A stretch of DNA of 64,000 nt from Pseudomonadota bacterium (GTDB lineage Bacteria > Pseudomonadota > Gammaproteobacteria > Steroidobacterales > Steroidobacteraceae). Where the stretch lies: assembly GCA_026398735.1 (NCBI GenBank), contig JAPLSH010000009.1:62001-126000 (forward strand), read 5' to 3'. This document shows, in pieces, positions 1 through 64,000 of this stretch. Under the pieces are notes generated by a model that saw only the letters and a program-made list of their open reading frames with translations, searched no databases and was not told where the DNA came from. Position numbers and translations under genes: made by a program. Within the stretch, counting starts at the first letter, position 1. The number at the start of each line of letters is the position of its first letter.

Positions 1-552
1 ACGGCCGATGATGGCGATGCGGATCGAATCATCATCAGGCACTGCGGCATCGGCATCAGGCTCAAGCCCGTCCAACACCAAGTCCATGAGTTCTTTGCAA
101 CCGATGCCATGCGCAGCAGCAATAGCAAACGGGTCACCACAGCCCAAGCGATGAAACTCTGCGGCGATCACGCCGGGGTCACGACCCTCGGCTTTGTTGA
201 CGGCCAGAAACACCGGCTTGCCGGCGCGGCGCAACAAGCGCGCCAAAGCCATGTCGTCTGTGGTGAGACCCGCCTGGCCATCTACCACCAGCAACAGATG
301 ATCGGCCTCGGCAATAGCGCGCTCGGTCTGCTCGCGCATCAAAGCTTCGATGCCGGTGACCGGGCTTTCAACTATACCGCCGGTATCCACCACGATGCAG
401 GGCACGGGACCCACGCGACCGTAGCCATACTGGCGGTCGCGCGTCACACCGGGTACGTCGGCGACGATGGCGTCGCGGGTGGCAGTCAGCGCGTTGAACA
501 GCGTCGACTTACCTACATTAGGCCTTCCTACAATGGCAACAATTGGCAGCAT
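1..552 (-). CDS. der: Ribosome-assembly GTPase Der (EngA), 3' part missing at window edge
   Basis: The first 184 residues of Der, the tandem-GTPase factor needed for 50S subunit maturation, run off the left edge of the window. The N-terminal GTPase domain is visible: P-loop GRPNVGKS at residues 9-16, a switch region with GVTRD, DTGG, and the NKAE guanine-specificity motif. The start of the second G domain is just being entered (IAIIGR). The ATG at 550-552 is chosen because the protein opens with the usual short lead into the first P-loop. It lies 9 bp downstream of bamB on the same strand, the common gammaproteobacterial bamB-der order. The second GTPase and KH-like domains lie outside the window. 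Identification is firm. Confidence 0.95.
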   Translation of the reverse strand, partial: MLPIVAIVGRPNVGKSTLFNALTATRDAIVADVPGVTRDRQYGYGRVGPVPCIVVDTGGIVESPVTGIEALMREQTERAIAEADHLLLVVDGQAGLTTDDMALARLLRRAGKPVFLAVNKAEGRDPGVIAAEFHRLGCGDPFAIAAAHGIGCKELMDLVLDGLEPDADAAVPDDDSIRIAIIGR

Positions 553-561
553 GGGTGCGCG

Positions 562-1740
562 TCAGCCGCGACGCGATTTGCCAATGCGCCAAGCAGTAAG
601 CTTGCCCTGGTCATTCATGAACAACACCAGACCGTCAGCCACAGCAGGCGGCGTAGACACCAGCTTGCCGCCACCCTTCACACGGCCTGTTTCTTCGCCA
701 GTGGCAGTATCAAAGGCATGCACCACGCCGTCAAAATCGGTAACGATAACCACGCCACCGAGCACGACTGGTGCGGATGGACGGCGATTTTTGAGTGTGT
801 CTTTGCGCCAGATCTCAACACCGGTGCGGCGACCGATCTTGATGATCTGACCATCAGCGTTGCTGACGTACACACCATCGTCATCGACAGCCAGACCGCG
901 GTAGCTGGACACGTCGCGCGCCCACCATATCTGCCCGCTGTCACGCGCCAAACGCGCGACCTTGCCTTGGAAAGTCACGGCATAGACATCGTCTTCGAGC
1001 GCTTTGATGGTTGAATCCACATCGACCAGACGCTCAAGTTCGGTACGGCCGCTGGGCGGCGACACCGCCACATCCCACACGGTGCTGCCGTCGCGCAGCG
1101 CCACAGCCATCACACGACCGTTATCGAAGCCGGAGATGGCAACATCATCCATCAGCAAAGGTGTAGCCGAGCCACGCAACGACAGCCGCGGCACCTGCTG
1201 TTCGATCTGCCAGATCTGCGTGCCATCGCTGGCGCGCAGCGCATGCAGACGGCCATCAACGGTACGCAGCACGACGTAATCGCCCTTAATGGCTGCGGCC
1301 GACAACATCTCGCTGTTGATGCGTGTCTTCCAACGACGACGACCCGTCTGCGCATCGAGCGCGACCAGATCGCCATGGCTTGCACCCACGACTACCAGAC
1401 CATCGCCGGCACCAGGACCGCCAGACAGCGGCAGGCGCGTATTGATTTGCCACAGCTGCTTGCCGGTCTTGAGTGACAGCGAGCGCACCTGGCCGTTGTG
1501 GCCGGCGATAAACACGCGATCACCGTCGACGGCCACGCCCAGGCCCAGTCGCAGCTTGGGCTTGGCGCCACCGACGCTGGCCGTCCAAGCCTTTTGCAGC
1601 GGCACGGTCTGTTTGATCTTGGTCAGCTTGGCCGGCTTGTCGGCCTTATCGACCGTTTCGCAACCGCCGATCAACGCCAAAGACAGCAGCAGCGCAGCGG
1701 CAAAACCGAAGCGGCTGGAGGGACGAATGCTGTGCATCAT
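562..1740 (-). CDS. bamB: Outer-membrane protein assembly lipoprotein BamB
   Basis: BamB is the beta-propeller lipoprotein of the BAM complex that folds outer-membrane proteins. The 392-residue product has a type II signal peptide ending in LIGGC, so Cys27 is the expected lipidation site. Repeated propeller blades with PQQ-like W/G signatures follow, such as GKQLWQIN, GRRRWKTRI, GTQIWQIE and GVEIWRKD. Length matches the family (about 390). Its ATG overlaps the stop of the upstream yfgM-like gene by 4 bp and der follows 9 bp later, so it is translationally coupled in the hisS-yfgM-bamB-der train. Nothing unusual is seen. Confidence 0.95.
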   Translation of the reverse strand: MMHSIRPSSRFGFAAALLLSLALIGGCETVDKADKPAKLTKIKQTVPLQKAWTASVGGAKPKLRLGLGVAVDGDRVFIAGHNGQVRSLSLKTGKQLWQINTRLPLSGGPGAGDGLVVVGASHGDLVALDAQTGRRRWKTRINSEMLSAAAIKGDYVVLRTVDGRLHALRASDGTQIWQIEQQVPRLSLRGSATPLLMDDVAISGFDNGRVMAVALRDGSTVWDVAVSPPSGRTELERLVDVDSTIKALEDDVYAVTFQGKVARLARDSGQIWWARDVSSYRGLAVDDDGVYVSNADGQIIKIGRRTGVEIWRKDTLKNRRPSAPVVLGGVVIVTDFDGVVHAFDTATGEETGRVKGGGKLVSTPPAVADGLVLFMNDQGKLTAWRIGKSRRG

Positions 1741-2435
1741 GGGGTGGCCTTTGCGGGTGCAGCGGTCGCGGCGGGTGCCGCGGCCACAGCCGACAGATCG
1801 TGAAGCTTAAGAGCCAGCAGGTCTTCACGACCAGCCTGACCACCCAGCGCCGCATCGCTGGCCTGTCGCGAAGCCTGTGCTGCTTGGTACTGAGCCACTG
1901 CGCCAGCCTGGTCACCCTTGGCCAGCAGCACATCGCCCTTTACTTCGGCATAAACGGATTTGAAGGCACCTTCGGGCAACGTGCCCAAGGTGGCCAGCGC
2001 CTCGTCGTGCTTGCCCAGCGCCAGTTGCACACGTGCCAGACGCAAGCGCGCGACCAGCCGCAACTGCTCATCTGCAGCCTTGGTGGCCACATCAGATAAC
2101 TGCGGCAGTGCTTTGTCGAGCTCGTTGCGCTCTACCAGCAACCGCGCATAGGCCAAGCGCGCTGCCGGGCCATAGGCCGAGTCGGCATGCACTTTGATGA
2201 AGCTGTCGAAGGTTTTGCCGGCCGCATCCTTGTCGGGATTGTCGAAGGATTGCAGCAATGCCTCATAGGCAGCGGTGCTGCCCTGCTGCTGCTCGACTTG
2301 ATGGCCTTGCCTCCAGCGCCAGCCAAACAAGCCGATAGTTCCCAGCAACAGGCCGGCGACCAGCGCCATGCCATTGTGCCGCAGCCAGGCCTTAAGGGCC
2401 TCCCACTGATCCTGTTCGTCGCCGAGCAAATCCAC
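1737..2435 (-). CDS. yfgM: YfgM-like SecYEG-associated TPR membrane protein
   Basis: YfgM is a single-span inner-membrane protein with a periplasmic TPR domain that associates with the Sec translocon and periplasmic chaperones. The 232-residue product has a short cytoplasmic N-terminus, one membrane segment at about residues 22-41, and an alanine/leucine-rich helical-repeat region. The C-terminus is low-complexity Ala/Pro (from about residue 218). It lies 15 bp after hisS and overlaps bamB by 4 bp, the usual yfgM position. The assignment rests on topology and neighbours more than on sharp motifs. Confidence 0.85.
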   Translation of the reverse strand: MDLLGDEQDQWEALKAWLRHNGMALVAGLLLGTIGLFGWRWRQGHQVEQQQGSTAAYEALLQSFDNPDKDAAGKTFDSFIKVHADSAYGPAARLAYARLLVERNELDKALPQLSDVATKAADEQLRLVARLRLARVQLALGKHDEALATLGTLPEGAFKSVYAEVKGDVLLAKGDQAGAVAQYQAAQASRQASDAALGGQAGREDLLALKLHDLSAVAAAPAATAAPAKATP

Positions 2436-2450
2436 TGTGAGTCTCTCCCG

Positions 2451-3758
2451 TCAGCCTGCTTCAGTAGGGCCGGCCAGATCCGCAAGGATGGCCGGGATGC
2501 GCGCTGCCAAATCGGGCAGCGGCCATTGGGTTTGGCCTGACTCGTCGCGCAGCGACTTGAGCGAAGCCACACCACGTTCGAGTTCCGTATCTCCCAGTAT
2601 CAGCGCCAGCGACGCTCCACTGCGATCGGCGCGCCGGAACTGCGCCTTAAAATTACCGCCGCCCATATTGCTCTGGAACCGCAGAGTGGGCAGGTCATCG
2701 CGCAACCGTTCGGCCAGCGCCAGCGCGGTGCGCTGCGCGCGTTCACCGCTGGCGATGATGTAGACGTGCGGCGCAAGCGGCGCATCGACTGCACCGGCCT
2801 GACCCATCAACTCGACCACGCGCTCGATGCCCATCGCAAAGCCGATGGCCGGCTGTGCCTCACCACCGAGCTGTGGAATAAGGTCGTCATAGCGACCACC
2901 GGAGCAGACGGCATCTTGTGCGCCCAGCGCATCGGTGACCCATTCGAACACGGTGCGCGAGTAGTAATCGAGGCCGCGCACCAGACGCGGATCAATCACG
3001 TAGTCGATGCCCATACCGGCCAGCATGGCGCACAGCCCATCAAAATGCTCGCGTGATTCGCTGTCCAAGTGATCAGTGAGCAGCGGCGCAGCGGCCACCA
3101 AGGCCTGCATGTCCGGGTTCTTGCTGTCCAGGATACGCAGCGGATTACCTTCGAGCCGGCGACGGCTGTCGGCATCGAGCAGCGACTCGTGGCCACGGAA
3201 ATATTCGACCAGCTTCTCGCGATAGACGCGACGCGCCTGTGCCGTACCGAGCGAATTGAGCTTGAGCTTGACGCGGGTGATGCCCAGCTGGCGCCACAAG
3301 CGGGCCGTAAGACCAATGAGCTCGGCGTCGATATCGGGCCCGGCAAAGCCGATGGCCTCGACGTCTATCTGATGAAACTGACGATAGCGGCCCTTCTGCG
3401 GGCGCTCGTGGCGGAACATCGGCCCACTGGTCCACAGCTTCAGGCGCGCACCGCGCAGCAGACCGTTGCTAATGGCCGCACGCACCACACCAGCTGTAGC
3501 TTCAGGACGCAGCGTAAGACTGTCGCCACCGGAATCGGTGAAGGTGTACATCTCTTTTTCGACGATGTCGGTGTATTCACCGATGGCGCGCTTGAACAGC
3601 GCGGTGTGCTCGACGATGGGCACACGCAATTCTTCAAAACCATAGGCCGTGAACAATTCGCGCGTCACGCGCTCCAAGCGCTGCCAACCAGCTACCTGGG
3701 TTGGCAACACATCGTTCATGCCCCGGACAGACTGCACTGCAAAGGTGTTTTCGGCCAT
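2451..3758 (-). CDS. hisS: Histidyl-tRNA synthetase
   Basis: Class II aminoacyl-tRNA synthetase that charges tRNA-His. Visible signatures are motif 2 around FRHERPQKGRYRQFHQ, the histidine-specific RGLDYYSRTVFEW, and motif 3 glycines near GFAMGIERV, followed by the anticodon-binding alpha/beta domain. The ATG at 3758 gives MAENTF and 435 residues. A TTG twelve bases upstream (3770) is also in frame, but the only GA-rich ribosome site (GAGGG) abuts it, so the ATG is preferred. In many gammaproteobacteria ispG lies between rodZ and hisS; here only 30 bp separate the two and ispG is absent. Confidence 0.95.
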   Translation of the reverse strand: MAENTFAVQSVRGMNDVLPTQVAGWQRLERVTRELFTAYGFEELRVPIVEHTALFKRAIGEYTDIVEKEMYTFTDSGGDSLTLRPEATAGVVRAAISNGLLRGARLKLWTSGPMFRHERPQKGRYRQFHQIDVEAIGFAGPDIDAELIGLTARLWRQLGITRVKLKLNSLGTAQARRVYREKLVEYFRGHESLLDADSRRRLEGNPLRILDSKNPDMQALVAAAPLLTDHLDSESREHFDGLCAMLAGMGIDYVIDPRLVRGLDYYSRTVFEWVTDALGAQDAVCSGGRYDDLIPQLGGEAQPAIGFAMGIERVVELMGQAGAVDAPLAPHVYIIASGERAQRTALALAERLRDDLPTLRFQSNMGGGNFKAQFRRADRSGASLALILGDTELERGVASLKSLRDESGQTQWPLPDLAARIPAILADLAGPTEAG

Positions 3759-3788
3759 GACGCTATGCAACCCTCAAAACCGCAGCAA

Positions 3789-4280
3789 TCAGGAAAGCGC
3801 CGGCTGCGCGAGCAGGCCAACGGTAATAAGAACTGCCAGCACAGCCACTGCGATCAACAGTGCCCGCTGCAACGACAACTGTGGTCCGCGTCCGGTGCGC
3901 ACGCGCACCAGTGGCGACATGAAGCTGCGCTGCCCGCCCAACTCGTGGTCATGCGACAGCTCTGCCGCAGCATCGTGCGGCTGCGCGAGTGTCTCGCCCA
4001 GAAAATCGGCATAGCGACGCAGATGCCCGCGCACATAGACCTGCGGACCCAACTCGTCGTGACGATCGGCCTCGAGGGCCTCGATAGCCTCGATACTTAA
4101 ACGCAGATGCTCGGACACCTGCTGCAGGCTGATGCCCTTGCGCAGCCGCGCGGCAGCGAGCTGACCGCCCTGTGTGCTGGGCACCGGTGCGGCCTCGGCC
4201 GGATCTGGTGCGCTGGGTGTGGCAAACAGCACCAGACCCTCAAGCTGCGCCTGTGCAGCAGACTGCTGAGTGTTGGTCAT
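3789..4280 (-). CDS. rodZ: Short RodZ-like HTH membrane protein
   Basis: RodZ links MreB filaments to the membrane through an N-terminal Xre-type HTH. This 163-residue protein carries the RodZ HTH_25-like segment (LAAARLRKGISLQQVSEHL through YVRGHLRRYADFLG, about residues 41-100) and one membrane span near the C-terminus (about 140-160). It then stops almost at once. E. coli RodZ is about 337 residues with a large periplasmic beta domain, which is missing here; I see no recoverable continuation before hisS. It overlaps pilW by 4 bp, the normal rodZ position. The family call is good, but a full RodZ role is uncertain. Confidence 0.75.
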   Translation of the reverse strand: MTNTQQSAAQAQLEGLVLFATPSAPDPAEAAPVPSTQGGQLAAARLRKGISLQQVSEHLRLSIEAIEALEADRHDELGPQVYVRGHLRRYADFLGETLAQPHDAAAELSHDHELGGQRSFMSPLVRVRTGRGPQLSLQRALLIAVAVLAVLITVGLLAQPALS

Positions 4281-5041
4281 AGCTGAACGCCCTCACCCAA
4301 CAGCGTGGACACCTGCCGCAATTCAGGCGAATTGGGGAACTCGCGCTTGAGGCGGGTTGCCAGCGCCAGCGCCGTTTGGCGCTCTTCACGGGCCATCGCA
4401 GCACGCACGCCCAGCAACAGCACATCGGGTGCAATCAGGCCCAGCGCCAGATAGCGATCAATCACCTGACCTGCCACGCCCGGTGATCCCAACTCCAGTT
4501 GCAGATCGGCCAGTTCGTAAACAGCCGGCGTGTAATTGGGACGGATGCTGATCGCCTGTTGCAGCAGCGGGATCGCCTCACCACCACGACCCACCGAGCG
4601 CAGGCACACACCGGCGTTGGTGAACGCGGCCCACGGCGTGGTGTAGAGCCGATCACGCGTCGCGGATTCAAACTGCTTGAGCGCATCGTCAACCTTGCCG
4701 GTGCGACATAGGAAGACAGCAAAATTATTGGCGATTTCGGAATTACCCGGTGACAGCTTCAAGGCCAAGCGATATTCGCCCTCAGCCTCAGCGGGCCTAT
4801 CAAGGCGTTCATTGAGGTACGCCAAGGCAGTGTGCACTTCGGCACCGCGCGGATCCTGCTTGGCTGCGCGCTCGAGCTTGTCTTTGGCCAGCGCCAACTG
4901 CCCCTGCTGCATATAGGCCACGCCCAGTTGCACGTTGGCCTTGGCGGCATCTTTGGCAGATGTGGTGCGACCCGATGTGCCGCCGATGGCCACACAGCCG
5001 CTCAGCAGCAGCGCACAACCCAGCGCCAGCAGCGACTTCAT
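4277..5041 (-). CDS. pilW: Type IV pilus biogenesis/stability lipoprotein PilW (PilF)
   Basis: PilW/PilF is the TPR lipoprotein pilotin that places and multimerises the PilQ secretin in the outer membrane. The 254-residue product has a lipobox LLSGC with Cys16 as lipidation site and about six TPR units, with typical A-LAYLNERLDRPAEAE and NFAVFLCRTGKVDDA patterns. It overlaps rlmN upstream and rodZ downstream by 4 bp each, matching the conserved rlmN-pilW-rodZ order. No other pilus genes are in this window, so function is inferred from family and synteny. Confidence 0.9.
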   Translation of the reverse strand: MKSLLALGCALLLSGCVAIGGTSGRTTSAKDAAKANVQLGVAYMQQGQLALAKDKLERAAKQDPRGAEVHTALAYLNERLDRPAEAEGEYRLALKLSPGNSEIANNFAVFLCRTGKVDDALKQFESATRDRLYTTPWAAFTNAGVCLRSVGRGGEAIPLLQQAISIRPNYTPAVYELADLQLELGSPGVAGQVIDRYLALGLIAPDVLLLGVRAAMAREERQTALALATRLKREFPNSPELRQVSTLLGEGVQL

Positions 5042-6159
5042 GACACCGACTCGGCACTGTTCTCAACCACCACCGCAATGTTGCGATTACCCAGGCGCGA
5101 GGTGGTGCGATCGATGACGCGACCGACCAGTTGTCCGCACGCAGCGTCGATGTCATCCCCGCGTGTGCGTCGCACAGTAGCCATGACACCGCCCTTGAGC
5201 ACTTGGTCGAGGAAGGCTTTGATCGACTCAGGACGGGACCTGCGGTACTGCGTCCCGGGGAACGGATTGAAAGGGATGAGATTGACCTTGGCCGGATGCC
5301 CCTTGAGCAGCTTGGCCAATGCCCGCGCCTGCGCGGGCGAATCATTGATGCCATCGAGCAGCACATATTCGAACGTGACGCTGCGGCCGTTTTGTTCATC
5401 GATGTAATGCCAGCAGGCCTGCAACAACTCGGCAATGGGATGCAGCCGGTTGATGGGCACCAGCTGACTGCGCAGCTCGTCGTCGGGCGCATGCAGTGAC
5501 ACAGCCAGCGCGACATTGATCTCTTCGGCGAGCTTGTTGATTTGCGGCACCAGTCCGCTGGTCGACAGCGTCAGACGCCGGCGCGAGAAATCGAAGCCCA
5601 GGTCATCGAGCATGATGCGCAGTGCAGGCACGACGTTGCGGAAATTGGCCAGCGGCTCGCCCATGCCCATAAACACTACGTTGCTGATGAGACGGTTATC
5701 ACCCGCCTCGAAGCCCAGCTCTTTCTGGGCAAGAAATACTTGGCCGACAATTTCGGCGGCAGTCAGGTTGCGATTAAAGCCCTGCTGCGCTGTGGAGCAG
5801 AAGCTGCAATCCATGGCACAGCCCACCTGCGACGAGATGCACAGCGTGCTGCGCGTACCGTCGGGGATATAGACCATCTCGAAGGCCTGCGTGTCATCGG
5901 CACGCAGCATCCACTTGATGGTGCCGTCAGCGGCATCCTGCCGTGTGACGACCTGCGGCAACCGCACCTCGGCCTCGGCTTCCAGCTGTTGGCGGAAAGC
6001 CTTGGCGAGGTCGGTCATCGCCTCGAACTGCGTCTCGCCGCGCTTGTACAGCCAGTGGAATAACTGGCGGGCACGAAAGGGCTTGCCGCCACGCTCGAGG
6101 ACCCAAGCCTCGAGCTGCGGACGGGTCAGCCCCAGCAGGTTGACGCGAGTGTCAGTCAT
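5038..6159 (-). CDS. rlmN: Dual-specificity 23S rRNA/tRNA C2-adenine methyltransferase RlmN
   Basis: Radical-SAM enzyme that makes 2-methyladenosine at A2503 of 23S rRNA and position 37 of some tRNAs. The [4Fe-4S] motif is seen as C114-x3-C118-x2-C121 (GCAMDCSFC). Other family landmarks are VFMGMGEPLANF, STSGLVPQI, SLHAPDDELR, and a C-terminal region with Cys in DAACGQL, candidate for the methyl-carrying cysteine. At 373 residues the length is normal. The start ATG shares its A with the ndk stop (TGATG), implying coupled translation. Confidence 0.95.
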   Translation of the reverse strand: MTDTRVNLLGLTRPQLEAWVLERGGKPFRARQLFHWLYKRGETQFEAMTDLAKAFRQQLEAEAEVRLPQVVTRQDAADGTIKWMLRADDTQAFEMVYIPDGTRSTLCISSQVGCAMDCSFCSTAQQGFNRNLTAAEIVGQVFLAQKELGFEAGDNRLISNVVFMGMGEPLANFRNVVPALRIMLDDLGFDFSRRRLTLSTSGLVPQINKLAEEINVALAVSLHAPDDELRSQLVPINRLHPIAELLQACWHYIDEQNGRSVTFEYVLLDGINDSPAQARALAKLLKGHPAKVNLIPFNPFPGTQYRRSRPESIKAFLDQVLKGGVMATVRRTRGDDIDAACGQLVGRVIDRTTSRLGNRNIAVVVENSAESVS

Positions 6160-6587
6160 CAGGCGCGCGGGCAGATCTCGATCGCGCGGAAGAAGAACGC
6201 GATCTCGCCAGCGGCGTTCTCAGCCGAATCCGAACCGTGCACGACGTTGTGCTCGATGCTCTCGGCCAGATCAGCGCGGATGGTGCCCGGTGCAGCCTTC
6301 TTGGGGTCGGTGGCACCCATGATGTCGCGGTGTGCCAGCACGGCATTCTCGCCTTCGAGCACCGAAGCCAACACCGGACCGGAGATCATGTAGGCGACCA
6401 GGTCGTTGAAGAACGGACGAGCTTTGTGCACGCCGTAGAACGCCTCGGCCTCGGCCTTGGACAGTTGCAGCATGCGGGCGGCGACGATGCGCAGACCGGC
6501 CTTCTCGAAGCGACCATACACTTGGCCGATCAGGTTGCCGGCAACGCCGTCGGGCTTGATGATGGACAGGGTGTGCTCTAACGCCAT
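6159..6587 (-). CDS. ndk: Nucleoside diphosphate kinase
   Basis: Transfers the gamma phosphate of ATP to nucleoside diphosphates through a phospho-histidine. The 142-residue sequence is standard: KPDGV near residue 11, then [12 protein letters not shown] with catalytic His117. A GGAG ribosome site lies 9 bases before the ATG at 6587. It follows iscA by 47 bp and is coupled to rlmN by a 1-base overlap. ndk-rlmN-pilW is a common gammaproteobacterial run. Confidence 0.97.
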
Positions 6588-6634
6588 TTTCAGGACTCCA
6601 GCTGGGAAAAAGGGCCGAAGTCTACCATTTAAGG

Positions 6635-6958
6635 TCAGACGCTGAAGCTTTCACCACAGCCACATTCACCCTGCACCTTGGGGTTGATGAAGCGAAACGA
6701 CTCGCCCAGGCCTTGGCGGACAAAATCGACCGTCGTGCCGTCGATGTACTTGAGGCTTTCGGGATCAACCAGCACCTTGACGCCCTGGTCCTCAAACACC
6801 TGGTCAGCCGCGGCAATCTCGTCGGCGTAGTCGATGACGTAGGCGTAGCCCGAGCAACCGGTCGTGCGCACGCCCAACCGCAAACCCACGCCCTTGCCTC
6901 GCGAGACAAGAAAACTGCGGATGCGGTCAGCAGCGGCAGGGGTCAGTGAAATGGCCAT
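6635..6958 (-). CDS. iscA: A-type iron-sulfur carrier protein IscA
   Basis: Small Fe-S carrier that delivers clusters to apoproteins. The 107-residue product has the three ligand cysteines at C35 (TTGCSGYAY), C99 and C101 (ECGCGESF). Length, cysteine positions and text resemble E. coli IscA more than ErpA. It begins 30 bp after a cysteine desulfurase fused to an IscU-like domain, so the two likely act together. No separate iscR, iscU, hscBA or fdx is present nearby. Confidence 0.92.
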
Positions 6959-6988
6959 GCGAATGGGACTCCGGTCAGTGGATTTGGT

Positions 6989-8467
6989 TCACCAGGCAGA
7001 CAGCGCGGCCTGCAAGGCATCTTCGAGCAGCAGCATACGCCCCAGCTTGTCGGTCGGTGCACCCGACTGTGCCAGCCAGTCGGCCGGGGAACCGCGCGGC
7101 GTGCTGGGGCCCTGCCCTGGCAACGCGCCAACCAGCGCGCGGCAGGCGGCCAGCGTGTGCGGACAGCCATAGGCCTGAAACCGCGCCGCCACCACCCTAT
7201 CGCCCTCTACGGCCAGCAGCAGCCGCAGCCAAGTGCCCAGACGGCGCGCGCCGGCCTCACCCTGCAACACCCGCCAGCCCTGTGCCTGCCAGTCGGCCAC
7301 CGGCGGCGGCAAGCGCGGTGACAAGGCCCGCAGGCGTGTCAGTTCGCGGCGCACTGCGGCGATGGCCGTGTCCACCTCCTGCTCGGTGCTGCCGGCGCCC
7401 AGACTCATGCGCAGCGAGGCCTGCGCCAGCTGCGTGTCGCGGCCCAGCGCCCGCAGCACATAGGAGGGCTCGCCACTGCTGGAGTTGCAGGCCGAGCCGG
7501 TGGCCACCGCCAGCTCGGGCAGACCGGCCAGCAGGCTCTCACCCTCCACATCTTCAAACGACAGGTTGAGGATGCCCGGCGCCCGCTGCAGCGCATGACC
7601 GTTGAGCAGCACGCCGGGCAGGTCGGCCAGGCCCTGCCATAACCGCTGGCGCAGCGACTCCAGGTGCGCTGCCAATGCCTCGCGCCCGCTGCGGGCAAGT
7701 TCGCAAGCCAGTCCCATGCCCACGATCTGGTGCGTGGGCAGCGTACCGGCACGCAGGCCGCGCTCCTGACCGCCGCCGACCTGCTGCGCTTGCAGCGTGA
7801 CGCGCCGGGCCGGCGCGACGTACAGCGCGCCCACGCCCTGCGGTCCGCCAAACTTATGCGCCGTCAGCGACAGGTAATCGATGCCCTGCACATCCAGGGG
7901 TAACTTGCCGGCCGACTGGGCCGCATCCACGTGCAGCGCCACGCCGCGCTCACGACAGACCGCCGCCAACGCCGGCAGGTCTTGCGCCACGCCGGTCTCG
8001 CTGTTGACGTGCACCAGACTCACCAACAGGGTGCCGGGTCGCAGAGCCGCTGCCAGCGCGTCTGCAGACAGCACACCGTCGCGAGCGGGCACCAGCCGCG
8101 TAACGGCCAGCCCCTCGTCAGCGAGCCGCTGTACGGGGCCCAGAATGGCTTTGTGATCGGTTGCCAGCGCCAGCACGTGGCCCTTGCTGCGCCGCTCGGC
8201 CGGCTGACCGCGCACATGCCCCAGAATCGCCAGCGCGTTGGCCTCGGTGGCCCCTGAGGTAAAGACGATATCGGCGGCAGCAGCGCCTATCAGGGCGCCC
8301 ACCTGCTCCCGCGCGTGGGCCACCCGTGCCGCTGCGGCGCGTCCGGGCGGATGCGTGGACGCGGGATTACCCAGACCTGCAGACAGCACCTCGGCCATAG
8401 CCGCCACCACGCGTGAATCAACCGGAGTGGTGGCAGCGTGATCCAGATACACCGGTGTGGCAGTCAT
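6989..8467 (-). CDS. Cysteine desulfurase fused to a degenerate IscU-like domain
   Basis: Residues 1-385 are a NifS/IscS-type PLP enzyme that removes sulfur from cysteine. The PLP lysine is in TAHKFGGPQG (K205), the persulfide cysteine in GSACNSSSGEPSYVLRALG (C327), and DHKAIL resembles IscS. Residues about 395-492 are extra and resemble IscU: VVAARFQAYGCPHTLAACRAL matches the second-cysteine region of IscU (C435 here), and LLEDALQAALSAW matches the IscU C-terminus. The other two IscU ligand cysteines appear lost (LGTWLRLLL and DKLGRML stand in their places). It lies 11 bp after trmJ and 30 bp before iscA. The desulfurase call is firm; the tail as a regulatory, docking or partial scaffold module is inference. 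Confidence 0.85.
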   Translation of the reverse strand: MTATPVYLDHAATTPVDSRVVAAMAEVLSAGLGNPASTHPPGRAAAARVAHAREQVGALIGAAAADIVFTSGATEANALAILGHVRGQPAERRSKGHVLALATDHKAILGPVQRLADEGLAVTRLVPARDGVLSADALAAALRPGTLLVSLVHVNSETGVAQDLPALAAVCRERGVALHVDAAQSAGKLPLDVQGIDYLSLTAHKFGGPQGVGALYVAPARRVTLQAQQVGGGQERGLRAGTLPTHQIVGMGLACELARSGREALAAHLESLRQRLWQGLADLPGVLLNGHALQRAPGILNLSFEDVEGESLLAGLPELAVATGSACNSSSGEPSYVLRALGRDTQLAQASLRMSLGAGSTEQEVDTAIAAVRRELTRLRALSPRLPPPVADWQAQGWRVLQGEAGARRLGTWLRLLLAVEGDRVVAARFQAYGCPHTLAACRALVGALPGQGPSTPRGSPADWLAQSGAPTDKLGRMLLLEDALQAALSAW

Positions 8468-8478
8468 ACGGCATGCCC

Positions 8479-9240
8479 TCAGGCGTTGTGCTGACCGGCA
8501 CGGCGCCGGCGTTTTTGGACAGCAGTGAGCAAGCCACGCAGGATATTGACCTCGTTGATGTCGGGCTCGGCCCTACCGAACAGGCGGCGGATACGATTCA
8601 TCAGATGCAGGCCACTTTGCGTGCGATCGCGAAACCCGACTTCATCCATGACCTGCTGCAGATGGGTATAGAAACGCTCCAAATCTGCCGAGGAAGCCAG
8701 CGGCACCTCACGCGGTCGAGCAGGCGGCACACCCTCGACAGCCTGACGGGCCATATAGATCTCGTAACCGATGAGCTGCGCGGCCATAGCAATGTTGAGC
8801 GATGCGTAGTCCCGGTTGGCGGGAATGCACAGCAGTGCGTTGGCCTGCGACAACTGCTGGTTGGTCAGGCCAAATCGCTCGGTGCCAAACACCACAGCCA
8901 CTGCTGCATCAGCATCGACACCACGCGCTTCGTCGACCAACTGCAGCGCTGCGCTGCGCGCATCGATCACCCGGAAGTTCTGATCACGCTCGCGCGCGGT
9001 GGTGGCCACTACAAAGCGGCAATCAGCCAAGGCTTCTTCCAGTGTTGCCACCACGCGGGCCGCGGCCAGTACATCGTCGGCACCGGAAGCGCGCGCAGTA
9101 GCCTCGGCGCTGGGGTACTCCTTGGGATTGACCAACACCAGATCAGACAGCGCCATGTTCTTCATAGCGCGTGCCACGGCACCGATGTTGCCGGGGTGGC
9201 TGGTGTCGACCAGAACAAATCGAATGGGCAAGTTGTGCAT
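8479..9240 (-). CDS. trmJ: tRNA (cytidine/uridine-2'-O-)-methyltransferase TrmJ
   Basis: SPOUT-class methyltransferase that 2'-O-methylates position 32 of tRNAs. Trefoil-knot motifs are visible: FVLVDTSHPGNIGAVARAMKNM near the N-terminus, VFGTERFGLTNQQL in the middle, and IPANRDYASLNIAMAAQLIGYEI at the SAM-binding knot. The ATG at 9240 is chosen because family members start with a few residues before the first strand; an upstream in-frame extension lacks conservation. In E. coli trmJ precedes iscR; here it directly precedes the desulfurase fusion and no iscR is seen. Confidence 0.92.
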   Translation of the reverse strand: MHNLPIRFVLVDTSHPGNIGAVARAMKNMALSDLVLVNPKEYPSAEATARASGADDVLAAARVVATLEEALADCRFVVATTARERDQNFRVIDARSAALQLVDEARGVDADAAVAVVFGTERFGLTNQQLSQANALLCIPANRDYASLNIAMAAQLIGYEIYMARQAVEGVPPARPREVPLASSADLERFYTHLQQVMDEVGFRDRTQSGLHLMNRIRRLFGRAEPDINEVNILRGLLTAVQKRRRRAGQHNA

Positions 9241-9269
9241 CGGCGGCAGGGGTCGGTGGCGGGTCTGGT

Positions 9270-9275
9270 ATTCTA
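9270..9275 (-). promoter_or_regulatory. Possible -10 box for the trmJ-to-der gene train
   Basis: In the 71-bp divergent gap between trmJ and suhB the minus strand carries TAGAAT, five of six matches to a sigma-70 -10 box, about 30 bp before the trmJ start. No good -35 box is seen at the expected distance. The reading is tentative. Confidence 0.25.
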
Positions 9276-9311
9276 GCGCCCGCAGTCCCGAGCCACGGCC
9301 CCGCTTCAATC

Positions 9312-10193
9312 ATGCATCCATTCGTTAATACTGCGGTGCGCGCCGCGCGCCGCGCCGGTGACCTGATAGTCCGGGGCCTGACCCGATTTGAAGGTGTCGA
9401 GGTGGCCAACAAGGGCCTCAACGACTTCGTCACCAGCATCGACCGCTCGGCCGAAGCAGAGATCATCAACATCCTGCATACGGCCTATCCGCACCATGCC
9501 TTTCTGGCTGAAGAGAGCGGTGCCAGCGGCAACTCCGACACGACTTGGATCATCGACCCGCTCGATGGCACCACCAATTTCATGCACGGCTTTCCGCAGT
9601 TCTGCGTGTCGATCGCCTGCCAAGTGCGCGACACCATCGAACACGCGGTCATCTACGACCCGATGCTGCAAGAGATCTTCACCGCGTCGCGCGGTGGCGG
9701 TGCCTACCTTGAGAGCAAGCGACTGCGTGTCAGCAAGCAGCGCACGCTCGAAGGCTCGCTCATAGGCACGGGCTTCCCCTATAGCGAGAACCTGCAGCAC
9801 TTGGACCCTTACATGGCCATGCTGCGCAGCGTCATGATCAAAGCAGCCGGCGTGCGGCGGCCCGGCGCTGCGGCGCTGGATCTGGCCTATGTGGCAGCCG
9901 GTCGCACCGACGGGTTCTTTGAGATCGGCCTCAAGCCCTGGGACACCGCAGCCGGCACATTGCTGGTGCGCGAAGCCGGTGGTTTGGTGGGTACGCTAGA
10001 CGGCGGTGAATACCGTCAGAACGGCAACATCATTGCCGGCAACCCGCGCGTGTTCATGGCGCTAGTCGAGTCATTTGCGCCGCTGCTGCCTTCAGATCTG
10101 CGCGAAGCAGCCATCGAACAGGCGCATCGCGAAGCGGCCGCCCGGGCCGCTTCATTGATTAAATCAGCCGCCGAAGACGACACCGCCGGCTGA
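9312..10193 (+). CDS. suhB: Inositol-1-monophosphatase family protein SuhB
   Basis: Mg-dependent inositol monophosphatase; the E. coli homologue also joins the rRNA antitermination complex. The 293-residue product shows all metal motifs: EESG in the N-terminal part, WIIDPLDGTTNFMHGFPQF, and LKPWDTAAGTLLVREAGG near the C-terminus. The start is taken at 9312 (MHPFVNTAVRAARRAG), the usual SuhB opening; the reading frame is open further upstream but that stretch overlaps trmJ and is not SuhB-like. trmJ is divergent, 71 bp away, as in many gammaproteobacteria. Confidence 0.95.
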   Translation: MHPFVNTAVRAARRAGDLIVRGLTRFEGVEVANKGLNDFVTSIDRSAEAEIINILHTAYPHHAFLAEESGASGNSDTTWIIDPLDGTTNFMHGFPQFCVSIACQVRDTIEHAVIYDPMLQEIFTASRGGGAYLESKRLRVSKQRTLEGSLIGTGFPYSENLQHLDPYMAMLRSVMIKAAGVRRPGAAALDLAYVAAGRTDGFFEIGLKPWDTAAGTLLVREAGGLVGTLDGGEYRQNGNIIAGNPRVFMALVESFAPLLPSDLREAAIEQAHREAAARAASLIKSAAEDDTAG

Positions 10194-10204
10194 TGCCGGC
10201 GGTG
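10181..10204. terminator. Perfect 10-bp GC-rich hairpin between convergent suhB and permease genes
   Basis: CACCGCCGGC, loop TGAT, GCCGGCGGTG: a perfect 10-bp stem with a 4-base loop. It includes the suhB stop codon and lies just beyond the permease stop. It has no T-tract on either side, so it may be a bidirectional transcription-end or RNA-protecting hairpin rather than a classical intrinsic terminator. Confidence 0.45.
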
Positions 10205-10211
10205 CCACAAG

Positions 10212-11648
10212 TCACTTGCTGTCGCGCAAGTGGCTGCGATTGCGGCCATAGAGTGCATACAGCACCAAGCCAATCACCGCCCAGACCAGAAACAGCTTGA
10301 TGGTGTAGCCACCCAAGCTGACGAACAGCAGCGCGCAACCGGCCATTGCCAGCGGCCCAACCACCCAGATCAGCGGCGTGCGGAATACGCGCTTGCGCTC
10401 GGGGCTGCGCACCCGAAGGATCATGACGCCCAGCGACACCACGAAGAACGCGAACAGCGTGCCCGAGTTGGAGATGTCGGCCAGCATGCCTACCGGGAAG
10501 ATGGCGGCGAACAGCGCCACCGCAATGCCCGTAACAATGGTGACCACATGTGGCGTGTGGAAGCGCGGATGCACTTTGGACAGCGCGTCGGGCATCAGGC
10601 CATCGCGTGACATGGTGAACAGGATGCGGGTCTGACCGAACATCATCATCAGCACCACCGAAGGCAGCGCGATGATGGCAGCGGCAGCCACCCAGTTACC
10701 CACCTGCGGCCAACCCAGCTGGCGCAGCACAAAGGCCAGCGGCTCCTTGGACTCTGACAGCGCGCCGCCAGGCTGCGCGCCCACTGCACCGACCGCGGCA
10801 TAGGCCACGAACAGATAGAAGATGGTGCACACGACCAGCGAAGCGATCAGGCCAATGGGGATGTTGCGGTTGGGATCGCGGGTTTCTTCGGCGGCCGTCG
10901 AGACCGCATCAAAGCCCACGTAGGCAAAGAAGATAGACGCCGCAGCACCCAGCACACCCACGCCCGACAGCGGGGTGCCCCAGCCGTTGGGCAGCATGGG
11001 CTCAAAGTTGGCCGAATCCACTGCCGGCAGCGCGATCACAACGAACACGGTCAGCGCGATGATCTTCACGGCGACCAGCACCGAGGTGAAGCGCGCGCTG
11101 TGCGAGGTACCCACTACCAGAATCCAGGTGACGAATGCAGACACCAAGAAGGCCACTAGGTTGAAGCCACCGGCGGCCTTGGTGCCGTCTGCCAGCGTGA
11201 TGGTGTCAGCAGGCCCTGCGGTCAAAAATGCCGGCAAGCCGTGGCCGATGCTGGCTAGAAAGCCATTGACGTAACCGGCCCAGCCCACAGCCACTGCACC
11301 AGCAGCAACCGCGTATTCGAGGATGAGGGCCCAGCCCACCATCCAGGCGATTACCTCACCCAGCACTGCGTAAGAGTAGGTATAGGCGGAGCCGGAAACC
11401 GGCACCATCGAGGCGATTTCGGCGTAAATGAGTGCAGTGAGGAGGCAGACAGCGCCCGCGATGATGAACGACCACATCATGCCCGGGCCGGCCTTGTTGG
11501 CCGCCACGGAAGTGAGCACGAAGATGCCGGTACCGATGACGGCACCGATTCCCAGCATGGTCAGTTGAAACGCGCCTAACTGGCGTTTGAGGCCTTTCTT
11601 CTCGGCAGTCGCGAGGATCAGGTCAAGCGGCTTGATTCGCCAGTTCAT
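10212..11648 (-). CDS. APC-superfamily amino acid permease (cationic amino acid transporter type)
   Basis: A 478-residue inner-membrane transporter with about 12 hydrophobic segments. The N-terminal GIGAVIGTGIFVLTSVAA is the first broken helix of APC amino-acid transporters. IYAEIASMVPVSGSAYTYSYAVLGEVIAW and FFAYVGFDAVSTAAEETRDPNRNIP are typical of the bacterial CAT/GkApcT-like subgroup. The substrate is probably one or several amino acids and cannot be fixed from sequence. GGAG sits about 5 bases before the ATG at 11648. It follows the TerC gene by 60 bp on the same strand. Confidence 0.88.
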   Translation of the reverse strand: MNWRIKPLDLILATAEKKGLKRQLGAFQLTMLGIGAVIGTGIFVLTSVAANKAGPGMMWSFIIAGAVCLLTALIYAEIASMVPVSGSAYTYSYAVLGEVIAWMVGWALILEYAVAAGAVAVGWAGYVNGFLASIGHGLPAFLTAGPADTITLADGTKAAGGFNLVAFLVSAFVTWILVVGTSHSARFTSVLVAVKIIALTVFVVIALPAVDSANFEPMLPNGWGTPLSGVGVLGAAASIFFAYVGFDAVSTAAEETRDPNRNIPIGLIASLVVCTIFYLFVAYAAVGAVGAQPGGALSESKEPLAFVLRQLGWPQVGNWVAAAAIIALPSVVLMMMFGQTRILFTMSRDGLMPDALSKVHPRFHTPHVVTIVTGIAVALFAAIFPVGMLADISNSGTLFAFFVVSLGVMILRVRSPERKRVFRTPLIWVVGPLAMAGCALLFVSLGGYTIKLFLVWAVIGLVLYALYGRNRSHLRDSK

Positions 11649-11708
11649 AAGGACTCCCTGTGGTTACCGCCCGATTGTAGGCAGCAAACCGCAGGGATGC
11701 CCAGAGCA

Positions 11709-12449
11709 TCAGTGATGATGGCCCCGATGGGCCAACAGTTTGCGCAGCCGCAAGTTGACCATCTCTACTGCAACCGAGAAGGCCATGGCGGTGTAGAGGA
11801 AGCCCTTGTGCACATGCACGGCCAGGCCCTCACCCATCAGCGCGCCGCCCACCAGTATCAAAAAGGCCAGTGCCAGCACCTTGACGGTGGGGTGTCGCTC
11901 GACAAAGTCAGAAACGCTGCCAGAGACCAACATCATCACCAGCACCGCCACGATGATGGCAGCCACCATGACCGGCACCTGATCAGGACTGGCCAGGCCC
12001 ACTGCGGTGAACACCGAGTCGAGCGAGAACACGATGTCGATGATGGCGATCTGCACCACGATCAACACAAAATTGCTGAAGGTGCGGGTCTTGCGCGTGT
12101 CTGCCGCACCTTCGAGCATGTGATGAATTTCCATCGCGCTCTTGATGACCAGAAACAGACCGCCCACAAACAGGATGATGTCGCGCCCCGAAAAGCCCTT
12201 GCCGGCCAACTCAAACCACGGCTGGGTCAGTCGCATCAGCCAGACGATAGAGAACAACAGAGCCACGCGGGTGACCATGGCCATCGCCAAGCCAGCGATA
12301 CGCGCCTTGTGACGACGCTCCGGCGGCAGGCGGCCCACCAGAATCGAAATGAAGATGATGTTGTCGATGCCCAGCACGATCTCGAGCAAAGACAGCGTGG
12401 CAAAGGCGATCCACGCCGAGGGATCAGCCATCAACTCCAGGATAGTCAT
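11709..12449 (-). CDS. TerC-family integral membrane protein
   Basis: TerC proteins are multi-span membrane proteins linked to metal (manganese) export and tellurite resistance; the exact substrate of this one is unknown. The 246-residue product has about seven spans and the family signatures LEIVLGIDNIIFISILVGRLP and IIDIVFSLDSVFTAVGLA, each with conserved Asp in the membrane. A His-rich end (HRGHHH) could bind metal. The start at 12449 overlaps the secF stop by 4 bp (ATGA). E. coli YgdQ is similar in size. Confidence 0.85.
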   Translation of the reverse strand: MTILELMADPSAWIAFATLSLLEIVLGIDNIIFISILVGRLPPERRHKARIAGLAMAMVTRVALLFSIVWLMRLTQPWFELAGKGFSGRDIILFVGGLFLVIKSAMEIHHMLEGAADTRKTRTFSNFVLIVVQIAIIDIVFSLDSVFTAVGLASPDQVPVMVAAIIVAVLVMMLVSGSVSDFVERHPTVKVLALAFLILVGGALMGEGLAVHVHKGFLYTAMAFSVAVEMVNLRLRKLLAHRGHHH

Positions 12450-13384
12450 GGGAGGCTGTCCGTTGCTTTGCGGTCGGTGACTACTGGGAAGACATGCTCG
12501 GCCTTGAGGCCACAATCCAGGGCAATAGACGCCGAGATATAAATCGACGAATAGGTGCCGGCCAGGATGCCGATCAGCAGCGCTTCAGAGAAGCCACGCA
12601 ACACCGGACCACCGAGGAACAACAGCGCCACCACCACGATCAGCGTGACCAGCTTGGTCATGATAGTGCGCGAGAGCGTCTGGTTGATGGATTGATCGAG
12701 CGCCACAGCAGGTGCCAGACGCCGGTTAGCCTCAAAGCGCTCGCGGATGCGATCGAACACGATGATAGTGTCGTTGAGCGAGTAGCCAACCACGGCCAGA
12801 ATGGCCGCCACCACCGCCAAATCGAAAGGCGTAGCGGTCAGTGAAAACACGCCCAGCACCAGAATGGGATCGTGCAGCACGGCCAGAATCGCGCCGAGCG
12901 ACAAGCGCCACGTGTGAAAGCGCAGCGCGATGTACAAAAACACCAGCACCAACGTGATCGACAGCGCCCAGATGGCGCTGTTGCGCAGCTCGTCACCGAC
13001 CTGCGGACCCACGACATCCAGTCGCTCGATAGTGGCGCCCGGATCAATCTGCTTCATCACAGCTTCGACGGTGGCGCGGATTTCGGCACCTGAGTGATTG
13101 GGATCCGGCGGCAGACGCACGGCTACTTCGCGCGAGGAACCGAAGTTCTGCACCGAGGGCTCTGTGTAGCCGGCGTGCTCAAGACCTGTACGGATGGCAT
13201 CCAAGTTGGCCGTACCGGGGAAACTGGCTTCGATGCTTACACCACCGGTGAAGTCGATGGCCAGGTTCAGACCACGCGCAAAAAACGACGCGAACGACAC
13301 CACCATGAGTGCAATGGACAGCCCGTACCACAGCTTGCGCGTGGCCATGAACGGGAAGTTGCTCGCCTTGCTGAAGAATTCCAT
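12446..13384 (-). CDS. secF: Protein translocase subunit SecF
   Basis: SecF forms with SecD the proton-driven motor that pulls preproteins across the inner membrane. The 312-residue product has the first span, then NLAIDFTGGVSIEASFPG of the periplasmic domain, and five further spans with VGYSLNDTIIVFDRIRERF, the SecF signature. It lies 12 bp after secD. Length and motifs are normal. Confidence 0.97.
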   Translation of the reverse strand: MEFFSKASNFPFMATRKLWYGLSIALMVVSFASFFARGLNLAIDFTGGVSIEASFPGTANLDAIRTGLEHAGYTEPSVQNFGSSREVAVRLPPDPNHSGAEIRATVEAVMKQIDPGATIERLDVVGPQVGDELRNSAIWALSITLVLVFLYIALRFHTWRLSLGAILAVLHDPILVLGVFSLTATPFDLAVVAAILAVVGYSLNDTIIVFDRIRERFEANRRLAPAVALDQSINQTLSRTIMTKLVTLIVVVALLFLGGPVLRGFSEALLIGILAGTYSSIYISASIALDCGLKAEHVFPVVTDRKATDSLP

Positions 13385-13396
13385 CTGCGTGGTTCC

Positions 13397-15268
13397 TTAG
13401 ATGTGCAGGCGTGCGGGACGCTTGCTGCCGCCGTAGATGAGAGTGATAAGCGCACGGCTGCCCATGACCGACGTGAACATCGACGTGGCAATGCCCAGCG
13501 TGAGCACCACCGCGAAGCCGCGGATGGCGCCAGTACCAAATACCCACAGCACCAACCCTGCGATGAAGGTGGTGACGTTGGAGTCAGCGATGGCAGACAG
13601 CGCCTTTTCAAAGCCCGCGCGGATCGACGCCTGCGGTGAGACACCATTGCGCAACTCTTCACGGATGCGCTCGTAAATAAGCACGTTGGCGTCTACCGCC
13701 ATGCCGACCGTAAGCAGAATGCCGGCGATACCAGGCAGCGACAGTGCCGCACCCATCATCGACAACAGGGCAGTCAGCAGCACTACGTTGGCCAGCAGCA
13801 CCACCGAGGCCACCACACCGAAGACCTTGTAGTAGATGATCATGAATACGAACACGCCCACCATACCGATGAGCAATGCATTGACGCCCATCTCGATGCT
13901 GGCCTGACCCAGGCTTGGGCCGATGGCGCGCTCCTCGACGATGAACAGCGGTGCAGCCAACTGACCCGAACGCATCAGCAAGGCCAACTCACGCGACTCA
14001 GACTGCGTCAGGCCGGTGATCTGGAACTGGTTGCCGAACACGCCACGGATGGTGGCCTCGCTGATCACCTCCTGAGTGGTGACATCGCGCTCGACCTTTT
14101 GGCCGTCGACCTCAGTGATCTCGCGGCGCTTCTCGATGAAGACCACCGCCATCGGCTTGCCGATGTTGGCGCGGGTGACGCGCAGCATCTCGTCGCCAGC
14201 GCGGGCATCCAAACGCACCGACACCTGCGGACCATCCTGCGAGGCACCGGATGTGGCGCCGACCAGCTGATCGCCCGTGGCGATCACTTCGCGCTTGAGC
14301 AGCGTGGGCCGCTGGTTGTCGCGATGAAAATACAGCTTGGAACCTAAGGGCGCGCGACCACGCTGCGCCGCCTCAAGGGCGTTGTTCTGCGTATCGGTCA
14401 GACGGAACTCCAGGGTGGCGACCTTACCTAGGATGTCTTTGACCTCCGCAGAGTTCTGCACGCCGGGCAACTGCACCACCACGCGATCAACGCCCTGGCG
14501 CTGCACGATGGGCTCAGACACACCCAGTTCGTTGACGCGATTGCGCAGCGTGACGATGTTCTGCTGAATGGCATCGTCCTGACGCTGGCGCAACTGTATG
14601 GCGGACATTGAGGCAATGATGACCGGTGCCTGTGCATCGCCCGATACGGTGTAAGTCAGATCGATGGCGACCTTGAGCAATGCTGCGCGCACCGTGTCTG
14701 CATCAGCACCGGGCGGCAGCGTAATACGCAGCGAGTCGACCACCTTGCCTTCCGAGGCAAAGCTGCTCACGTCATTGAACGGCAGTTTTTGCGAGGTAAG
14801 CGCGCGGCGAAAATCCTGCTCGTAGCTGTCGAGCAGCTGCGTCACCGCGCCATTGACGTCCACTTGATACAGCAGGTGCAAGCCACCGCGCAGGTCCAAA
14901 CCCAGCGGCATGGCGCGCAGGCCTATCGAGCGGAAGAACTCGGGGGCACGCGAGGCTCGAGCCAGCGCCGACACATAGTTGGTCGTCAGCCCTTCGTTGA
15001 CTGCATCGCGCGCCTGCAACTGCTGCGCGACACCGGCAAAGCGCACCATCAGGCGGCCCTTGTCCAAATACGAGCGCGAGAAATCCACCTTCTGCTCACG
15101 CAGAAAAGTCTCGATCGCCGTTTGTCCGGCTGCATCGATGGCTGCACGGTCCTTGCGGGCAACCTGCAGGGCGGGGTCCTCGCCGAAGAAGTTGGGCGCG
15201 GCGAACAGCAGCGACACCAACAGTACTATCGAGACGAGGGCGTATTTCCAGCGCGCGTAGTCAAGCAT
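13397..15268 (-). CDS. secD: Protein translocase subunit SecD
   Basis: Large partner of SecF. The 623-residue product begins with a membrane anchor, followed by MPLGLDLRGGLHLLYQVD, the P1 periplasmic domain with RVNELGVSEPIVQRQG and RVVVQLPGVQ, and C-terminal spans including VGMAVDANVLIYERIREEL. The length matches gammaproteobacterial SecD. It begins 5 bp after yajC and precedes secF by 12 bp, forming the usual yajC-secD-secF run. Confidence 0.97.
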   Translation of the reverse strand: MLDYARWKYALVSIVLLVSLLFAAPNFFGEDPALQVARKDRAAIDAAGQTAIETFLREQKVDFSRSYLDKGRLMVRFAGVAQQLQARDAVNEGLTTNYVSALARASRAPEFFRSIGLRAMPLGLDLRGGLHLLYQVDVNGAVTQLLDSYEQDFRRALTSQKLPFNDVSSFASEGKVVDSLRITLPPGADADTVRAALLKVAIDLTYTVSGDAQAPVIIASMSAIQLRQRQDDAIQQNIVTLRNRVNELGVSEPIVQRQGVDRVVVQLPGVQNSAEVKDILGKVATLEFRLTDTQNNALEAAQRGRAPLGSKLYFHRDNQRPTLLKREVIATGDQLVGATSGASQDGPQVSVRLDARAGDEMLRVTRANIGKPMAVVFIEKRREITEVDGQKVERDVTTQEVISEATIRGVFGNQFQITGLTQSESRELALLMRSGQLAAPLFIVEERAIGPSLGQASIEMGVNALLIGMVGVFVFMIIYYKVFGVVASVVLLANVVLLTALLSMMGAALSLPGIAGILLTVGMAVDANVLIYERIREELRNGVSPQASIRAGFEKALSAIADSNVTTFIAGLVLWVFGTGAIRGFAVVLTLGIATSMFTSVMGSRALITLIYGGSKRPARLHI

Positions 15269-15273
15269 TCGGG

Positions 15274-15603
15274 TCAGGCGCTCTTGTATGTGCCTTTGGG
15301 GACGAGGGAAGTCACCTGCCCCCTTTGCACTTTGATGTGTACGCCATCGGCGATTTCAAGCGTGACGAACGCCTCGCCAACCTCGACCACCTTGGCCAGG
15401 ATGCCGCCGGCAGTGGCCACTTCATCGCCTGCTGCCAACTTGGACAGCATGGCCTGATGCTCCTTGGCGCGCTTTTGCTGCGGCCGGATCAGCAGGAAAT
15501 AGAACACGACCACGAATACACCCAGGATGAGCAACTGACCGGTAGCGCCGCCCGGAGGGGCGCCTGCGGCTTGGGCATGGGCGTCAGAAATGAACAAGGA
15601 CAT
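15274..15603 (-). CDS. yajC: Sec translocon accessory protein YajC
   Basis: Small single-span partner of SecDF. The 109-residue product has a short N-terminal stretch, one membrane segment (about residues 22-41, ending FYFLLIRPQQKRAKEH), and the conserved cytoplasmic tail with LAAGDEVATAGGILAKV. The ATG at 15603 is preceded by AGAGG about 10 bases upstream; the open frame beyond is not conserved. It lies 61 bp downstream of tgt. Confidence 0.95.
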   Translation of the reverse strand: MSLFISDAHAQAAGAPPGGATGQLLILGVFVVVFYFLLIRPQQKRAKEHQAMLSKLAAGDEVATAGGILAKVVEVGEAFVTLEIADGVHIKVQRGQVTSLVPKGTYKSA

Positions 15604-15664
15604 GGTGGCTGTACCTCTAGGATTGCGGCCCACCCACGGCGGGACCCCCGAAAAGAGCGACCGA

Positions 15665-17720
<2,056 letters not shown>

Positions 17721-17737
17721 AGATAACCCCCCCGGGC

Positions 17738-20458
17738 TCAATGACGATAAGACAGTGTGACGCCCACTTCACGTGGGCGCACTGCCGTCTCGGTAACAAT
17801 CTGCGATGGCGAAGTGTTACCGATACCCAGCACCGTCGATTCGTTGGTGAGGTTGCTGGCAAACACCGATGCTTCGACAGTATTGAGCAAAATGCCCATG
17901 CGGGCATTGAGATTACGCGCCGCATCGCCCTGATAGACCACTGCCTGATAGCTGACCGTGCCAGGGCCGGTGGTACGCAGGTAATCGGTGGCGTACTGGT
18001 AATCGGCACGCACAAACGCCGGACGCTCTGCCAGCTTAAAGTCGTACTGCGCGCCCAGACTCAGCTGCCACTTAGGCGCGCCCAGCGTATCGCCCTCATA
18101 CACCAGCACCTGCGGGGTAACGCCCGCGGGAACGGTGGTGAGCACTGTTTCGGTGTACCGCGCATCGGTATAGGCCACCGCTGCCTGCAGGCTCAGCTGT
18201 GCCAAACGACCCGACACCTGCACATCAAAGCCCTTGCTGACTGCAGCGCCGGCGTTGTCTACGTAGGTATGGCCGCACTGCGTCAGGCGCTGGCTAATCT
18301 GCGGATTCTTCCAGTCGATATAGAACGCCGAGGTGTTGATCTGCATACCCAGGATGCGGTTCTTGGCACCGACCTCATAGCTGATGACTTTGTCAGACTT
18401 GAAGTCGAGCGGCGTGCTGGTGATACCCAGGGCCGCCAGCGTGGGGGCGCAGTTGCCCGGAGGGGCGGGCTGGTTTACACCACCGGGACGATAGCCGGTG
18501 CTGTAGGTCGCATACAGCAGATCACCCGGAGTGGCCTGCCAGGCTAAGCCCAGCTTGGGCGACACAGGCGTTTCACTCTGTTTGCCATCGACCACGTTGT
18601 AGTACGGGTCGCCCGGCTGATTGGGGAATGGATGGCCGGCAGTAGGTGAAGTAATGCGCGTCGGCGAGGCCGGCGTGCCCACAAAGCCCAGCGTATTGCC
18701 GAACACCGACCCACCGGTGTACTGCAGATAGCTGACATCCATCTTGGAATAGCGGATGCCGGCGGTGGCCTTGAGTGTGTCGGTAAGTTTGTAGCTGGCC
18801 TCACCAAAGGCTGCCAACTCGCGCTCCTTGGTGGTCTGGTCACGATACGAGTGATTGCCCGCCACGCCGACCGGCAGCGGAATGCCGTTACTGTCGACGT
18901 TGACGTTGCCCATAAACCACTCCTCGCCCACGCCGCGCAGGAAGATGGCGCTTTGCTCTTCGTTGCCCGGTTCGATCAGCCGCTGCTTATAGCTGGCATC
19001 GGTAAAAAACAAACCAGCCAGCCAATCGAAGCGGCCGCTGTCTGGCGTTGACTGCAAGCGCAACTCTTGGGTAATGGCGCGACGGCCAAACGAATAGTTG
19101 AGCGCGGTCTGCCGCTGCGGATAGCCCGGAATGAACAGCAGGGTAGGGCCGATACCGCCGCTGATGGCCGCACGACACACACCGTCATCGGTAATAGATG
19201 AGGTGGCTGCACCGGCGCAGCTGGTGCCCACTGAACCAGTGCGTACGAACTGCGAGTTGGTGGTGGTTGGCAGCACCTGCGCGCGATGCCCCAGGCCCGT
19301 ACCGGAGGTATAGCCCCAAGTGCGATCCGACAGATACGAGGTGACCGACTTGAGCGAACCAAAACCACCGAGCTTCAAGTCGAAGGTCAGTGACGGCAGC
19401 AAGGTTTCACCGGTACGAGGTGAAGTCAGCAGCTCGGCGGTGGTGGTGTTGGGGTAGTAACCCTGGAAGGTTTTGTACTTGCCGTAGTAGTTGTACGGCC
19501 CGAAAGTGCCACCGGCAAACACCGTATCGGGGAAGTCGTAAGCCACGCCGCTTTGCGTCGTGCCGCGATTGGTAAAGATGCCCGCTGCATAGGTGAGCTG
19601 CGGAATGTCGCGGTAGTACACGTCGTTGTTGTTGAAGTACTCGTGCGAGAAGTACACCGCAGGGGTGATCTGCACGGCATCACTGACATTAACGAGGAAC
19701 GTGACGCGACCGGCCTCGCCCTCACGCCAGTTGCTGTCTTTAGCAAACTCCTGACCCGTATAGAACGACACGTGGTCCAGATAACCGCCCTGACGACGCT
19801 TGAAATAGCTGGCACGCACGCCGACCTTATCGTCGATCAGCGGACCGCCCATCGCCATGCCCAACTCATAACCCGCGCTACCACCCGACAGCGTCGAGGC
19901 TTCAGCGCGAACGCTGGCACTCACATCTGTAAGACTGGGCGTCGGCGTAATAAAACGGATAGCGCCGCCTTGTGCAGAGCCGCCGTACAGCGTGCCCTGC
20001 GGACCGCGCAGCACCTCCACACGCCCCAGGTCATAGAGCATCGGGAAAGGCGAGCCGTTACCGGTCACAGCGCCGTTGGTATCGCGCTTTTGGATCGGCA
20101 CATCATCCAGATACACACCGGTGGTGGGCGAACCTAGCGTGGAACCGATGCCGCGGATGGAGATGGACGGGTTGCCCTCGCTGCCACCGCGCTTGAAGTT
20201 CAGTGACGGCACGCTGCGCGCCAGGTCCTGCACATCTTTGAGGCCTTGCTTCTCAATGGTCTCGGCAGTGACTGCCGTCATGGAGATGGCGACACGATTG
20301 ACCGTGGTGGACTGACGCGTCGCGGTGACTACGATCTCGCCCAACACATCATCGCTGCCAGCCTGCTGTGACCAAGCACTGACGGGCACCGCACTGAGCA
20401 CACTGCCCAGCGAAGCGATGGCGATAAGTTCCCGGCGAGTCTTCTTGCTGCCTTGCAT
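17738..20458 (-). CDS. TonB-dependent outer-membrane receptor
   Basis: A 906-residue receptor. It has a signal peptide (about 1-31), a TonB-box-like EIVVTAT near residue 41, and a plug domain with SISIRGIG, GVYLDDVPIQ and VEVLRGPQGTLYGGSAQGGAIRFIT. A long beta-barrel follows, ending in VGVTLSYRH. It imports an unknown ligand (siderophore, cobalamin, sugar or aromatic compound) using TonB energy. The sequence is of the Caulobacter/sphingomonad-like type common in oligotrophs. It lies between two paralogous secreted-protein genes, 38 bp after one and 17 bp before the other. The substrate cannot be read from the sequence. Confidence 0.93.
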   Translation of the reverse strand: MQGSKKTRRELIAIASLGSVLSAVPVSAWSQQAGSDDVLGEIVVTATRQSTTVNRVAISMTAVTAETIEKQGLKDVQDLARSVPSLNFKRGGSEGNPSISIRGIGSTLGSPTTGVYLDDVPIQKRDTNGAVTGNGSPFPMLYDLGRVEVLRGPQGTLYGGSAQGGAIRFITPTPSLTDVSASVRAEASTLSGGSAGYELGMAMGGPLIDDKVGVRASYFKRRQGGYLDHVSFYTGQEFAKDSNWREGEAGRVTFLVNVSDAVQITPAVYFSHEYFNNNDVYYRDIPQLTYAAGIFTNRGTTQSGVAYDFPDTVFAGGTFGPYNYYGKYKTFQGYYPNTTTAELLTSPRTGETLLPSLTFDLKLGGFGSLKSVTSYLSDRTWGYTSGTGLGHRAQVLPTTTNSQFVRTGSVGTSCAGAATSSITDDGVCRAAISGGIGPTLLFIPGYPQRQTALNYSFGRRAITQELRLQSTPDSGRFDWLAGLFFTDASYKQRLIEPGNEEQSAIFLRGVGEEWFMGNVNVDSNGIPLPVGVAGNHSYRDQTTKERELAAFGEASYKLTDTLKATAGIRYSKMDVSYLQYTGGSVFGNTLGFVGTPASPTRITSPTAGHPFPNQPGDPYYNVVDGKQSETPVSPKLGLAWQATPGDLLYATYSTGYRPGGVNQPAPPGNCAPTLAALGITSTPLDFKSDKVISYEVGAKNRILGMQINTSAFYIDWKNPQISQRLTQCGHTYVDNAGAAVSKGFDVQVSGRLAQLSLQAAVAYTDARYTETVLTTVPAGVTPQVLVYEGDTLGAPKWQLSLGAQYDFKLAERPAFVRADYQYATDYLRTTGPGTVSYQAVVYQGDAARNLNARMGILLNTVEASVFASNLTNESTVLGIGNTSPSQIVTETAVRPREVGVTLSYRH

Positions 20459-20496
20459 CCTGAACCCCCTGTGTAGTGGCTGCTACGCAGCCGCGA

Positions 20497-21258
20497 CTAT
20501 TTTTGTTGTGGCATGACCTGTTTGGTAACGCCGTTGACGCTGCGCTCGCGATTGTTTTCTTCACACACGTAATCGCTGATCGACCAATCACGGTGGCGTC
20601 GGTACAGACGCGTGGTGACATACGGCTTAGTGAAAGCCTTAGGGTCGATCATGGTGATCTCGGCCTCGAGCAGATCCGGCTCGCGCAAGCGCCAGCGCTC
20701 CCGCACGGTAAGTTGATCGCTGTGCGGCATGCCTGTGTTCTGCAGCATGGTGTCGCCGCGCAGGGCCACGGTGTCCATCACCAGCGTCTGCCCTTCCCAA
20801 TGACCGATGGTGTGGCCGTTGTAAGAAACTTCCACGTCGTCCGGATGGCCGCGGCCATCAGCATGGATCTGCCGCACCTGGCTCATGTATTCATGGACCA
20901 TCGTGACGCGCTTGCCGCCCTGGGAAATCATGATTTCGAGCGGGTACGGGTTCCAGATGACGCGCGGCACACCCGGCCACAGGCAGGTGGCGGTGGGATC
21001 GTTGATGGGCTCGCCGCGCGCGTGCGCCTCGGTAACCTTGGCATAGCGCGCCGCATACTCGGGCGTATAGGGCGGCGCGGCCGGCTTGAACGAGTTCTTA
21101 CCGACCGGATCGACATTGAAAGTGCCGGCAAAGCGGTCGATATGAATGCCGCTGATGTTCTGCCATACACCCTCAAAATCGGGCAGGCGCGCTGCGCGGG
21201 CCGGCAGGGCCAACACCGCCGATGCGACGAACAAAGCCAGAAAACGCCGTGACAGCAT
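20497..21258 (-). CDS. Secreted protein of unknown function, first gene of the TonB-receptor cassette
   Basis: A 253-residue product with a clear signal peptide (MLSRRFLALFVASAVLALPARA). It shares ordered motifs with the gene at 16887-17720: FEGVWQN, DPTATCLWPGVPRV, YPLEIMI, QIHADGRG, VSYNGHTIGHWEGQTLVMDT, LRGDTMLQNTGMPHSDQLTVRER and IDPKAFTKPY. The function is unknown to me; I recall proteins of this type beside TonB receptors in sphingomonads and related oligotrophs. The ATG at 21258 is preferred over a TTG at 21276 because a G-run sits just upstream of it. It follows queA by 71 bp that carry a promoter-like sequence. Confidence 0.75.
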   Translation of the reverse strand: MLSRRFLALFVASAVLALPARAARLPDFEGVWQNISGIHIDRFAGTFNVDPVGKNSFKPAAPPYTPEYAARYAKVTEAHARGEPINDPTATCLWPGVPRVIWNPYPLEIMISQGGKRVTMVHEYMSQVRQIHADGRGHPDDVEVSYNGHTIGHWEGQTLVMDTVALRGDTMLQNTGMPHSDQLTVRERWRLREPDLLEAEITMIDPKAFTKPYVTTRLYRRHRDWSISDYVCEENNRERSVNGVTKQVMPQQK

Positions 21259-21281
21259 AAAACCCCCGTTGATCAAACACC

Positions 21282-21296
21282 GCGGTTACGAACCGC
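21282..21296. promoter_or_regulatory. Inverted repeat near the cassette start, possible operator
   Basis: GCGGTT ACG AACCGC is a perfect 6-bp inverted repeat with a 3-base centre. It lies just downstream of the predicted -10 of the cassette promoter, around or after +1. The position suits a repressor site, but the regulator is unknown. Confidence 0.35.
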
Positions 21297-21303
21297 CGCG
21301 TTC

Positions 21304-21333
21304 AGAATGACGGGCTGTTTCGTGAAGTGTCAA
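21304..21333 (-). promoter_or_regulatory. Candidate sigma-70 promoter of the TonB-receptor cassette
   Basis: A perfect TTGACA -35 box (21333-21328, overlapping the queA stop) is followed 17-18 bases later by TCATTC/CATTCT, a weak -10 match. The first cassette gene starts at 21258, leaving a leader of about 40 bases that holds an inverted repeat. Confidence 0.4.
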
Positions 21334-22367
21334 TCCGTCGTGTGCGCCGTTTCGCAGGGCAACACCAACATGGCGTCCCCATAACTGAAGAATCGGTAAC
21401 GCTGCTGCACGGCGTGGGCATAGGCCGCCAGCACCGCCTCGCGGCCGGCAAAGGCCGACACCAGCATCAGCAACGTGGACTCCGGCAGGTGAAAGTTGGT
21501 GACCAGTGCATCAACCACCCGGAACCGGTAACCGGGAGTAATAAACAGCCGTGTGTCCCCGCTACCAGCACACAAGCTGCCCCCCGCGGCAGCTGATTCG
21601 AGTGCACGCGCTACGGTAGTGCCAACGGCCACCACGCGTCCGCCGCGTGCACGGCACGCCGCGACAGCATCGAGCAGCGCCGCGTCGACGCTATAGCGCT
21701 CAGCATGCATGACGTGCTGCGCCAGGTCGTCCACACGCAGCGGCTGAAAAGTGCCTGCGCCCACATGCAGCGTGACGCGAGCGGTCGGCACACTGCGGTC
21801 TGCCAATGCCTGCACCAGCGCTTGGTCAAAATGCAGGCTAGCGGTGGGCGCGGCCACTGCGCCGGGCACGCGCGCAAACAGGCTTTGGTAGCGCTCGCGA
21901 TCGTTGTCGTCTGCGGTACGCGAGATATAGGGCGGCAGCGGCATCTGGCCCTGTGCCTCAAAAAACGCCATCACCTCGCACGGCAGTTCGATTTCCCACA
22001 GGTCTTCTTGCTTGCCGATGACCGTCACCGGGCCACCCGGCGTGGTGATCTGCAGACCTGACTGGATCGCCTTGCTGGCGCGCATCTGCACCAGAGCCCG
22101 GCGCTCGCCGATGGCACGCTCCAGAAACAGCTCGACGCGCCCGCCAGTGGGTTTGCTGCCAAACACGCGAGCAGGCACCACACGCGTGTCGTTGAACACC
22201 AGTAAATCGAGGGGACTCAGAAGCCCCGGCAGTTCGGTGAACTGCCGGTCCTGCAGCGCACCGCTGCTGCCGTCGAGCAGCAGCAACCGACTGGCCGAAC
22301 GCTCGGCCAGCGGGACCTGAGCGATCAGGTCCGGCGGCAATGTGAAGGTGAAGTCTGAGCGGCGCAC
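21330..22367 (-). CDS. queA: S-adenosylmethionine:tRNA ribosyltransferase-isomerase
   Basis: QueA adds the epoxycyclopentanediol part of queuosine to preQ1-tRNA. The 345-residue product carries LPPDLIAQVPLAERSASRLL, FNDTRVVPAR, VTLHVGAGTFQPLRVDD, HAERYSVD, GTTVARALESAA, TRLFITPGYRFRVVDALVTNFHLPESTLLMLVSAFAG and RFFSYGDAML, all strong QueA signatures. queA and tgt are usually adjacent; here three genes separate them. Confidence 0.97.
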   Translation of the reverse strand: MRRSDFTFTLPPDLIAQVPLAERSASRLLLLDGSSGALQDRQFTELPGLLSPLDLLVFNDTRVVPARVFGSKPTGGRVELFLERAIGERRALVQMRASKAIQSGLQITTPGGPVTVIGKQEDLWEIELPCEVMAFFEAQGQMPLPPYISRTADDNDRERYQSLFARVPGAVAAPTASLHFDQALVQALADRSVPTARVTLHVGAGTFQPLRVDDLAQHVMHAERYSVDAALLDAVAACRARGGRVVAVGTTVARALESAAAGGSLCAGSGDTRLFITPGYRFRVVDALVTNFHLPESTLLMLVSAFAGREAVLAAYAHAVQQRYRFFSYGDAMLVLPCETAHTTD

Positions 22368-22379
22368 GGGCCGCGGATG

Positions 22380-23036
22380 TTAGGGGGCCTTGGGGGCCGG
22401 AGCAACGTTGCCGTGCGGACCGCTGTGCTCGACGTTGATCTCGAGCATCTTGGGCGGCTCGGGCATCACCACGTCCACCGACAGCGGCTTGCGGTCGCGC
22501 ACCAGCTTCAAGGCGATCTTCTCGCCACCGGCGTAGCTGCCCAAAATGCGCCGCGCCTGCTCTGCCGTGGTGGGCTGACGACCGTCGATCGCGGTGATGA
22601 TGTCGCCGTCTTCAATCTTGAGTGACGCGTTGTCGGTGTGCACAACAAGCACGCCGGACTTGGCACCAAAATAGCTTCCCAGGCGCGGCGAGAGCGTAGC
22701 CAGTTCCAGACCCAGCGCGGGCTTACGCATCATCATCATCATCTGGCCCATACCGGGCGGACGGGGGCCGCCGGGCGCCATGCCAGCGACATCCTCGGTG
22801 AGCACCGCGCCCTGCGGGCCCATGGCATTGCGAATGATGCGACGGGTGACCACGCGCTCGTCGCCACCCTCGCCCGTGGCGGTAACGATGCGAATTTCAC
22901 GCGGCGGGCTGGAGCCATCGGCCGGCGCAGGAACCGTAATCACCATAGGGCCTTTAACGGCACCAGCCGGGGGAGTCTGGGCGTGCGCGGGCAGCGTTAG
23001 CAGCGCGGCAATCACGGGCAGAAAAACGTGCTTCAT
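22380..23036 (-). CDS. Exported PDZ-domain protein
   Basis: A 218-residue protein with a signal peptide (MKHVFLPVIAALLTLPAHAQ). A low-complexity region rich in Gly, Pro and Met (GGPRPPGMGQMMMMMRKPA) comes before a C-terminal PDZ domain (about residues 110-195: GLELATLSPRLGSYFGAKSGVLVVHTD through KIEDGDIITAIDGRQPTT). There is no protease domain, so it is probably a periplasmic adaptor or peptide-binding protein. The ATG at 23036 has GGAG about 8 bases upstream. It lies 12 bp upstream of queA on the same strand. I do not recognise a specific name. Confidence 0.75.
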   Translation of the reverse strand: MKHVFLPVIAALLTLPAHAQTPPAGAVKGPMVITVPAPADGSSPPREIRIVTATGEGGDERVVTRRIIRNAMGPQGAVLTEDVAGMAPGGPRPPGMGQMMMMMRKPALGLELATLSPRLGSYFGAKSGVLVVHTDNASLKIEDGDIITAIDGRQPTTAEQARRILGSYAGGEKIALKLVRDRKPLSVDVVMPEPPKMLEINVEHSGPHGNVAPAPKAP

Positions 23037-23155
23037 GGCAGGTGCTCCAAGTAATTTCGGCGAAGTAAACGTTAACAGGTCTAAAGCACTAGACATTGAA
23101 CGCAACGAAAGATTCCCGACAAGCACGGAAAGTGCTTAACATCTGCACCCTTCGC

Positions 23156-23242
23156 GCCGGTGTGGCGAAACTGGTAGACGCAGCAGACTCAAAATCTGCC
23201 ATGGGAAACCATGTGTCGGTTCGACTCCGACCACCGGCACCA
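23156..23242 (+). tRNA. tRNA-Leu (anticodon CAA), CCA encoded
   Basis: An 87-nt class II tRNA. The acceptor stem GCCGGTG pairs with CACCGGC, with A as discriminator and an encoded CCA. Anticodon stem GCAGA/TCTGC holds loop CTCAAAA, giving anticodon CAA for UUG codons. The long variable arm CATGG-GAAA-CCATG is diagnostic of tRNA-Leu or Ser; the T arm is GTCGG/CCGAC with TTCGACT. It lies alone between two minus-strand genes. No integrase or direct repeat is seen beside it. Confidence 0.95.
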
Positions 23243-23258
23243 CCTTAATGGTGGTCCC

Positions 23259-25412
23259 TCAACCCGGCGCCAGCAGCTCCTGTAGCTCGGCTTCCTCGCA
23301 GGCCTCAAGCTCTTGGAGCAACAACTCAAGCGGCCCGGGTTTGCCAAAGTAGTGCCCTTGGCCGCGCTCCACGCCGATCTGGCGCAGCTTTTCGGCCTGC
23401 GCCGCGTCCTCAACAAACTCCGCCACAGTGTCCAGACGAAAAGCCTGGGCCAGCTGCGTCACGCCGCGGACGGCCGCTTCGGAACGCGGGTCGGTCAGCA
23501 GGTCCCGCACAAAAGTGCCATCGATCTTGATGCGGGTGACTGGCAGCGTGCGCAGATAAGCCAGCGAGTTGGCGCCGGTACCAAAGTCATCCAGCGCCAC
23601 GCCGCAACCGGCGTCCCGCAGCCGCTGCATCATCTGCGCCGCCCACTTCAGATCTGATACGGCCACCTGCTCGGTGACCTCTAGTGTGATCAATCGTGTC
23701 GGTAGGCGCACGCGTTTAACCTGCGCCACCACATGATCAATGAACGCGGGATCACACAGGGAACCGCCACAGATGTTGATGGAGAAGCCGACCCGCCGCC
23801 GACCCACCAGCAAGCGGTGTGGCGTGAGCAGCTCTATGGCTCGATCAAACACATAGCGATCGATCTCCGGCAGCAGCTGATAGCGCTGCGCGGCATCAAT
23901 AAAATCTTTGGCTGAATGCACATTGCCCTGCGTATCACGCATGCGCAGCAGCAACTCGTAACTAACCGGCGCATCGGCTTCGTGTAACGAGACTATTTTT
24001 TGCCCGTACAGCAGCATCTCGCCGGTACGCAGTGCGGCACGCAGATCGGCCGCGGCAAAGACTTCTTCGTGCCGGCGGATGATTAGCGAGTCTTCGGAGA
24101 CGTGCACCTCCGCGCGGCCTCGACCGCGCTCCTTGGCCAGTTTGAGCACCAGCTCGGCCGACACAAAGGCTTTGTCCAGATGAGTACTGAGATTGCGTGT
24201 CTCGGCAATGCCGCAACTGGCCGACAAGCCGCCGCCACTGACACCCGATAGCGGTAGTGCGGCCACCGCATCCATCAGTTTTTCGGCCAGTGAGTAGGCC
24301 GCGGACGCATCGGCCCAAGGCAACAGCACCGCAAAGCAACCGCCAAACAACCGCGCCACGCAGGCATCTGGCGCAACGTCTGCGGACTGTAGTACGCGGG
24401 CAACTTGCACGATCATCTGGTCGCCGGCCTCAAAGCCGTACAGTTCGTTGACCGATTGCAATCGATCCAAATCAAGCAACAACAAACTGCCCTTACCCAA
24501 CGGCTCGCGTTTGAGTTGCTCTTCCAGGCCCTGCCGGTTGAGCAAGCCGGTAGCACGATCAAAACCGGCCTCCAAACGCCGCGCCATGGCCGTAGCACCA
24601 AGGCCCAGCGACAACAGTTGCGTGACCGAGGGTTCAGCTGCAGTCAGTGGCGCAAGATAGGCCACCACAGCATCCACTTTGCCGTCGCAGCAATCCAGCG
24701 CCAGCACCCGCAGCCGGCAATGCGCAGCATGCGCACCGGTCTGCGAGGGATCGATCAACAGCGGACGCTGCAACGTGCCGCACAAGCCATCGAGTCGGTT
24801 AGCTAAATCTGCCACTTCCAGCGATACCGCCGGAGCGAGCCGGCTCAGCGACTGCCTACACAAAGTGATACCGCGCGCAGGCACCCTCAGCATCGCGTAT
24901 TGGCTGCCACTGGCAGCCAAGCCCGCATCAAGTAGCGACTCCAGCGTGCTGGCATCAGCCAACGTATCGGCATTGGCTATCAACGGCGACAGGAGCATTT
25001 GCTCAACTTCGTGTGCAGCCAATTCCACGTACTGCAACTCTTGGCTCATGCAGTCCAGGGCAGGTGTCAGACGCAACAACAGGTCAGCGATGGCCGCCGA
25101 CTCTGCGGCAGGCACTACCACTGCCATAGCACCGAGCAACTGCTGCGATGCAGACAACAAGGGCCGCAGAACCACCCAGTGCTGAGCGTCGAGCCGTTGG
25201 CTGATCAGCGCATCGTGCAACGGCACCGCGACTGCCCAGCCCGTGGCCTGCAGCAACGAATCCACAGAAAGGGGGGCACTGCCCCAGGCGGCAGTACGCT
25301 GCAGTTGCGGGCCGGCCAATACCAAGCCCAGCACCCGCGGGTCCAAGGCCTGCGCTAAGGCACCATAGCGATCACAAAAACCAATGCTGGCAAGAGGTGT
25401 AGCTGCGGTCAT
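23259..25412 (-). CDS. GGDEF/EAL protein: degenerate cyclase domain, intact-looking c-di-GMP phosphodiesterase
   Basis: A 717-residue cytoplasmic signalling protein. The N-terminal ~270 residues look like a sensory region without clear motifs, possibly GAF-like. The GGDEF domain follows, but its signature reads FGGCF (about residues 356-360), so cyclase activity is unlikely. The EAL domain keeps the key residues: YELLLR, SINICGGS, LEVTEQ, LDDFGTG, IKIDGTF, VAEFVED and RGQGHYFGKP. The likely net role is c-di-GMP hydrolysis, perhaps with the GGDEF part as a GTP sensor as in other such hybrids. The ATG at 25412 gives MTAATPL; the frame is open further upstream without support. Confidence 0.88.
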   Translation of the reverse strand: MTAATPLASIGFCDRYGALAQALDPRVLGLVLAGPQLQRTAAWGSAPLSVDSLLQATGWAVAVPLHDALISQRLDAQHWVVLRPLLSASQQLLGAMAVVVPAAESAAIADLLLRLTPALDCMSQELQYVELAAHEVEQMLLSPLIANADTLADASTLESLLDAGLAASGSQYAMLRVPARGITLCRQSLSRLAPAVSLEVADLANRLDGLCGTLQRPLLIDPSQTGAHAAHCRLRVLALDCCDGKVDAVVAYLAPLTAAEPSVTQLLSLGLGATAMARRLEAGFDRATGLLNRQGLEEQLKREPLGKGSLLLLDLDRLQSVNELYGFEAGDQMIVQVARVLQSADVAPDACVARLFGGCFAVLLPWADASAAYSLAEKLMDAVAALPLSGVSGGGLSASCGIAETRNLSTHLDKAFVSAELVLKLAKERGRGRAEVHVSEDSLIIRRHEEVFAAADLRAALRTGEMLLYGQKIVSLHEADAPVSYELLLRMRDTQGNVHSAKDFIDAAQRYQLLPEIDRYVFDRAIELLTPHRLLVGRRRVGFSINICGGSLCDPAFIDHVVAQVKRVRLPTRLITLEVTEQVAVSDLKWAAQMMQRLRDAGCGVALDDFGTGANSLAYLRTLPVTRIKIDGTFVRDLLTDPRSEAAVRGVTQLAQAFRLDTVAEFVEDAAQAEKLRQIGVERGQGHYFGKPGPLELLLQELEACEEAELQELLAPG

Positions 25413-25491
25413 GCAGTCAGCATAAGTGGCAAGCCCTTGCCACCGGCGTGATCCAGGTCTCAGCGACTGAGCCACCTGCTAATCTCTGGAC

Positions 25492-26049
25492 ATGAGCAGC
25501 ATGCTTTTTTGCAGTCACTGCGGTGACCGCACCGTCATCCGTATCCCCGAGGGTGATCAATTGCCGCGGGTGCTGTGCGACACCTGCGGCACCATTCACT
25601 ATCAAAACCCGCGCGTGGTGGTGGGCTGTGTGCCGCAAGCCGATGATGGCCGCATCTTGATCTGTCGCCGCGCCATCGAGCCGCGACTGGGCTACTGGAC
25701 CGTCCCCGCCGGCTTTATGGAAAACGGCGAATCCCTGGAACAGGGTGCGGCCCGCGAAACCCATGAAGAAGCCTTGGCACACGTACAAATCGGGTCATTG
25801 CTGGCGCTGATCAGCATTCCCGAGGCGCAGCAGGTGCATGTGTTTTTCCGCGGTCGGTTGCTCACGCCGGCACACAGCGCCGGCCCAGAGAGCTTGGAAA
25901 CGCTTTTGGTCGATGCAGCCGATATCCCGTGGGCTGATATAGCCTTTCAGTCCACGATCTATGCCCTAGAGCGGTTTCTGGAGGACCGGGCCGCCGGTCG
26001 CGACATCCCGCATGTCACCAGCCTGTCGCGCCGCCCCAGCAGTGACTGA
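25492..26049 (+). CDS. NUDIX hydrolase with N-terminal zinc ribbon
   Basis: A 185-residue protein. Residues 7-33 hold paired CxxC motifs (CSHCG and CDTCG), a zinc ribbon as in NudC-like and related Nudix proteins. The Nudix box starts at GFMENGE and continues through [11 protein letters not shown]. It has the catalytic REthEE core, but the usual Gly after EE is Leu, a mild deviation. The substrate is probably a nucleotide derivative such as ADP-ribose, NAD(H) or FAD; it cannot be fixed. It diverges from the GGDEF/EAL gene, 79 bp away. Confidence 0.85.
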
Positions 26050-26120
26050 CAGACGCGGTCATTTCACGTCCGCCGCGGGGTCATGGCACAATTGACCCCT
26101 ATCGAATCAGAGGGCTGCGC

Positions 26121-26444
26121 ATGACGTTTGTCGTCACCGAAAATTGCATCAAGTGCAAGTTCATGGACTGTGTCGAGGTGTGCCCGGTGGATTGCTTCCA
26201 CGAGGGCCCCAATTTCCTGGTCATCGACCCGGATGAATGCATAGATTGCACGCTGTGCGAGCCCGAGTGCCCGGCAGGGGCTATCTTCTCCGAAGACGAA
26301 GTGCCCGCCGGTCAGGACGATTTCCTGGAGATCAATGCACAGCTGGCCAAGAAATGGCCGGTCATCACCGAAAAGAAGCCCGCTCCGGCAGACGCCGAGG
26401 AGTGGAAAGACAAGCCCGGCAAGCGCGAGCTGCTGCAGCGCTAA
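26121..26444 (+). CDS. fdxA: Seven-iron ferredoxin FdxA
   Basis: A 107-residue low-potential electron carrier with [3Fe-4S] and [4Fe-4S] clusters. Cysteines are at 9, 12, 17, 21, 25, 40, 43, 46 and 50, in the Azotobacter ferredoxin I pattern ([10 protein letters not shown] and [17 protein letters not shown]). AGAGG lies about 8 bases before the ATG. It is a single-gene unit between a Nudix gene and convergent dsbC. Length is typical of FdxA. Confidence 0.95.
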
Positions 26445-26454
26445 GGGCGCAAAG

Positions 26455-27207
26455 TCAGCGGGCCGCGGTGGCCCGCTGCAGGTGTTTGAGCAAATCCTTG
26501 GGCTGCATATAGCCGTTGACGATCTCGCCATCGGGCATCACCAGTGAAGGCGTGCCCCGCACGCCAATGTCTTTGCCCAGCTTCCACTGACGCTGCACCG
26601 GGTTGGCGTTGCACACCGAACCCTTGAGCATCTGGCCCGGCTGGGCACGGCTGAAGGCATCGCCGCGATCCGGCGCACACCACACCACTTGGGCACGGAT
26701 CCACGAATCGCTGGCCGGCCCGGAGCGCGGCCAGGCCGCATAGCGCAGACGCACGCCAAGGCGGTTGTAGTCGGGAATCTGACTGTGCAACCGACGGCAC
26801 CACTGGCAGTCCACATCGGTAAACACCGTCACGGTATAGCGCGCGTCCTTGGGACCGAACACGATCATGTCGGATTCGTCCAAGGACTCCAGCGTATGGG
26901 CACGCACTTCACGACGCCGAGCCTCACTGAGGTTGGGCATGGCACCACTGCTGGCGACTTTGTACAGATCGCCACCGAACATGTATTTGCCGTCTGCGGT
27001 CACGTAAGTGACCTCAGCGCCGCGCGTCAGCTCCCAAATACCCGGCACGGCCGTCGGCCGCAGGTTTTCCGGGTGCGCGCCGGGAATATGCGCAGCGATA
27101 CCGGCGCGCGGATCGACGCCAACCGGCTGCGATGCAGGAGGATGATCCAGCGCTGTGCCAGATAGCGGCAGCAGCGCCAACAACAGCAAGTACAGTGTGC
27201 GCTTCAT
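26455..27207 (-). CDS. dsbC: Thiol:disulfide interchange protein DsbC
   Basis: Periplasmic disulfide isomerase. The 250-residue product has a signal peptide (about 1-20), an N-terminal dimerisation region with GIWELTRGAEVTYVTADGKYMFGGDLY, and a thioredoxin-like domain. The active site is C134-Q-W-C137 (E. coli has CGYC). A second Cys pair (VVWC and GSVC) matches the structural disulfide, and cis-Pro is in GTPSLVMPDG. The start overlaps the xerD stop by 4 bp; xerD-dsbC adjacency is common in this class. Confidence 0.92.
   Translation of the reverse strand: MKRTLYLLLLALLPLSGTALDHPPASQPVGVDPRAGIAAHIPGAHPENLRPTAVPGIWELTRGAEVTYVTADGKYMFGGDLYKVASSGAMPNLSEARRREVRAHTLESLDESDMIVFGPKDARYTVTVFTDVDCQWCRRLHSQIPDYNRLGVRLRYAAWPRSGPASDSWIRAQVVWCAPDRGDAFSRAQPGQMLKGSVCNANPVQRQWKLGKDIGVRGTPSLVMPDGEIVNGYMQPKDLLKHLQRATAAR
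26456..26478 (+). terminator. 9-bp hairpin downstream of fdxA
   Basis: CAGCGGGCC, loop GCGGT, GGCCCGCTG: a perfect 9-bp stem 12 bases after the fdxA stop. It lies inside the last codons of convergent dsbC. There is no T-tract, so termination strength is uncertain. Confidence 0.35.
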
Positions 27208-28139
27208 CCGCGCGGGTGATGCTTGCCGTGCATGTCCTTCAAGCGCTCACGCGCAACATGCGTGTAGATCTGAGTGGTCGACAGATCGCTATGACCCAGC
27301 AGCATCTGCACAACACGTAGATCAGCACCGTGATTGAGCAGGTGCGTCGCAAATGCATGGCGCAGCGTGTGCGGCGACAGGTCACGGTTGATGCCGGACT
27401 TGGCCGCATAGCGTTTGATGATGTGCCAGAACGCCTGACGCGTCATGCGATCACCACGACGGGTCGGAAACAGATATTCGGTAGTGCGTTCGAGCAAAAT
27501 CTCGCCGCGACCGACCGCGAGAAAATCGCGCAGGCAACGCATGGCTTCGTCACCCAGCGGTATCAAGCGCTCGCGATTACCTTTACCCAGTATGCGAATC
27601 ACGCCCTGGTTGAGGTTGAGCTGGTTGTATTTGAGGCTCACCAGCTCCGACACGCGCAACCCGGTGGCATAGAGCAATTCGAGCATCGCGCGATCGCGAC
27701 TACCCAGCGGATCGAGCACCACCGGTGCGTTGAGCAACGATTCGACTTCTTCTTCAGACAGCGAGCGCGGCAAGGAACGACCGATCTTGGGCATCGCAAT
27801 CTGCGTAGTCGGATCATCGCGGCGCATCCCCTCGCGGGTCATGTAGCGATAAAAGCGACGGAACGAGGACAACTGGCGCGCGGTAGAACGCGGCTGCGCA
27901 CCGGCTTCTGCACGCCAGGCAACAAAGCCCAGCACATCAGCGCGACTGGCCGTCTCTATTTGGGCCTCGGTACGGGCCAGAAAACGTGACAGCGCCACCA
28001 GGTCTGCCCGGTAGGCAGACAGGGTATTGGGGGACAAACCGCGCTCCATCCACACGGCGTCCAGGAAGCGGGCCACGACGGCATCCACCCCATCCGTCCC
28101 CGGCGTGACCGGATCTACTGCGACTAGGGGAAGTGCCAC
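27204..28139 (-). CDS. xerD: Site-specific tyrosine recombinase XerD
   Basis: Chromosome-dimer resolvase acting at dif with XerC. The 311-residue product has the SAM-like N-terminal domain (FLDAVWMERGLSPNTLSAYRADL) and catalytic residues in GLRVSEL, GKGNRERLIP, SPHTLRHAFATHLL and LLGHSDLSTTQIYTHV. Length and the dsbC neighbour argue for the core XerD and not a mobile integrase. It is coupled to dsbC. Confidence 0.94.
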   Translation of the reverse strand: MALPLVAVDPVTPGTDGVDAVVARFLDAVWMERGLSPNTLSAYRADLVALSRFLARTEAQIETASRADVLGFVAWRAEAGAQPRSTARQLSSFRRFYRYMTREGMRRDDPTTQIAMPKIGRSLPRSLSEEEVESLLNAPVVLDPLGSRDRAMLELLYATGLRVSELVSLKYNQLNLNQGVIRILGKGNRERLIPLGDEAMRCLRDFLAVGRGEILLERTTEYLFPTRRGDRMTRQAFWHIIKRYAAKSGINRDLSPHTLRHAFATHLLNHGADLRVVQMLLGHSDLSTTQIYTHVARERLKDMHGKHHPRG

Positions 28140-28260
28140 GTGCTGCTCTCGATTGGCTGAAAGTACATGTTCGCAGTATGGTCAGTACCCAACACCGACT
28201 GCGTGACCCGAATCACAACCGAGCCACGGCACTTTCTTACAAAGAGAACTCGCGCACATC

Positions 28261-28894
28261 TTGGGCCCCTCAATCGACTCTCCTGCCACAGCCCGTCTAC
28301 CGCTGCCGCTGGCAATAGCCTACACCGCCTATGCCGGCAGCCTGTTTTTGGGTATGGCCCTGCTGACGCTGCTGGCTGCTTTGTTGCCCGTGTCGTTGCC
28401 GCGTCGTCGGACGCTGGTGCGCGCCGGTGCCCGCGGCTTTATGGCGTTGGCAGGTCTGCGCCTGCGACTGCTGCACCCGGAACGGCTGCCAGAGGGTCCC
28501 TGTGTCGTCGTGGCCAACCACGCCAGATAGAGGTCGCGGTCAGGGCAGTGCCCGTGATGCGCGCCGCGTGCTGCGCACGGCTGCATCGGGGGCCTCGCTG
28601 GCATTCTTTCCGGAAGGCACGTTTGAAGACACGCCGGGACTGCTGCGCTTTCATGCCGGCGCATTTGTCGCAGCTGTAAGAGCCGGCTGCCCCGTGGCAC
28701 CTGCTGTCATCCGCGGCACGCGTCAGGCACTGCAACTGCATCGCGGACTGGCCTATCCGGGGGTAATCGAAGTCGAATTACTACCGGCACTGCCAGTGCC
28801 CGCAGCCGATGACGCTGCCGCCGTCTCGAATCTGCGCCAGGCAGCACGCAGCGCCATTCTCGAACGATTAGGTGAACCCGACCTGGCGCCCTGA
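28261..28894 (+). pseudogene. Broken 1-acylglycerol-3-phosphate acyltransferase (PlsC family)
   Basis: Two reading frames together give most of a PlsC-type acyltransferase. The first (TTG 28261 to stop at 28530) has a hydrophobic N-terminus and reaches VVVANHA, where the catalytic NHxxxxD motif should continue, but hits TAG. The second frame, resuming about 28526 with DRGRG, continues through LAFFPEGTFEDTPGLLRFHAGAFVAAV and PVAPAVIRGTR to a stop at 28894. In intact homologues about 50 residues lie between these parts, including the catalytic Asp. The picture is an internal deletion with a frameshift. It is either a pseudogene or an assembly collapse. Confidence 0.8.
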
Positions 28895-28932
28895 ATCGCA
28901 CCGCACGCCGGCACAGCGATTATCATGGCCAG

Positions 28933-30543
28933 ATGAGTACCGCTGATATCGAACGCGACGTGATGGAGTACGACGTGCTGGTGGTGGGCGCAGGCCCCGC
29001 TGGCCTTGCCTGCGCGATCCGTCTTAAACAACTGCAGCCAGAACTGTCCGTCTGCGTTCTGGAGAAGGCCGCTGCCATCGGCAGCCACACGCTCTCTGGT
29101 GCGGTCATCGAGCCAGGCCCCTTGGACGCACTGCTGCCGCAATGGCGCGACAACCCGCCCGCCACCTGTGTGCCGGTCACCCGCGACGAACTGCGGCTGC
29201 TCACGCGAAAAGGCCAGTGGTCACTGCCTGTGCCGCCGCAACAGAACAACCACGGCAATCTCATCGTGTCGCTGGGTCTACTGATGCCGCAGTTGGCCGC
29301 TGCTGCAGAGGCGCTGGGAGTCGATGTCATCGCCGGCTTTGCCGGTGCGCGTGTGCTGTTCAACGACGACGACTCTGTGGCCGGTGTGTGCATCGGCGAC
29401 ATGGGGCTGCAGCACGACGGCACGCCCGGTCCGGACTTTACGCCCGGCCCCGAGATCCGCGCCCGCACCACCGTGCTGGCTGAGGGCTGCCGGGGCAGCC
29501 TGAGCAAAACACTCATTGCCCATTACGATCTGGATCGCGACTGCTCGCCGCAGACCTATGCGTTGGGTATGAAAGAGCTGTGGCAACTGCCGCCAGGTCG
29601 CGCGCAACCAGGATTGGTGCAGCACTCACTGGGTTGGCCGCTGGACAGCGCCACCTACGGCGGCAGTTTTATCTATCACTTGGATCAGGACCGCGTGTAC
29701 ATCGGCTTTGTTGCCGGCCTGGACTATCAGGATCCGCGTTTCTCGCCCTTCGAAGCCTTGCAGCAGTTCAAGCATCACCCTTCAGTAAAAGCGCTGCTTG
29801 AAGGCGGGCAGTTACTGGGTGCCGGTGCACGCACCATTGCGGCAGGCGGCTGGCAGTCCATGCCCAAGCTGGACATGCCCGGTGCACTGCTGGCCGGCGA
29901 TGCCGGCGGCACACTCAACTTTCCCAAGATCAAAGGTGTTCACCAGGCACTGCGCAGCGGCATGCTGGCCGCCGAGCACTTGATCGAACACGGCAGCAGT
30001 GCGGGCTTTGATGCACGCTGGCGCGCATCCCCTGGTGGCCGCGAGCTACATCAAGTGCGCAACATCAAGCCCGGGTTCAAAGGTGGCTTGTGGGCAGGTC
30101 TTGCTAATGCAGCCTTCGAAACATTGGTCAGCGGCCGCAGTCCTTGGACACTGCGCAACAGCAGCAACACTGCACTGGGCAAGCTTGATGAATTCAGCTC
30201 ACCCGATCGCGGCTGGGTGGAGCGCGATCTGGCGCCTCGTGATCGCACCGCATCGGTGTTCTTTGCATCGACGCAGCACGATGAGCGCCAACCGGCGCAT
30301 CTGAAGGTGGCTGACACACATATTTGCGCTACCCGCTGCGCCACCGAGTACGGCAACCCTTGCACACGCTTTTGCCCAGCCGGTGTGTACGAGATGATCG
30401 ACGATGGCAGCGGTGGCAAGCGTCTGCAGATCAACGCGGCCAATTGCGTGCACTGCAAGGCCTGTGACATCAAAGACCCCTATGCTCAGATCACCTGGAT
30501 CACACCTGAAGGCGGATCCGGTCCAAACTACGCAGGACTATGA
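28933..30543 (+). CDS. Electron transfer flavoprotein-ubiquinone oxidoreductase
   Basis: Passes electrons from ETF (fatty-acid and amino-acid oxidation) to ubiquinone at the inner membrane. The 536-residue product has the FAD-binding VVGAGPAGLACAIRL near residue 16, GSHTLSGAVIEP, FPKIKGVHQALRSGMLAAEH, and a C-terminal [4Fe-4S] site with Cys at about 481, 505, 508 and 511 (RFCPAGVYE and NCVHCKACDIKDP). GGSGPNYAGL ends the protein as in the family. It overlaps mgtE by 4 bp. No etfAB genes are in the window. Confidence 0.95.
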   Translation: MSTADIERDVMEYDVLVVGAGPAGLACAIRLKQLQPELSVCVLEKAAAIGSHTLSGAVIEPGPLDALLPQWRDNPPATCVPVTRDELRLLTRKGQWSLPVPPQQNNHGNLIVSLGLLMPQLAAAAEALGVDVIAGFAGARVLFNDDDSVAGVCIGDMGLQHDGTPGPDFTPGPEIRARTTVLAEGCRGSLSKTLIAHYDLDRDCSPQTYALGMKELWQLPPGRAQPGLVQHSLGWPLDSATYGGSFIYHLDQDRVYIGFVAGLDYQDPRFSPFEALQQFKHHPSVKALLEGGQLLGAGARTIAAGGWQSMPKLDMPGALLAGDAGGTLNFPKIKGVHQALRSGMLAAEHLIEHGSSAGFDARWRASPGGRELHQVRNIKPGFKGGLWAGLANAAFETLVSGRSPWTLRNSSNTALGKLDEFSSPDRGWVERDLAPRDRTASVFFASTQHDERQPAHLKVADTHICATRCATEYGNPCTRFCPAGVYEMIDDGSGGKRLQINAANCVHCKACDIKDPYAQITWITPEGGSGPNYAGL

Positions 30544-31916
30544 GCACACCCGCAGACATCAAGGCCGAAGCCACGCGCCCCGAAAAGGCTGCGCGCGTTG
30601 CCGCCCTGCGCGAAGCGCTGGACGAGGGCGCAGTGCGTGCAGCGCAGCGACTGGTCGCCACGCTGCATCCAGCCGAGATTGCGCAACTCCTCGAATCGCT
30701 GCCGCCGCGCCGCCGCGAGTTTCTCTGGGAACTGACCGAACCTGAAATCGATGGCGATGTGCTGGTCGAGCTCAGTGACGACGTGCGCGATGAGCTCATC
30801 AGCGACATGGATCCCGAAGAGCTGGCCGCAGCCGCCGAGAGCATGGAAGTGGAGGATCTGGCCGATCTGATCGACAGCCTTCCCGAGACGGTCACGCAGC
30901 AACTGCTGCGCAACATGGACCAGCTCGATCGCGAACGACTCAACCGCATGCTGTCCTGGGCGGACGATACCGCCGGCAGTCTGATGAGCACCGACACGGT
31001 CAGCGTGCGGGCCGACGTGTCGATTGAAGTCGTGCTGCGCTATCTGCGTATGCGCGGCGAGCTGCCGGAACGCACCGACCGTCTGTTCGTTGTGGATCGC
31101 GGCGACCGCTTTCTGGGTACTGTCACGCTGTCACGCTTGCTCACTGAAGACCCGGAACGGTTGGTGGGCGAGAGTCTCGACTCAGAAGCCGTACGACTTG
31201 CGCCGGGCACGCCGGCCAGCGAAGTGGCGCAGTTGTTCCAAGCTCGCGATCTGGTCTCCACTGCAGTAGTTGATGACGATGGCCTGCTGCTGGGTCGTAT
31301 CACGGTCGATGACGTGGTCGATGTCATCAGCGAAGAAGCCGCGCACGAAGTCATGGCTGGTGCGGGTCTGCGCGACGAAGAAGACGTGTTCGCTGCCGTG
31401 ATGCCCTCCGCACGTCGCCGCTTCATCTGGTTGGCCATCAACCTGGCCACGGCATTCTTGGCCTCGTCCGTGGTCGCAGCCTTCGAGGGCACCATCGAAA
31501 AAGTTGCCGCACTGGCTGTGCTGATGCCGATCGTGGCCAGCATGGGCGGCATTGCCGGAACGCAGACCGTCACGCTTATCATTCGCGGCCTTGCACTGGG
31601 ACAAGTGCAATGGAGCGATGCGCGCTGGCTGCTGATGCGCGAGATGGGCGTCGGCATGATCAACGGCATGTTGATGGCGCTGGTGGTGGGTTTGTCTACC
31701 GCCGCATGGATCGGTGGCACCAAGCTGTCGATCATTATCGGCACGGCGATGGTCGTGAACCTGCTGGCTGCCGCGTCGGTAGGCGTGCTGGTGCCGCTGA
31801 CACTGCGACGCTTGCGGATCGACCCTGCCCTGTCAGCCGGCGTGATCCTCACCACGTTCACCGACTGCATCGGTTTCGCCACGCTGCTGGGTCTGGGCAC
31901 CATCTTCCTCACCTAA
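30540..31916 (+). CDS. mgtE: Magnesium transporter MgtE
   Basis: Mg2+-gated channel. The 458-residue product has the N-terminal helical domain (LHPAEIAQLLESLPPRRREFLWEL), two CBS domains (about 140-265, with VVDRGDRFLGTVTLSRLL and VVDDDGLLLGRITVDDVVDVI), the connecting helix, and five C-terminal spans with LMPIVASMGGIAGTQTVTLIIRGLALG and TTFTDCIGFATLLGLGTIFL. The start overlaps the ETF-QO stop (ATGA). Its last 84 bp overlap the 3' end of the convergent patatin gene. Confidence 0.95.
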   Translation: MSTPADIKAEATRPEKAARVAALREALDEGAVRAAQRLVATLHPAEIAQLLESLPPRRREFLWELTEPEIDGDVLVELSDDVRDELISDMDPEELAAAAESMEVEDLADLIDSLPETVTQQLLRNMDQLDRERLNRMLSWADDTAGSLMSTDTVSVRADVSIEVVLRYLRMRGELPERTDRLFVVDRGDRFLGTVTLSRLLTEDPERLVGESLDSEAVRLAPGTPASEVAQLFQARDLVSTAVVDDDGLLLGRITVDDVVDVISEEAAHEVMAGAGLRDEEDVFAAVMPSARRRFIWLAINLATAFLASSVVAAFEGTIEKVAALAVLMPIVASMGGIAGTQTVTLIIRGLALGQVQWSDARWLLMREMGVGMINGMLMALVVGLSTAAWIGGTKLSIIIGTAMVVNLLAAASVGVLVPLTLRRLRIDPALSAGVILTTFTDCIGFATLLGLGTIFLT

Positions 31917-33053
31917 GTCAGCCCCGGTCAGAAACGCGACCAACTCCGGGCCGCGCGCCAACGCATCCTGGTAGCCCAGCGCGATCAGCTCCTGCGTGTA
32001 GGGCGCTTCAAACATCAGGTAACTGGCCAAGCGTGCACCGCGTGCGCCGCGTGCGCCGCCGACACGCAAGAACGCCCGCAAGCTGCGCGGCAAGCAACTG
32101 ATATGGCGCTGCGCAATAGCTGCCGGGTCTTGGCTGGGCTGCATCAACAGCGTGTCCACATGACGCGCACCAGGCACCGCCTGCGGCACATGGCGCACCA
32201 GCAGGTTGACGCGCTGCATCTGTTGTTGATCGGCATAGACCTGATCCATAAACAGGTTGTCCAGCGCATAGCCGAGCAATTGCGCAGGTCCAGGTGGCGC
32301 GGCTTGCACCGGCACGACCTCACGCTCCTGACGCGAGCGCACACCGATGATCAGCAAGCGTGTTGCGCCCAGATGCGCGGCAGGACTCAGCGGCGCCAAC
32401 TGGCGCATCGCGCCGTCGCCATGAAACTCACCCTCGAGCTGCTGCGGCGGAAACAGCAGCGGTACAGCCAAGCTGGCCATCAGATGATCCAGGTTCAACG
32501 CGGCACGGCGGCCCAGGTGCTGTCTGCGCGTCCACTCCTCGACTCCCGCGTCCGCAGCAAAATACGCCACTGACTTACCACTGCTGTAACCACTGGCACA
32601 CAGCGCCAGCGCATCCAGATCGCCGCGCGCCAAGCCGCGCTGCAGCCCCTGCCAAGCGATGCTGTGCTGTAGCAGTTGGCGCAGCGGCCGGTTGGACAGC
32701 AAGGACTGGGGTGGGTCGACCAGCCAACCCCCACTAGCCAGCGAGGTGACCCAATGCAAGCCGGCTTTGAGCATGGGCCATGCGCCCACTTCAAACACCT
32801 GATCGACGTGAAAGCCCGCCCAGACCCGCTCAATCTCGGCGACCGCAGCGTGCCAACGGTGGGCATGGGTGGCGATGACGGCCGCCGACACCGCGCCGGC
32901 CGAGGTGCCGACGATGACGCGAAACGGGTTGGCCAGTTGCGGCAGCAACTGGGAAAGACCCTTGAGGACACCGGCTTGATACGCCGCGCGCGCACCGCCG
33001 CCGGTCAGAACCAGACCGGGAACCTGCGGACGTGATGACGGGTCGCTCAGCAT
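31833..33053 (-). CDS. Patatin-like phospholipase
   Basis: A 406-residue serine hydrolase likely acting on phospholipids. It shows the oxyanion loop TGGGARAAYQAGVL (about 17-30), nucleophile GTSAG (Ser51) and the DGA-type aspartate in FHGDGAMRQL, so the catalytic Ser-Asp dyad is complete. No signal peptide is evident, suggesting a cytoplasmic or membrane-face enzyme. The ATG at 33053 gives MLSDPSS. The C-terminus has a GARGARGAR repeat, and the final 28 codons overlap mgtE on the other strand. It diverges from the peroxiredoxin gene by 54 bp. Confidence 0.88.
   Translation of the reverse strand: MLSDPSSRPQVPGLVLTGGGARAAYQAGVLKGLSQLLPQLANPFRVIVGTSAGAVSAAVIATHAHRWHAAVAEIERVWAGFHVDQVFEVGAWPMLKAGLHWVTSLASGGWLVDPPQSLLSNRPLRQLLQHSIAWQGLQRGLARGDLDALALCASGYSSGKSVAYFAADAGVEEWTRRQHLGRRAALNLDHLMASLAVPLLFPPQQLEGEFHGDGAMRQLAPLSPAAHLGATRLLIIGVRSRQEREVVPVQAAPPGPAQLLGYALDNLFMDQVYADQQQMQRVNLLVRHVPQAVPGARHVDTLLMQPSQDPAAIAQRHISCLPRSLRAFLRVGGARGARGARLASYLMFEAPYTQELIALGYQDALARGPELVAFLTGADLGEEDGAQTQQRGETDAVGERGEDHAG
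32032..32058. repeat. Three tandem 9-bp units inside the patatin gene
   Basis: Three consecutive copies of CGTGC(A/G)CCG encode Gly-Ala-Arg three times on the minus strand. The unit is short and in frame, so copy-number change would only lengthen or shorten a linker. Confidence 0.6.
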
Positions 33054-33107
33054 GCAGCTACTATTGCCATCAAGACCGGGCCGCCCTGGCCCGCTGGGGA
33101 ACACATC

Positions 33108-33713
33108 ATGCGTTCATGCTCCGCTCATCGCACATCACTGCGCAAGTTTGCTGTAGCCGCTGCCGCTGCCTTGATCGGCGCTGCCAGCATCAACACCGTC
33201 ACGGCAGTGGCCGCCGACCTGCCCACAGCCAATGCCACCGCGCCGGCTGTTGGCACATTGGCGCCGGCCATCCGCTTGCAGGACCAGACTGGCAAGTGGG
33301 TCAGCCTGGAAGAGCAGCGCGGCAAATGGGTCGTTCTGTACTTCTACCCGAAGGACCAGACGCCCGGCTGCACCACCGAGGCCTGCGAGTTCCGCGATGA
33401 CGTGTTTTCGTTCCGTAAGGCCGGCGCCGTGGTGCTGGGTGTAAGCGTTGACGACGTCGAGTCGCACAAGGCTTTCGCTGACAAGCACGGTCTGCCGTTC
33501 TCGCTGTTGGCAGATTCCAAGAAGGAAGTGGCTACGCGTTACGGCGTGCTGACCAGCTTCGGCCCGATGACCATCGCGCGCCGCGACACCTTCCTGATCG
33601 ATCCGCAGGGCCGCATCGTGCGCCACTACGAGAAGGTCAAGCCGGAAGGCCACTCGAAGGAGCTGCTGGCGGACATCGAAACGCTCAAGGGTTCCGCCAA
33701 GACCAAGGGCTGA
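33108..33713 (+). CDS. Exported Bcp-type peroxiredoxin
   Basis: A 201-residue thiol peroxidase of the Bcp/PrxQ class. The peroxidatic cysteine is C88 in QTPGCTTEACEF and the likely resolving cysteine is C93 (C-x4-C spacing, atypical 2-Cys). Unlike ordinary cytoplasmic Bcp, it begins with an Arg-containing n-region and an Ala-rich hydrophobic stretch with AVAA-type cleavage near residue 36, so it is probably periplasmic. GGGGA lies about 9 bases before the ATG. It would remove peroxides in the envelope. Confidence 0.85.
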   Translation: MRSCSAHRTSLRKFAVAAAAALIGAASINTVTAVAADLPTANATAPAVGTLAPAIRLQDQTGKWVSLEEQRGKWVVLYFYPKDQTPGCTTEACEFRDDVFSFRKAGAVVLGVSVDDVESHKAFADKHGLPFSLLADSKKEVATRYGVLTSFGPMTIARRDTFLIDPQGRIVRHYEKVKPEGHSKELLADIETLKGSAKTKG

Positions 33714-33728
33714 TTCACCCAAGTAGAC

Positions 33729-33752
33729 GGGCCGGCGCACACGCGCCGGCCC
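33729..33752. terminator. Perfect 10-bp hairpin between the convergent peroxiredoxin and pyk genes
   Basis: GGGCCGGCGC, loop ACAC, GCGCCGGCCC: a perfect 10-bp stem, 16 bp after the peroxiredoxin stop and 10 bp beyond the pyk stop. No T-tract is present on either strand. It is probably a bidirectional transcription-end structure. Confidence 0.5.
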
Positions 33753-33761
33753 TGGTCGCCT

Positions 33762-35192
33762 TCAGCGACGCACCACGCGCAGAATCTGCAGCGAGTTGGT
33801 GCCACCTTGAACACCAGACAAATCACCCTTGGTGAGAATGATCTGGTCACCCACATCGACAATGCCCGCATCCAGCAAGCGATCAAAGATCGCCTGCTGA
33901 GTCTGGTCAGGCACTGTGTGTGTGACATCGAACAACACCGGATAGACGCCGCGATACAGCGTAACGCGACCGCGTGTGGTCTCTTGCCGCGTAAACGCAT
34001 AGACCGGAATGTCCACACGGATACGTGACATCCACAACGGCGTGAGACCCGACTCCGTAAGTGCCACGATGGCCCGTACGCGCAGGTGATTAGCGGTGTA
34101 CATCACCGCCTTGGCGATCGCTTCCTCGGTGTTCTGGAACTCGCCCTCGGTGCGCACGCTGCCGGGATTGCCCAGCTCGTATTTCTCGGCGCCCAGAATG
34201 ACGTCATTCATGGCCTGCACGGCCTTGATCGGGAATTTGCCCGCAGCCGTCTCGGCCGACAGCATCACCGCATCGGTGCCATCGAGCACTGCGTTGGCCA
34301 CGTCGCTGACCTCGGCGCGGGTGGGCACCGGACTGTTGATCATGGACTCCATCATCTGTGTCGCAGTGATCACCACGCGATTGGCAGCCAATGCCTGCGG
34401 GATGATCGTCTTTTGCAGACCCGTAAGCTCTGCATAACCCATCTCAACACCCAGATCACCGCGCGCCACCATCACCGCATCGGTGACAGCCAGAATCTGC
34501 GCGAGATTTTCGATGGCCTCGTGCCGTTCAATCTTAGCAACCACATGAGCCTTGCCGCGCCACTTGCGCAGCTCTGATTGAGCACGACGGATGTCGGCCG
34601 CATCGCGAGCAAACGACACCGCTACATAATCGACCGCCATCTCGGCAGCGAACTTGATGTCCTCAAGGTCTTTGTCGGTCAACGCCGGCGCTGACAAGCC
34701 ACCGCCCTGGCGATTGACACCTTTGCGGTTGGACAGTTCGCCACCGATGCGCGTGACGCACTCAATGCGCGTACCGGCAACGCTGAGGACATCGAGCACG
34801 ATGAAGCCGTCGGCCAGCAGCAGCGAGTCGCCGGGCTTCACGTCACGCGGCAAATCTTTGTAGGCGCAGCCCACTTCGCGCTCATTACCAGCCGACGGAT
34901 CGAGGCTGGTATCGAGTGCAAACTCCTGGCCCTCTGCCAGATGAATGCGACCCTGAGCAAAGCTCTCGATACGAATTTTGGGGCCTGCCAGATCGGCGAG
35001 GATGCCCACGGGACGACCGACCTCTGCTGCGGCCTCCCGCACCTGCACGATGCGACGGCGCATGTCCTCGCGCGTGCCATGCGAGAAGTTGATGCGGGCC
35101 ATATCGAGGCCCGCCTCAATCATGCCGCGCAATACGGCCGGGTCATCGGTGGCCGGTCCGAGAGTGGCTACGATTTTGGTACGCCTGAACAT
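33762..35192 (-). CDS. pyk: Pyruvate kinase
   Basis: Makes ATP and pyruvate from phosphoenolpyruvate. The 476-residue product has TKIVATLGPA, MARINFSHG, VVAKIERHEAIENL with the catalytic Lys, MVARGDLGVEM, TQMMESMI and SAETAAGKFPIKAV. It closes the minus-strand order tkt-gap-pgk-pyk and starts 45 bp after pgk. Length is normal and all expected active-site segments are seen. Confidence 0.96.
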   Translation of the reverse strand: MFRRTKIVATLGPATDDPAVLRGMIEAGLDMARINFSHGTREDMRRRIVQVREAAAEVGRPVGILADLAGPKIRIESFAQGRIHLAEGQEFALDTSLDPSAGNEREVGCAYKDLPRDVKPGDSLLLADGFIVLDVLSVAGTRIECVTRIGGELSNRKGVNRQGGGLSAPALTDKDLEDIKFAAEMAVDYVAVSFARDAADIRRAQSELRKWRGKAHVVAKIERHEAIENLAQILAVTDAVMVARGDLGVEMGYAELTGLQKTIIPQALAANRVVITATQMMESMINSPVPTRAEVSDVANAVLDGTDAVMLSAETAAGKFPIKAVQAMNDVILGAEKYELGNPGSVRTEGEFQNTEEAIAKAVMYTANHLRVRAIVALTESGLTPLWMSRIRVDIPVYAFTRQETTRGRVTLYRGVYPVLFDVTHTVPDQTQQAIFDRLLDAGIVDVGDQIILTKGDLSGVQGGTNSLQILRVVRR

Positions 35193-35237
35193 CTGTGTTG
35201 CTCGCTTGGCACCCGCGGGGGTGCTGTCTGGGGTCTC

Positions 35238-36416
35238 TTACTGGACTGCGCGGTCCTCAAGGACCGCAACCGCCGGCAGCTTCTTACCCTCGACGAACTC
35301 GAGGAAAGCGCCACCACCCGTGGAAATGTAGGAGATGCCGTCTTCGACACCGTATTTTTCGATGGCTGCCAGCGTGTCGCCGCCGCCGGCAAGCGAGAAC
35401 GCCTTGCTGCTGGCGATGGCACTGGCAATGGCGCGCGTGCCTTCGCCGAACTGGTCGAACTCGAATACGCCGACCGGACCGTTCCACAACACCGTACCGG
35501 CTTCGCTGATGATGCGCGCCAGACGTTCTGCGGTGTCGGGTCCAATGTCGAGGATCAGATCATCTGCGGCGACATCATTGACGCCGCGCACATCAGCATG
35601 CGCCGTGGCCGCAAACTCTTTGGCAGTGACCACATCGGTGGGCAACGGAATATCAGCACCACGCTCGTGCGCGCGCGACAACAGACGACGGCAAGTCTCT
35701 AGTTGATCCACTTCGCACAGCGACTTGCCGACCGCCACACCGGTAGCAGCCAGGAACGTGTTGGCAATGCCGCCCCCGACAATCAGCCGATCGACCTTCT
35801 CGAGCAAGGCTTCGAGGATGGTGAGTTTGGTGCTGACCTTGGAGCCGGCGACGATGGCCACTAGCGGACGCTTGGGGCTCAGCAGCGCGCGCTCAAGTGC
35901 CTCAAGCTCACCCATGAGCAGCGGACCGGCAGCGGCCACCGGCGCATAACGGGCCACACCGTGGGTGCTGGCCTCGGCGCGATGCGCCGTGCCAAACGCA
36001 TCCATGACAAACACATCACACAGCGCAGCCATGCGCCGCGACAAGCTCTCGTCGTCTTTTTTCTCGCCCTTGTTGAAGCGCACGTTTTCGCACAACACCA
36101 CTTGGCCTGGCTCTACCTCGACGCCATCGAGCCAATGCTTGAGCAGCGGCACGCTGCGGCCCAACAGGGCCGACAGTCGCGCTGCAACCGGTGCCAGCGA
36201 CAACGCCGGATCGAAGTTGCCTTCGGTGGGTCGACCCAGATGCGAGAGCAGAATGACGCGCGCGCCTTTGTCCAAGGCCAAACGGATGGTCGGCAATGCC
36301 GCGCGGATACGCGCATCGCTGACCACCTCGCCGCCCTGAATGGGGACGTTGAGGTCCTCACGGATCATCACGCGCTTGCCCGACAAGTCGAGCTGCGCCA
36401 TCTGCAACACGGTCAT
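35238..36416 (-). CDS. pgk: Phosphoglycerate kinase
   Basis: Transfers phosphate between 1,3-bisphosphoglycerate and ADP. The 392-residue product shows [62 protein letters not shown] and the C-terminal [13 protein letters not shown] and [17 protein letters not shown]. It begins one base after the gap stop, so the two are cotranscribed. Nothing is odd. Confidence 0.97.
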
Positions 36417-36417
36417 C

Positions 36418-37431
36418 TCAGCGGGCCTTTGACCAAGCCATCGCCGTGTCGAGCATGCGGTTGGAGAAGCCCCACTCGTTGTCGTACCACGAGCAGACCT
36501 TGACGATAGTGCCGTCGATCACCTTGGTGAGCGTAGCGTCATAGGTCGATGAGGCAGGGTCGTGGTTGTAATCGATCGACACCAGCGGTGCATTGGTGCA
36601 AGCCAGCACGCCCTTGAGCGGACCGGCAGCAGCAGCCTTGACCAATGCAGTGATCTCATCTGCAGTGGTCTCACGGTTGGCCGTGAAGGTGAGGTCGACC
36701 ATGGACACGTTGATGGTCGGCACGCGAATCGCAAAGCCATCGAGCTTGCCCTTGAGCTGCGGCAGCACCAGACCCACGGCAGCGGCAGCGCCGGTCTTGG
36801 TGGGGATCATCGACATCGTGGCCGAGCGCGCACGGCGCAAGTCCTCGTGATAGACGTCGGTGAGCACCTGATCGTTGGTATAGGCGTGGATGGTGGTCAT
36901 CAAGCCATGCTTGATGCCGATGGCGTCATGCAGCACCTTGGCCAACGGAGCCAGGCAATTGGTGGTGCAGGACGCGTTGGACACCACGGTGTGGGCCGAC
37001 GACAGCACGTCGTGATTCACACCATAGACAACAGTGGCATCCACATCAGAACCGCCCGGCGCCGAGATGAGCACCTTTTTGGCGCCGCCGGCCAGATGGG
37101 CTGACGCCTTGGCCTTGCTGGTGAAGATACCGGTGCACTCGAACACGATGTCGACGCCCAGCTCGCCCCACGGCAGCTTGGACGGATCGCGCTGCGATAG
37201 CACGCGGATGCGGTCACCGTTGATGACCATAGAGTCGCCGTCCACCGACACGTCGGCATTGAAGCGGCCATGAGCCGTGTCGTAGCGCGTGAGGTGGGCA
37301 TTGACGTTGGCGTCGCCCAAGTCGTTGATGGCGACCACCTGAATGTCGCCGGTACGACCCGACTCATACAACGCGCGCAGGATGTTGCGGCCGATGCGGC
37401 CGTACCCGTTGATGCCAACCTTGATCGACAT
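36418..37431 (-). CDS. gap: Glyceraldehyde-3-phosphate dehydrogenase
   Basis: NAD-linked glycolytic enzyme. The 337-residue product has the Rossmann start [19 protein letters not shown] (the Asp favours NAD over NADP) and the catalytic C155 in [14 protein letters not shown]-terminal [14 protein letters not shown] is standard. It lies 17 bp after tkt and 1 bp before pgk. Confidence 0.97.
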
Positions 37432-37448
37432 GAAATGAAACCTCGCTG

Positions 37449-39449
37449 TCAGTGACTCAGCAATTCTACGATTGTTCGCTGCAGATGTTCGGTTGTGAGA
37501 CCGAAATGACGGAACAAGTCCGCCGCCTTACCCGAGGCGCCGAACTGATCCAAACCCAGAACCCGGCCGCCAGTGCCCACAAAACGCCACCACAGGCCGG
37601 TGCTACCGGCCTCAATAGCCACGCGGCGGGTGACGGCTGACGGCAGCACAGACTCGCGCCAGGCTGCGTCCTGACGGTCGAAGGCCTCTATGCAGGGCAG
37701 AGAGACCACGCGCACCCGGCGACCTGTGGCGGCCACAGCAGCGGCGGCGTCGACGGCCAAGGCCACTTCAGAGCCGGTGGCCATCACAATCAGTTCGGGC
37801 GTGCCGTCGCAATCGACCAGCACATAGCCACCGCGCGCCATGGCAGCCTGCTGCGCCGGCGTACGCGGCTGCTGCGGCAAGGCCTGACGGGTCAGCACCA
37901 GCGTGCTGGGGCCGTCCTTGCGCTCGATAGCAGACACCCAAGCAGCAGCGGTTTCCGCCGCATCGCAAGGACGCCACACATCGAGATTGGGCATCAGGCG
38001 CAGGCTCGACACATGCTCGACCGGCTGGTGGGTGGGGCCATCCTCACCCAGACCGATGGAATCGTGGGTATAGACCAGCACCACTGGCTGGCGCATCAGC
38101 GCCGCCAGGCGCACCGCATTGCGTGCGTAGTCCGAGAACACCAGGAAGGTGCCGGCATAGGGGTGAAAGCCACCATGCAGCGCCAAGCCATTCATCATGG
38201 CCGTCATGGCGAACTCGCGCACTCCGTAGTTGATGTAGTTGCCGCTGGCGTCATCGGCGGTGACCGCGCGTGAATCCTTGCGGAAGGTGTTGTTGGAACC
38301 GGTCAGGTCGGCTGAACCGCCGACCAGCTCACCCAGATGCGGACCAAGTGCATCCAGCGCCAGCTGCGACGACTGGCGCGTGGCCTGCGGCGCGGTCTGC
38401 GCGGCGACCTTTTGACCAAGAGTCGACAGCACTGCGGGCCAGTCGGCCGGCAAGGCGCCCGACAGACGACGGGTCAGCTCGGCAGCCAGCTCGGGATGAG
38501 CCGCAGCATAGCGATCGAACAGACCCTGCCAGATCTGCTGCGCCGCGGCACCGGCCGTACGCTGATCCCAAGCGGCACGGATGTCGACCGGGATCTCGAA
38601 GGGAGGATGGTTCCAGCCGATGTGCTTGCGGGTGGCCTCGACCTCGGCGGCGCCCAGCGGCTCGCCGTGGGTCTTGTTGCTGCCGGCCTTGTTGGGCGAG
38701 CCCGAACCAATGACCGTACGGCAGCAGATCAGCACCGGCTGAGCATCCTGCGCTGTGGCCGTGGCGATGGCTGCTGCGATGGCAGCAGCATCGTGACCAT
38801 TCACCGCACGGATAACCTTCCAGCCATAGGCCTCAAAGCGTGCCGGCGTGTCGTCGGCGCACCAGCCCTTGACGTTACCGTCGATAGTGATGCCGTTGTC
38901 ATCAAAGAACGCGACCAGCTTGCCCAGTTTGAGCGTCCCGGCCAGCGAGCAGGCCTCGTGCGAGATGCCTTCCATGAGGCAGCCGTCGCCCAGAAACACC
39001 CAAGTGCGATGGTCGATCACCGGCAGGCCCGGACGGTTGAACTGTGCCGCCAGCAGCTTCTCGGCCAGTGCCATGCCCACCGCCGTGGCAATGCCCTGAC
39101 CCAACGGCCCGGTGGTGGTCTCGATGCCCAGATGCAGATCACGCTCGGGATGGCCGGCAGTGTGCGAACCGAGCTGGCGGAAAGCCTTGATGTCATCGAT
39201 AGACAGCGGGTAGCCGCTCAAATGCAGTACCGAATACAGCAGCATGGAAGCATGGCCGTTGGACAGCACGAAACGGTCGCGGTTGGCCCAGGCCGGGTCG
39301 GACGGGTTGTGGCGCATCACACTGCGCCACAGCACCTCGGCGATGTCGGCCATCCCCATCGGCGCGCCGGGGTGGCCGGAGTTGGCCAACTGGACGGCGT
39401 CCATCGACAGGGCTCGGATGGCGTTGGCAAGGTCGGTACGGCTGGGCAT
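37449..39449 (-). CDS. tkt: Transketolase
   Basis: Thiamine-diphosphate enzyme of the pentose-phosphate pathway. The ATG at 39449 gives 666 residues, the family length; the open frame continues upstream by chance. Motifs are [20 protein letters not shown], the TPP motif from [13 protein letters not shown] to [44 protein letters not shown] and [18 protein letters not shown]. It leads the tkt-gap-pgk-pyk operon. No fba is seen after pyk, although it follows in many relatives. Confidence 0.96.
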
Positions 39450-39545
39450 GAGACTCTCGAGCGAGGGGGGAATTAGCCGGGCATTTTCTGCCCTGCGACG
39501 CGCTACCGCAAATCGGCGTTTCAGACGCGCTGCGGGCGCGGCATC

Positions 39546-40334
39546 ATGGCAGCCCAACCTGCCGCCGTCCTCGCCATGACCCACCGCCCTATCCGCTTGG
39601 TCCAGTTCACCGACACCCACCTGCTGGGCAGCCCGGACGGCCGCGTGCGCGATATGGACACCGCCGCCAGTTTGCAGGCGGTTCTGGCCGCTGCGGCGAC
39701 CGATATCGCGGCCGCCGATGCGCTGCTGCTGACCGGTGATCTGGTTCAAGACGACCCCACCGGCTATGCGCGCATCCGTGCCCTGACCGGCACTCTGGGC
39801 AAGCCGGTGTTGTGCGTGCCGGGCAACCATGACGATGCCCCGGCTCTGCGGGCGGCGCTGTCGCAGCCCCCTTTTCAAAGCGCCGGGCTGCTCGACTTGG
39901 CCGGCTGGCGCATCATGCTGCTCGACAGCAGCCTGCCGTACCGTACCGAGGGCGCGCTAAGTACCACTGCTCTGCAGACACTCGAGGCAGCCCTGACCAG
40001 CGCCAGCGAGCGTCATGTACTGGTAGTGCTGCACCATCCGCCAGTGCCCCTGGGCAGCCGTTGGATCGATGAGCTAGGCGTCACCAACGCGGCATCCCTA
40101 TGGCAGGTGCTGGATCGCCACAACAGCGTTCGCGGCGTAGTGTTTGGCCATGTGCATCAGGCCTTTGATGCCCTGCAAGGCAAGGTGCGGCTGCTGGGCA
40201 CTCCCTCCACCTGCTTTCAATTCCTGGCTGGCAGTGATGAGTTTGAGATTGATCCGGCACCGCCGGCCTGGCGCTGCTTGACGCTGCACCCGGACGGCAG
40301 CATCACCACTCAAGTACACAGGTTGAACCACTGA
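39546..40334 (+). CDS. CpdA-like calcineurin-type phosphodiesterase (cAMP phosphodiesterase family)
   Basis: A 262-residue metallophosphoesterase with the full metal set: FTDTHLLG (D-x-H), [27 protein letters not shown] and GHVHQAFDA. The arrangement and length match CpdA, which hydrolyses 3',5'-cAMP. The start could be 39546 (MAAQPAA) or 39576 (MTHRPIR); neither has a clear ribosome site, and the shorter form lacks only ten non-conserved residues. Its stop overlaps the next ATG by one base (TGATG). Confidence 0.85.
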
Positions 40335-41206
40335 TGCGTGCTATCTCTGCCTTTGTCGCCTTGTTTGCCGCAGCACTTGGATTGGTAGCCGCCGCCACTC
40401 CAACCGTATGGGGTTGGCTCAGTGGATTCATGAACGTGCCCTTTCATCGAGTGGGCAATCGGCTGGCCATGCTCGGTCTGGCATTGGGCCTCTACGTGGT
40501 GGCGCGCTGGCTGCGCGTCAACAACCGCCGCGACATGGGCTTTGACCTGCCACGCCGGCAGTTCATCTATGAAATGGCGCGCGGCGTGCTGCTGGGTGTG
40601 GCATTCATGCTGCCGCTGTCGCTGCTGCTGCTGGCAACGGGCCTGCGTGAACTCGATGGCCCCTTACAAGCCGGCCTACTACTGCGCGGCCTGCTGGCCG
40701 CACTGGGCAGCGGGCTTACCGTGGCCTTGATCGAAGAGAGCTTCATGCGCGGCGCCATGCAATCGGCCATCACGCGTGAAGCAGGCTTGGTGGTGGCAAT
40801 CGTAGTCAGCGCGCTGTTCTATGCCGCAGTGCACTTCTTCGCCCGCTTCACCATCGAGGCAGCAGACGTGGGGCCGGGCAGCGGTATCGATTTGGTTGCC
40901 GGCTCGCTGCGGGCTTTTGCTCAGCCCATGCAGATGATTGATGCGTTCCTGTGTCTGGCCGGTGTTGGCGTGTTGCTGTCGGTGATTCGCCATCGCACCG
41001 GCAACATCGCTGCCGCCATGGGCCTGCATGCCGGTTGGGTGATGGTGATGCTGGTGCTGGTGCGCGCCACGCATGTGGTGCCCGATGCCCCAGGCCACTG
41101 GCTGCTGAGCCAACACGACGGCTTTGTGGGCTGGCTGGTGCTGGGCTGGACGCTGCTGACAGCGCCGCTAATGCTGCGCGCCTGGCCTAAGCACAAAGCG
41201 TACTGA
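40334..41206 (+). CDS. CPBP-family intramembrane metalloprotease
   Basis: A 290-residue membrane protein with about eight spans. The Abi/CPBP catalytic motifs are complete: E134-E135-x3-R139 (IEESFMRGAM), H167 (FYAAVHFF) and H232 (MGLHAGWV). It is coupled to the CpdA-like gene by a 1-base overlap. CPBP proteases act on membrane substrates in envelope stress, prenylated-protein-like processing or peptide immunity; the substrate here is unknown. Confidence 0.85.
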   Translation: MRAISAFVALFAAALGLVAAATPTVWGWLSGFMNVPFHRVGNRLAMLGLALGLYVVARWLRVNNRRDMGFDLPRRQFIYEMARGVLLGVAFMLPLSLLLLATGLRELDGPLQAGLLLRGLLAALGSGLTVALIEESFMRGAMQSAITREAGLVVAIVVSALFYAAVHFFARFTIEAADVGPGSGIDLVAGSLRAFAQPMQMIDAFLCLAGVGVLLSVIRHRTGNIAAAMGLHAGWVMVMLVLVRATHVVPDAPGHWLLSQHDGFVGWLVLGWTLLTAPLMLRAWPKHKAY

Positions 41207-41209
41207 GGC

Positions 41210-41851
41210 TCACCCGTCGCGCGGCTGCGGCTCATCCGAGCCGTATTCTTCATCCTCGTCGTCGTCACTCATGGCTTGGGATAACCAGGCATCCAGCGGA
41301 TCCAGACGCAGCACCGGGTCATCGATGGCCAGTAGCTGCTGTCGCGCCAGACCTTGCAAGGGCAGCACTTCGGCCATGCGACAGCCCACCCAGTCCGCAT
41401 CATCCCAATCACTGTCCTGCGGCGTGTACAAGCCGCCCAGCTCTGGCAGCACGCGACGCAACAGCGGCACAAAGTGCGCATATTCAGGCGGCAACGGCAC
41501 CGTCGGTGCCTGCGGCAGCATGCGGACCGTACCCAAGTTGAGCCCATCGGCCTGACGTTCGGTGGAGAGCACCTCAAAGCGCTGCCCGCCCTGACAGGTA
41601 ATGCCAAGCAGTCCATCAGGCAGCGGATTGAAATCGATGATGCGCGCTAGCGTGCCGATCCGATGCAGCGTGGCAGTGCCATCACTGGCAGCTGCGGTAT
41701 GCACTTGCACCACGCCAAACGGTGCATCTTCACGCAGACACCGACGCACCATGTCGGTATAGCGCGTCTCGAAAATGCGCAGTGGCAGCGGACCGCGTGG
41801 AAACAGCACAACGCCCAGCGGAAACAACGACAGCGTGCGCAACTCGCTCAT
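41210..41851 (-). CDS. LON substrate-binding-domain protein
   Basis: A 213-residue protein consisting of the N-terminal LON domain alone: LFPLGVVLFPRGPLPLRIFETRYTDMVRRCL, FGVVQV, then the helical part. It ends with an acidic tail (SDDDEDEEYGSDE). It has no AAA or protease domain, so it is not Lon protease; stand-alone LON proteins are widespread and poorly understood. It overlaps mpl by 4 bp and so likely belongs to the mpl operon. Confidence 0.88.
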   Translation of the reverse strand: MSELRTLSLFPLGVVLFPRGPLPLRIFETRYTDMVRRCLREDAPFGVVQVHTAAASDGTATLHRIGTLARIIDFNPLPDGLLGITCQGGQRFEVLSTERQADGLNLGTVRMLPQAPTVPLPPEYAHFVPLLRRVLPELGGLYTPQDSDWDDADWVGCRMAEVLPLQGLARQQLLAIDDPVLRLDPLDAWLSQAMSDDDEDEEYGSDEPQPRDG

Positions 41852-43227
41852 GTGGGTCGCTGCGCCAAGACGGCCAAGAGCCGACGGTGCAACCCTCCAA
41901 AGCCACCATTGCTCATGATCAGTACATGGTCGCCGGCACGCACACTGTCACTCAATTGCAGCAGCAGGGCGTCGAGGTCACCGACTGCCTGCGCCTTGGC
42001 GCCCAGCGATGCTGTGACTTCGGTGGCATCCCAGCCCAGATCTGCCGGCGCATACACCCACACGGCATCTGCGCCCACCAACGAAGGCGCCAATGTATGG
42101 CGATGCACACCCAGCTTCATGGTGTTGGAGCGCGGCTCCAGCACGGCCACCAGCCGACCGGTACCGATGCGTCGACGCAAGCCCTCGACAGTGGTCGCTA
42201 TTGCGGTAGGGTGATGCGCAAAATCGTCATACACATGAACGCCCGCTGCCTGACCGATGTGCTCCATGCGCCGGCGCACACCCTTGAAGCTCGACAGTGC
42301 TGCAGCAGCGGTTGCCACCGGTACGCCGACCGCATGGGCAGCGGCAATGGCCGCCAGAGCATTGTCGACATTGTGAGCGCCCAACTGCGACCACTGCACC
42401 TGAGCCACCGGCTTGCCTGACTGCAACACGGCAAAGCTGCTGTAGTCACTGCCGGGCTCTATAGCGGCGGTCCACGGCGCATCAACGCCCTGCCCTGCGC
42501 GCGCGAAGCCCTCGACCGGTGTCCAGCAGCCCATAGCGAGCGTGGCCGCCAGATTGGCATCGGTGGCATTGCAGATGATGCGGCCACTGCCGGGCACCGT
42601 GCGCACGACGTGATGCACCTGGCGCTGAATGGCAGCCAAGTCTGGATAAATATCGGCGTGATCGTATTCGAGATTGTTGAGCAGCAACGTACGTGCGCCG
42701 TAGTGAACAAACTTGGCGCGCTTATCGAAAAACGCAGTGTCGTATTCATCCGCTTCGATCACAAAGTACTGCTCGCCACCCAAGCGCGCGCTCACGTCAA
42801 AATTGCCAGGCACACCACCGATTAGAAATCCCGGTTGCAATCCGGCGTACTCAAGCACATGCGTCAGCATGCTGGAGGTGGTGGTTTTGCCATGCGTACC
42901 GGCCACTGCCAGCACGTGCCGGTTGTGCAGCACCTGCGTGGCCAGCCACTGTGGTCCGGACTGATAAGGGACGTGACTGTCGAGCAGCGCCTCGATGACG
43001 GGCATGCCACGACCCATGACATTGCCCACCACCACCACATCCGGTGCGGGCGAGAGCTGCGCTGCATCAAAGCCCTGAGTAATCTCGATGCCCAGCTGCT
43101 CCAGCTGTGTGCTCATCGGCGGATAAACGTTGCGATCCGAACCAGTCACTCGATGACCGGCTGCGCGCGCAATGGCGGCAATACCGCCCATGAAGGTGCC
43201 GCAGATGCCCAGAATGTGAACGTGCAT
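41848..43227 (-). CDS. mpl: UDP-N-acetylmuramate:L-alanyl-gamma-D-glutamyl-meso-diaminopimelate ligase
   Basis: Mpl recycles murein tripeptide by joining it to UDP-MurNAc. The 459-residue Mur ligase has the N-terminal glycine motif HILGICGTFMGGIAAIARAAGHRVTGSD, P-loop AGTHGKTTTSSML (about 109-120), EADEYDTAFFDKRAKF, NLEYDHADIY, and the C-terminal YDDFAHHPTAI and EPRSNTMKLG. The AEADEYDTAFFDKR pattern separates Mpl from MurC. It lies 11 bp after a small membrane-protein gene and overlaps the LON gene. Confidence 0.95.
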   Translation of the reverse strand: MHVHILGICGTFMGGIAAIARAAGHRVTGSDRNVYPPMSTQLEQLGIEITQGFDAAQLSPAPDVVVVGNVMGRGMPVIEALLDSHVPYQSGPQWLATQVLHNRHVLAVAGTHGKTTTSSMLTHVLEYAGLQPGFLIGGVPGNFDVSARLGGEQYFVIEADEYDTAFFDKRAKFVHYGARTLLLNNLEYDHADIYPDLAAIQRQVHHVVRTVPGSGRIICNATDANLAATLAMGCWTPVEGFARAGQGVDAPWTAAIEPGSDYSSFAVLQSGKPVAQVQWSQLGAHNVDNALAAIAAAHAVGVPVATAAAALSSFKGVRRRMEHIGQAAGVHVYDDFAHHPTAIATTVEGLRRRIGTGRLVAVLEPRSNTMKLGVHRHTLAPSLVGADAVWVYAPADLGWDATEVTASLGAKAQAVGDLDALLLQLSDSVRAGDHVLIMSNGGFGGLHRRLLAVLAQRPT

Positions 43228-43238
43228 TGCCTAGCGCC

Positions 43239-43847
43239 TTAAGTGGCAACGCCGCCGGACTGCAACAGCAGGGCCAGCAACTGGCCCAGCAGAGCCAACG
43301 CAAACACCACACCTATGCATGCAGACACGGTCCATTCAGTTGCCGAACGAATGATGCGCACGTTGACGACGATGGTCCAAATGGCCAGCGCCAGCATCAG
43401 CAGGGTGACGGGCACCTGCCAGGGTGAGTCCTGGCCGTAACTGCGATACAGCGACAAACCACTCATCAAAACAGGCGCGGCAACGGCCTGAAAACCAAAC
43501 AGGGCGGCCGCTGTTTGCGCGAACCGCTCAGGACGCCCGACAGCCCGCAGTAACAGCCGGTAACAGGTCAGCGTAAACGCACAGTCGATGAGCACTAGCA
43601 GCAGGCTGTTGTCGACATCTTTGAGCAACACGCTGCCCAATAGCAGACTCACCAGCACATAGGCAGCAACGGTGGCAGGCAGCAGCCGGGGCGACGCAGG
43701 CAGGTCTTGCGGACCTGCCTTGAGCAGCGCAATGCGGACGTACAACAAAATCGGGTGCGGGGCGTCTGCCCCGGGTGCGTCAATCACGGTATCTCGGGGG
43801 TCTGGATCGGTTGGGCTATCATGCCCTGCTTTAACGTGACAGTGCAT
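43239..43847 (-). CDS. Uncharacterised multi-span membrane protein upstream of mpl
   Basis: A 202-residue protein with about four or five hydrophobic helices and a conserved-looking opening (PILLYVRIALLKAGPQDLPASP). I do not recognise a functional family. The ATG at 43847 leaves only 20 bp to the divergent MATE gene; an in-frame GTG at 43787 would leave 80 bp and remove a non-hydrophobic leader, so the true start may be there. It sits 11 bp before mpl, which suggests an envelope role. Confidence 0.6.
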   Translation of the reverse strand: MHCHVKAGHDSPTDPDPRDTVIDAPGADAPHPILLYVRIALLKAGPQDLPASPRLLPATVAAYVLVSLLLGSVLLKDVDNSLLLVLIDCAFTLTCYRLLLRAVGRPERFAQTAAALFGFQAVAAPVLMSGLSLYRSYGQDSPWQVPVTLLMLALAIWTIVVNVRIIRSATEWTVSACIGVVFALALLGQLLALLLQSGGVAT

Positions 43848-43867
43848 CCGCAGGGCATGAATCGGGC

Positions 43868-45241
43868 ATGAAAACGGACCTGCGACTGCACGGCGGCCAC
43901 CGCCAGATTCTGGGGATGGCACTGCCCATTGCCGGCTCCCTGCTGGTTCCGCAACTCAACTTCATCACCAACAACATCTTCCTGGGTGGCCTGGGACAGC
44001 GCGAACTGGCATTAGCCGGCATCACCGGCGTTTATTACCTGCTGTTTGCCGCGCTGGGCCAAGGCCTGCACAGCGGTGTGCAGTCGTTGCTATCACGCCG
44101 TGCCGGCGAGGATCGCATCAGCAGCATCGGCACACTGTACCGTCAGGGCCTGTGGCTCTCGGCGCTGCTGGGGTTGGCCGGGGCGCTGCTTACCGTGGCA
44201 GTGGCGCCCGCGTTGTTGCGCTGGGCGATGGCAGATGCCGCCGATGCAGCAACGGCCGCGCACTTTCTGCAAATACGCATCTGGGGTTTGCCGCTGCTGT
44301 ATGCGTATCAAGCTCAGAGCGCTCTGCTGGTGGGTACCAACCGCAGCCATTTGCTGGTGATCGGTACTGCCATTGAAACACTGTGCAACATCGTGCTCGA
44401 TTACGCGCTCATCTATGGGCACTTTGGTCTGCCGGCACTGGGCTTTGACGGTGCCGCCGTGGCCAGTGTGTTGGCCGAAGGCCTGGGGTTAGTGGTGGCA
44501 GTGTCGGTCGTGCGCTGGTGTGGACTGCGCGCATGGCTGCGCCAACACGCGCAAGTCACAACGCGCCTGAGCTGGCATGGCGACGATGGTGTGGCAGCCA
44601 TCCTGCGGCAGTCGGGGCCGCTGATCCTGCAGTTCTCGGCAAGCTTGGCGGGCTGGGAATACTTCTACGTACTGGTCGAGCACCAGGGGCACTTGGCACT
44701 GGCCGTTTCTAACGCGATGCGCAATATCTTCGGCGTGGTCGGCTGTCTGAGCTGGGCGTTTGCCTCGGTGGCCAATACGATGGTCAGCAACCTTGTCGGT
44801 CAAGGTCGGCACAGTCAGGTTATGGCGCTTACGCTGCGACTAGCCAACTGGAATCTGCTGCTAAGCGGCGTGCTGTGTTTGCTGCTTAACGTGGCGCCAG
44901 AGACCATCTTGTCAGTCTATGGGCAAGGTGATGCGTTCGTTACTGCGGCCACGCCGGTGCTGCGTGTAGTGACTGTTGCGATGCTGCTGATGGCGGTGAC
45001 TGTGGTGTGGATGAACGCGGTGACAGGCACCGGCAACACGCGGGTCAATCTGTATACTGAATTGGTCGCGATCAGCGCGTACTGCATACATGTTTGGGTA
45101 GTGCTCGAAACTTGGCATCTGCCCATCGTCTGGGGCTGGGCCGGTGAATGGCTCTACTGGATCATCCTGCTGGTCCCCTCTTATTTCTACATGCGCAGCG
45201 GCCGCTGGATCAGCCGCACCGCGCCGGAATCTTCATCATGA
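43868..45241 (+). CDS. MATE-family multidrug/toxin efflux transporter
   Basis: A 457-residue protein with about 12 membrane spans in two halves. MATE features include ALPIAGSLLVPQLNFITNNIFLGGLGQRELALAGI, GLGQGLHSGVQSLLSR-type helix 2, QAQSALLVGTNRSHLLVIGTAIETLCNIVLDYALI and the repeat half with AVSNAMRNIFGVVGCLSWAFASVANTMVSNLVGQG. It should export cationic compounds by H+ or Na+ antiport. Its stop overlaps the rnd ATG (ATGA), so the two are coupled. Confidence 0.88.
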   Translation: MKTDLRLHGGHRQILGMALPIAGSLLVPQLNFITNNIFLGGLGQRELALAGITGVYYLLFAALGQGLHSGVQSLLSRRAGEDRISSIGTLYRQGLWLSALLGLAGALLTVAVAPALLRWAMADAADAATAAHFLQIRIWGLPLLYAYQAQSALLVGTNRSHLLVIGTAIETLCNIVLDYALIYGHFGLPALGFDGAAVASVLAEGLGLVVAVSVVRWCGLRAWLRQHAQVTTRLSWHGDDGVAAILRQSGPLILQFSASLAGWEYFYVLVEHQGHLALAVSNAMRNIFGVVGCLSWAFASVANTMVSNLVGQGRHSQVMALTLRLANWNLLLSGVLCLLLNVAPETILSVYGQGDAFVTAATPVLRVVTVAMLLMAVTVVWMNAVTGTGNTRVNLYTELVAISAYCIHVWVVLETWHLPIVWGWAGEWLYWIILLVPSYFYMRSGRWISRTAPESSS

Positions 45242-46335
45242 GCACACGCCCCCTCACCGGCGCAGATACACAGCAATTGGCCGACTTGGCCACAGAGCTG
45301 GAGCAGTCTGCCGTCATCGGACTCGATACCGAGTTTCTGCGCGAACGCACCTACCGGGCGCAACTGTGTCTGGTGCAACTGGCGACAGACCGCGACTGTT
45401 ACCTGGTGGATCCGCTGGGCAACACGCAGCTATCCGTGCTGCAACCGGCGCTGGCCTCATTGCAGTCCGTCAAAATTTTGCACGCAGCGCGTCAGGATCT
45501 TGAAGTGCTGTTTCCGGCGTTCGGTAGCGTGGGCAATGTGTTCGATACGCAAGTGGCTGCCGGCTTGGCTGGTATGCCGGCACAGGTCGGGTATGCCGAT
45601 CTGGTCAAACGATTGCTTGGCATAGAGCTGGACAAATCACATACGCGCACCGACTGGTCGCGCCGACCGCTCAGCGCTGCACAGCTGATGTATGCCGCAG
45701 AAGATGTACGCCATCTGGCGCCGCTGCGGCAGTTGCTGCTGGAACAATTGGACAAGCTCGGTCGTGTCAGTTGGCTCGACGAAGAACTGCTTGGGCTGGT
45801 AGCTGGCGACAGCCTGTTCGTTGATCCGGACCGTGCTTGGGAAAGACTCAAAGGCATTGCAGAACTGGATGAAGACCGCCAACGCCTGGCGCGCCTGCTT
45901 GCAGCCTGGCGTGAACGGCGCGCTTCAGACAGAGACCGCCCGCGCTCTTGGATACTCGATGACACCGGGCTGCGCGCTTTGGTGGCGCAGGTACCACGCA
46001 CTGCAGTAGCACTGGCACAACTGCCGGAACTTGCACCGGGCTTCATCGAGCACAGTGGCAGTGAGATTCTCGCGCTGATTGATAGTGCACAACTGCCTGC
46101 GGCGCTGCCGCCATTACCCGGGCGCACGCGACCGGATGCAGATGCCACTGCGCGCCTTAAGAAGCTATCTGGAGTGGTGAGCGAGGTGGCTGCGGCACTG
46201 GGCCTTGGCAGCGAGATTCTCGCGACGCGCCGCGACCTGGAACAGGTCGCGGGCGGCAACGCAGGAGCTGCCCCGCTGCGCGGCTGGCGTCGCGCCGCTA
46301 TAGGCGACGCATTGCTGGCTGCACTGCGGGGCTGA
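45238..46335 (+). CDS. rnd: Ribonuclease D
   Basis: 3'-5' exoribonuclease that trims tRNA and small RNAs. The 365-residue product has DEDD-family motifs: VIGLDTEFLRE (Exo I), ILHAARQDLEVLFPAFG (Exo II) and LMYAAEDVRHLAPL (Exo III). An HRDC-like helical region follows (DRQRLARLLAAWRERRASD). The ATG at 45238 overlaps the MATE gene end. It converges on adk with only 4 bp between. Confidence 0.93.
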   Translation: MSTRPLTGADTQQLADLATELEQSAVIGLDTEFLRERTYRAQLCLVQLATDRDCYLVDPLGNTQLSVLQPALASLQSVKILHAARQDLEVLFPAFGSVGNVFDTQVAAGLAGMPAQVGYADLVKRLLGIELDKSHTRTDWSRRPLSAAQLMYAAEDVRHLAPLRQLLLEQLDKLGRVSWLDEELLGLVAGDSLFVDPDRAWERLKGIAELDEDRQRLARLLAAWRERRASDRDRPRSWILDDTGLRALVAQVPRTAVALAQLPELAPGFIEHSGSEILALIDSAQLPAALPPLPGRTRPDADATARLKKLSGVVSEVAAALGLGSEILATRRDLEQVAGGNAGAAPLRGWRRAAIGDALLAALRG

Positions 46336-46339
46336 GCCC

Positions 46340-47314
46340 TTACTTGGCCTTGGCGGGGGCCTTCTTAGCAGCCTTTTTAGCAGCCTTCTTGGCAGCCTTC
46401 TTGGCTACCTTCTTGGCGGCTTTCTTAGCAACGGTCTTCTTGGCGGCCTTTTTGGCAGCCTTCTTTGCGGTCTTCTTCACTGATTTCCTCTTAGTCTTCT
46501 TGACGGTTACAACGGCTGCTTTCTTGGCAGCCTGCTTCGACACTTTAACAGCAACTTTCCTTGAAGCGGACTTCGCTGCTTTCTTGGCAGCTTTCTTGGC
46601 CGTCTTCTTCGCTGTCTTCTTGGCTGTCTTCTTGGCCACTTTCTTCTTGGCTTTGGGCACTGGCTTCAATGCTGCAACCAGCAATGCAGTGATGGCATCA
46701 ACGTTGCCCTGTGCATTGATGCTGCGCAGCAAGCGGCGCGCTTGGTAGAAGCCAACCAACGGACGCGTCTGCTCCTCAAACACCTGCAAACGCCGCGCAA
46801 CTGTGGCCTCAGTGTCATCAGGACGCTGAAACAATTCGGGACGGTCCACACACTTATCGCAGCGCTGCTCACTGCCAGCAGGCATTGAATGGATATTGAA
46901 TACGCTGCCGCACTTGGGGCAACTGCGGCGACCTGAAATGCGACGTGTGAGTTCGGCGTAATCGACCTCCATCAATACGACGCGTGTCAGCGGCTGACCG
47001 ATTTGGGCCAGCAACTGCTCGAGCGCCGCCGCCTGCACCAAGTTGCGCGGAAAGCCATCGAGGATAAAACCCTTGGCAGCATCCGGCTCGGCAAGGCGCT
47101 CGCGAATAACGCCCAACATGATCGAGTCATCGACCAGCTTGCCGGCCTTCATGACCTCACCGGCCACGACACCCAGCGGCGTACCGCGCGCCACAGCAGA
47201 GCGCAGCAAATCGCCAGTGGATATTTGCGGAATGCCAAAGCGTGTTACGAGCCGCTGTGATTGCGTGCCTTTACCCGAGCCCGGTGCGCCGAGCAGAACA
47301 ATGCGCGTGGTCAT
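46340..47314 (-). CDS. adk: Adenylate kinase with a C-terminal histone H1-like Lys/Ala tail
   Basis: Interconverts AMP + ATP and 2 ADP. Residues 1-216 are a normal Adk: P-loop GAPGSGKGT (9-17), STGDLLR, KGFILDGFPRN, and a zinc-binding LID with C132-x2-C135 and C152-x2-C155. Residues about 217-324 are an added tail of KKAAKK/AKKTAKK repeats: roughly 46 lysines in the last 104 residues, with almost no acidic residues. This resembles histone H1-like, AlgP and HctB tails. The ATG at 47314 has GGGAGA about 6 bases upstream; longer open frames are unsupported. There is no frameshift between kinase and tail. A role in nucleic-acid or polyphosphate binding is inference. Confidence 0.92.
   Translation of the reverse strand: MTTRIVLLGAPGSGKGTQSQRLVTRFGIPQISTGDLLRSAVARGTPLGVVAGEVMKAGKLVDDSIMLGVIRERLAEPDAAKGFILDGFPRNLVQAAALEQLLAQIGQPLTRVVLMEVDYAELTRRISGRRSCPKCGSVFNIHSMPAGSEQRCDKCVDRPELFQRPDDTEATVARRLQVFEEQTRPLVGFYQARRLLRSINAQGNVDAITALLVAALKPVPKAKKKVAKKTAKKTAKKTAKKAAKKAAKSASRKVAVKVSKQAAKKAAVVTVKKTKRKSVKKTAKKAAKKAAKKTVAKKAAKKVAKKAAKKAAKKAAKKAPAKAK
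46346..46662. repeat. Low-complexity region encoding the adenylate kinase tail
   Basis: About 315 bp built from imperfect 9-12 bp units such as TTCTTGGCAGCC and TTCTTAGCAGCC, reading as Lys-Lys-Ala-Ala-type codons on the minus strand. Units vary at wobble positions, so this is selected protein composition more than recent DNA duplication. Confidence 0.75.
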
Positions 47315-47417
47315 AACCAATCTCCCAAACATAATGGCCGCGTACGGCAGCCTTCTGGCACAGTACCGGCCAAGTCTTAACGGGTCAAACCAGCCTTTCT
47401 TCGCACTGGAGCGCCGC

Positions 47418-48713
47418 ATGAGCAACAAGTCCACTGCAACTCGCCGCAAAACACCGCCGCGTAACGCATTCTACGCGCAGTCCGGCGGTGTTACCGCAGT
47501 CATCAACGCGTCTGCTGCTGGCGTCATCGAGACGGCTCGACGCTATCCACGCCAAATCGGCACCGTGTATGCGGGCCGTCACGGCATCATCGGTGCACTC
47601 ACCGAAGACCTCATCGACACCAGCCTCGAGTCACCGGCAACCATTAAAGCGCTGCGGCACACGCCTTCCGGTGCATTCGGTTCAGCTCGATTCAAGCTCA
47701 AGGGACTGGAGCAAAATCGCGCCGAGTACGAGCGCCTCATTGAGGTATTTCGTGCGCATGACATCGGCTACTTCTTCTACAACGGCGGCAACGACTCGAT
47801 GGACACCGCACTCAAGGTGTCGCAAATCGGCGAAGCGCTGGGTTATCCGATCACCTGCGTGGGCATCCCCAAGACAGTAGACAACGACCTGCCTCTGACC
47901 GATTGCTGCCCGGGCTTCGGCTCTGTGGCCAAGTACATTGCGGTCTCGACGCGCGAAGCGGCTATGGACGTAGCGTCCATGGCCCGCACATCCACCAAAG
48001 TGTTCGTGCTGGAAGTCATGGGCCGTCATGCCGGCTGGATTGCTGCAGCAGGTGGTCTTGCAGGCAGCAAGGCCAGTGATGCACCCCATGTCATCCTGTT
48101 TCCCGAGATCGCCTTCGACAAGCCTGCGTTCCTGGCCAAGGTAAAACACAGCGTCGATACCAACGGCTACTGCGTGATCGTCGTTTCTGAGGGCACTCAC
48201 TACGCCGATGGACGCTTTCTTGCTGAAGCAGGCACCCGCGATGCATTCGGCCATGCGCAGCTGGGAGGCGTCGGGCCGGTAGTGGCCAACATGGTCAAAG
48301 AAGAGCTCGGCTACAAGTATCACTGGGCAGTGGCCGACTATCTGCAGCGCGCCGCACGTCACATCGCCTCAAAGGTGGATGTCGAACAAGCCTATGCGGT
48401 GGGCAAGGCGGCGGTGGAGTTCGCGATTGCTGGTCGTAACGCAGTAATGCCGGCCATCATCCGCAAGTCTTCCAAGCCGTATCGCTGGAGCATAGAGGCT
48501 GTGCCGCTGGCGGCTGTGGCCAACGTCGAGAAAACCGTGCCACGCAACTTCATCACGGCTGACGGCTTCGGCATCACGGCGGCCTGCCGTCGTTATCTGG
48601 AGCCGCTGATCGCAGGCGAAGACTATCCGCCCTACAAAAACGGTCTGCCCGACTATGTGCGCATCAAGGGCAAATCGGTACGGCGCAAACTCAAGACAAC
48701 CTGGAAGCTGTGA
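47418..48713 (+). CDS. pfp: Pyrophosphate-dependent 6-phosphofructokinase
   Basis: Phosphorylates fructose-6-phosphate reversibly, using PPi instead of ATP. The 431-residue product has GGNDS (123-127), where Asp126 replaces the Gly of ATP enzymes. PKTVDND (151-157) has Lys152, the classical PPi-type signature, and MGRHAGW is at 201-207. The ATG at 47418 is preceded by GGAG 7 bases upstream. It diverges from adk and leads a cluster with an outer-membrane candidate and H+-pyrophosphatase, suggesting shared PPi use. Confidence 0.92.
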   Translation: MSNKSTATRRKTPPRNAFYAQSGGVTAVINASAAGVIETARRYPRQIGTVYAGRHGIIGALTEDLIDTSLESPATIKALRHTPSGAFGSARFKLKGLEQNRAEYERLIEVFRAHDIGYFFYNGGNDSMDTALKVSQIGEALGYPITCVGIPKTVDNDLPLTDCCPGFGSVAKYIAVSTREAAMDVASMARTSTKVFVLEVMGRHAGWIAAAGGLAGSKASDAPHVILFPEIAFDKPAFLAKVKHSVDTNGYCVIVVSEGTHYADGRFLAEAGTRDAFGHAQLGGVGPVVANMVKEELGYKYHWAVADYLQRAARHIASKVDVEQAYAVGKAAVEFAIAGRNAVMPAIIRKSSKPYRWSIEAVPLAAVANVEKTVPRNFITADGFGITAACRRYLEPLIAGEDYPPYKNGLPDYVRIKGKSVRRKLKTTWKL

Positions 48714-48717
48714 AGCC

Positions 48718-49506
48718 ATGCCGCGGGGCCTGTGGCTTGGCGCGCTGGCGCTACTGCCACTGACCACCGTCTGTGCCGACCCAGCGCCACTGCGGCCTGA
48801 AGAGTTGTCGCCCGCCAGCTATGCCTTCGCGCACGAACTGGGCTCAGGCGTGTACGAATCAGGCGGACATGCCTTGCAGGTCTATCGCATCCCGCTGGCC
48901 TTCGAGATGGGTACTTGGCGGCTGACCCTGCCAGTAACAGTGGGCCTGCTGGATTTTCGCAGTAGCGACGTGCTGCAGCTGAACATGCCTTCGGGACTGG
49001 GCTCCGTGAGCTTGGTGCCGGGCATCGAAAAGGACTACCGCCCCACAGGCAACTGGACAATCACGCCGTTTGCCAAAGCCGGCTACACGCGCAGCTCCAG
49101 CCAGGCGCCGGATGCTGTGCAGTTTGGCACCGGCGTACGCAGTCGCATCAACTACGCCTTCGGTGATGTCTTTACGGAGTTCAATGTGGCAGCTGCGGTG
49201 CTGCGTGGGGATACACCCGAAGATCACTTCGTGCGGCTGCGCAACGGTGTGGAGCGCGTGCTCAATCCGTTGCCCAACAGCCTGTGGCGCTTTGCCCCTT
49301 GGGTCCAGATAGATATGTATTTGCATGCGCCACTCTCGCCGGTCACAGGCAGCCCGGCGCAAAACGTCCAAAGCACCGTGGGCATTTCCGCGTTCGAACA
49401 GACCGAGCGTCGCCTGCTGGGCATCAAGATGCCGGCACTAGGCGTCGCGTATCGAATCGCCGGCGATCAGTCCGGCTGGTATCTGGCTTTCGGCCGGCCT
49501 TTCTGA
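48718..49506 (+). CDS. Probable outer-membrane beta-barrel protein of unknown function
   Basis: A 262-residue protein with a signal peptide ending near CADP (about residue 20), then alternating beta-strand patterns rich in aromatic and glycine residues ([51 protein letters not shown]). It ends in Phe (YLAFGRPF), as outer-membrane barrels do. I do not recognise a named family. It starts 4 bp after pfp, with GGAAG about 9 bases before its ATG, so it is probably cotranscribed. A porin or barrel in a PPi-metabolism cluster is unexpected. Confidence 0.65.
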
Positions 49507-49529
49507 CTATAGTCCCGCGCCCCTGCCGG

Positions 49530-49560
49530 GACGCCTGTCGGCACTTCCACCGACGGCGTC
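49530..49560. other. Imperfect 11-bp hairpin in the gap before hppA
   Basis: GACGCC-(T)-GTCGG pairs with CCGAC-GGCGTC around the loop CACTTCCA, with one bulged base. It lies 24 bp after the previous stop and 52 bp before the hppA start. It could end the upstream transcript or structure the hppA leader. No T-tract follows. Confidence 0.35.
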
Positions 49561-49612
49561 ACGCAACGGGCAAATTATTAAAACCGGGGTTTATTGCGGG
49601 AGGTCTGCCTGG

Positions 49613-51648
<2,036 letters not shown>

Positions 51649-51649
<1 letters not shown>

Positions 51650-52089
51650 TGATCCGCCGAACGCTACCGGCCCTGCTGGCTGCCTCGATGCTCGTTGCCT
51701 GTGCGACGACATCAGGCAGCAATCAGGTGCCGGACGCGCCGGTCCAGAACACACTCTGGAAGCTGCAGCGCCTCGCGAGTCAACCCGCGACGGCGCCTGC
51801 ACCAGCACAGCGTCAGGTAGACCTGCTGCTACATATCGATGGCAACCGCAGCACCGGCAACGGTGGCTGCAACCGCTATAACGGCACCTATACCCTCAAG
51901 GGCAAAACGCTACGCTTCGGGCCTCAGGCAACCACGCGCATGGCCTGTGATGCAGGCATGGATCGCGAACAGGCCTTTTTAACGATGCTGGATCGCACTG
52001 CCACATGGCGTATCAAGGGCGATCATCTTTGGCTGGTGGATGCAGCCGGCAAAACGCTGGCGGAATTCGACGCGCTATATCTGCGCTAG
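51649..52089 (+). CDS. META-domain lipoprotein
   Basis: A 146-residue lipoprotein with lipobox LVAC (Cys18). It has one META/HslJ-like domain: TLWKLQRL, LLLHIDGNRSTGNGGCNRYNGTYTL, LRFGPQATTRMAC and EQAFLTMLDRTATWRI. The two Cys in GGCN and RMAC are typical of the family. The E. coli relative HslJ is a heat-inducible lipoprotein linked to novobiocin resistance. Its ATG shares its A with the hppA stop (TAATG), which implies coupling to hppA. Confidence 0.82.
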
Positions 52090-52110
52090 CGGCCCCAGCC
52101 GCGCGGCCAC

Positions 52111-54408
52111 TCAGGCCGCCAAGGTCAGCGACAAGGGTCGTGGCCGTCCCACAGCAAAACCCTGCAGGTAATCGATGCCCATCGCCCGGGCAGTGTCCAT
52201 CGCAGCCACATCTTCGACTTGCTCGGCAATCAACTTGAAGTTGAGTGTGCGCGCCATCTTGACCATGGCAGTGACCATGGCCTGATTGACGCTGTCGCGA
52301 GCCAGGTTGCGCATGAATGAACCATCGATCTTCAGATAGTCGATGGGCAGGTTCTTGAGGTTCGAGAACGAACCCAGGTTGCTGCCGAAATCGTCCAACG
52401 CAAACTGACTGCCCAGACCATGCAGCACACCGACAAAGCGCTTGGCGTGATCAGGATTGGCAACCACCGCAGCTTCGGGCAATTCAAAACACACCTGCGC
52501 CGGATTAACTCCAGTGCGATCGAAGCAGTCGACCACAAACTCTAAAAACTGCGCATCGGCCAAGGTCTGCGCTGAAATGTTTAGAGCCAGACTGCGGCCG
52601 GGTTCCAAATCGATGGCGCCGCGACCCATGGCCATCAGCGTGGACTGCACGACCCAGCGATCGATCAGCCCCATCAAACGATAGCGTTCGGCAGCGCGCA
52701 AAAAATCCTGCGGCGGCACTTCACGACCACTGTCATCCGCCAAGCGCACCAGCACTTCCATGCACGGACCACCCTGCACATGACTGTAGGAGGAGACGAT
52801 GGGCTGCCAATACAGGCGAAACAGGTTCTCGCGGATAGCTGTCTGCAAGGTCTGCAGCCAATGGATCTCGCCGCTCTGGCGCGCCACCACTTCATCGCGT
52901 GCCGAATACACTGCAACGCACCCGGTGCCCTGCTTCTTGGCTACATAGCAGGCCGAATCGGCAGCCGCCAAAGATTCTTCCAGGTTGCCGCTGTCGCGCG
53001 CCAACTCCACCAGACCAACGCTGGCGCCGATGGTGAAGATGCGGTCCTTCCACACGAAGCGGTACTCGGCGATGGTGCGCGCCAGATCCTCGGCAATCTG
53101 TTGGCCCTTATCCAGCGGGCAACCCACCAACAGCAGTGCAAACTCGTCGCCACCTAATCTGGCCACGGTGTCTGAATCGCGCACCGCAGAGCGCAACAGC
53201 TTGGCCACCTCACGCAACATGGCATCGCCGGCCAAGTGGCCCGCAATATCGTTGACGTTCTTGAAGTGGTCCAAATCCACATAACAGAGCACATGCTTGA
53301 CCGTGCCGCGCTGTGCAGCCTGCAGGCTTGCGCTCATGCGCTGCTCAAACTCCGGTCTGTTGACCAGACCCGTCAATGCATCGTGAGTGGCCTGATAGGA
53401 CATCTGCTGAGTAATGCCGCGACTCTCTGTCACGTCATGCAGCATCACTACGACGCCGGTAATTTCATCTGCCGCGTTGTCTCGCACGCGGATCGGTGCA
53501 GCCGACACTTCAATTGCTCGTTCTGTGCCATTGGCATGCGCCAACAGCAAGGCGCGGCGCTGCACCACTGTGGAACCGTTGCCATGCAAAGCCAGATCCA
53601 CCGGATCGGCCAGCAACTTGCGATCGGTCTCATCAACCAAGCTCACCACTGCACCCAACGTGGCGCCCTTCAAAAACGACAACTCCATGCCCAACAGCCG
53701 GCAAGCAGCGGGATTGGCGTAATCGATTTGGCCTGCCACGTCGGTAGTGAGCACCGCCCCGGCCATTGCCTCTACTGCATTGCGTGCGTGTGAACGCACC
53801 GGCGCGACGCCAGCAACAGCGGGTTGTTCGCCGGAGGGAATCACCTCTACTCCGGTCACCAACAGAGCGCTGCGACCCGCCGTCTGTACCGGGGAGGTGA
53901 AAATCTCCAGTCGCGTCATTTGTCCTTGGTCACCGAGCAGATCTATTTCATAGCGCTCGGCAACCACTTCGCCGGCCAGCCGCTGGCGCAAATTGTCGGC
54001 CACAGGCTGCTTTTGCTCTGCCACAACCAGCTCGGACAGATGCCGGCCGACCAACTGCTCGGCCGGCAAACCAGCCAGCGCAGCAAATTGCGGGTTGGCG
54101 TAGAGAATGGCATCACCATGCAACAGCACAATCTCGTGCACGCGCTCGCCGATCTCACGGAACAAATCGCTGCCGACGCTCAAGGTTACTGGCTGCTGCT
54201 GCGGTACCACAGCCACTTCGGTGGACGGCGGCGTGGGCGTCAGTGCGAAGCCGGCAGCAAATTGGGGGATCTCCGGCAGACCAATCTCGCCGTGTAAAGG
54301 CTGCTCGGCAAAGGCGCGCAAGGCCGAACGCTGCCGCAGGCACACCGCCAACAGCACCATCGACAACAGCGATAACCCACCACCCGCAAGCGCGGTGACC
54401 GAGACCAT
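52111..54408 (-). CDS. PAS-GGDEF-EAL c-di-GMP signalling protein
   Basis: A 765-residue membrane-anchored protein with one N-terminal span (about 5-24), two PAS-like domains (about 80-190 and 205-330), GGDEF (about 340-500) and EAL (about 515-765). The cyclase site RLGGDEFALLL is intact. EAL residues are present: MEVLVRL, LALNISAQ, CFELPEAAV, LDDFGSN, LKIDGSF, IAEQVED and DYLQGFAVG. Both activities are possible, with direction set by the PAS inputs. It converges on the META gene and diverges from pcm. Confidence 0.9.
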   Translation of the reverse strand: MVSVTALAGGGLSLLSMVLLAVCLRQRSALRAFAEQPLHGEIGLPEIPQFAAGFALTPTPPSTEVAVVPQQQPVTLSVGSDLFREIGERVHEIVLLHGDAILYANPQFAALAGLPAEQLVGRHLSELVVAEQKQPVADNLRQRLAGEVVAERYEIDLLGDQGQMTRLEIFTSPVQTAGRSALLVTGVEVIPSGEQPAVAGVAPVRSHARNAVEAMAGAVLTTDVAGQIDYANPAACRLLGMELSFLKGATLGAVVSLVDETDRKLLADPVDLALHGNGSTVVQRRALLLAHANGTERAIEVSAAPIRVRDNAADEITGVVVMLHDVTESRGITQQMSYQATHDALTGLVNRPEFEQRMSASLQAAQRGTVKHVLCYVDLDHFKNVNDIAGHLAGDAMLREVAKLLRSAVRDSDTVARLGGDEFALLLVGCPLDKGQQIAEDLARTIAEYRFVWKDRIFTIGASVGLVELARDSGNLEESLAAADSACYVAKKQGTGCVAVYSARDEVVARQSGEIHWLQTLQTAIRENLFRLYWQPIVSSYSHVQGGPCMEVLVRLADDSGREVPPQDFLRAAERYRLMGLIDRWVVQSTLMAMGRGAIDLEPGRSLALNISAQTLADAQFLEFVVDCFDRTGVNPAQVCFELPEAAVVANPDHAKRFVGVLHGLGSQFALDDFGSNLGSFSNLKNLPIDYLKIDGSFMRNLARDSVNQAMVTAMVKMARTLNFKLIAEQVEDVAAMDTARAMGIDYLQGFAVGRPRPLSLTLAA

Positions 54409-54476
54409 ATTCGCCTGATACCCCGTTTACGCACCGCTGCTGCGGTTTGCCCTGCCCACCATCGGCTCATTTCAAG

Positions 54477-54495
54477 CACAACGGATCACGTTGTG
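54477..54495. promoter_or_regulatory. Palindrome in the divergent gap upstream of pcm-tolC
   Basis: CACAACG GATCA CGTTGTG is a perfect 7-bp inverted repeat with a 5-base centre, in the 168-bp gap between the GGDEF/EAL gene and pcm. Spacing suits a dimeric regulator. The rest of the gap shows no clear sigma-70 pair. Confidence 0.3.
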
Positions 54496-54576
54496 ACTTG
54501 GCATAGACCCTGAATTGCCTTACCTTGCCGCGTCCCGCCGCATAAGACCGCCAACCGAGTCCCGGAATTCAACAAA

Positions 54577-55245
54577 ATGTCCAGCCTGCAGGCCGCCCAG
54601 ACCTACGCCCGCGAACAAATGGTCGCCCAGCAATTGCGCGCCTGGGACGTGTTGGATGACAGCATTCTGGGCCTGTTTCGCCAATTGCCCCGGGAAGTTT
54701 TCGTACCTGCCGGCTGGCGCGATACGGCCTATGCCGATCTGGAGGTACCGCTGGCTCATGGGCAGCACATGCTGGCACCCAAGCTGGTCGGTCGAATCGT
54801 CCAAGCTGTAGGCGTGCAGGCCGGAGAGCGGGTGCTGGAAGTGGGCACCGGTTCGGGCTTCCTCACCGCCTGCCTGACGCTGCGGGGTGGCGTGGTCGAA
54901 AGCGTGGAGCAGCATGCCGAAATGGCCGCCGCCGCGCGCGCCGCGCTGGCTGCCGCTCAGGTTCACGGCGCCAAAATCACCCATGCCGACGTTTACTCGC
55001 TGCTCGATACGCTGCCCCACTACGACGTAGTGGTGCTGACCGGCTCGCTGCCGCAGTACGACCCTCGTTTCGAAGCGCTGCTGAACCCGGGCGGCCGGCT
55101 GTTCGCGGTAGTAGGTCAGGGTCCCGTCATGCAGGCCAGACTGGTCTCACGGACCGGCAATGGCCCCTGCGTCGCTCAAACCCTGTTCGAAACCGTGATC
55201 GATGCGTTGAACAACGCACCGCGACCGGAGCCTTTTCACTTCTAA
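54577..55245 (+). CDS. pcm: Protein-L-isoaspartate O-methyltransferase family protein
   Basis: SAM-dependent methyltransferase family that repairs isoaspartyl residues. The 222-residue product has REVFVPAGWRDTAYADLEVPLAHGQHMLAPKLVGRIVQA, SAM motif I VLEVGTGSGFLTACL, and ESVEQH. Family members beside tolC often differ from canonical Pcm, so true isoaspartate repair is not certain. It precedes tolC by 71 bp, a common arrangement in gammaproteobacteria. Confidence 0.85.
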   Translation: MSSLQAAQTYAREQMVAQQLRAWDVLDDSILGLFRQLPREVFVPAGWRDTAYADLEVPLAHGQHMLAPKLVGRIVQAVGVQAGERVLEVGTGSGFLTACLTLRGGVVESVEQHAEMAAAARAALAAAQVHGAKITHADVYSLLDTLPHYDVVVLTGSLPQYDPRFEALLNPGGRLFAVVGQGPVMQARLVSRTGNGPCVAQTLFETVIDALNNAPRPEPFHF

Positions 55246-55262
55246 TCCGGTCGGGCGGGAAC

Positions 55263-55290
55263 TTGCCAGCAGGTTCGACGCTCTTACACT
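55263..55290 (+). promoter_or_regulatory. Possible sigma-70 promoter for tolC
   Basis: TTGCCA (55263-55268) and TACACT (55285-55290) are separated by 16 bases, upstream of the tolC start at 55317. Four matches in each box make this plausible but weak; tolC may also be read through from pcm. Confidence 0.3.
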
Positions 55291-55316
55291 TGCCTACTAA
55301 AGACCTGTGGAGCCTC

Positions 55317-56726
55317 ATGAACCGCGGACTGTTGATCTCGCTGCTGTGCCTCTCGGCCAGTGCAGCGCACGCCGAAGACCTCCTGGCCGTCTACGACCGG
55401 GCACTGAACAACGACCCGCAGTTGCGCGAGGCCGAGGCCACCCGGCTTGCCGCACGTGAGGCTCGCCCGCAGGCGTGGGCGACGCTGCTGCCACAGGTCA
55501 GCGCCACGGGCAGCCGCAGCCGCGACTGGTCTGACGGCACGGGCTATTCAGACATCGTGCTGGGCAACAATGCGCCAATCCGTAACGCCACCGGCGGCGT
55601 CGGCACCACCGATACAGACTCGTGGCGCCTGAATATTCGCCAAAACGTCTTCTCGTGGGCTAACTGGATGACGCTCAAGGCCGCCGGCCATCAGGTCGCT
55701 CAGGCTGAAGCCAACTACTTGGTAGCTCGTCAGGCGCTGGCGCAGCGCGTGGCCACCCAGTATTTCGCCGTGCTGTCGGCCCAAGACGTGGTCGAGTCGC
55801 AGATGGCAGCTCGCGACGCCTTCGCCCGCCAGTTGCAGCAAGCAGAGAAGCGCTTCGAAGTGGGCCTGATTGCCATCACCGACGTGCAAGATGCCCGTGC
55901 TGCGCGCGACAGTTCGGCCGCACAGGTCATTGTCGCCAAGCGCAGCCTGGCCAATGCCCAGGAACAATTGCGCGCCACCGTCGGCGAGTACTACGACACG
56001 CTGAACAAGCCGGCCGATACCATGCCGCTGCTGTCGCCTTCGCCTTCGAGCGCAGAAGAGTGGGTCAAGATCTCAATGGATCAGAACGCCACGCTGCTCT
56101 CCAATCGTCTGGCCGCAGACATTGCTCGTGATCAGGTCGGTGTTGCCTTCAGCAGTCATCTGCCCACCGTCGACCTGGTCGCGGGCCGCACGTACAGCAA
56201 CGTAGAGGGCACGCGCACATTGCCAACCAGTGTCAGCAATACGCTGTCCGAGGCTTACGGCAAGTCGCTGTCACTGCAGGTCACGGTACCCATCTTCTCT
56301 GGTGGTTCTGCGCAGTCCCGAGTGCGCCAGACCCAATACAGCTGGATCGCGGCCAAAGAGCGGCTGGAACGCAGCTCGCGCGAAACCGAGCGTCTGGCAC
56401 GCGACGCCTATCTGGGCGTCAACAGCGGCATCTCACAGGTGCAAGCGCTGCGTCAGGCCTTGGAGTCCAGCCAGACCGCCCTCAAGGCTGCCGAAGCAGG
56501 CTATGAAGTAGGCACGCGCACTGCAGTTGAACTGCTGGACTCGCGCCGCTTGCTGATCCAAGCCCAGACCAACTACTCGCAGGGTCGTTACAGCTACCTC
56601 AACAGCTTGGTGCAATTGCGCCTGGCCTCGGGTGATCTGGACCGCAGCACCATCGCCGAGATCAACAAGTGGCTGACGGTCACGGCGCCCACCACGCCGC
56701 CGGATCCGCCGCCGCCGTCGCCCTAA
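55317..56726 (+). CDS. tolC: TolC-family outer-membrane channel
   Basis: Trimeric outer-membrane duct of type I secretion and tripartite efflux. The 469-residue product has a signal peptide (about 1-20, SASAAHAED) and two TolC repeats rich in coiled-coil helices (LLAVYDRALNNDPQLREAEATRLAAREARPQA given in parts: AVYDRAL and DPQLREAEA), with YEVGTRTAVELLDSRRLLIQAQ-type second-repeat text. TGGAG lies 5 bases before the ATG at 55317. A Pro-rich end (TPPDPPPPSP) is unusual but harmless. Its stop overlaps the convergent waaA end by 4 bp. Confidence 0.92.
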   Translation: MNRGLLISLLCLSASAAHAEDLLAVYDRALNNDPQLREAEATRLAAREARPQAWATLLPQVSATGSRSRDWSDGTGYSDIVLGNNAPIRNATGGVGTTDTDSWRLNIRQNVFSWANWMTLKAAGHQVAQAEANYLVARQALAQRVATQYFAVLSAQDVVESQMAARDAFARQLQQAEKRFEVGLIAITDVQDARAARDSSAAQVIVAKRSLANAQEQLRATVGEYYDTLNKPADTMPLLSPSPSSAEEWVKISMDQNATLLSNRLAADIARDQVGVAFSSHLPTVDLVAGRTYSNVEGTRTLPTSVSNTLSEAYGKSLSLQVTVPIFSGGSAQSRVRQTQYSWIAAKERLERSSRETERLARDAYLGVNSGISQVQALRQALESSQTALKAAEAGYEVGTRTAVELLDSRRLLIQAQTNYSQGRYSYLNSLVQLRLASGDLDRSTIAEINKWLTVTAPTTPPDPPPPSP

Positions 56727-58069
56727 GCGACGTTTGAGCCTGTCGCGCCGTCTTGCACGACGGCCGGCAGCAAGGGCTGCAGCAGCGCCAAGCTGCGCTG
56801 CGCCGCCCCGCGGTTGGCTTCCAGCACCGCCTCGCCCGCCGCTCCGCGCCGGCCGGCTGCTAGCCGATCTTCAAACAAGTTCTGCAGTGCCGCAGCTAAC
56901 TCGGCGCCGTCGGCAACCATTTGCAATGCGCCCTGAGCCGTCAACAACCGCGCCGCATCCGGTGAATTGAACTGTGCAGGGCCACTGAGCACAGGTCGGC
57001 CCAACGCCGCAGGTTCGAGCAGGTTGTGCCCGCCCACGGGCACCAGACTGCCACCGACAAACACCACTTGGGCACAGGCATACCACGCCAGTAAGTCGCC
57101 CAAGGTATCGACTAATAGCACTTGGGTGTCGGCTGCTATTGCCCCGCCGTCGCTGTGGCGCTGCAACACAAAGCCCTCGCGCAGGATGCTGGCCGCTACC
57201 GCGGCAAAGCGCTCGGGGTGGCGCGGCGCCATCACCAGCAACGGCACAGCCGCCAAAGTACCGGCCTGCAACAGCCGCTGCGCCTGCAGCACCTGCAGTT
57301 CCTCGCCTGCATGGGTGCTGCCTGCCACCCATACCCATCGGCCGGACGACACCCGCGACTGCAAGCTGGCCGCACGCTGCGGCAGGTCGGGTGGCAATTG
57401 CAGGTCGAATTTTAGATTGCCGCCCACCAGCACTTGAGACGGCGCAGCGCCCAAAGCGATAAACCGCGCCGCATCGTCTTGGCTCTGCACCACCAAGGAC
57501 GCGATGCGCTGCAAGCTGCGTTGCATCAGGCCCGGCGCCAAGCTGCGATAGCGACGCAGCGATCGCTCAGAGAGCCGCGCACTGACCAAGGCCACCGGCA
57601 CCGCCGCACGCTGGCAGGCACGCAGCAGATTGGGCCACAACTCTGTTTCCAGAATCAGCGCCAGACAGGGCTGTTCCTGCTGCAGGAAGCGGCGCACCGC
57701 ACCGGGCAAATCGAAAGGTGCATAGCGCAAGCGCAGCGCGGCACGGCCTGATGTGGCAGCAAGCTCGGTCGCGTACAGCGTGCGGGCACGTTGGTGGCCC
57801 GTGGCAGTGGCCATCGTCAGCAACAGCGGTCGCTGCGGATCACGTTCGCGCAACCCTCGCAGCAAACCGGCTACGGCCTGCACTTCGCCAACCGACACCG
57901 CGTGTATCCAGATGGGCGGCAGGCCGCCGCGTCGTTGGGTTTTGCGACGTGCCAAACGCTCGCCCAAATTCACAGCCAGTGCCGGATTTGCCCGGCCCGA
58001 CCACCACAGCCGCAGCAATACCAGCGGCAGCAGCAGGCGCAGCAGCAATGTGTAGAGGCCCTGCAACAT
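56723..58069 (-). CDS. waaA: 3-deoxy-D-manno-octulosonic acid (Kdo) transferase
   Basis: Adds Kdo to lipid A precursor on the inner face of the inner membrane. The 448-residue product has a hydrophobic N-terminus, WIHAVSVGEVQAVAGLL with the acidic catalytic residue, ETELWPNLLRACQRAAVPVALVSARLSERS, and the GT-B donor site VFVGGSLVPVGGHNLLEPAALGRPVLSGP. The ATG at 58069 shares its A with the stop of the preceding kinase-like gene. Whether it adds one or two Kdo units cannot be told. Confidence 0.94.
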   Translation of the reverse strand: MLQGLYTLLLRLLLPLVLLRLWWSGRANPALAVNLGERLARRKTQRRGGLPPIWIHAVSVGEVQAVAGLLRGLRERDPQRPLLLTMATATGHQRARTLYATELAATSGRAALRLRYAPFDLPGAVRRFLQQEQPCLALILETELWPNLLRACQRAAVPVALVSARLSERSLRRYRSLAPGLMQRSLQRIASLVVQSQDDAARFIALGAAPSQVLVGGNLKFDLQLPPDLPQRAASLQSRVSSGRWVWVAGSTHAGEELQVLQAQRLLQAGTLAAVPLLVMAPRHPERFAAVAASILREGFVLQRHSDGGAIAADTQVLLVDTLGDLLAWYACAQVVFVGGSLVPVGGHNLLEPAALGRPVLSGPAQFNSPDAARLLTAQGALQMVADGAELAAALQNLFEDRLAAGRRGAAGEAVLEANRGAAQRSLALLQPLLPAVVQDGATGSNVA

Positions 58070-58806
58070 CAGCCGTAGGCCGCCAGCAAACAATGCCAAG
58101 CCACCTCATCCATCGACTGGCCTGCCGTATCCAGCACACCCTCGATAGATCGGCGCAGGCGCACCACATCGGCAGCCGACCACAGCCCTGCAGTGCGCAC
58201 CCGAGCCCGGTGATAGTCGCCGACCTGCACGCCATCACTACCGCCGACTCGCAGCGCAGACGCCTGTAATCCGGCCAGGTTGATGCCGGCGTCATGGTGA
58301 CGGCGCAGGCAGCGGCCGACAGCTGCCCAAACATCCAAAGTGACCGACCCGGCGCGCAGCTGGTGGGCCAGCGTGGGCAGGCTGTCGGATTGCACCGAGA
58401 GGACTTCGGCGTTGTAAAACAGGCCCAGGCGCCGCCAGCGCACTGCGAGCACGGGCGCTGCGCACAAGCCGGCCGCCTGTGCCTGCAGCGACGCCTGCAT
58501 TTGCTGCCAGGCGACACAGCGAGCCTCTCCCAGCCATAGCAACCGGTTCATTACCACCGCTGCCGGTAGCCCTGGCTGTCGCAACTGGCGCAGTTGCAGG
58601 CTGCGGCGGCCCTCACGCACCACCCAGGTGCCGTCGATGCCATCGATACCGCCCAGCAACGCCCCATTGCGCGCCCAATAGCGCGGGTCAAACCACTGGC
58701 TGGTGAACTCACCGGCCAGGGTCGGCTGATAGACCACCAGCCCCTGCGCGTCCAAGGCTGTACCAAAACGCCGGATCTCCTCGCCGACCGATTCAACCGC
58801 AACCAT
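58069..58806 (-). CDS. Kdo kinase (KdkA)-like protein with degenerate active site
   Basis: A 245-residue protein that aligns by eye with KdkA, the Kdo 4-kinase: WFDPRYWARNGALLGG, LFYNAEVLSV (KdkA GICYQADILT), VGRCLRRHHDAG, and a C-terminus (VVRLRRSIEGVLDT ... WHCLLAAYG) like KdkA NRLKRSFEKEV ... DLTAAYHQ. The catalytic loop HTDLNAHN of KdkA reads NLAGLQASA here (about 176-184), losing the Asp and Asn. The helix Glu is also lost; only the later DxD-like VGDYHRA keeps an Asp. The start at 58806 is preferred over 58842, which leaves just 34 bp to the divergent gene. It is coupled to waaA. Confidence 0.7.
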   Translation of the reverse strand: MVAVESVGEEIRRFGTALDAQGLVVYQPTLAGEFTSQWFDPRYWARNGALLGGIDGIDGTWVVREGRRSLQLRQLRQPGLPAAVVMNRLLWLGEARCVAWQQMQASLQAQAAGLCAAPVLAVRWRRLGLFYNAEVLSVQSDSLPTLAHQLRAGSVTLDVWAAVGRCLRRHHDAGINLAGLQASALRVGGSDGVQVGDYHRARVRTAGLWSAADVVRLRRSIEGVLDTAGQSMDEVAWHCLLAAYG

Positions 58807-58876
58807 GGCGACACGACCTTTAATACTGAGCGTGACCTGCATCTTACGTGGTCAGCGGCCTGCTACCATTACCCGC

Positions 58877-59266
58877 ATGGACGAACTCATGGCACCGGTA
58901 TCACCCGGCGAGCTGATCGACAAGCTCACCATCCTCGACATCAAGTCGCGACGTATCACGGCGGCGGACAAGCTGGCCAACGTGCGGATCGAATATGAAG
59001 CGTTGACCCGGTGCTGGGCAGCGTCAGTATTTGGCGGCGCTGATGTAGCGGCAGACCAGGCTGCACTGCTGGCGGTCAATGAGCGGCTATGGGAAATCGA
59101 AGATCTGATTCGCGACCAAGAACGCGCACGTCTGTTTGACGAAGAGTTCATCCGCTTGGCTCGCGCCGTCTATATCGAAAACGACCAGCGCGCAGCCATC
59201 AAAAAGCGCATCAATCAGGCGCTCGGTTCGCGACTGGTCGAAGAAAAGTCCTACGCCGCCTACTAA
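58877..59266 (+). CDS. DUF6165 family protein
   Basis: A 129-residue helical protein. It matches the pattern I know for DUF6165: MAPVSPGELIDKLTILDIKSRRI, KLANVRIEYEAL, VNERLWEIEDLIRDQE, FDEEFIRLARAVYIENDQRAAIKKRIN and GSRLVEEKSYAAY. Function is unknown; the family often lies near LPS core genes, which fits divergent waaA and its kinase-like partner. The ATG at 58877 gives MDELMAPV. Confidence 0.8.
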   Translation: MDELMAPVSPGELIDKLTILDIKSRRITAADKLANVRIEYEALTRCWAASVFGGADVAADQAALLAVNERLWEIEDLIRDQERARLFDEEFIRLARAVYIENDQRAAIKKRINQALGSRLVEEKSYAAY

Positions 59267-59282
59267 AGGCGGCGCACTCAGG

Positions 59283-59480
59283 TCAGCCGACTAACGTGTA
59301 TTCGGCGCCGCAATAGGCGCACTTTGCCCAGCCGGTTTCCTCGATGGGCAAGTAAACCCGCGGATGCGAGTTCCACAGGCTCATTGCAGGCATGGGGCAG
59401 GACAGCGGCAAGTCTGCTGCGTGTACTTGATAACGCTGCTGGGCGTTGGGCGTTTGGGCCGGTTTGGTCGAAGTGCTCAT
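59283..59480 (-). CDS. Small CHCC-type zinc-finger protein
   Basis: A 65-residue protein with a zf-CHCC finger: Cys in LPLSCPMPAM, His in WNSHPRVYLPI, and CAYCGAEYTLV giving CxxC. This fold is shared with the mitochondrial complex I subunit NDUFS6. Its bacterial function is not settled. It begins 7 bp after glnE on the same strand, so it is probably cotranscribed. Confidence 0.8.
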   Translation of the reverse strand: MSTSTKPAQTPNAQQRYQVHAADLPLSCPMPAMSLWNSHPRVYLPIEETGWAKCAYCGAEYTLVG

Positions 59481-59487
59481 GGCGCGA

Positions 59488-62355
59488 TTATAGTCCGGTC
59501 GGGTCGTGCATCGCAGCTTCCCACAGCATTGCGACCGCAGCGCGTTCGTCAGCAAAGGCACTGGCTTCCAATACGCCGCCCAAGCCATCGAGCGAGCGCC
59601 GGTGCAGAGCCAGCCGGTAGGCCTGATAGGCGCTGACCAGCACATCCACCTGCTCCTGTGGCACCAAGGCTGCCGATGCCAGTGATTCCAATTGCCTGAT
59701 GGTGTCCGGGAACCACGCCACCGGCGGATAGTCTTGCGCCCAACGCAGCGCCCAGTACTGGGCCAGAAACTCAATATCAGCAATGCCGCCACGATCCTGC
59801 TTCAGGTCTACCTGTCCGACACCGGCGCCCGACAACTCGCGGCGCATGCGCTCGCGCATATCGCGCACCTTGTCGCGCAGATCAGTGCGCCGTACTGCGT
59901 CTTGCAGCACCTCGTGACGCACCGCTTCGATGCGCTGGCGCAGCGTCAGATCACCGGCCACTGCACGCGCATGTAACAGGGCTTGATGTTCCCAAGTCCA
60001 AGCGTCCTCAAACTGATAACTGCGAAAGGCCTCGATGCGCGTCACCAGCAAGCCACCTTTGCCGCTGGGGCGCAGGCGCACATCCACTTCATACAAGCGC
60101 CCTGCACCTGAATGCACCGTCAGCAAGTGCAATAGCCGCTGTGCCCAGCGCAAGAAGAACACTTGGTTATCTATCGGCTCAGGAGCATCGGTGTGCTGAC
60201 GCTCACCGGCAGAGTCGTGTAGGAACACCAGATCCAGATCTGAGGCATAGCCCAACTCTCTGCCGCCGAGCTTGCCGTAGCCAATAGCCGCCACACGCAC
60301 GACGCGTGGCGCTGCATCTGCCGGGTCACAACAAGTCGGCTGACCCAAAGTGCTGGCAATCTGTGTCCAGGCCATACCCATAGCCGCTTCGGTAATGAGC
60401 TCGGCTACTTCAGTGAGTCGATCACTGACCTGCATCAACGGCAGACGACCGGTCAGATCGGCCAATGCCACACGAAACACCGCCGCGCGCTGAAACTGAA
60501 TCAAGGACTCAACCTGCCGGTCGGGATCTTCGTTTGCCACCGCGACAACGCGCGCCGCCAGATCCGCTTGCATCGCCGCACGATCCGGTAGCTCCAGCAG
60601 CACCGCCTCATCGATGAGCTCATCGAGCAGCAATGGATAGGCCGCTACACGCGCTGCCAGGAAATCACCATGCGAGCACACGGTGATCAAGCGGCGACGT
60701 GCCGGCGCATTTTCCAGCAGCAATGAAAAATAGGCTGAGCGTTGGCCAATAGCCTCGATGATCAACAGCAAGCGCCGTAGCACTGGCAGTGCATCTGAAA
60801 CCGGCAGTTCGGCAAGCAAACGCGTCAGCAAGGAAATAAGCCGGCGACGGCCAATGGCATCCAGGCGGCGCAAGCGCGTGCTGGTGGGCAATGCCAGCAA
60901 CATCTGCAATACCGCATCGGGCTCCGGCAGCTGCAAGCGCAGCAAGCCCTCACGTAGCGCAGACGTATCGACCTGCTCATCCCACAGTCCGGCCAGATCC
61001 ACTGCGGCAGGAGCATTGCCGGCAGCAGCTGGCACCACCACTGATTCGGCATGCTGGCGTACGCGACTGCGCTGCACCTCCAGTGCCGCACGCAACTGCA
61101 ATTCATCGGCAAAGCCCATTGCCACTGCGATGCGCAGCGCAATCAACGGGTCTGTGGGCAAGCTGTGCGTTTGCTGATCGTCGAGCATCTGCAGACGATT
61201 TTCGAGGCGCCGCAGAAACAGATAAGCCTCGCGCAACTGGGCGATGGCCTCCTCGCCTAACAACTTGGCTCCGCGCAGTCGCGGCAGCACCGACAACAGC
61301 GATGTGCCACGCAGAGTCGGATCCTGACCGCCGCGAATCAGCTGCAGCGATTGCACGGTGAATTCCACTTCGCGAATGCCACCCGGCCCCAACTTGATGT
61401 GATCGGCAAGTTCGCGGCGCACCACTTCGCGCGCGATCAACGCCCGCATCTCGCGCAGCGAGTCGAACACACCAAAGTCCAGATAGCGCCGATAAACAAA
61501 GGGGCGCAGCACTTGTTCGCGCAAAGGCTCGAACACGGCTTTGGCCGTCAGGGCGCGTGCTTTGACGTAGGCATAGCGCTCCCAATCGCGGCCATCAGCC
61601 TGCAGGTAATCCTCAAAGGCTGCAAAACTAGCTACCAGCGGACCACTGTCGCCATAAGGACGCAAGCGCATATCCACACGAAACACAAAACCCGCATCAG
61701 TGCGTGCATCGAGCACACGTATGAGCGTGCGAGCTTGGCGCAGATAAAACTCGGTGGCGCTGAGTGCAACCGGGCCGTCTGTATCGGCGCCGGCAGCATG
61801 CAAAAACACCAGATCGACATCGGATGAGAAGTTGAGCTCGCCACCGCCGAGCTTGCCCATGCCCAGCACCACCAGCCCTGCGTCCGCTCCCGGTGGTACG
61901 CCATGTCGCAGCGCCAACAGCGCTTGGGACCAGTCTGTGGCGCAGGCGATGGCAGCCTCTGCAAAATCCGAAGCCTCTGCCAAGGTTTGCTCGACGGTTG
62001 CGCCGCAAGCCAAATCACGCCAGGCAATACGCAGCATCTCGCGCTGGCGCAGCAGCCGCAGACCACGCGCAAAGGCCGCTTCGTCGAGACCGGCTGTATG
62101 CGCCACGGCTGCGCACAAGGCTTGGTAATCGGCCAGGCTGCGAGAGCAATCCAAAGAGCCCTCAGCCAACAACGACAGCAGTTGTTCAGGCCAGGCCACA
62201 CACACACGCAATGCAAAGTCGCTGGCAGCTAACACCTGATCGGCCTGGCTGCGTCGGCTGGCACCGGCAGCCTCAAGAGCCGCCCAGACTTGCGGTGAAC
62301 GCATTGCCAGCGTCTCTCGCTGACGCTGCAACAGGTCACCTAAGGCGGCGATCAT
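59488..62355 (-). CDS. glnE: Bifunctional glutamine synthetase adenylyltransferase/adenylyl-removing enzyme
   Basis: GlnE adds or removes AMP on glutamine synthetase in response to PII and glutamine. The 955-residue product has two nucleotidyltransferase domains, each with a GxGKLGG...SDxDLVFLH core: GMGKLGGGELNFSSDVDLVFLH split as GMGKLGG and SDVDLVFLH in the N-terminal half, and GYGKLGG with SDLDLVFLHD in the C-terminal half. A helical regulatory region lies between. Length is normal (E. coli 946). It overlaps the upstream transglutaminase gene by 4 bp. Confidence 0.96.
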   Translation of the reverse strand: MIAALGDLLQRQRETLAMRSPQVWAALEAAGASRRSQADQVLAASDFALRVCVAWPEQLLSLLAEGSLDCSRSLADYQALCAAVAHTAGLDEAAFARGLRLLRQREMLRIAWRDLACGATVEQTLAEASDFAEAAIACATDWSQALLALRHGVPPGADAGLVVLGMGKLGGGELNFSSDVDLVFLHAAGADTDGPVALSATEFYLRQARTLIRVLDARTDAGFVFRVDMRLRPYGDSGPLVASFAAFEDYLQADGRDWERYAYVKARALTAKAVFEPLREQVLRPFVYRRYLDFGVFDSLREMRALIAREVVRRELADHIKLGPGGIREVEFTVQSLQLIRGGQDPTLRGTSLLSVLPRLRGAKLLGEEAIAQLREAYLFLRRLENRLQMLDDQQTHSLPTDPLIALRIAVAMGFADELQLRAALEVQRSRVRQHAESVVVPAAAGNAPAAVDLAGLWDEQVDTSALREGLLRLQLPEPDAVLQMLLALPTSTRLRRLDAIGRRRLISLLTRLLAELPVSDALPVLRRLLLIIEAIGQRSAYFSLLLENAPARRRLITVCSHGDFLAARVAAYPLLLDELIDEAVLLELPDRAAMQADLAARVVAVANEDPDRQVESLIQFQRAAVFRVALADLTGRLPLMQVSDRLTEVAELITEAAMGMAWTQIASTLGQPTCCDPADAAPRVVRVAAIGYGKLGGRELGYASDLDLVFLHDSAGERQHTDAPEPIDNQVFFLRWAQRLLHLLTVHSGAGRLYEVDVRLRPSGKGGLLVTRIEAFRSYQFEDAWTWEHQALLHARAVAGDLTLRQRIEAVRHEVLQDAVRRTDLRDKVRDMRERMRRELSGAGVGQVDLKQDRGGIADIEFLAQYWALRWAQDYPPVAWFPDTIRQLESLASAALVPQEQVDVLVSAYQAYRLALHRRSLDGLGGVLEASAFADERAAVAMLWEAAMHDPTGL

Positions 62356-63272
62356 GCGGGTGTGGGCAAGGGTTGCACTGAAACGTTAACAGTCAGGGTG
62401 TGTTCCCCCACACCCAGGATGACGCCGCGCAACGGCGATACATCACCAAAGTCACGACCCCAGGCCAGCGTCACATGGTCACGGCCCACACGCAGATTGT
62501 TGGTTGGATCCAACGCCACCCAACCATAAGGTGGCGCATGTACTGCCACCCATGCGTGCGACGCATCAGCGCCAACCAATTCTTCTTCGGGCTCGCCGTC
62601 GCGCGGCAAAGTGCGCAGGTAACCGCTGACATAGCGCGCCGCCAAACCGCGTGAGCGCAGGCAGGCGATCATCACATGTGCGTAGTCTTGGCATACGCCG
62701 CGCCGGTTGTGCAGCACCTCCATCAACGGTGTGGAGATCTCTGTCTCACCGGGCGCATAAGTGAATTGGCTATGGATGAGATTCATGAGTGCTTCGGCAG
62801 TTTCCAGCACCGGTCTGCCCGGTTCAAAGCACTCTTGGGCAAAAGCATTGAAGTCCTGCTTGATGCGCACATAGGGTGACTCGCCCCGATAGCGGCGCAC
62901 TTCCAGCTCCAACAGATCAATGGGCTGCGCCGCATAACGCAGCGACTCCACAACCGCTTCCCACGGCAGACTCTCGGCGGCAGGCCGCGGCGGACGCGCG
63001 CGCACCTCAACTTCCATACGGGCGTCAACAATCAGACTGTCGTGCGGCCTGTCGATTTGCAGACGTGTAATCGGATTTCCCAGCGCGTCTTCACCCTCCA
63101 CGGAATAAGCCGGTTCCGGGGATATGCGCACCTCGTGATGAAGCGTGGTCTGGTGGGGCATGAAACGCGGCATCAGTCGTAGCATCTGATGCGAGTGCGC
63201 CACCTCACCGTCATAGTCGTAGCGCGTCACGTGCCGTACGCGATAGCGCCAAGGAACGCTGTCGTCGGTCAT
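62352..63272 (-). CDS. Transglutaminase-like protein
   Basis: A 306-residue protein with the N-terminal bacterial-transglutaminase domain (YRVRHVTRYDYDGEVAHSHQMLRLMPR) and a transglutaminase core. The Cys-His-Asp triad is seen in RRGVCQDYAHVMIACLRSRG, GADASHAWVAVHAPPYGW and ALDPTNN. These proteins usually pair with alpha-E and ATP-grasp proteins in a conserved but functionally obscure cluster. The ATG at 63272 overlaps the alpha-E gene by 4 bp; glnE follows with another 4-bp overlap. Confidence 0.88.
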   Translation of the reverse strand: MTDDSVPWRYRVRHVTRYDYDGEVAHSHQMLRLMPRFMPHQTTLHHEVRISPEPAYSVEGEDALGNPITRLQIDRPHDSLIVDARMEVEVRARPPRPAAESLPWEAVVESLRYAAQPIDLLELEVRRYRGESPYVRIKQDFNAFAQECFEPGRPVLETAEALMNLIHSQFTYAPGETEISTPLMEVLHNRRGVCQDYAHVMIACLRSRGLAARYVSGYLRTLPRDGEPEEELVGADASHAWVAVHAPPYGWVALDPTNNLRVGRDHVTLAWGRDFGDVSPLRGVILGVGEHTLTVNVSVQPLPTPA

Positions 63273-64000
63273 GCCGCCACCGTGCGCACGTCCAGGCCTA
63301 CATGCGAGAAATGCCGCATACCCAATCGATCGCACAGCTGCGCGGCCGCAGACTCCAGGCCCTGCAAGGCTTCGGCCAAGCTGGCTCGCGCTGCGAGGCT
63401 GCCGTCGAGTTGATGCAGTTCGATGTTTTGCAACTGCCGTATGGAAGCGCTTAGCGAATCCTCGACGCCACCACCCAAGGATTCGGAGAGTCGCTCCAAG
63501 GTGCGGCGCACACCGCGCCAGTGAAAGGCCAGTGCGCGTGGATTGCTCTCGTCGAACACCAGCAACTGCACCGTCGGCGCCAACTGTGGCTGCGCCATGT
63601 GGCGCGTGCGATAGGTGATCGTGCTGCCGCCTACATCGAGTAGCCAATCCAGCTCGGCGCGCGGCACCTTGCGGCCACTGCCCAGCCGCTGCGCAAGCAA
63701 GCCACTGAGAAACTGCAAACGCTCAAGCTGTCGACCCAACATCAGCAGGCGCCAGCCATCGTCTTGGGTCATGTCGTCAAGCGTAAAGCCTGCAAACGCT
63801 GCAAGGCCAAGTAACAGATGATCCAGCGCCTCGCGCGGATCACCGCGCTCGTCGGCCTCGGCTTCGTTGAACTGACGCTGCAACACTGTCAGCGAGCGCC
63901 AATGCTCCAGCGACAAGCGGCTGCGGGAATGCGATGCAGCCCAAGCCAAGCGAGTCAGGTCCGCTGCCAGCCCAAGCGGATGTGATGCATCAAACAGACT
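63269..64000 (-). CDS. Alpha-E domain protein, 5' part missing at window edge
   Basis: The frame is open to the right edge of the window, giving at least 243 residues. The visible text (SLFDASHPLGLAADLTRLAWAASHSRSRLSLEHWRSL, readable in parts as LFDASHP and RSRLSLEHW) and MLGRQLERLQFLSGLL, FDESNPRALAFHW and SASIRQLQNIELHQLDGSL are alpha-E signatures. In relatives this domain stands alone or is fused behind a circularly permuted ATP-grasp. Function is unknown, with peptide or amide modification suggested by the neighbours. Its start is outside the window. Confidence 0.85.
   Translation of the reverse strand, partial: SLFDASHPLGLAADLTRLAWAASHSRSRLSLEHWRSLTVLQRQFNEAEADERGDPREALDHLLLGLAAFAGFTLDDMTQDDGWRLLMLGRQLERLQFLSGLLAQRLGSGRKVPRAELDWLLDVGGSTITYRTRHMAQPQLAPTVQLLVFDESNPRALAFHWRGVRRTLERLSESLGGGVEDSLSASIRQLQNIELHQLDGSLAARASLAEALQGLESAAAQLCDRLGMRHFSHVGLDVRTVAA

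Follow-up and report, generated by a model that had tools for sequence, protein, structure and literature searches.

The window, by which we mean the whole 64,000-nucleotide stretch of DNA analysed here, encodes an adenylate kinase (Adk) whose reading frame continues past the enzyme into a long run of lysine and alanine, and this locus raises the question of what such a tail does on a central metabolic enzyme. A sequence-only reading of the same DNA had suggested that the tail could hold Adk to the nucleoid, the ribosome or polyphosphate (polyP), and had favoured polyP.

The adenylate kinase and its tail

The enzyme core is complete (Table 1). It scored 228 bits against the curated model TIGR01351 (cut-off 168) and 255 bits against NF001380 (cut-off 251), matched the Pfam families PF00406 and PF05191, and its closest chain in the PDB is an Adk, with an alignment that covers residues 5-216. 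The LID carries four cysteines, and the zinc itself is predicted. Residues G9, G12, G14, K15 and G16 as well as R38, R90, R125, R129, R164 and R175 are invariant in 25 aligned Adks; we take them to be the P-loop and the catalytic arginines, roles that are predicted for the window enzyme. In the AlphaFold2 model, pLDDT averaged over blocks of 10 residues is 85-95 in the core. The model matches and the four LID cysteines confirm the complete zinc-LID core of the sequence-only reading, and its coordinates, the uninterrupted frame from core to tail and the 4-bp spacing to the convergent rnd, measured from stop codon to stop codon, hold as well. For rnd we adopt the name given by that reading, presumably correct, and the start of this ORF may precede the true start. 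The Adk family has a single match in the window's own genome, which is 98.4% complete, and the tailed enzyme is probably the sole Adk there.

Table 1. Features of the adk locus in the window, with the evidence for each.
Feature	Positions	Strand	Basis
adk open reading frame, 324 aa (ATG at 47314, stop at 46340-46342)	46340..47314	-	
Adenylate kinase core (CORE, NMP-binding and zinc-LID domains; residues 1-216), intact	46667..47314	-	NCBIfam/Pfam, PDB alignment, AlphaFold2
LID zinc-ribbon, cysteines C132, C135, C152, C155	46850..46921	-	PF05191 ADK_lid at residues 129-166
Lys/Ala-rich basic tail, residues 217-324, net charge +49	46343..46666	-	composition, pLDDT
adk stop codon, 4 bp from the rnd stop	46340..46342	-	sequence
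rnd (ribonuclease D-like, putative), convergent with adk, outside the tail	45148..46335	+	ORF
Phosphofructokinase, divergent neighbour of adk	47418..48713	+	ORF 47043-48713, ATG at 47418

The 108 residues of the tail comprise 47 Lys, 33 Ala, 2 Arg and 3 Pro with no Asp or Glu, close to the earlier estimate of about 46 Lys in 104 residues, and the net charge of the whole protein is +55. The pLDDT of the tail is mostly below 50, with 52-70 near residues 291-320, and some helix is tentatively predicted in it. Long, rich in Lys and Ala, poor in acidic residues and predicted from the low pLDDT to be disordered, the tail has the character of H1-like and AlgP-type tails, and this composition, together with the family matches of the core, supports the earlier description of an intact Adk that ends in a basic, H1-like tail. 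KPAA repeats are absent from it, and the tail alone matched no Pfam family at E-values up to 1. Apart from adk, no stop-to-stop frame of at least 80 aa in the window has 10 or more Lys among its last 40 residues. The spacing of Lys and Arg along the tail peaks at multiples of four, and its nine KKAA units are written in eight DNA spellings, so simple DNA slippage is not the source of the repeat. The opposite-strand ORF at 46344-46748 is the same repeat read backwards, and it needs no explanation beyond that.

A sequencing error or false frameshift where core and tail meet is highly improbable as the source of the tail, and we rejected it. In a second genome of the genus (G002; the window's own genome is G000), frame and junction are identical to those of the window, and tails of different sequence occur in four further congeners; the frameshift or misassembly that the sequence-only reading had named as evidence against the fusion was not seen at this junction. 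Indel errors are possible in the assembly; none was found at adk, but the rpoD region of G000 has a frame break. The RpoD frame concerned (G000:C22:37170-37334, L234), which was found by the tail query, has a long AK-rich N-terminal extension, and the break apparently lies inside this repeat; it may be a true frameshift or an indel of the assembly. In L242 (G185), a stretch of unread bases lies within the Adk tail; repeats of this kind may break assemblies and hide tails.

Occurrence of the tail among relatives

Sixty genomes from the window's own genome, genus, family and order were searched, and a protein match was obtained in 58 of them, some consisting only of tail-like or partial stretches. 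A tail was scored when it had at least 40 aa, a K+R share of at least 20% and an excess of K+R over D+E of at least 12, cut-offs that we chose ourselves. In the window's family, Adk is tailed in 14 of 32 readable genomes and untailed in 18 (G005, G007, G009, G015 and G033 are family genomes without a full Adk), and in the other families of the order it is tailed in 4/22, untailed in 17/22 and cut by a contig end in 1/22. G054 (L068), cut by a contig end, was entered as not tailed in these family and order counts. Within the genus, G001, G002, G004, G006 and G008 are tailed besides the window's own genome, G003 is plainly tail-less, and no Adk match was obtained in G005 or G007. No relic of a tail was seen in G003, where the frame after the stop codon resembles, by eye, the reverse of the neighbouring gene. 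Since the tail is missing from 18/32 family members, G003 among them, it is dispensable for Adk as such, and any benefit that it brings is conditional. Tail-less close relatives, which the sequence-only reading had counted against its own proposal, therefore do exist, yet the tail is a recurrent trait and not an oddity.

A survey of the class, covering 274 genomes including the window's own, yielded an Adk match in 256, of which at least 54 carry a tailed Adk. This 54/256 is a lower bound: the 54 tailed loci, each from a different genome, were found among 89 loci read in 86 genomes, and these 89 came from the better-scoring among the matches listed. L242 and L323 were entered as not tailed in the class and composition counts. 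Beyond the class, tailed Adks were found in Bradyrhizobium, in another member of the Hyphomicrobiales and in a record from the Myxococcales. A quick tree was built from 167 cores, with no tail state assigned to L068, L242 or L323. On it, parsimony required at least 17 changes of tail state, five of them forced by well-supported branches, against a mean of 55 after shuffling and with 0/500 shuffles as low. The tail is therefore heritable but often gained or lost.

Tails were found on 70 of 116 Adks with a four-cysteine LID, on 8/22 with at least three cysteines but without the motif and on 4/29 with neither, an association biased by the drawing of class loci from better-scoring matches; all four tailed Adks of the last group are alphaproteobacterial. 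In G101 and G195, where a second Adk copy was read, one of the two copies has a tail and the other has none, and G297 has a putative tailed second copy cut by a contig end. In G191 (C31:8217-8966), the Adk match runs through four TGA codons, which may reflect recoding, a pseudogene or chance extension past a stop.

Charge, selection and other tailed proteins

The sequence-only reading had proposed a comparison of tail length and Lys content among homologues. Length varies from 47 to 318 aa among the 79 closed tails and the choice between Lys and Arg varies too, with Arg-rich tails such as that of L036 (33 R and 14 K), but the K+R share is stable, with a median of 39% and no correlation with whole-locus GC (rho -0.12, p = 0.27). 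K/(K+R) declines with GC (rho -0.53, p = 6e-7, n = 79), and so does the choice of Lys over Arg in the tails of the succinyl-CoA ligase alpha subunit SucD described below (rho -0.69, n = 27). Four of the 171 loci were left out of the composition set (L079, L080 and L083 as partial, L084 with no Adk found). The median charge of the whole protein is +56 for tailed and -5 for untailed Adks. Because the basic share is kept while Lys or Arg follows GC, what selection maintains seems to be charge and disorder and not a fixed sequence. Such a pattern fits a polyanion tether, and it argues against lysine-specific modification as the core function.

Selection on the tail itself was read from the two congeners G000 and G002. 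Their cores differ by 30 synonymous and 6 non-synonymous changes (uncorrected pN/pS 0.069) and their tails by 5 and 1 (uncorrected pN/pS 0.061, a figure drawn from six changes), besides two in-frame indels of four residues each in the tail. When neutral evolution of the tail was simulated at 0.5 substitutions per site, a stop codon arose in 94% of runs and the mean number of D/E was 8.5; the tails found in the genus, six with that of G000, are 96-114 residues long and contain 0 or 1 D/E each. These comparisons indicate that the tail is under purifying selection, with a pN/pS as low as that of the core, although the tail figure comes from only six changes. The earlier claim that the tail is unlikely to be neutral drift thus stands through the low pN/pS (few changes), the near absence of D/E in congeners and the kept basic content; it does not rest on the argument that it was made with, from fusion to an essential enzyme.

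Adk is not the only tailed protein of the genome. The strict pattern AKKxAKK gave 26 matches at seven places in G000 and none in the reversed control. Besides adk, these places include genes for a SET-domain protein, SucD, a 118-residue protein and the ribosomal silencing factor RsfS. The last two are single matches on contig C27; the first falls in a frame of 20 residues, and at the second the filter found no repeat frame. SucD (G000:C18:69498-70661; L104:1459-2622, minus strand) ends in a 100-residue KKAA tail and RsfS (G000:C27:54699-55214; L114:1132-1647, plus strand) in a 59-residue Lys/Ala tail. With tails scored at 30 aa or more, K+R of at least 20% and K+R minus D+E of at least 8, again our own cut-offs, SucD is tailed in 27/32 genomes of the family and 0/20 of other families of the order, and RsfS in 10/34, seven of the ten within the genus, and 0/23. 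The SET-domain protein (G000:C2:3996-4655; L091:955-1614, plus strand) also has a KKAA tail, with tailed relatives in G002, G003 and G005, and the 118-residue protein (G000:C20; L111:1183-1536, plus strand) is Lys-rich at its ends and matched no Pfam family at E-values up to 0.001. Among other family members, L085 (G011) and L086 (G017) encode glyoxalase-like domain proteins with long basic tails, the domain being assigned by Pfam for L085. The window's family has thus put similar tails on several core proteins, and beyond the family, in a class survey that covered Adk and SucD, it was Adk on which tails were seen.

Adk and SucD tails were then compared genome by genome. Within the family, both are tailed in 13 genomes, Adk alone in 0, SucD alone in 12 and neither in 5 (Fisher p = 0.052). 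Elsewhere in the class, no SucD tail was found at 29 loci in 28 genomes with tailed Adk (30 asked, 28 matched), and a fixed pairing was rejected: since the two tails do not keep company there, they form no fixed partner set. The adk and sucD tails are more alike within than between genomes (one test in 12 variants, with n = 13 or 10, gave p from 0.0001 to 0.013), but after correction for composition p was 0.013-0.19, and most of the likeness is shared composition. Exact DNA words common to the two tails of a genome measure 9-21 bp, with a mean of 14.9 against 12.3 at random (p 0.001). With words this short and likeness mostly of composition, gene conversion between adk and sucD is not claimed.

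These data bear on whether the tail needs a partner at all. It might be a labile, weakly selected low-complexity extension that grows and shrinks by in-frame repeat changes and is tolerated at the exposed C-terminus of Adk, while selection removes no more than stops and residues that are acidic or hydrophobic. The parsimony changes on the quick tree, the four-residue indels between G000 and G002, the wide range of lengths and the mostly compositional likeness of adk and sucD tails would all agree with this, but the low tail pN/pS, the varied spellings of the KKAA units and a content of D/E and stops far below the neutral simulation speak against it, as does the repeated appearance of tails on one enzyme in separate lineages. 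Slow diffusion and a burden on ribosomes would also be expected of a very basic enzyme, judging from work on charged GFPs (PMC5726854). We regard such an extension as unlikely.

Candidate partners of the tail and known systems

Our preferred reading, to which we give a probability of roughly 0.45, takes the tail for a disordered tether to polyanions, of which ribosomes or RNA are the most likely. Under it, a strongly positive, disordered C-terminus, selected for net charge and disorder and not for a fixed sequence, would keep Adk on abundant intracellular polyanions and slow its diffusion. The tail would strengthen a weak contact with the ribosome, as is known for untailed Adk of E. coli, and would place AMP recycling (AMP + ATP -> 2 ADP) beside translation, where tRNA charging is a source of AMP. 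The E. coli enzyme is reported to bind ribosomes in a quinary interaction with a Kd of 3.7 uM and altered kinetics, its Vmax being halved and its inhibition by ATP eased at 1 uM ribosome (PMC6471074); it has no such tail and makes the contact through its core. In E. coli, +25 GFP is reported to bind mainly ribosomes and not DNA, and free positive cytoplasmic proteins to be essentially absent from E. coli, L. lactis and H. volcanii, the positive ones sticking to ribosomes; according to the same paper, high charge is no guarantee of ribosome binding (PMC5726854). The analogy is limited in that the charge there lies on a folded surface and here on a disordered tail. In the window and its relatives, the charge of the enzyme, the low pN/pS, the recurrence on Adk and the RsfS tail in the genus speak for a tether. 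From these we infer polyanion binding; the ribosome as main partner, with local AMP recycling or modulation of activity as the benefit, lies a step further from the data. Among the papers listed by our searches of the open-access literature, there was no binding study of a tailed Adk.

DNA remains a serious rival ligand, since the H1-like bacterial tails of AlgP, HupB and FrzCD sit on DNA or polyP granules. The Adk tail may, like those of AlgP, PhaF, HupB and FrzCD, bind DNA without sequence specificity and hold Adk in the nucleoid. Its composition is that of H1-like tails and its Lys/Arg spacing has the four-residue period already mentioned; the C-terminal domain of HupB, with PAKK and KAAK motifs, is reported to be needed for nucleoid association (PMC5676037), and a basic tail is reported to hold FrzCD, not a chromatin protein, on the nucleoid (PMC5716589). 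On the other side stand the preference of +25 GFP for ribosomes (PMC5726854), the low proline content and hence the lack of a KPAA pattern, and the want of an obvious reason for Adk to be on DNA. We consider the nucleoid possible but on balance doubtful.

The ligand favoured by the sequence-only reading fared worse. According to it, the tail would dock Adk on polyP granules as the site of AMP/ADP/polyP exchange. In E. coli, Adk is linked to polyP:AMP phosphotransferase activity. The window's genome has both PPK1 and PPK2, and AlgP, with its H1-like tail, has been located on polyP granules (PMC9239181). Across the sixty genomes, the own one included, PPK1 was found in 16/18 tailed and 28/35 untailed genomes (p = 0.70), and PPK1 or PPK2 in 16/18 and 31/35 (p = 1.0), so that no association with the tail emerged. 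Two tailed genomes, G011 (99% complete) and G029 (96%), have no match to either kinase, which weakens the idea, and Arg-rich tails such as that of L036 oppose a lysine-specific role. The neighbouring phosphofructokinase, presumably of the PPi type as the sequence-only reading assigned it, was offered as a pointer to polyP, but among family and order loci with long flanks a homologue adjoins 14/14 tailed and 14/15 untailed Adks, and we rejected this neighbour as the cause of the tail. Docking on polyP thus seems more unlikely still than a weakly selected extension. In the class set (L236-L264), among loci with long flanks, 12/20 tailed and 0/6 untailed Adks have a phosphofructokinase homologue next to them; there the neighbour may be a lineage marker or reflect a functional link.

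We thus rank the putative explanations with ribosomes or RNA first, the nucleoid second, a weakly selected extension third and polyP fourth. A bolder form of the ribosome reading, which we think somewhat unlikely, is that the repeated mooring of Adk to ribosomes by basic tails makes it an AMP-recycling station of translation, a device that the window's family would have extended to succinyl-CoA ligase alpha and the genus to RsfS; the result would be a charge-held, ribosome-associated phosphotransfer assembly and an exception to the rule of negative free cytoplasmic enzymes. The tail makes a central metabolic enzyme strongly positive here and in many other lineages, and SucD joins it in one family, against the near absence of free positive cytoplasmic proteins described for E. 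coli, L. lactis and H. volcanii. Whether bacteria place energy enzymes by charge becomes a question testable with one truncation, and tailed proteins that are modelled as plain adenylate kinase or succinyl-CoA ligase may act unlike their textbook relatives.

Tailed Adk is an already catalogued kind of protein through the curated NCBIfam model NF010381 (PRK13808), the long Adk of the Bradyrhizobium type, which like the window protein joins an Adk core to a long Lys/Ala-rich tail. Three Bradyrhizobium loci (L021, L024, L026) and one of the Hyphomicrobiales (L020) scored 453-479 bits over nearly the whole protein, above the cut-off of 426; the window protein scored 205.2 and is not a member. The zinc LID of the window enzyme is missing from the cores of these four alphaproteobacterial proteins, and their tails and that of the window may be independent gains, which the quick tree cannot date. 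Among the open-access papers listed, none had a lysine-rich Adk tail as its subject. Within the reach of those searches, what is new is the tail on a zinc-LID Adk, the spread through the class, the repeated gain or loss, the conservation of charge and not sequence, and the SucD and RsfS tails.

Among better-studied proteins, AlgP and PhaF of Pseudomonas share with the window enzyme a long, disordered, positive, Lys/Ala-rich C-terminal tail on a non-histone domain (PMC9239181); AlgP repeats KPAA where the window tail repeats KKAA with few prolines, and the carrier here is a metabolic enzyme whose binding is putative. Mycobacterial HupB has a PAKK/KAAK-type tail (PMC5676037) and MDP1 a long C-terminal disordered region (PMC5974015), both akin to the tail of the window, and chlamydial Hc2 is reported to vary in size with the number of its lysine-rich pentamers (PMC2848022), as the Adk tail varies in length; HupB/MDP1 and Hc2 are DNA-binding histone-like proteins, whereas the carrier in the window is Adk. 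FrzCD of Myxococcus xanthus offers the parallel of a positive tail by which a protein with a different task is held on a large polyanion, and differs in that the tail is N-terminal, the carrier is a chemoreceptor and nucleoid binding was shown there (PMC5716589).
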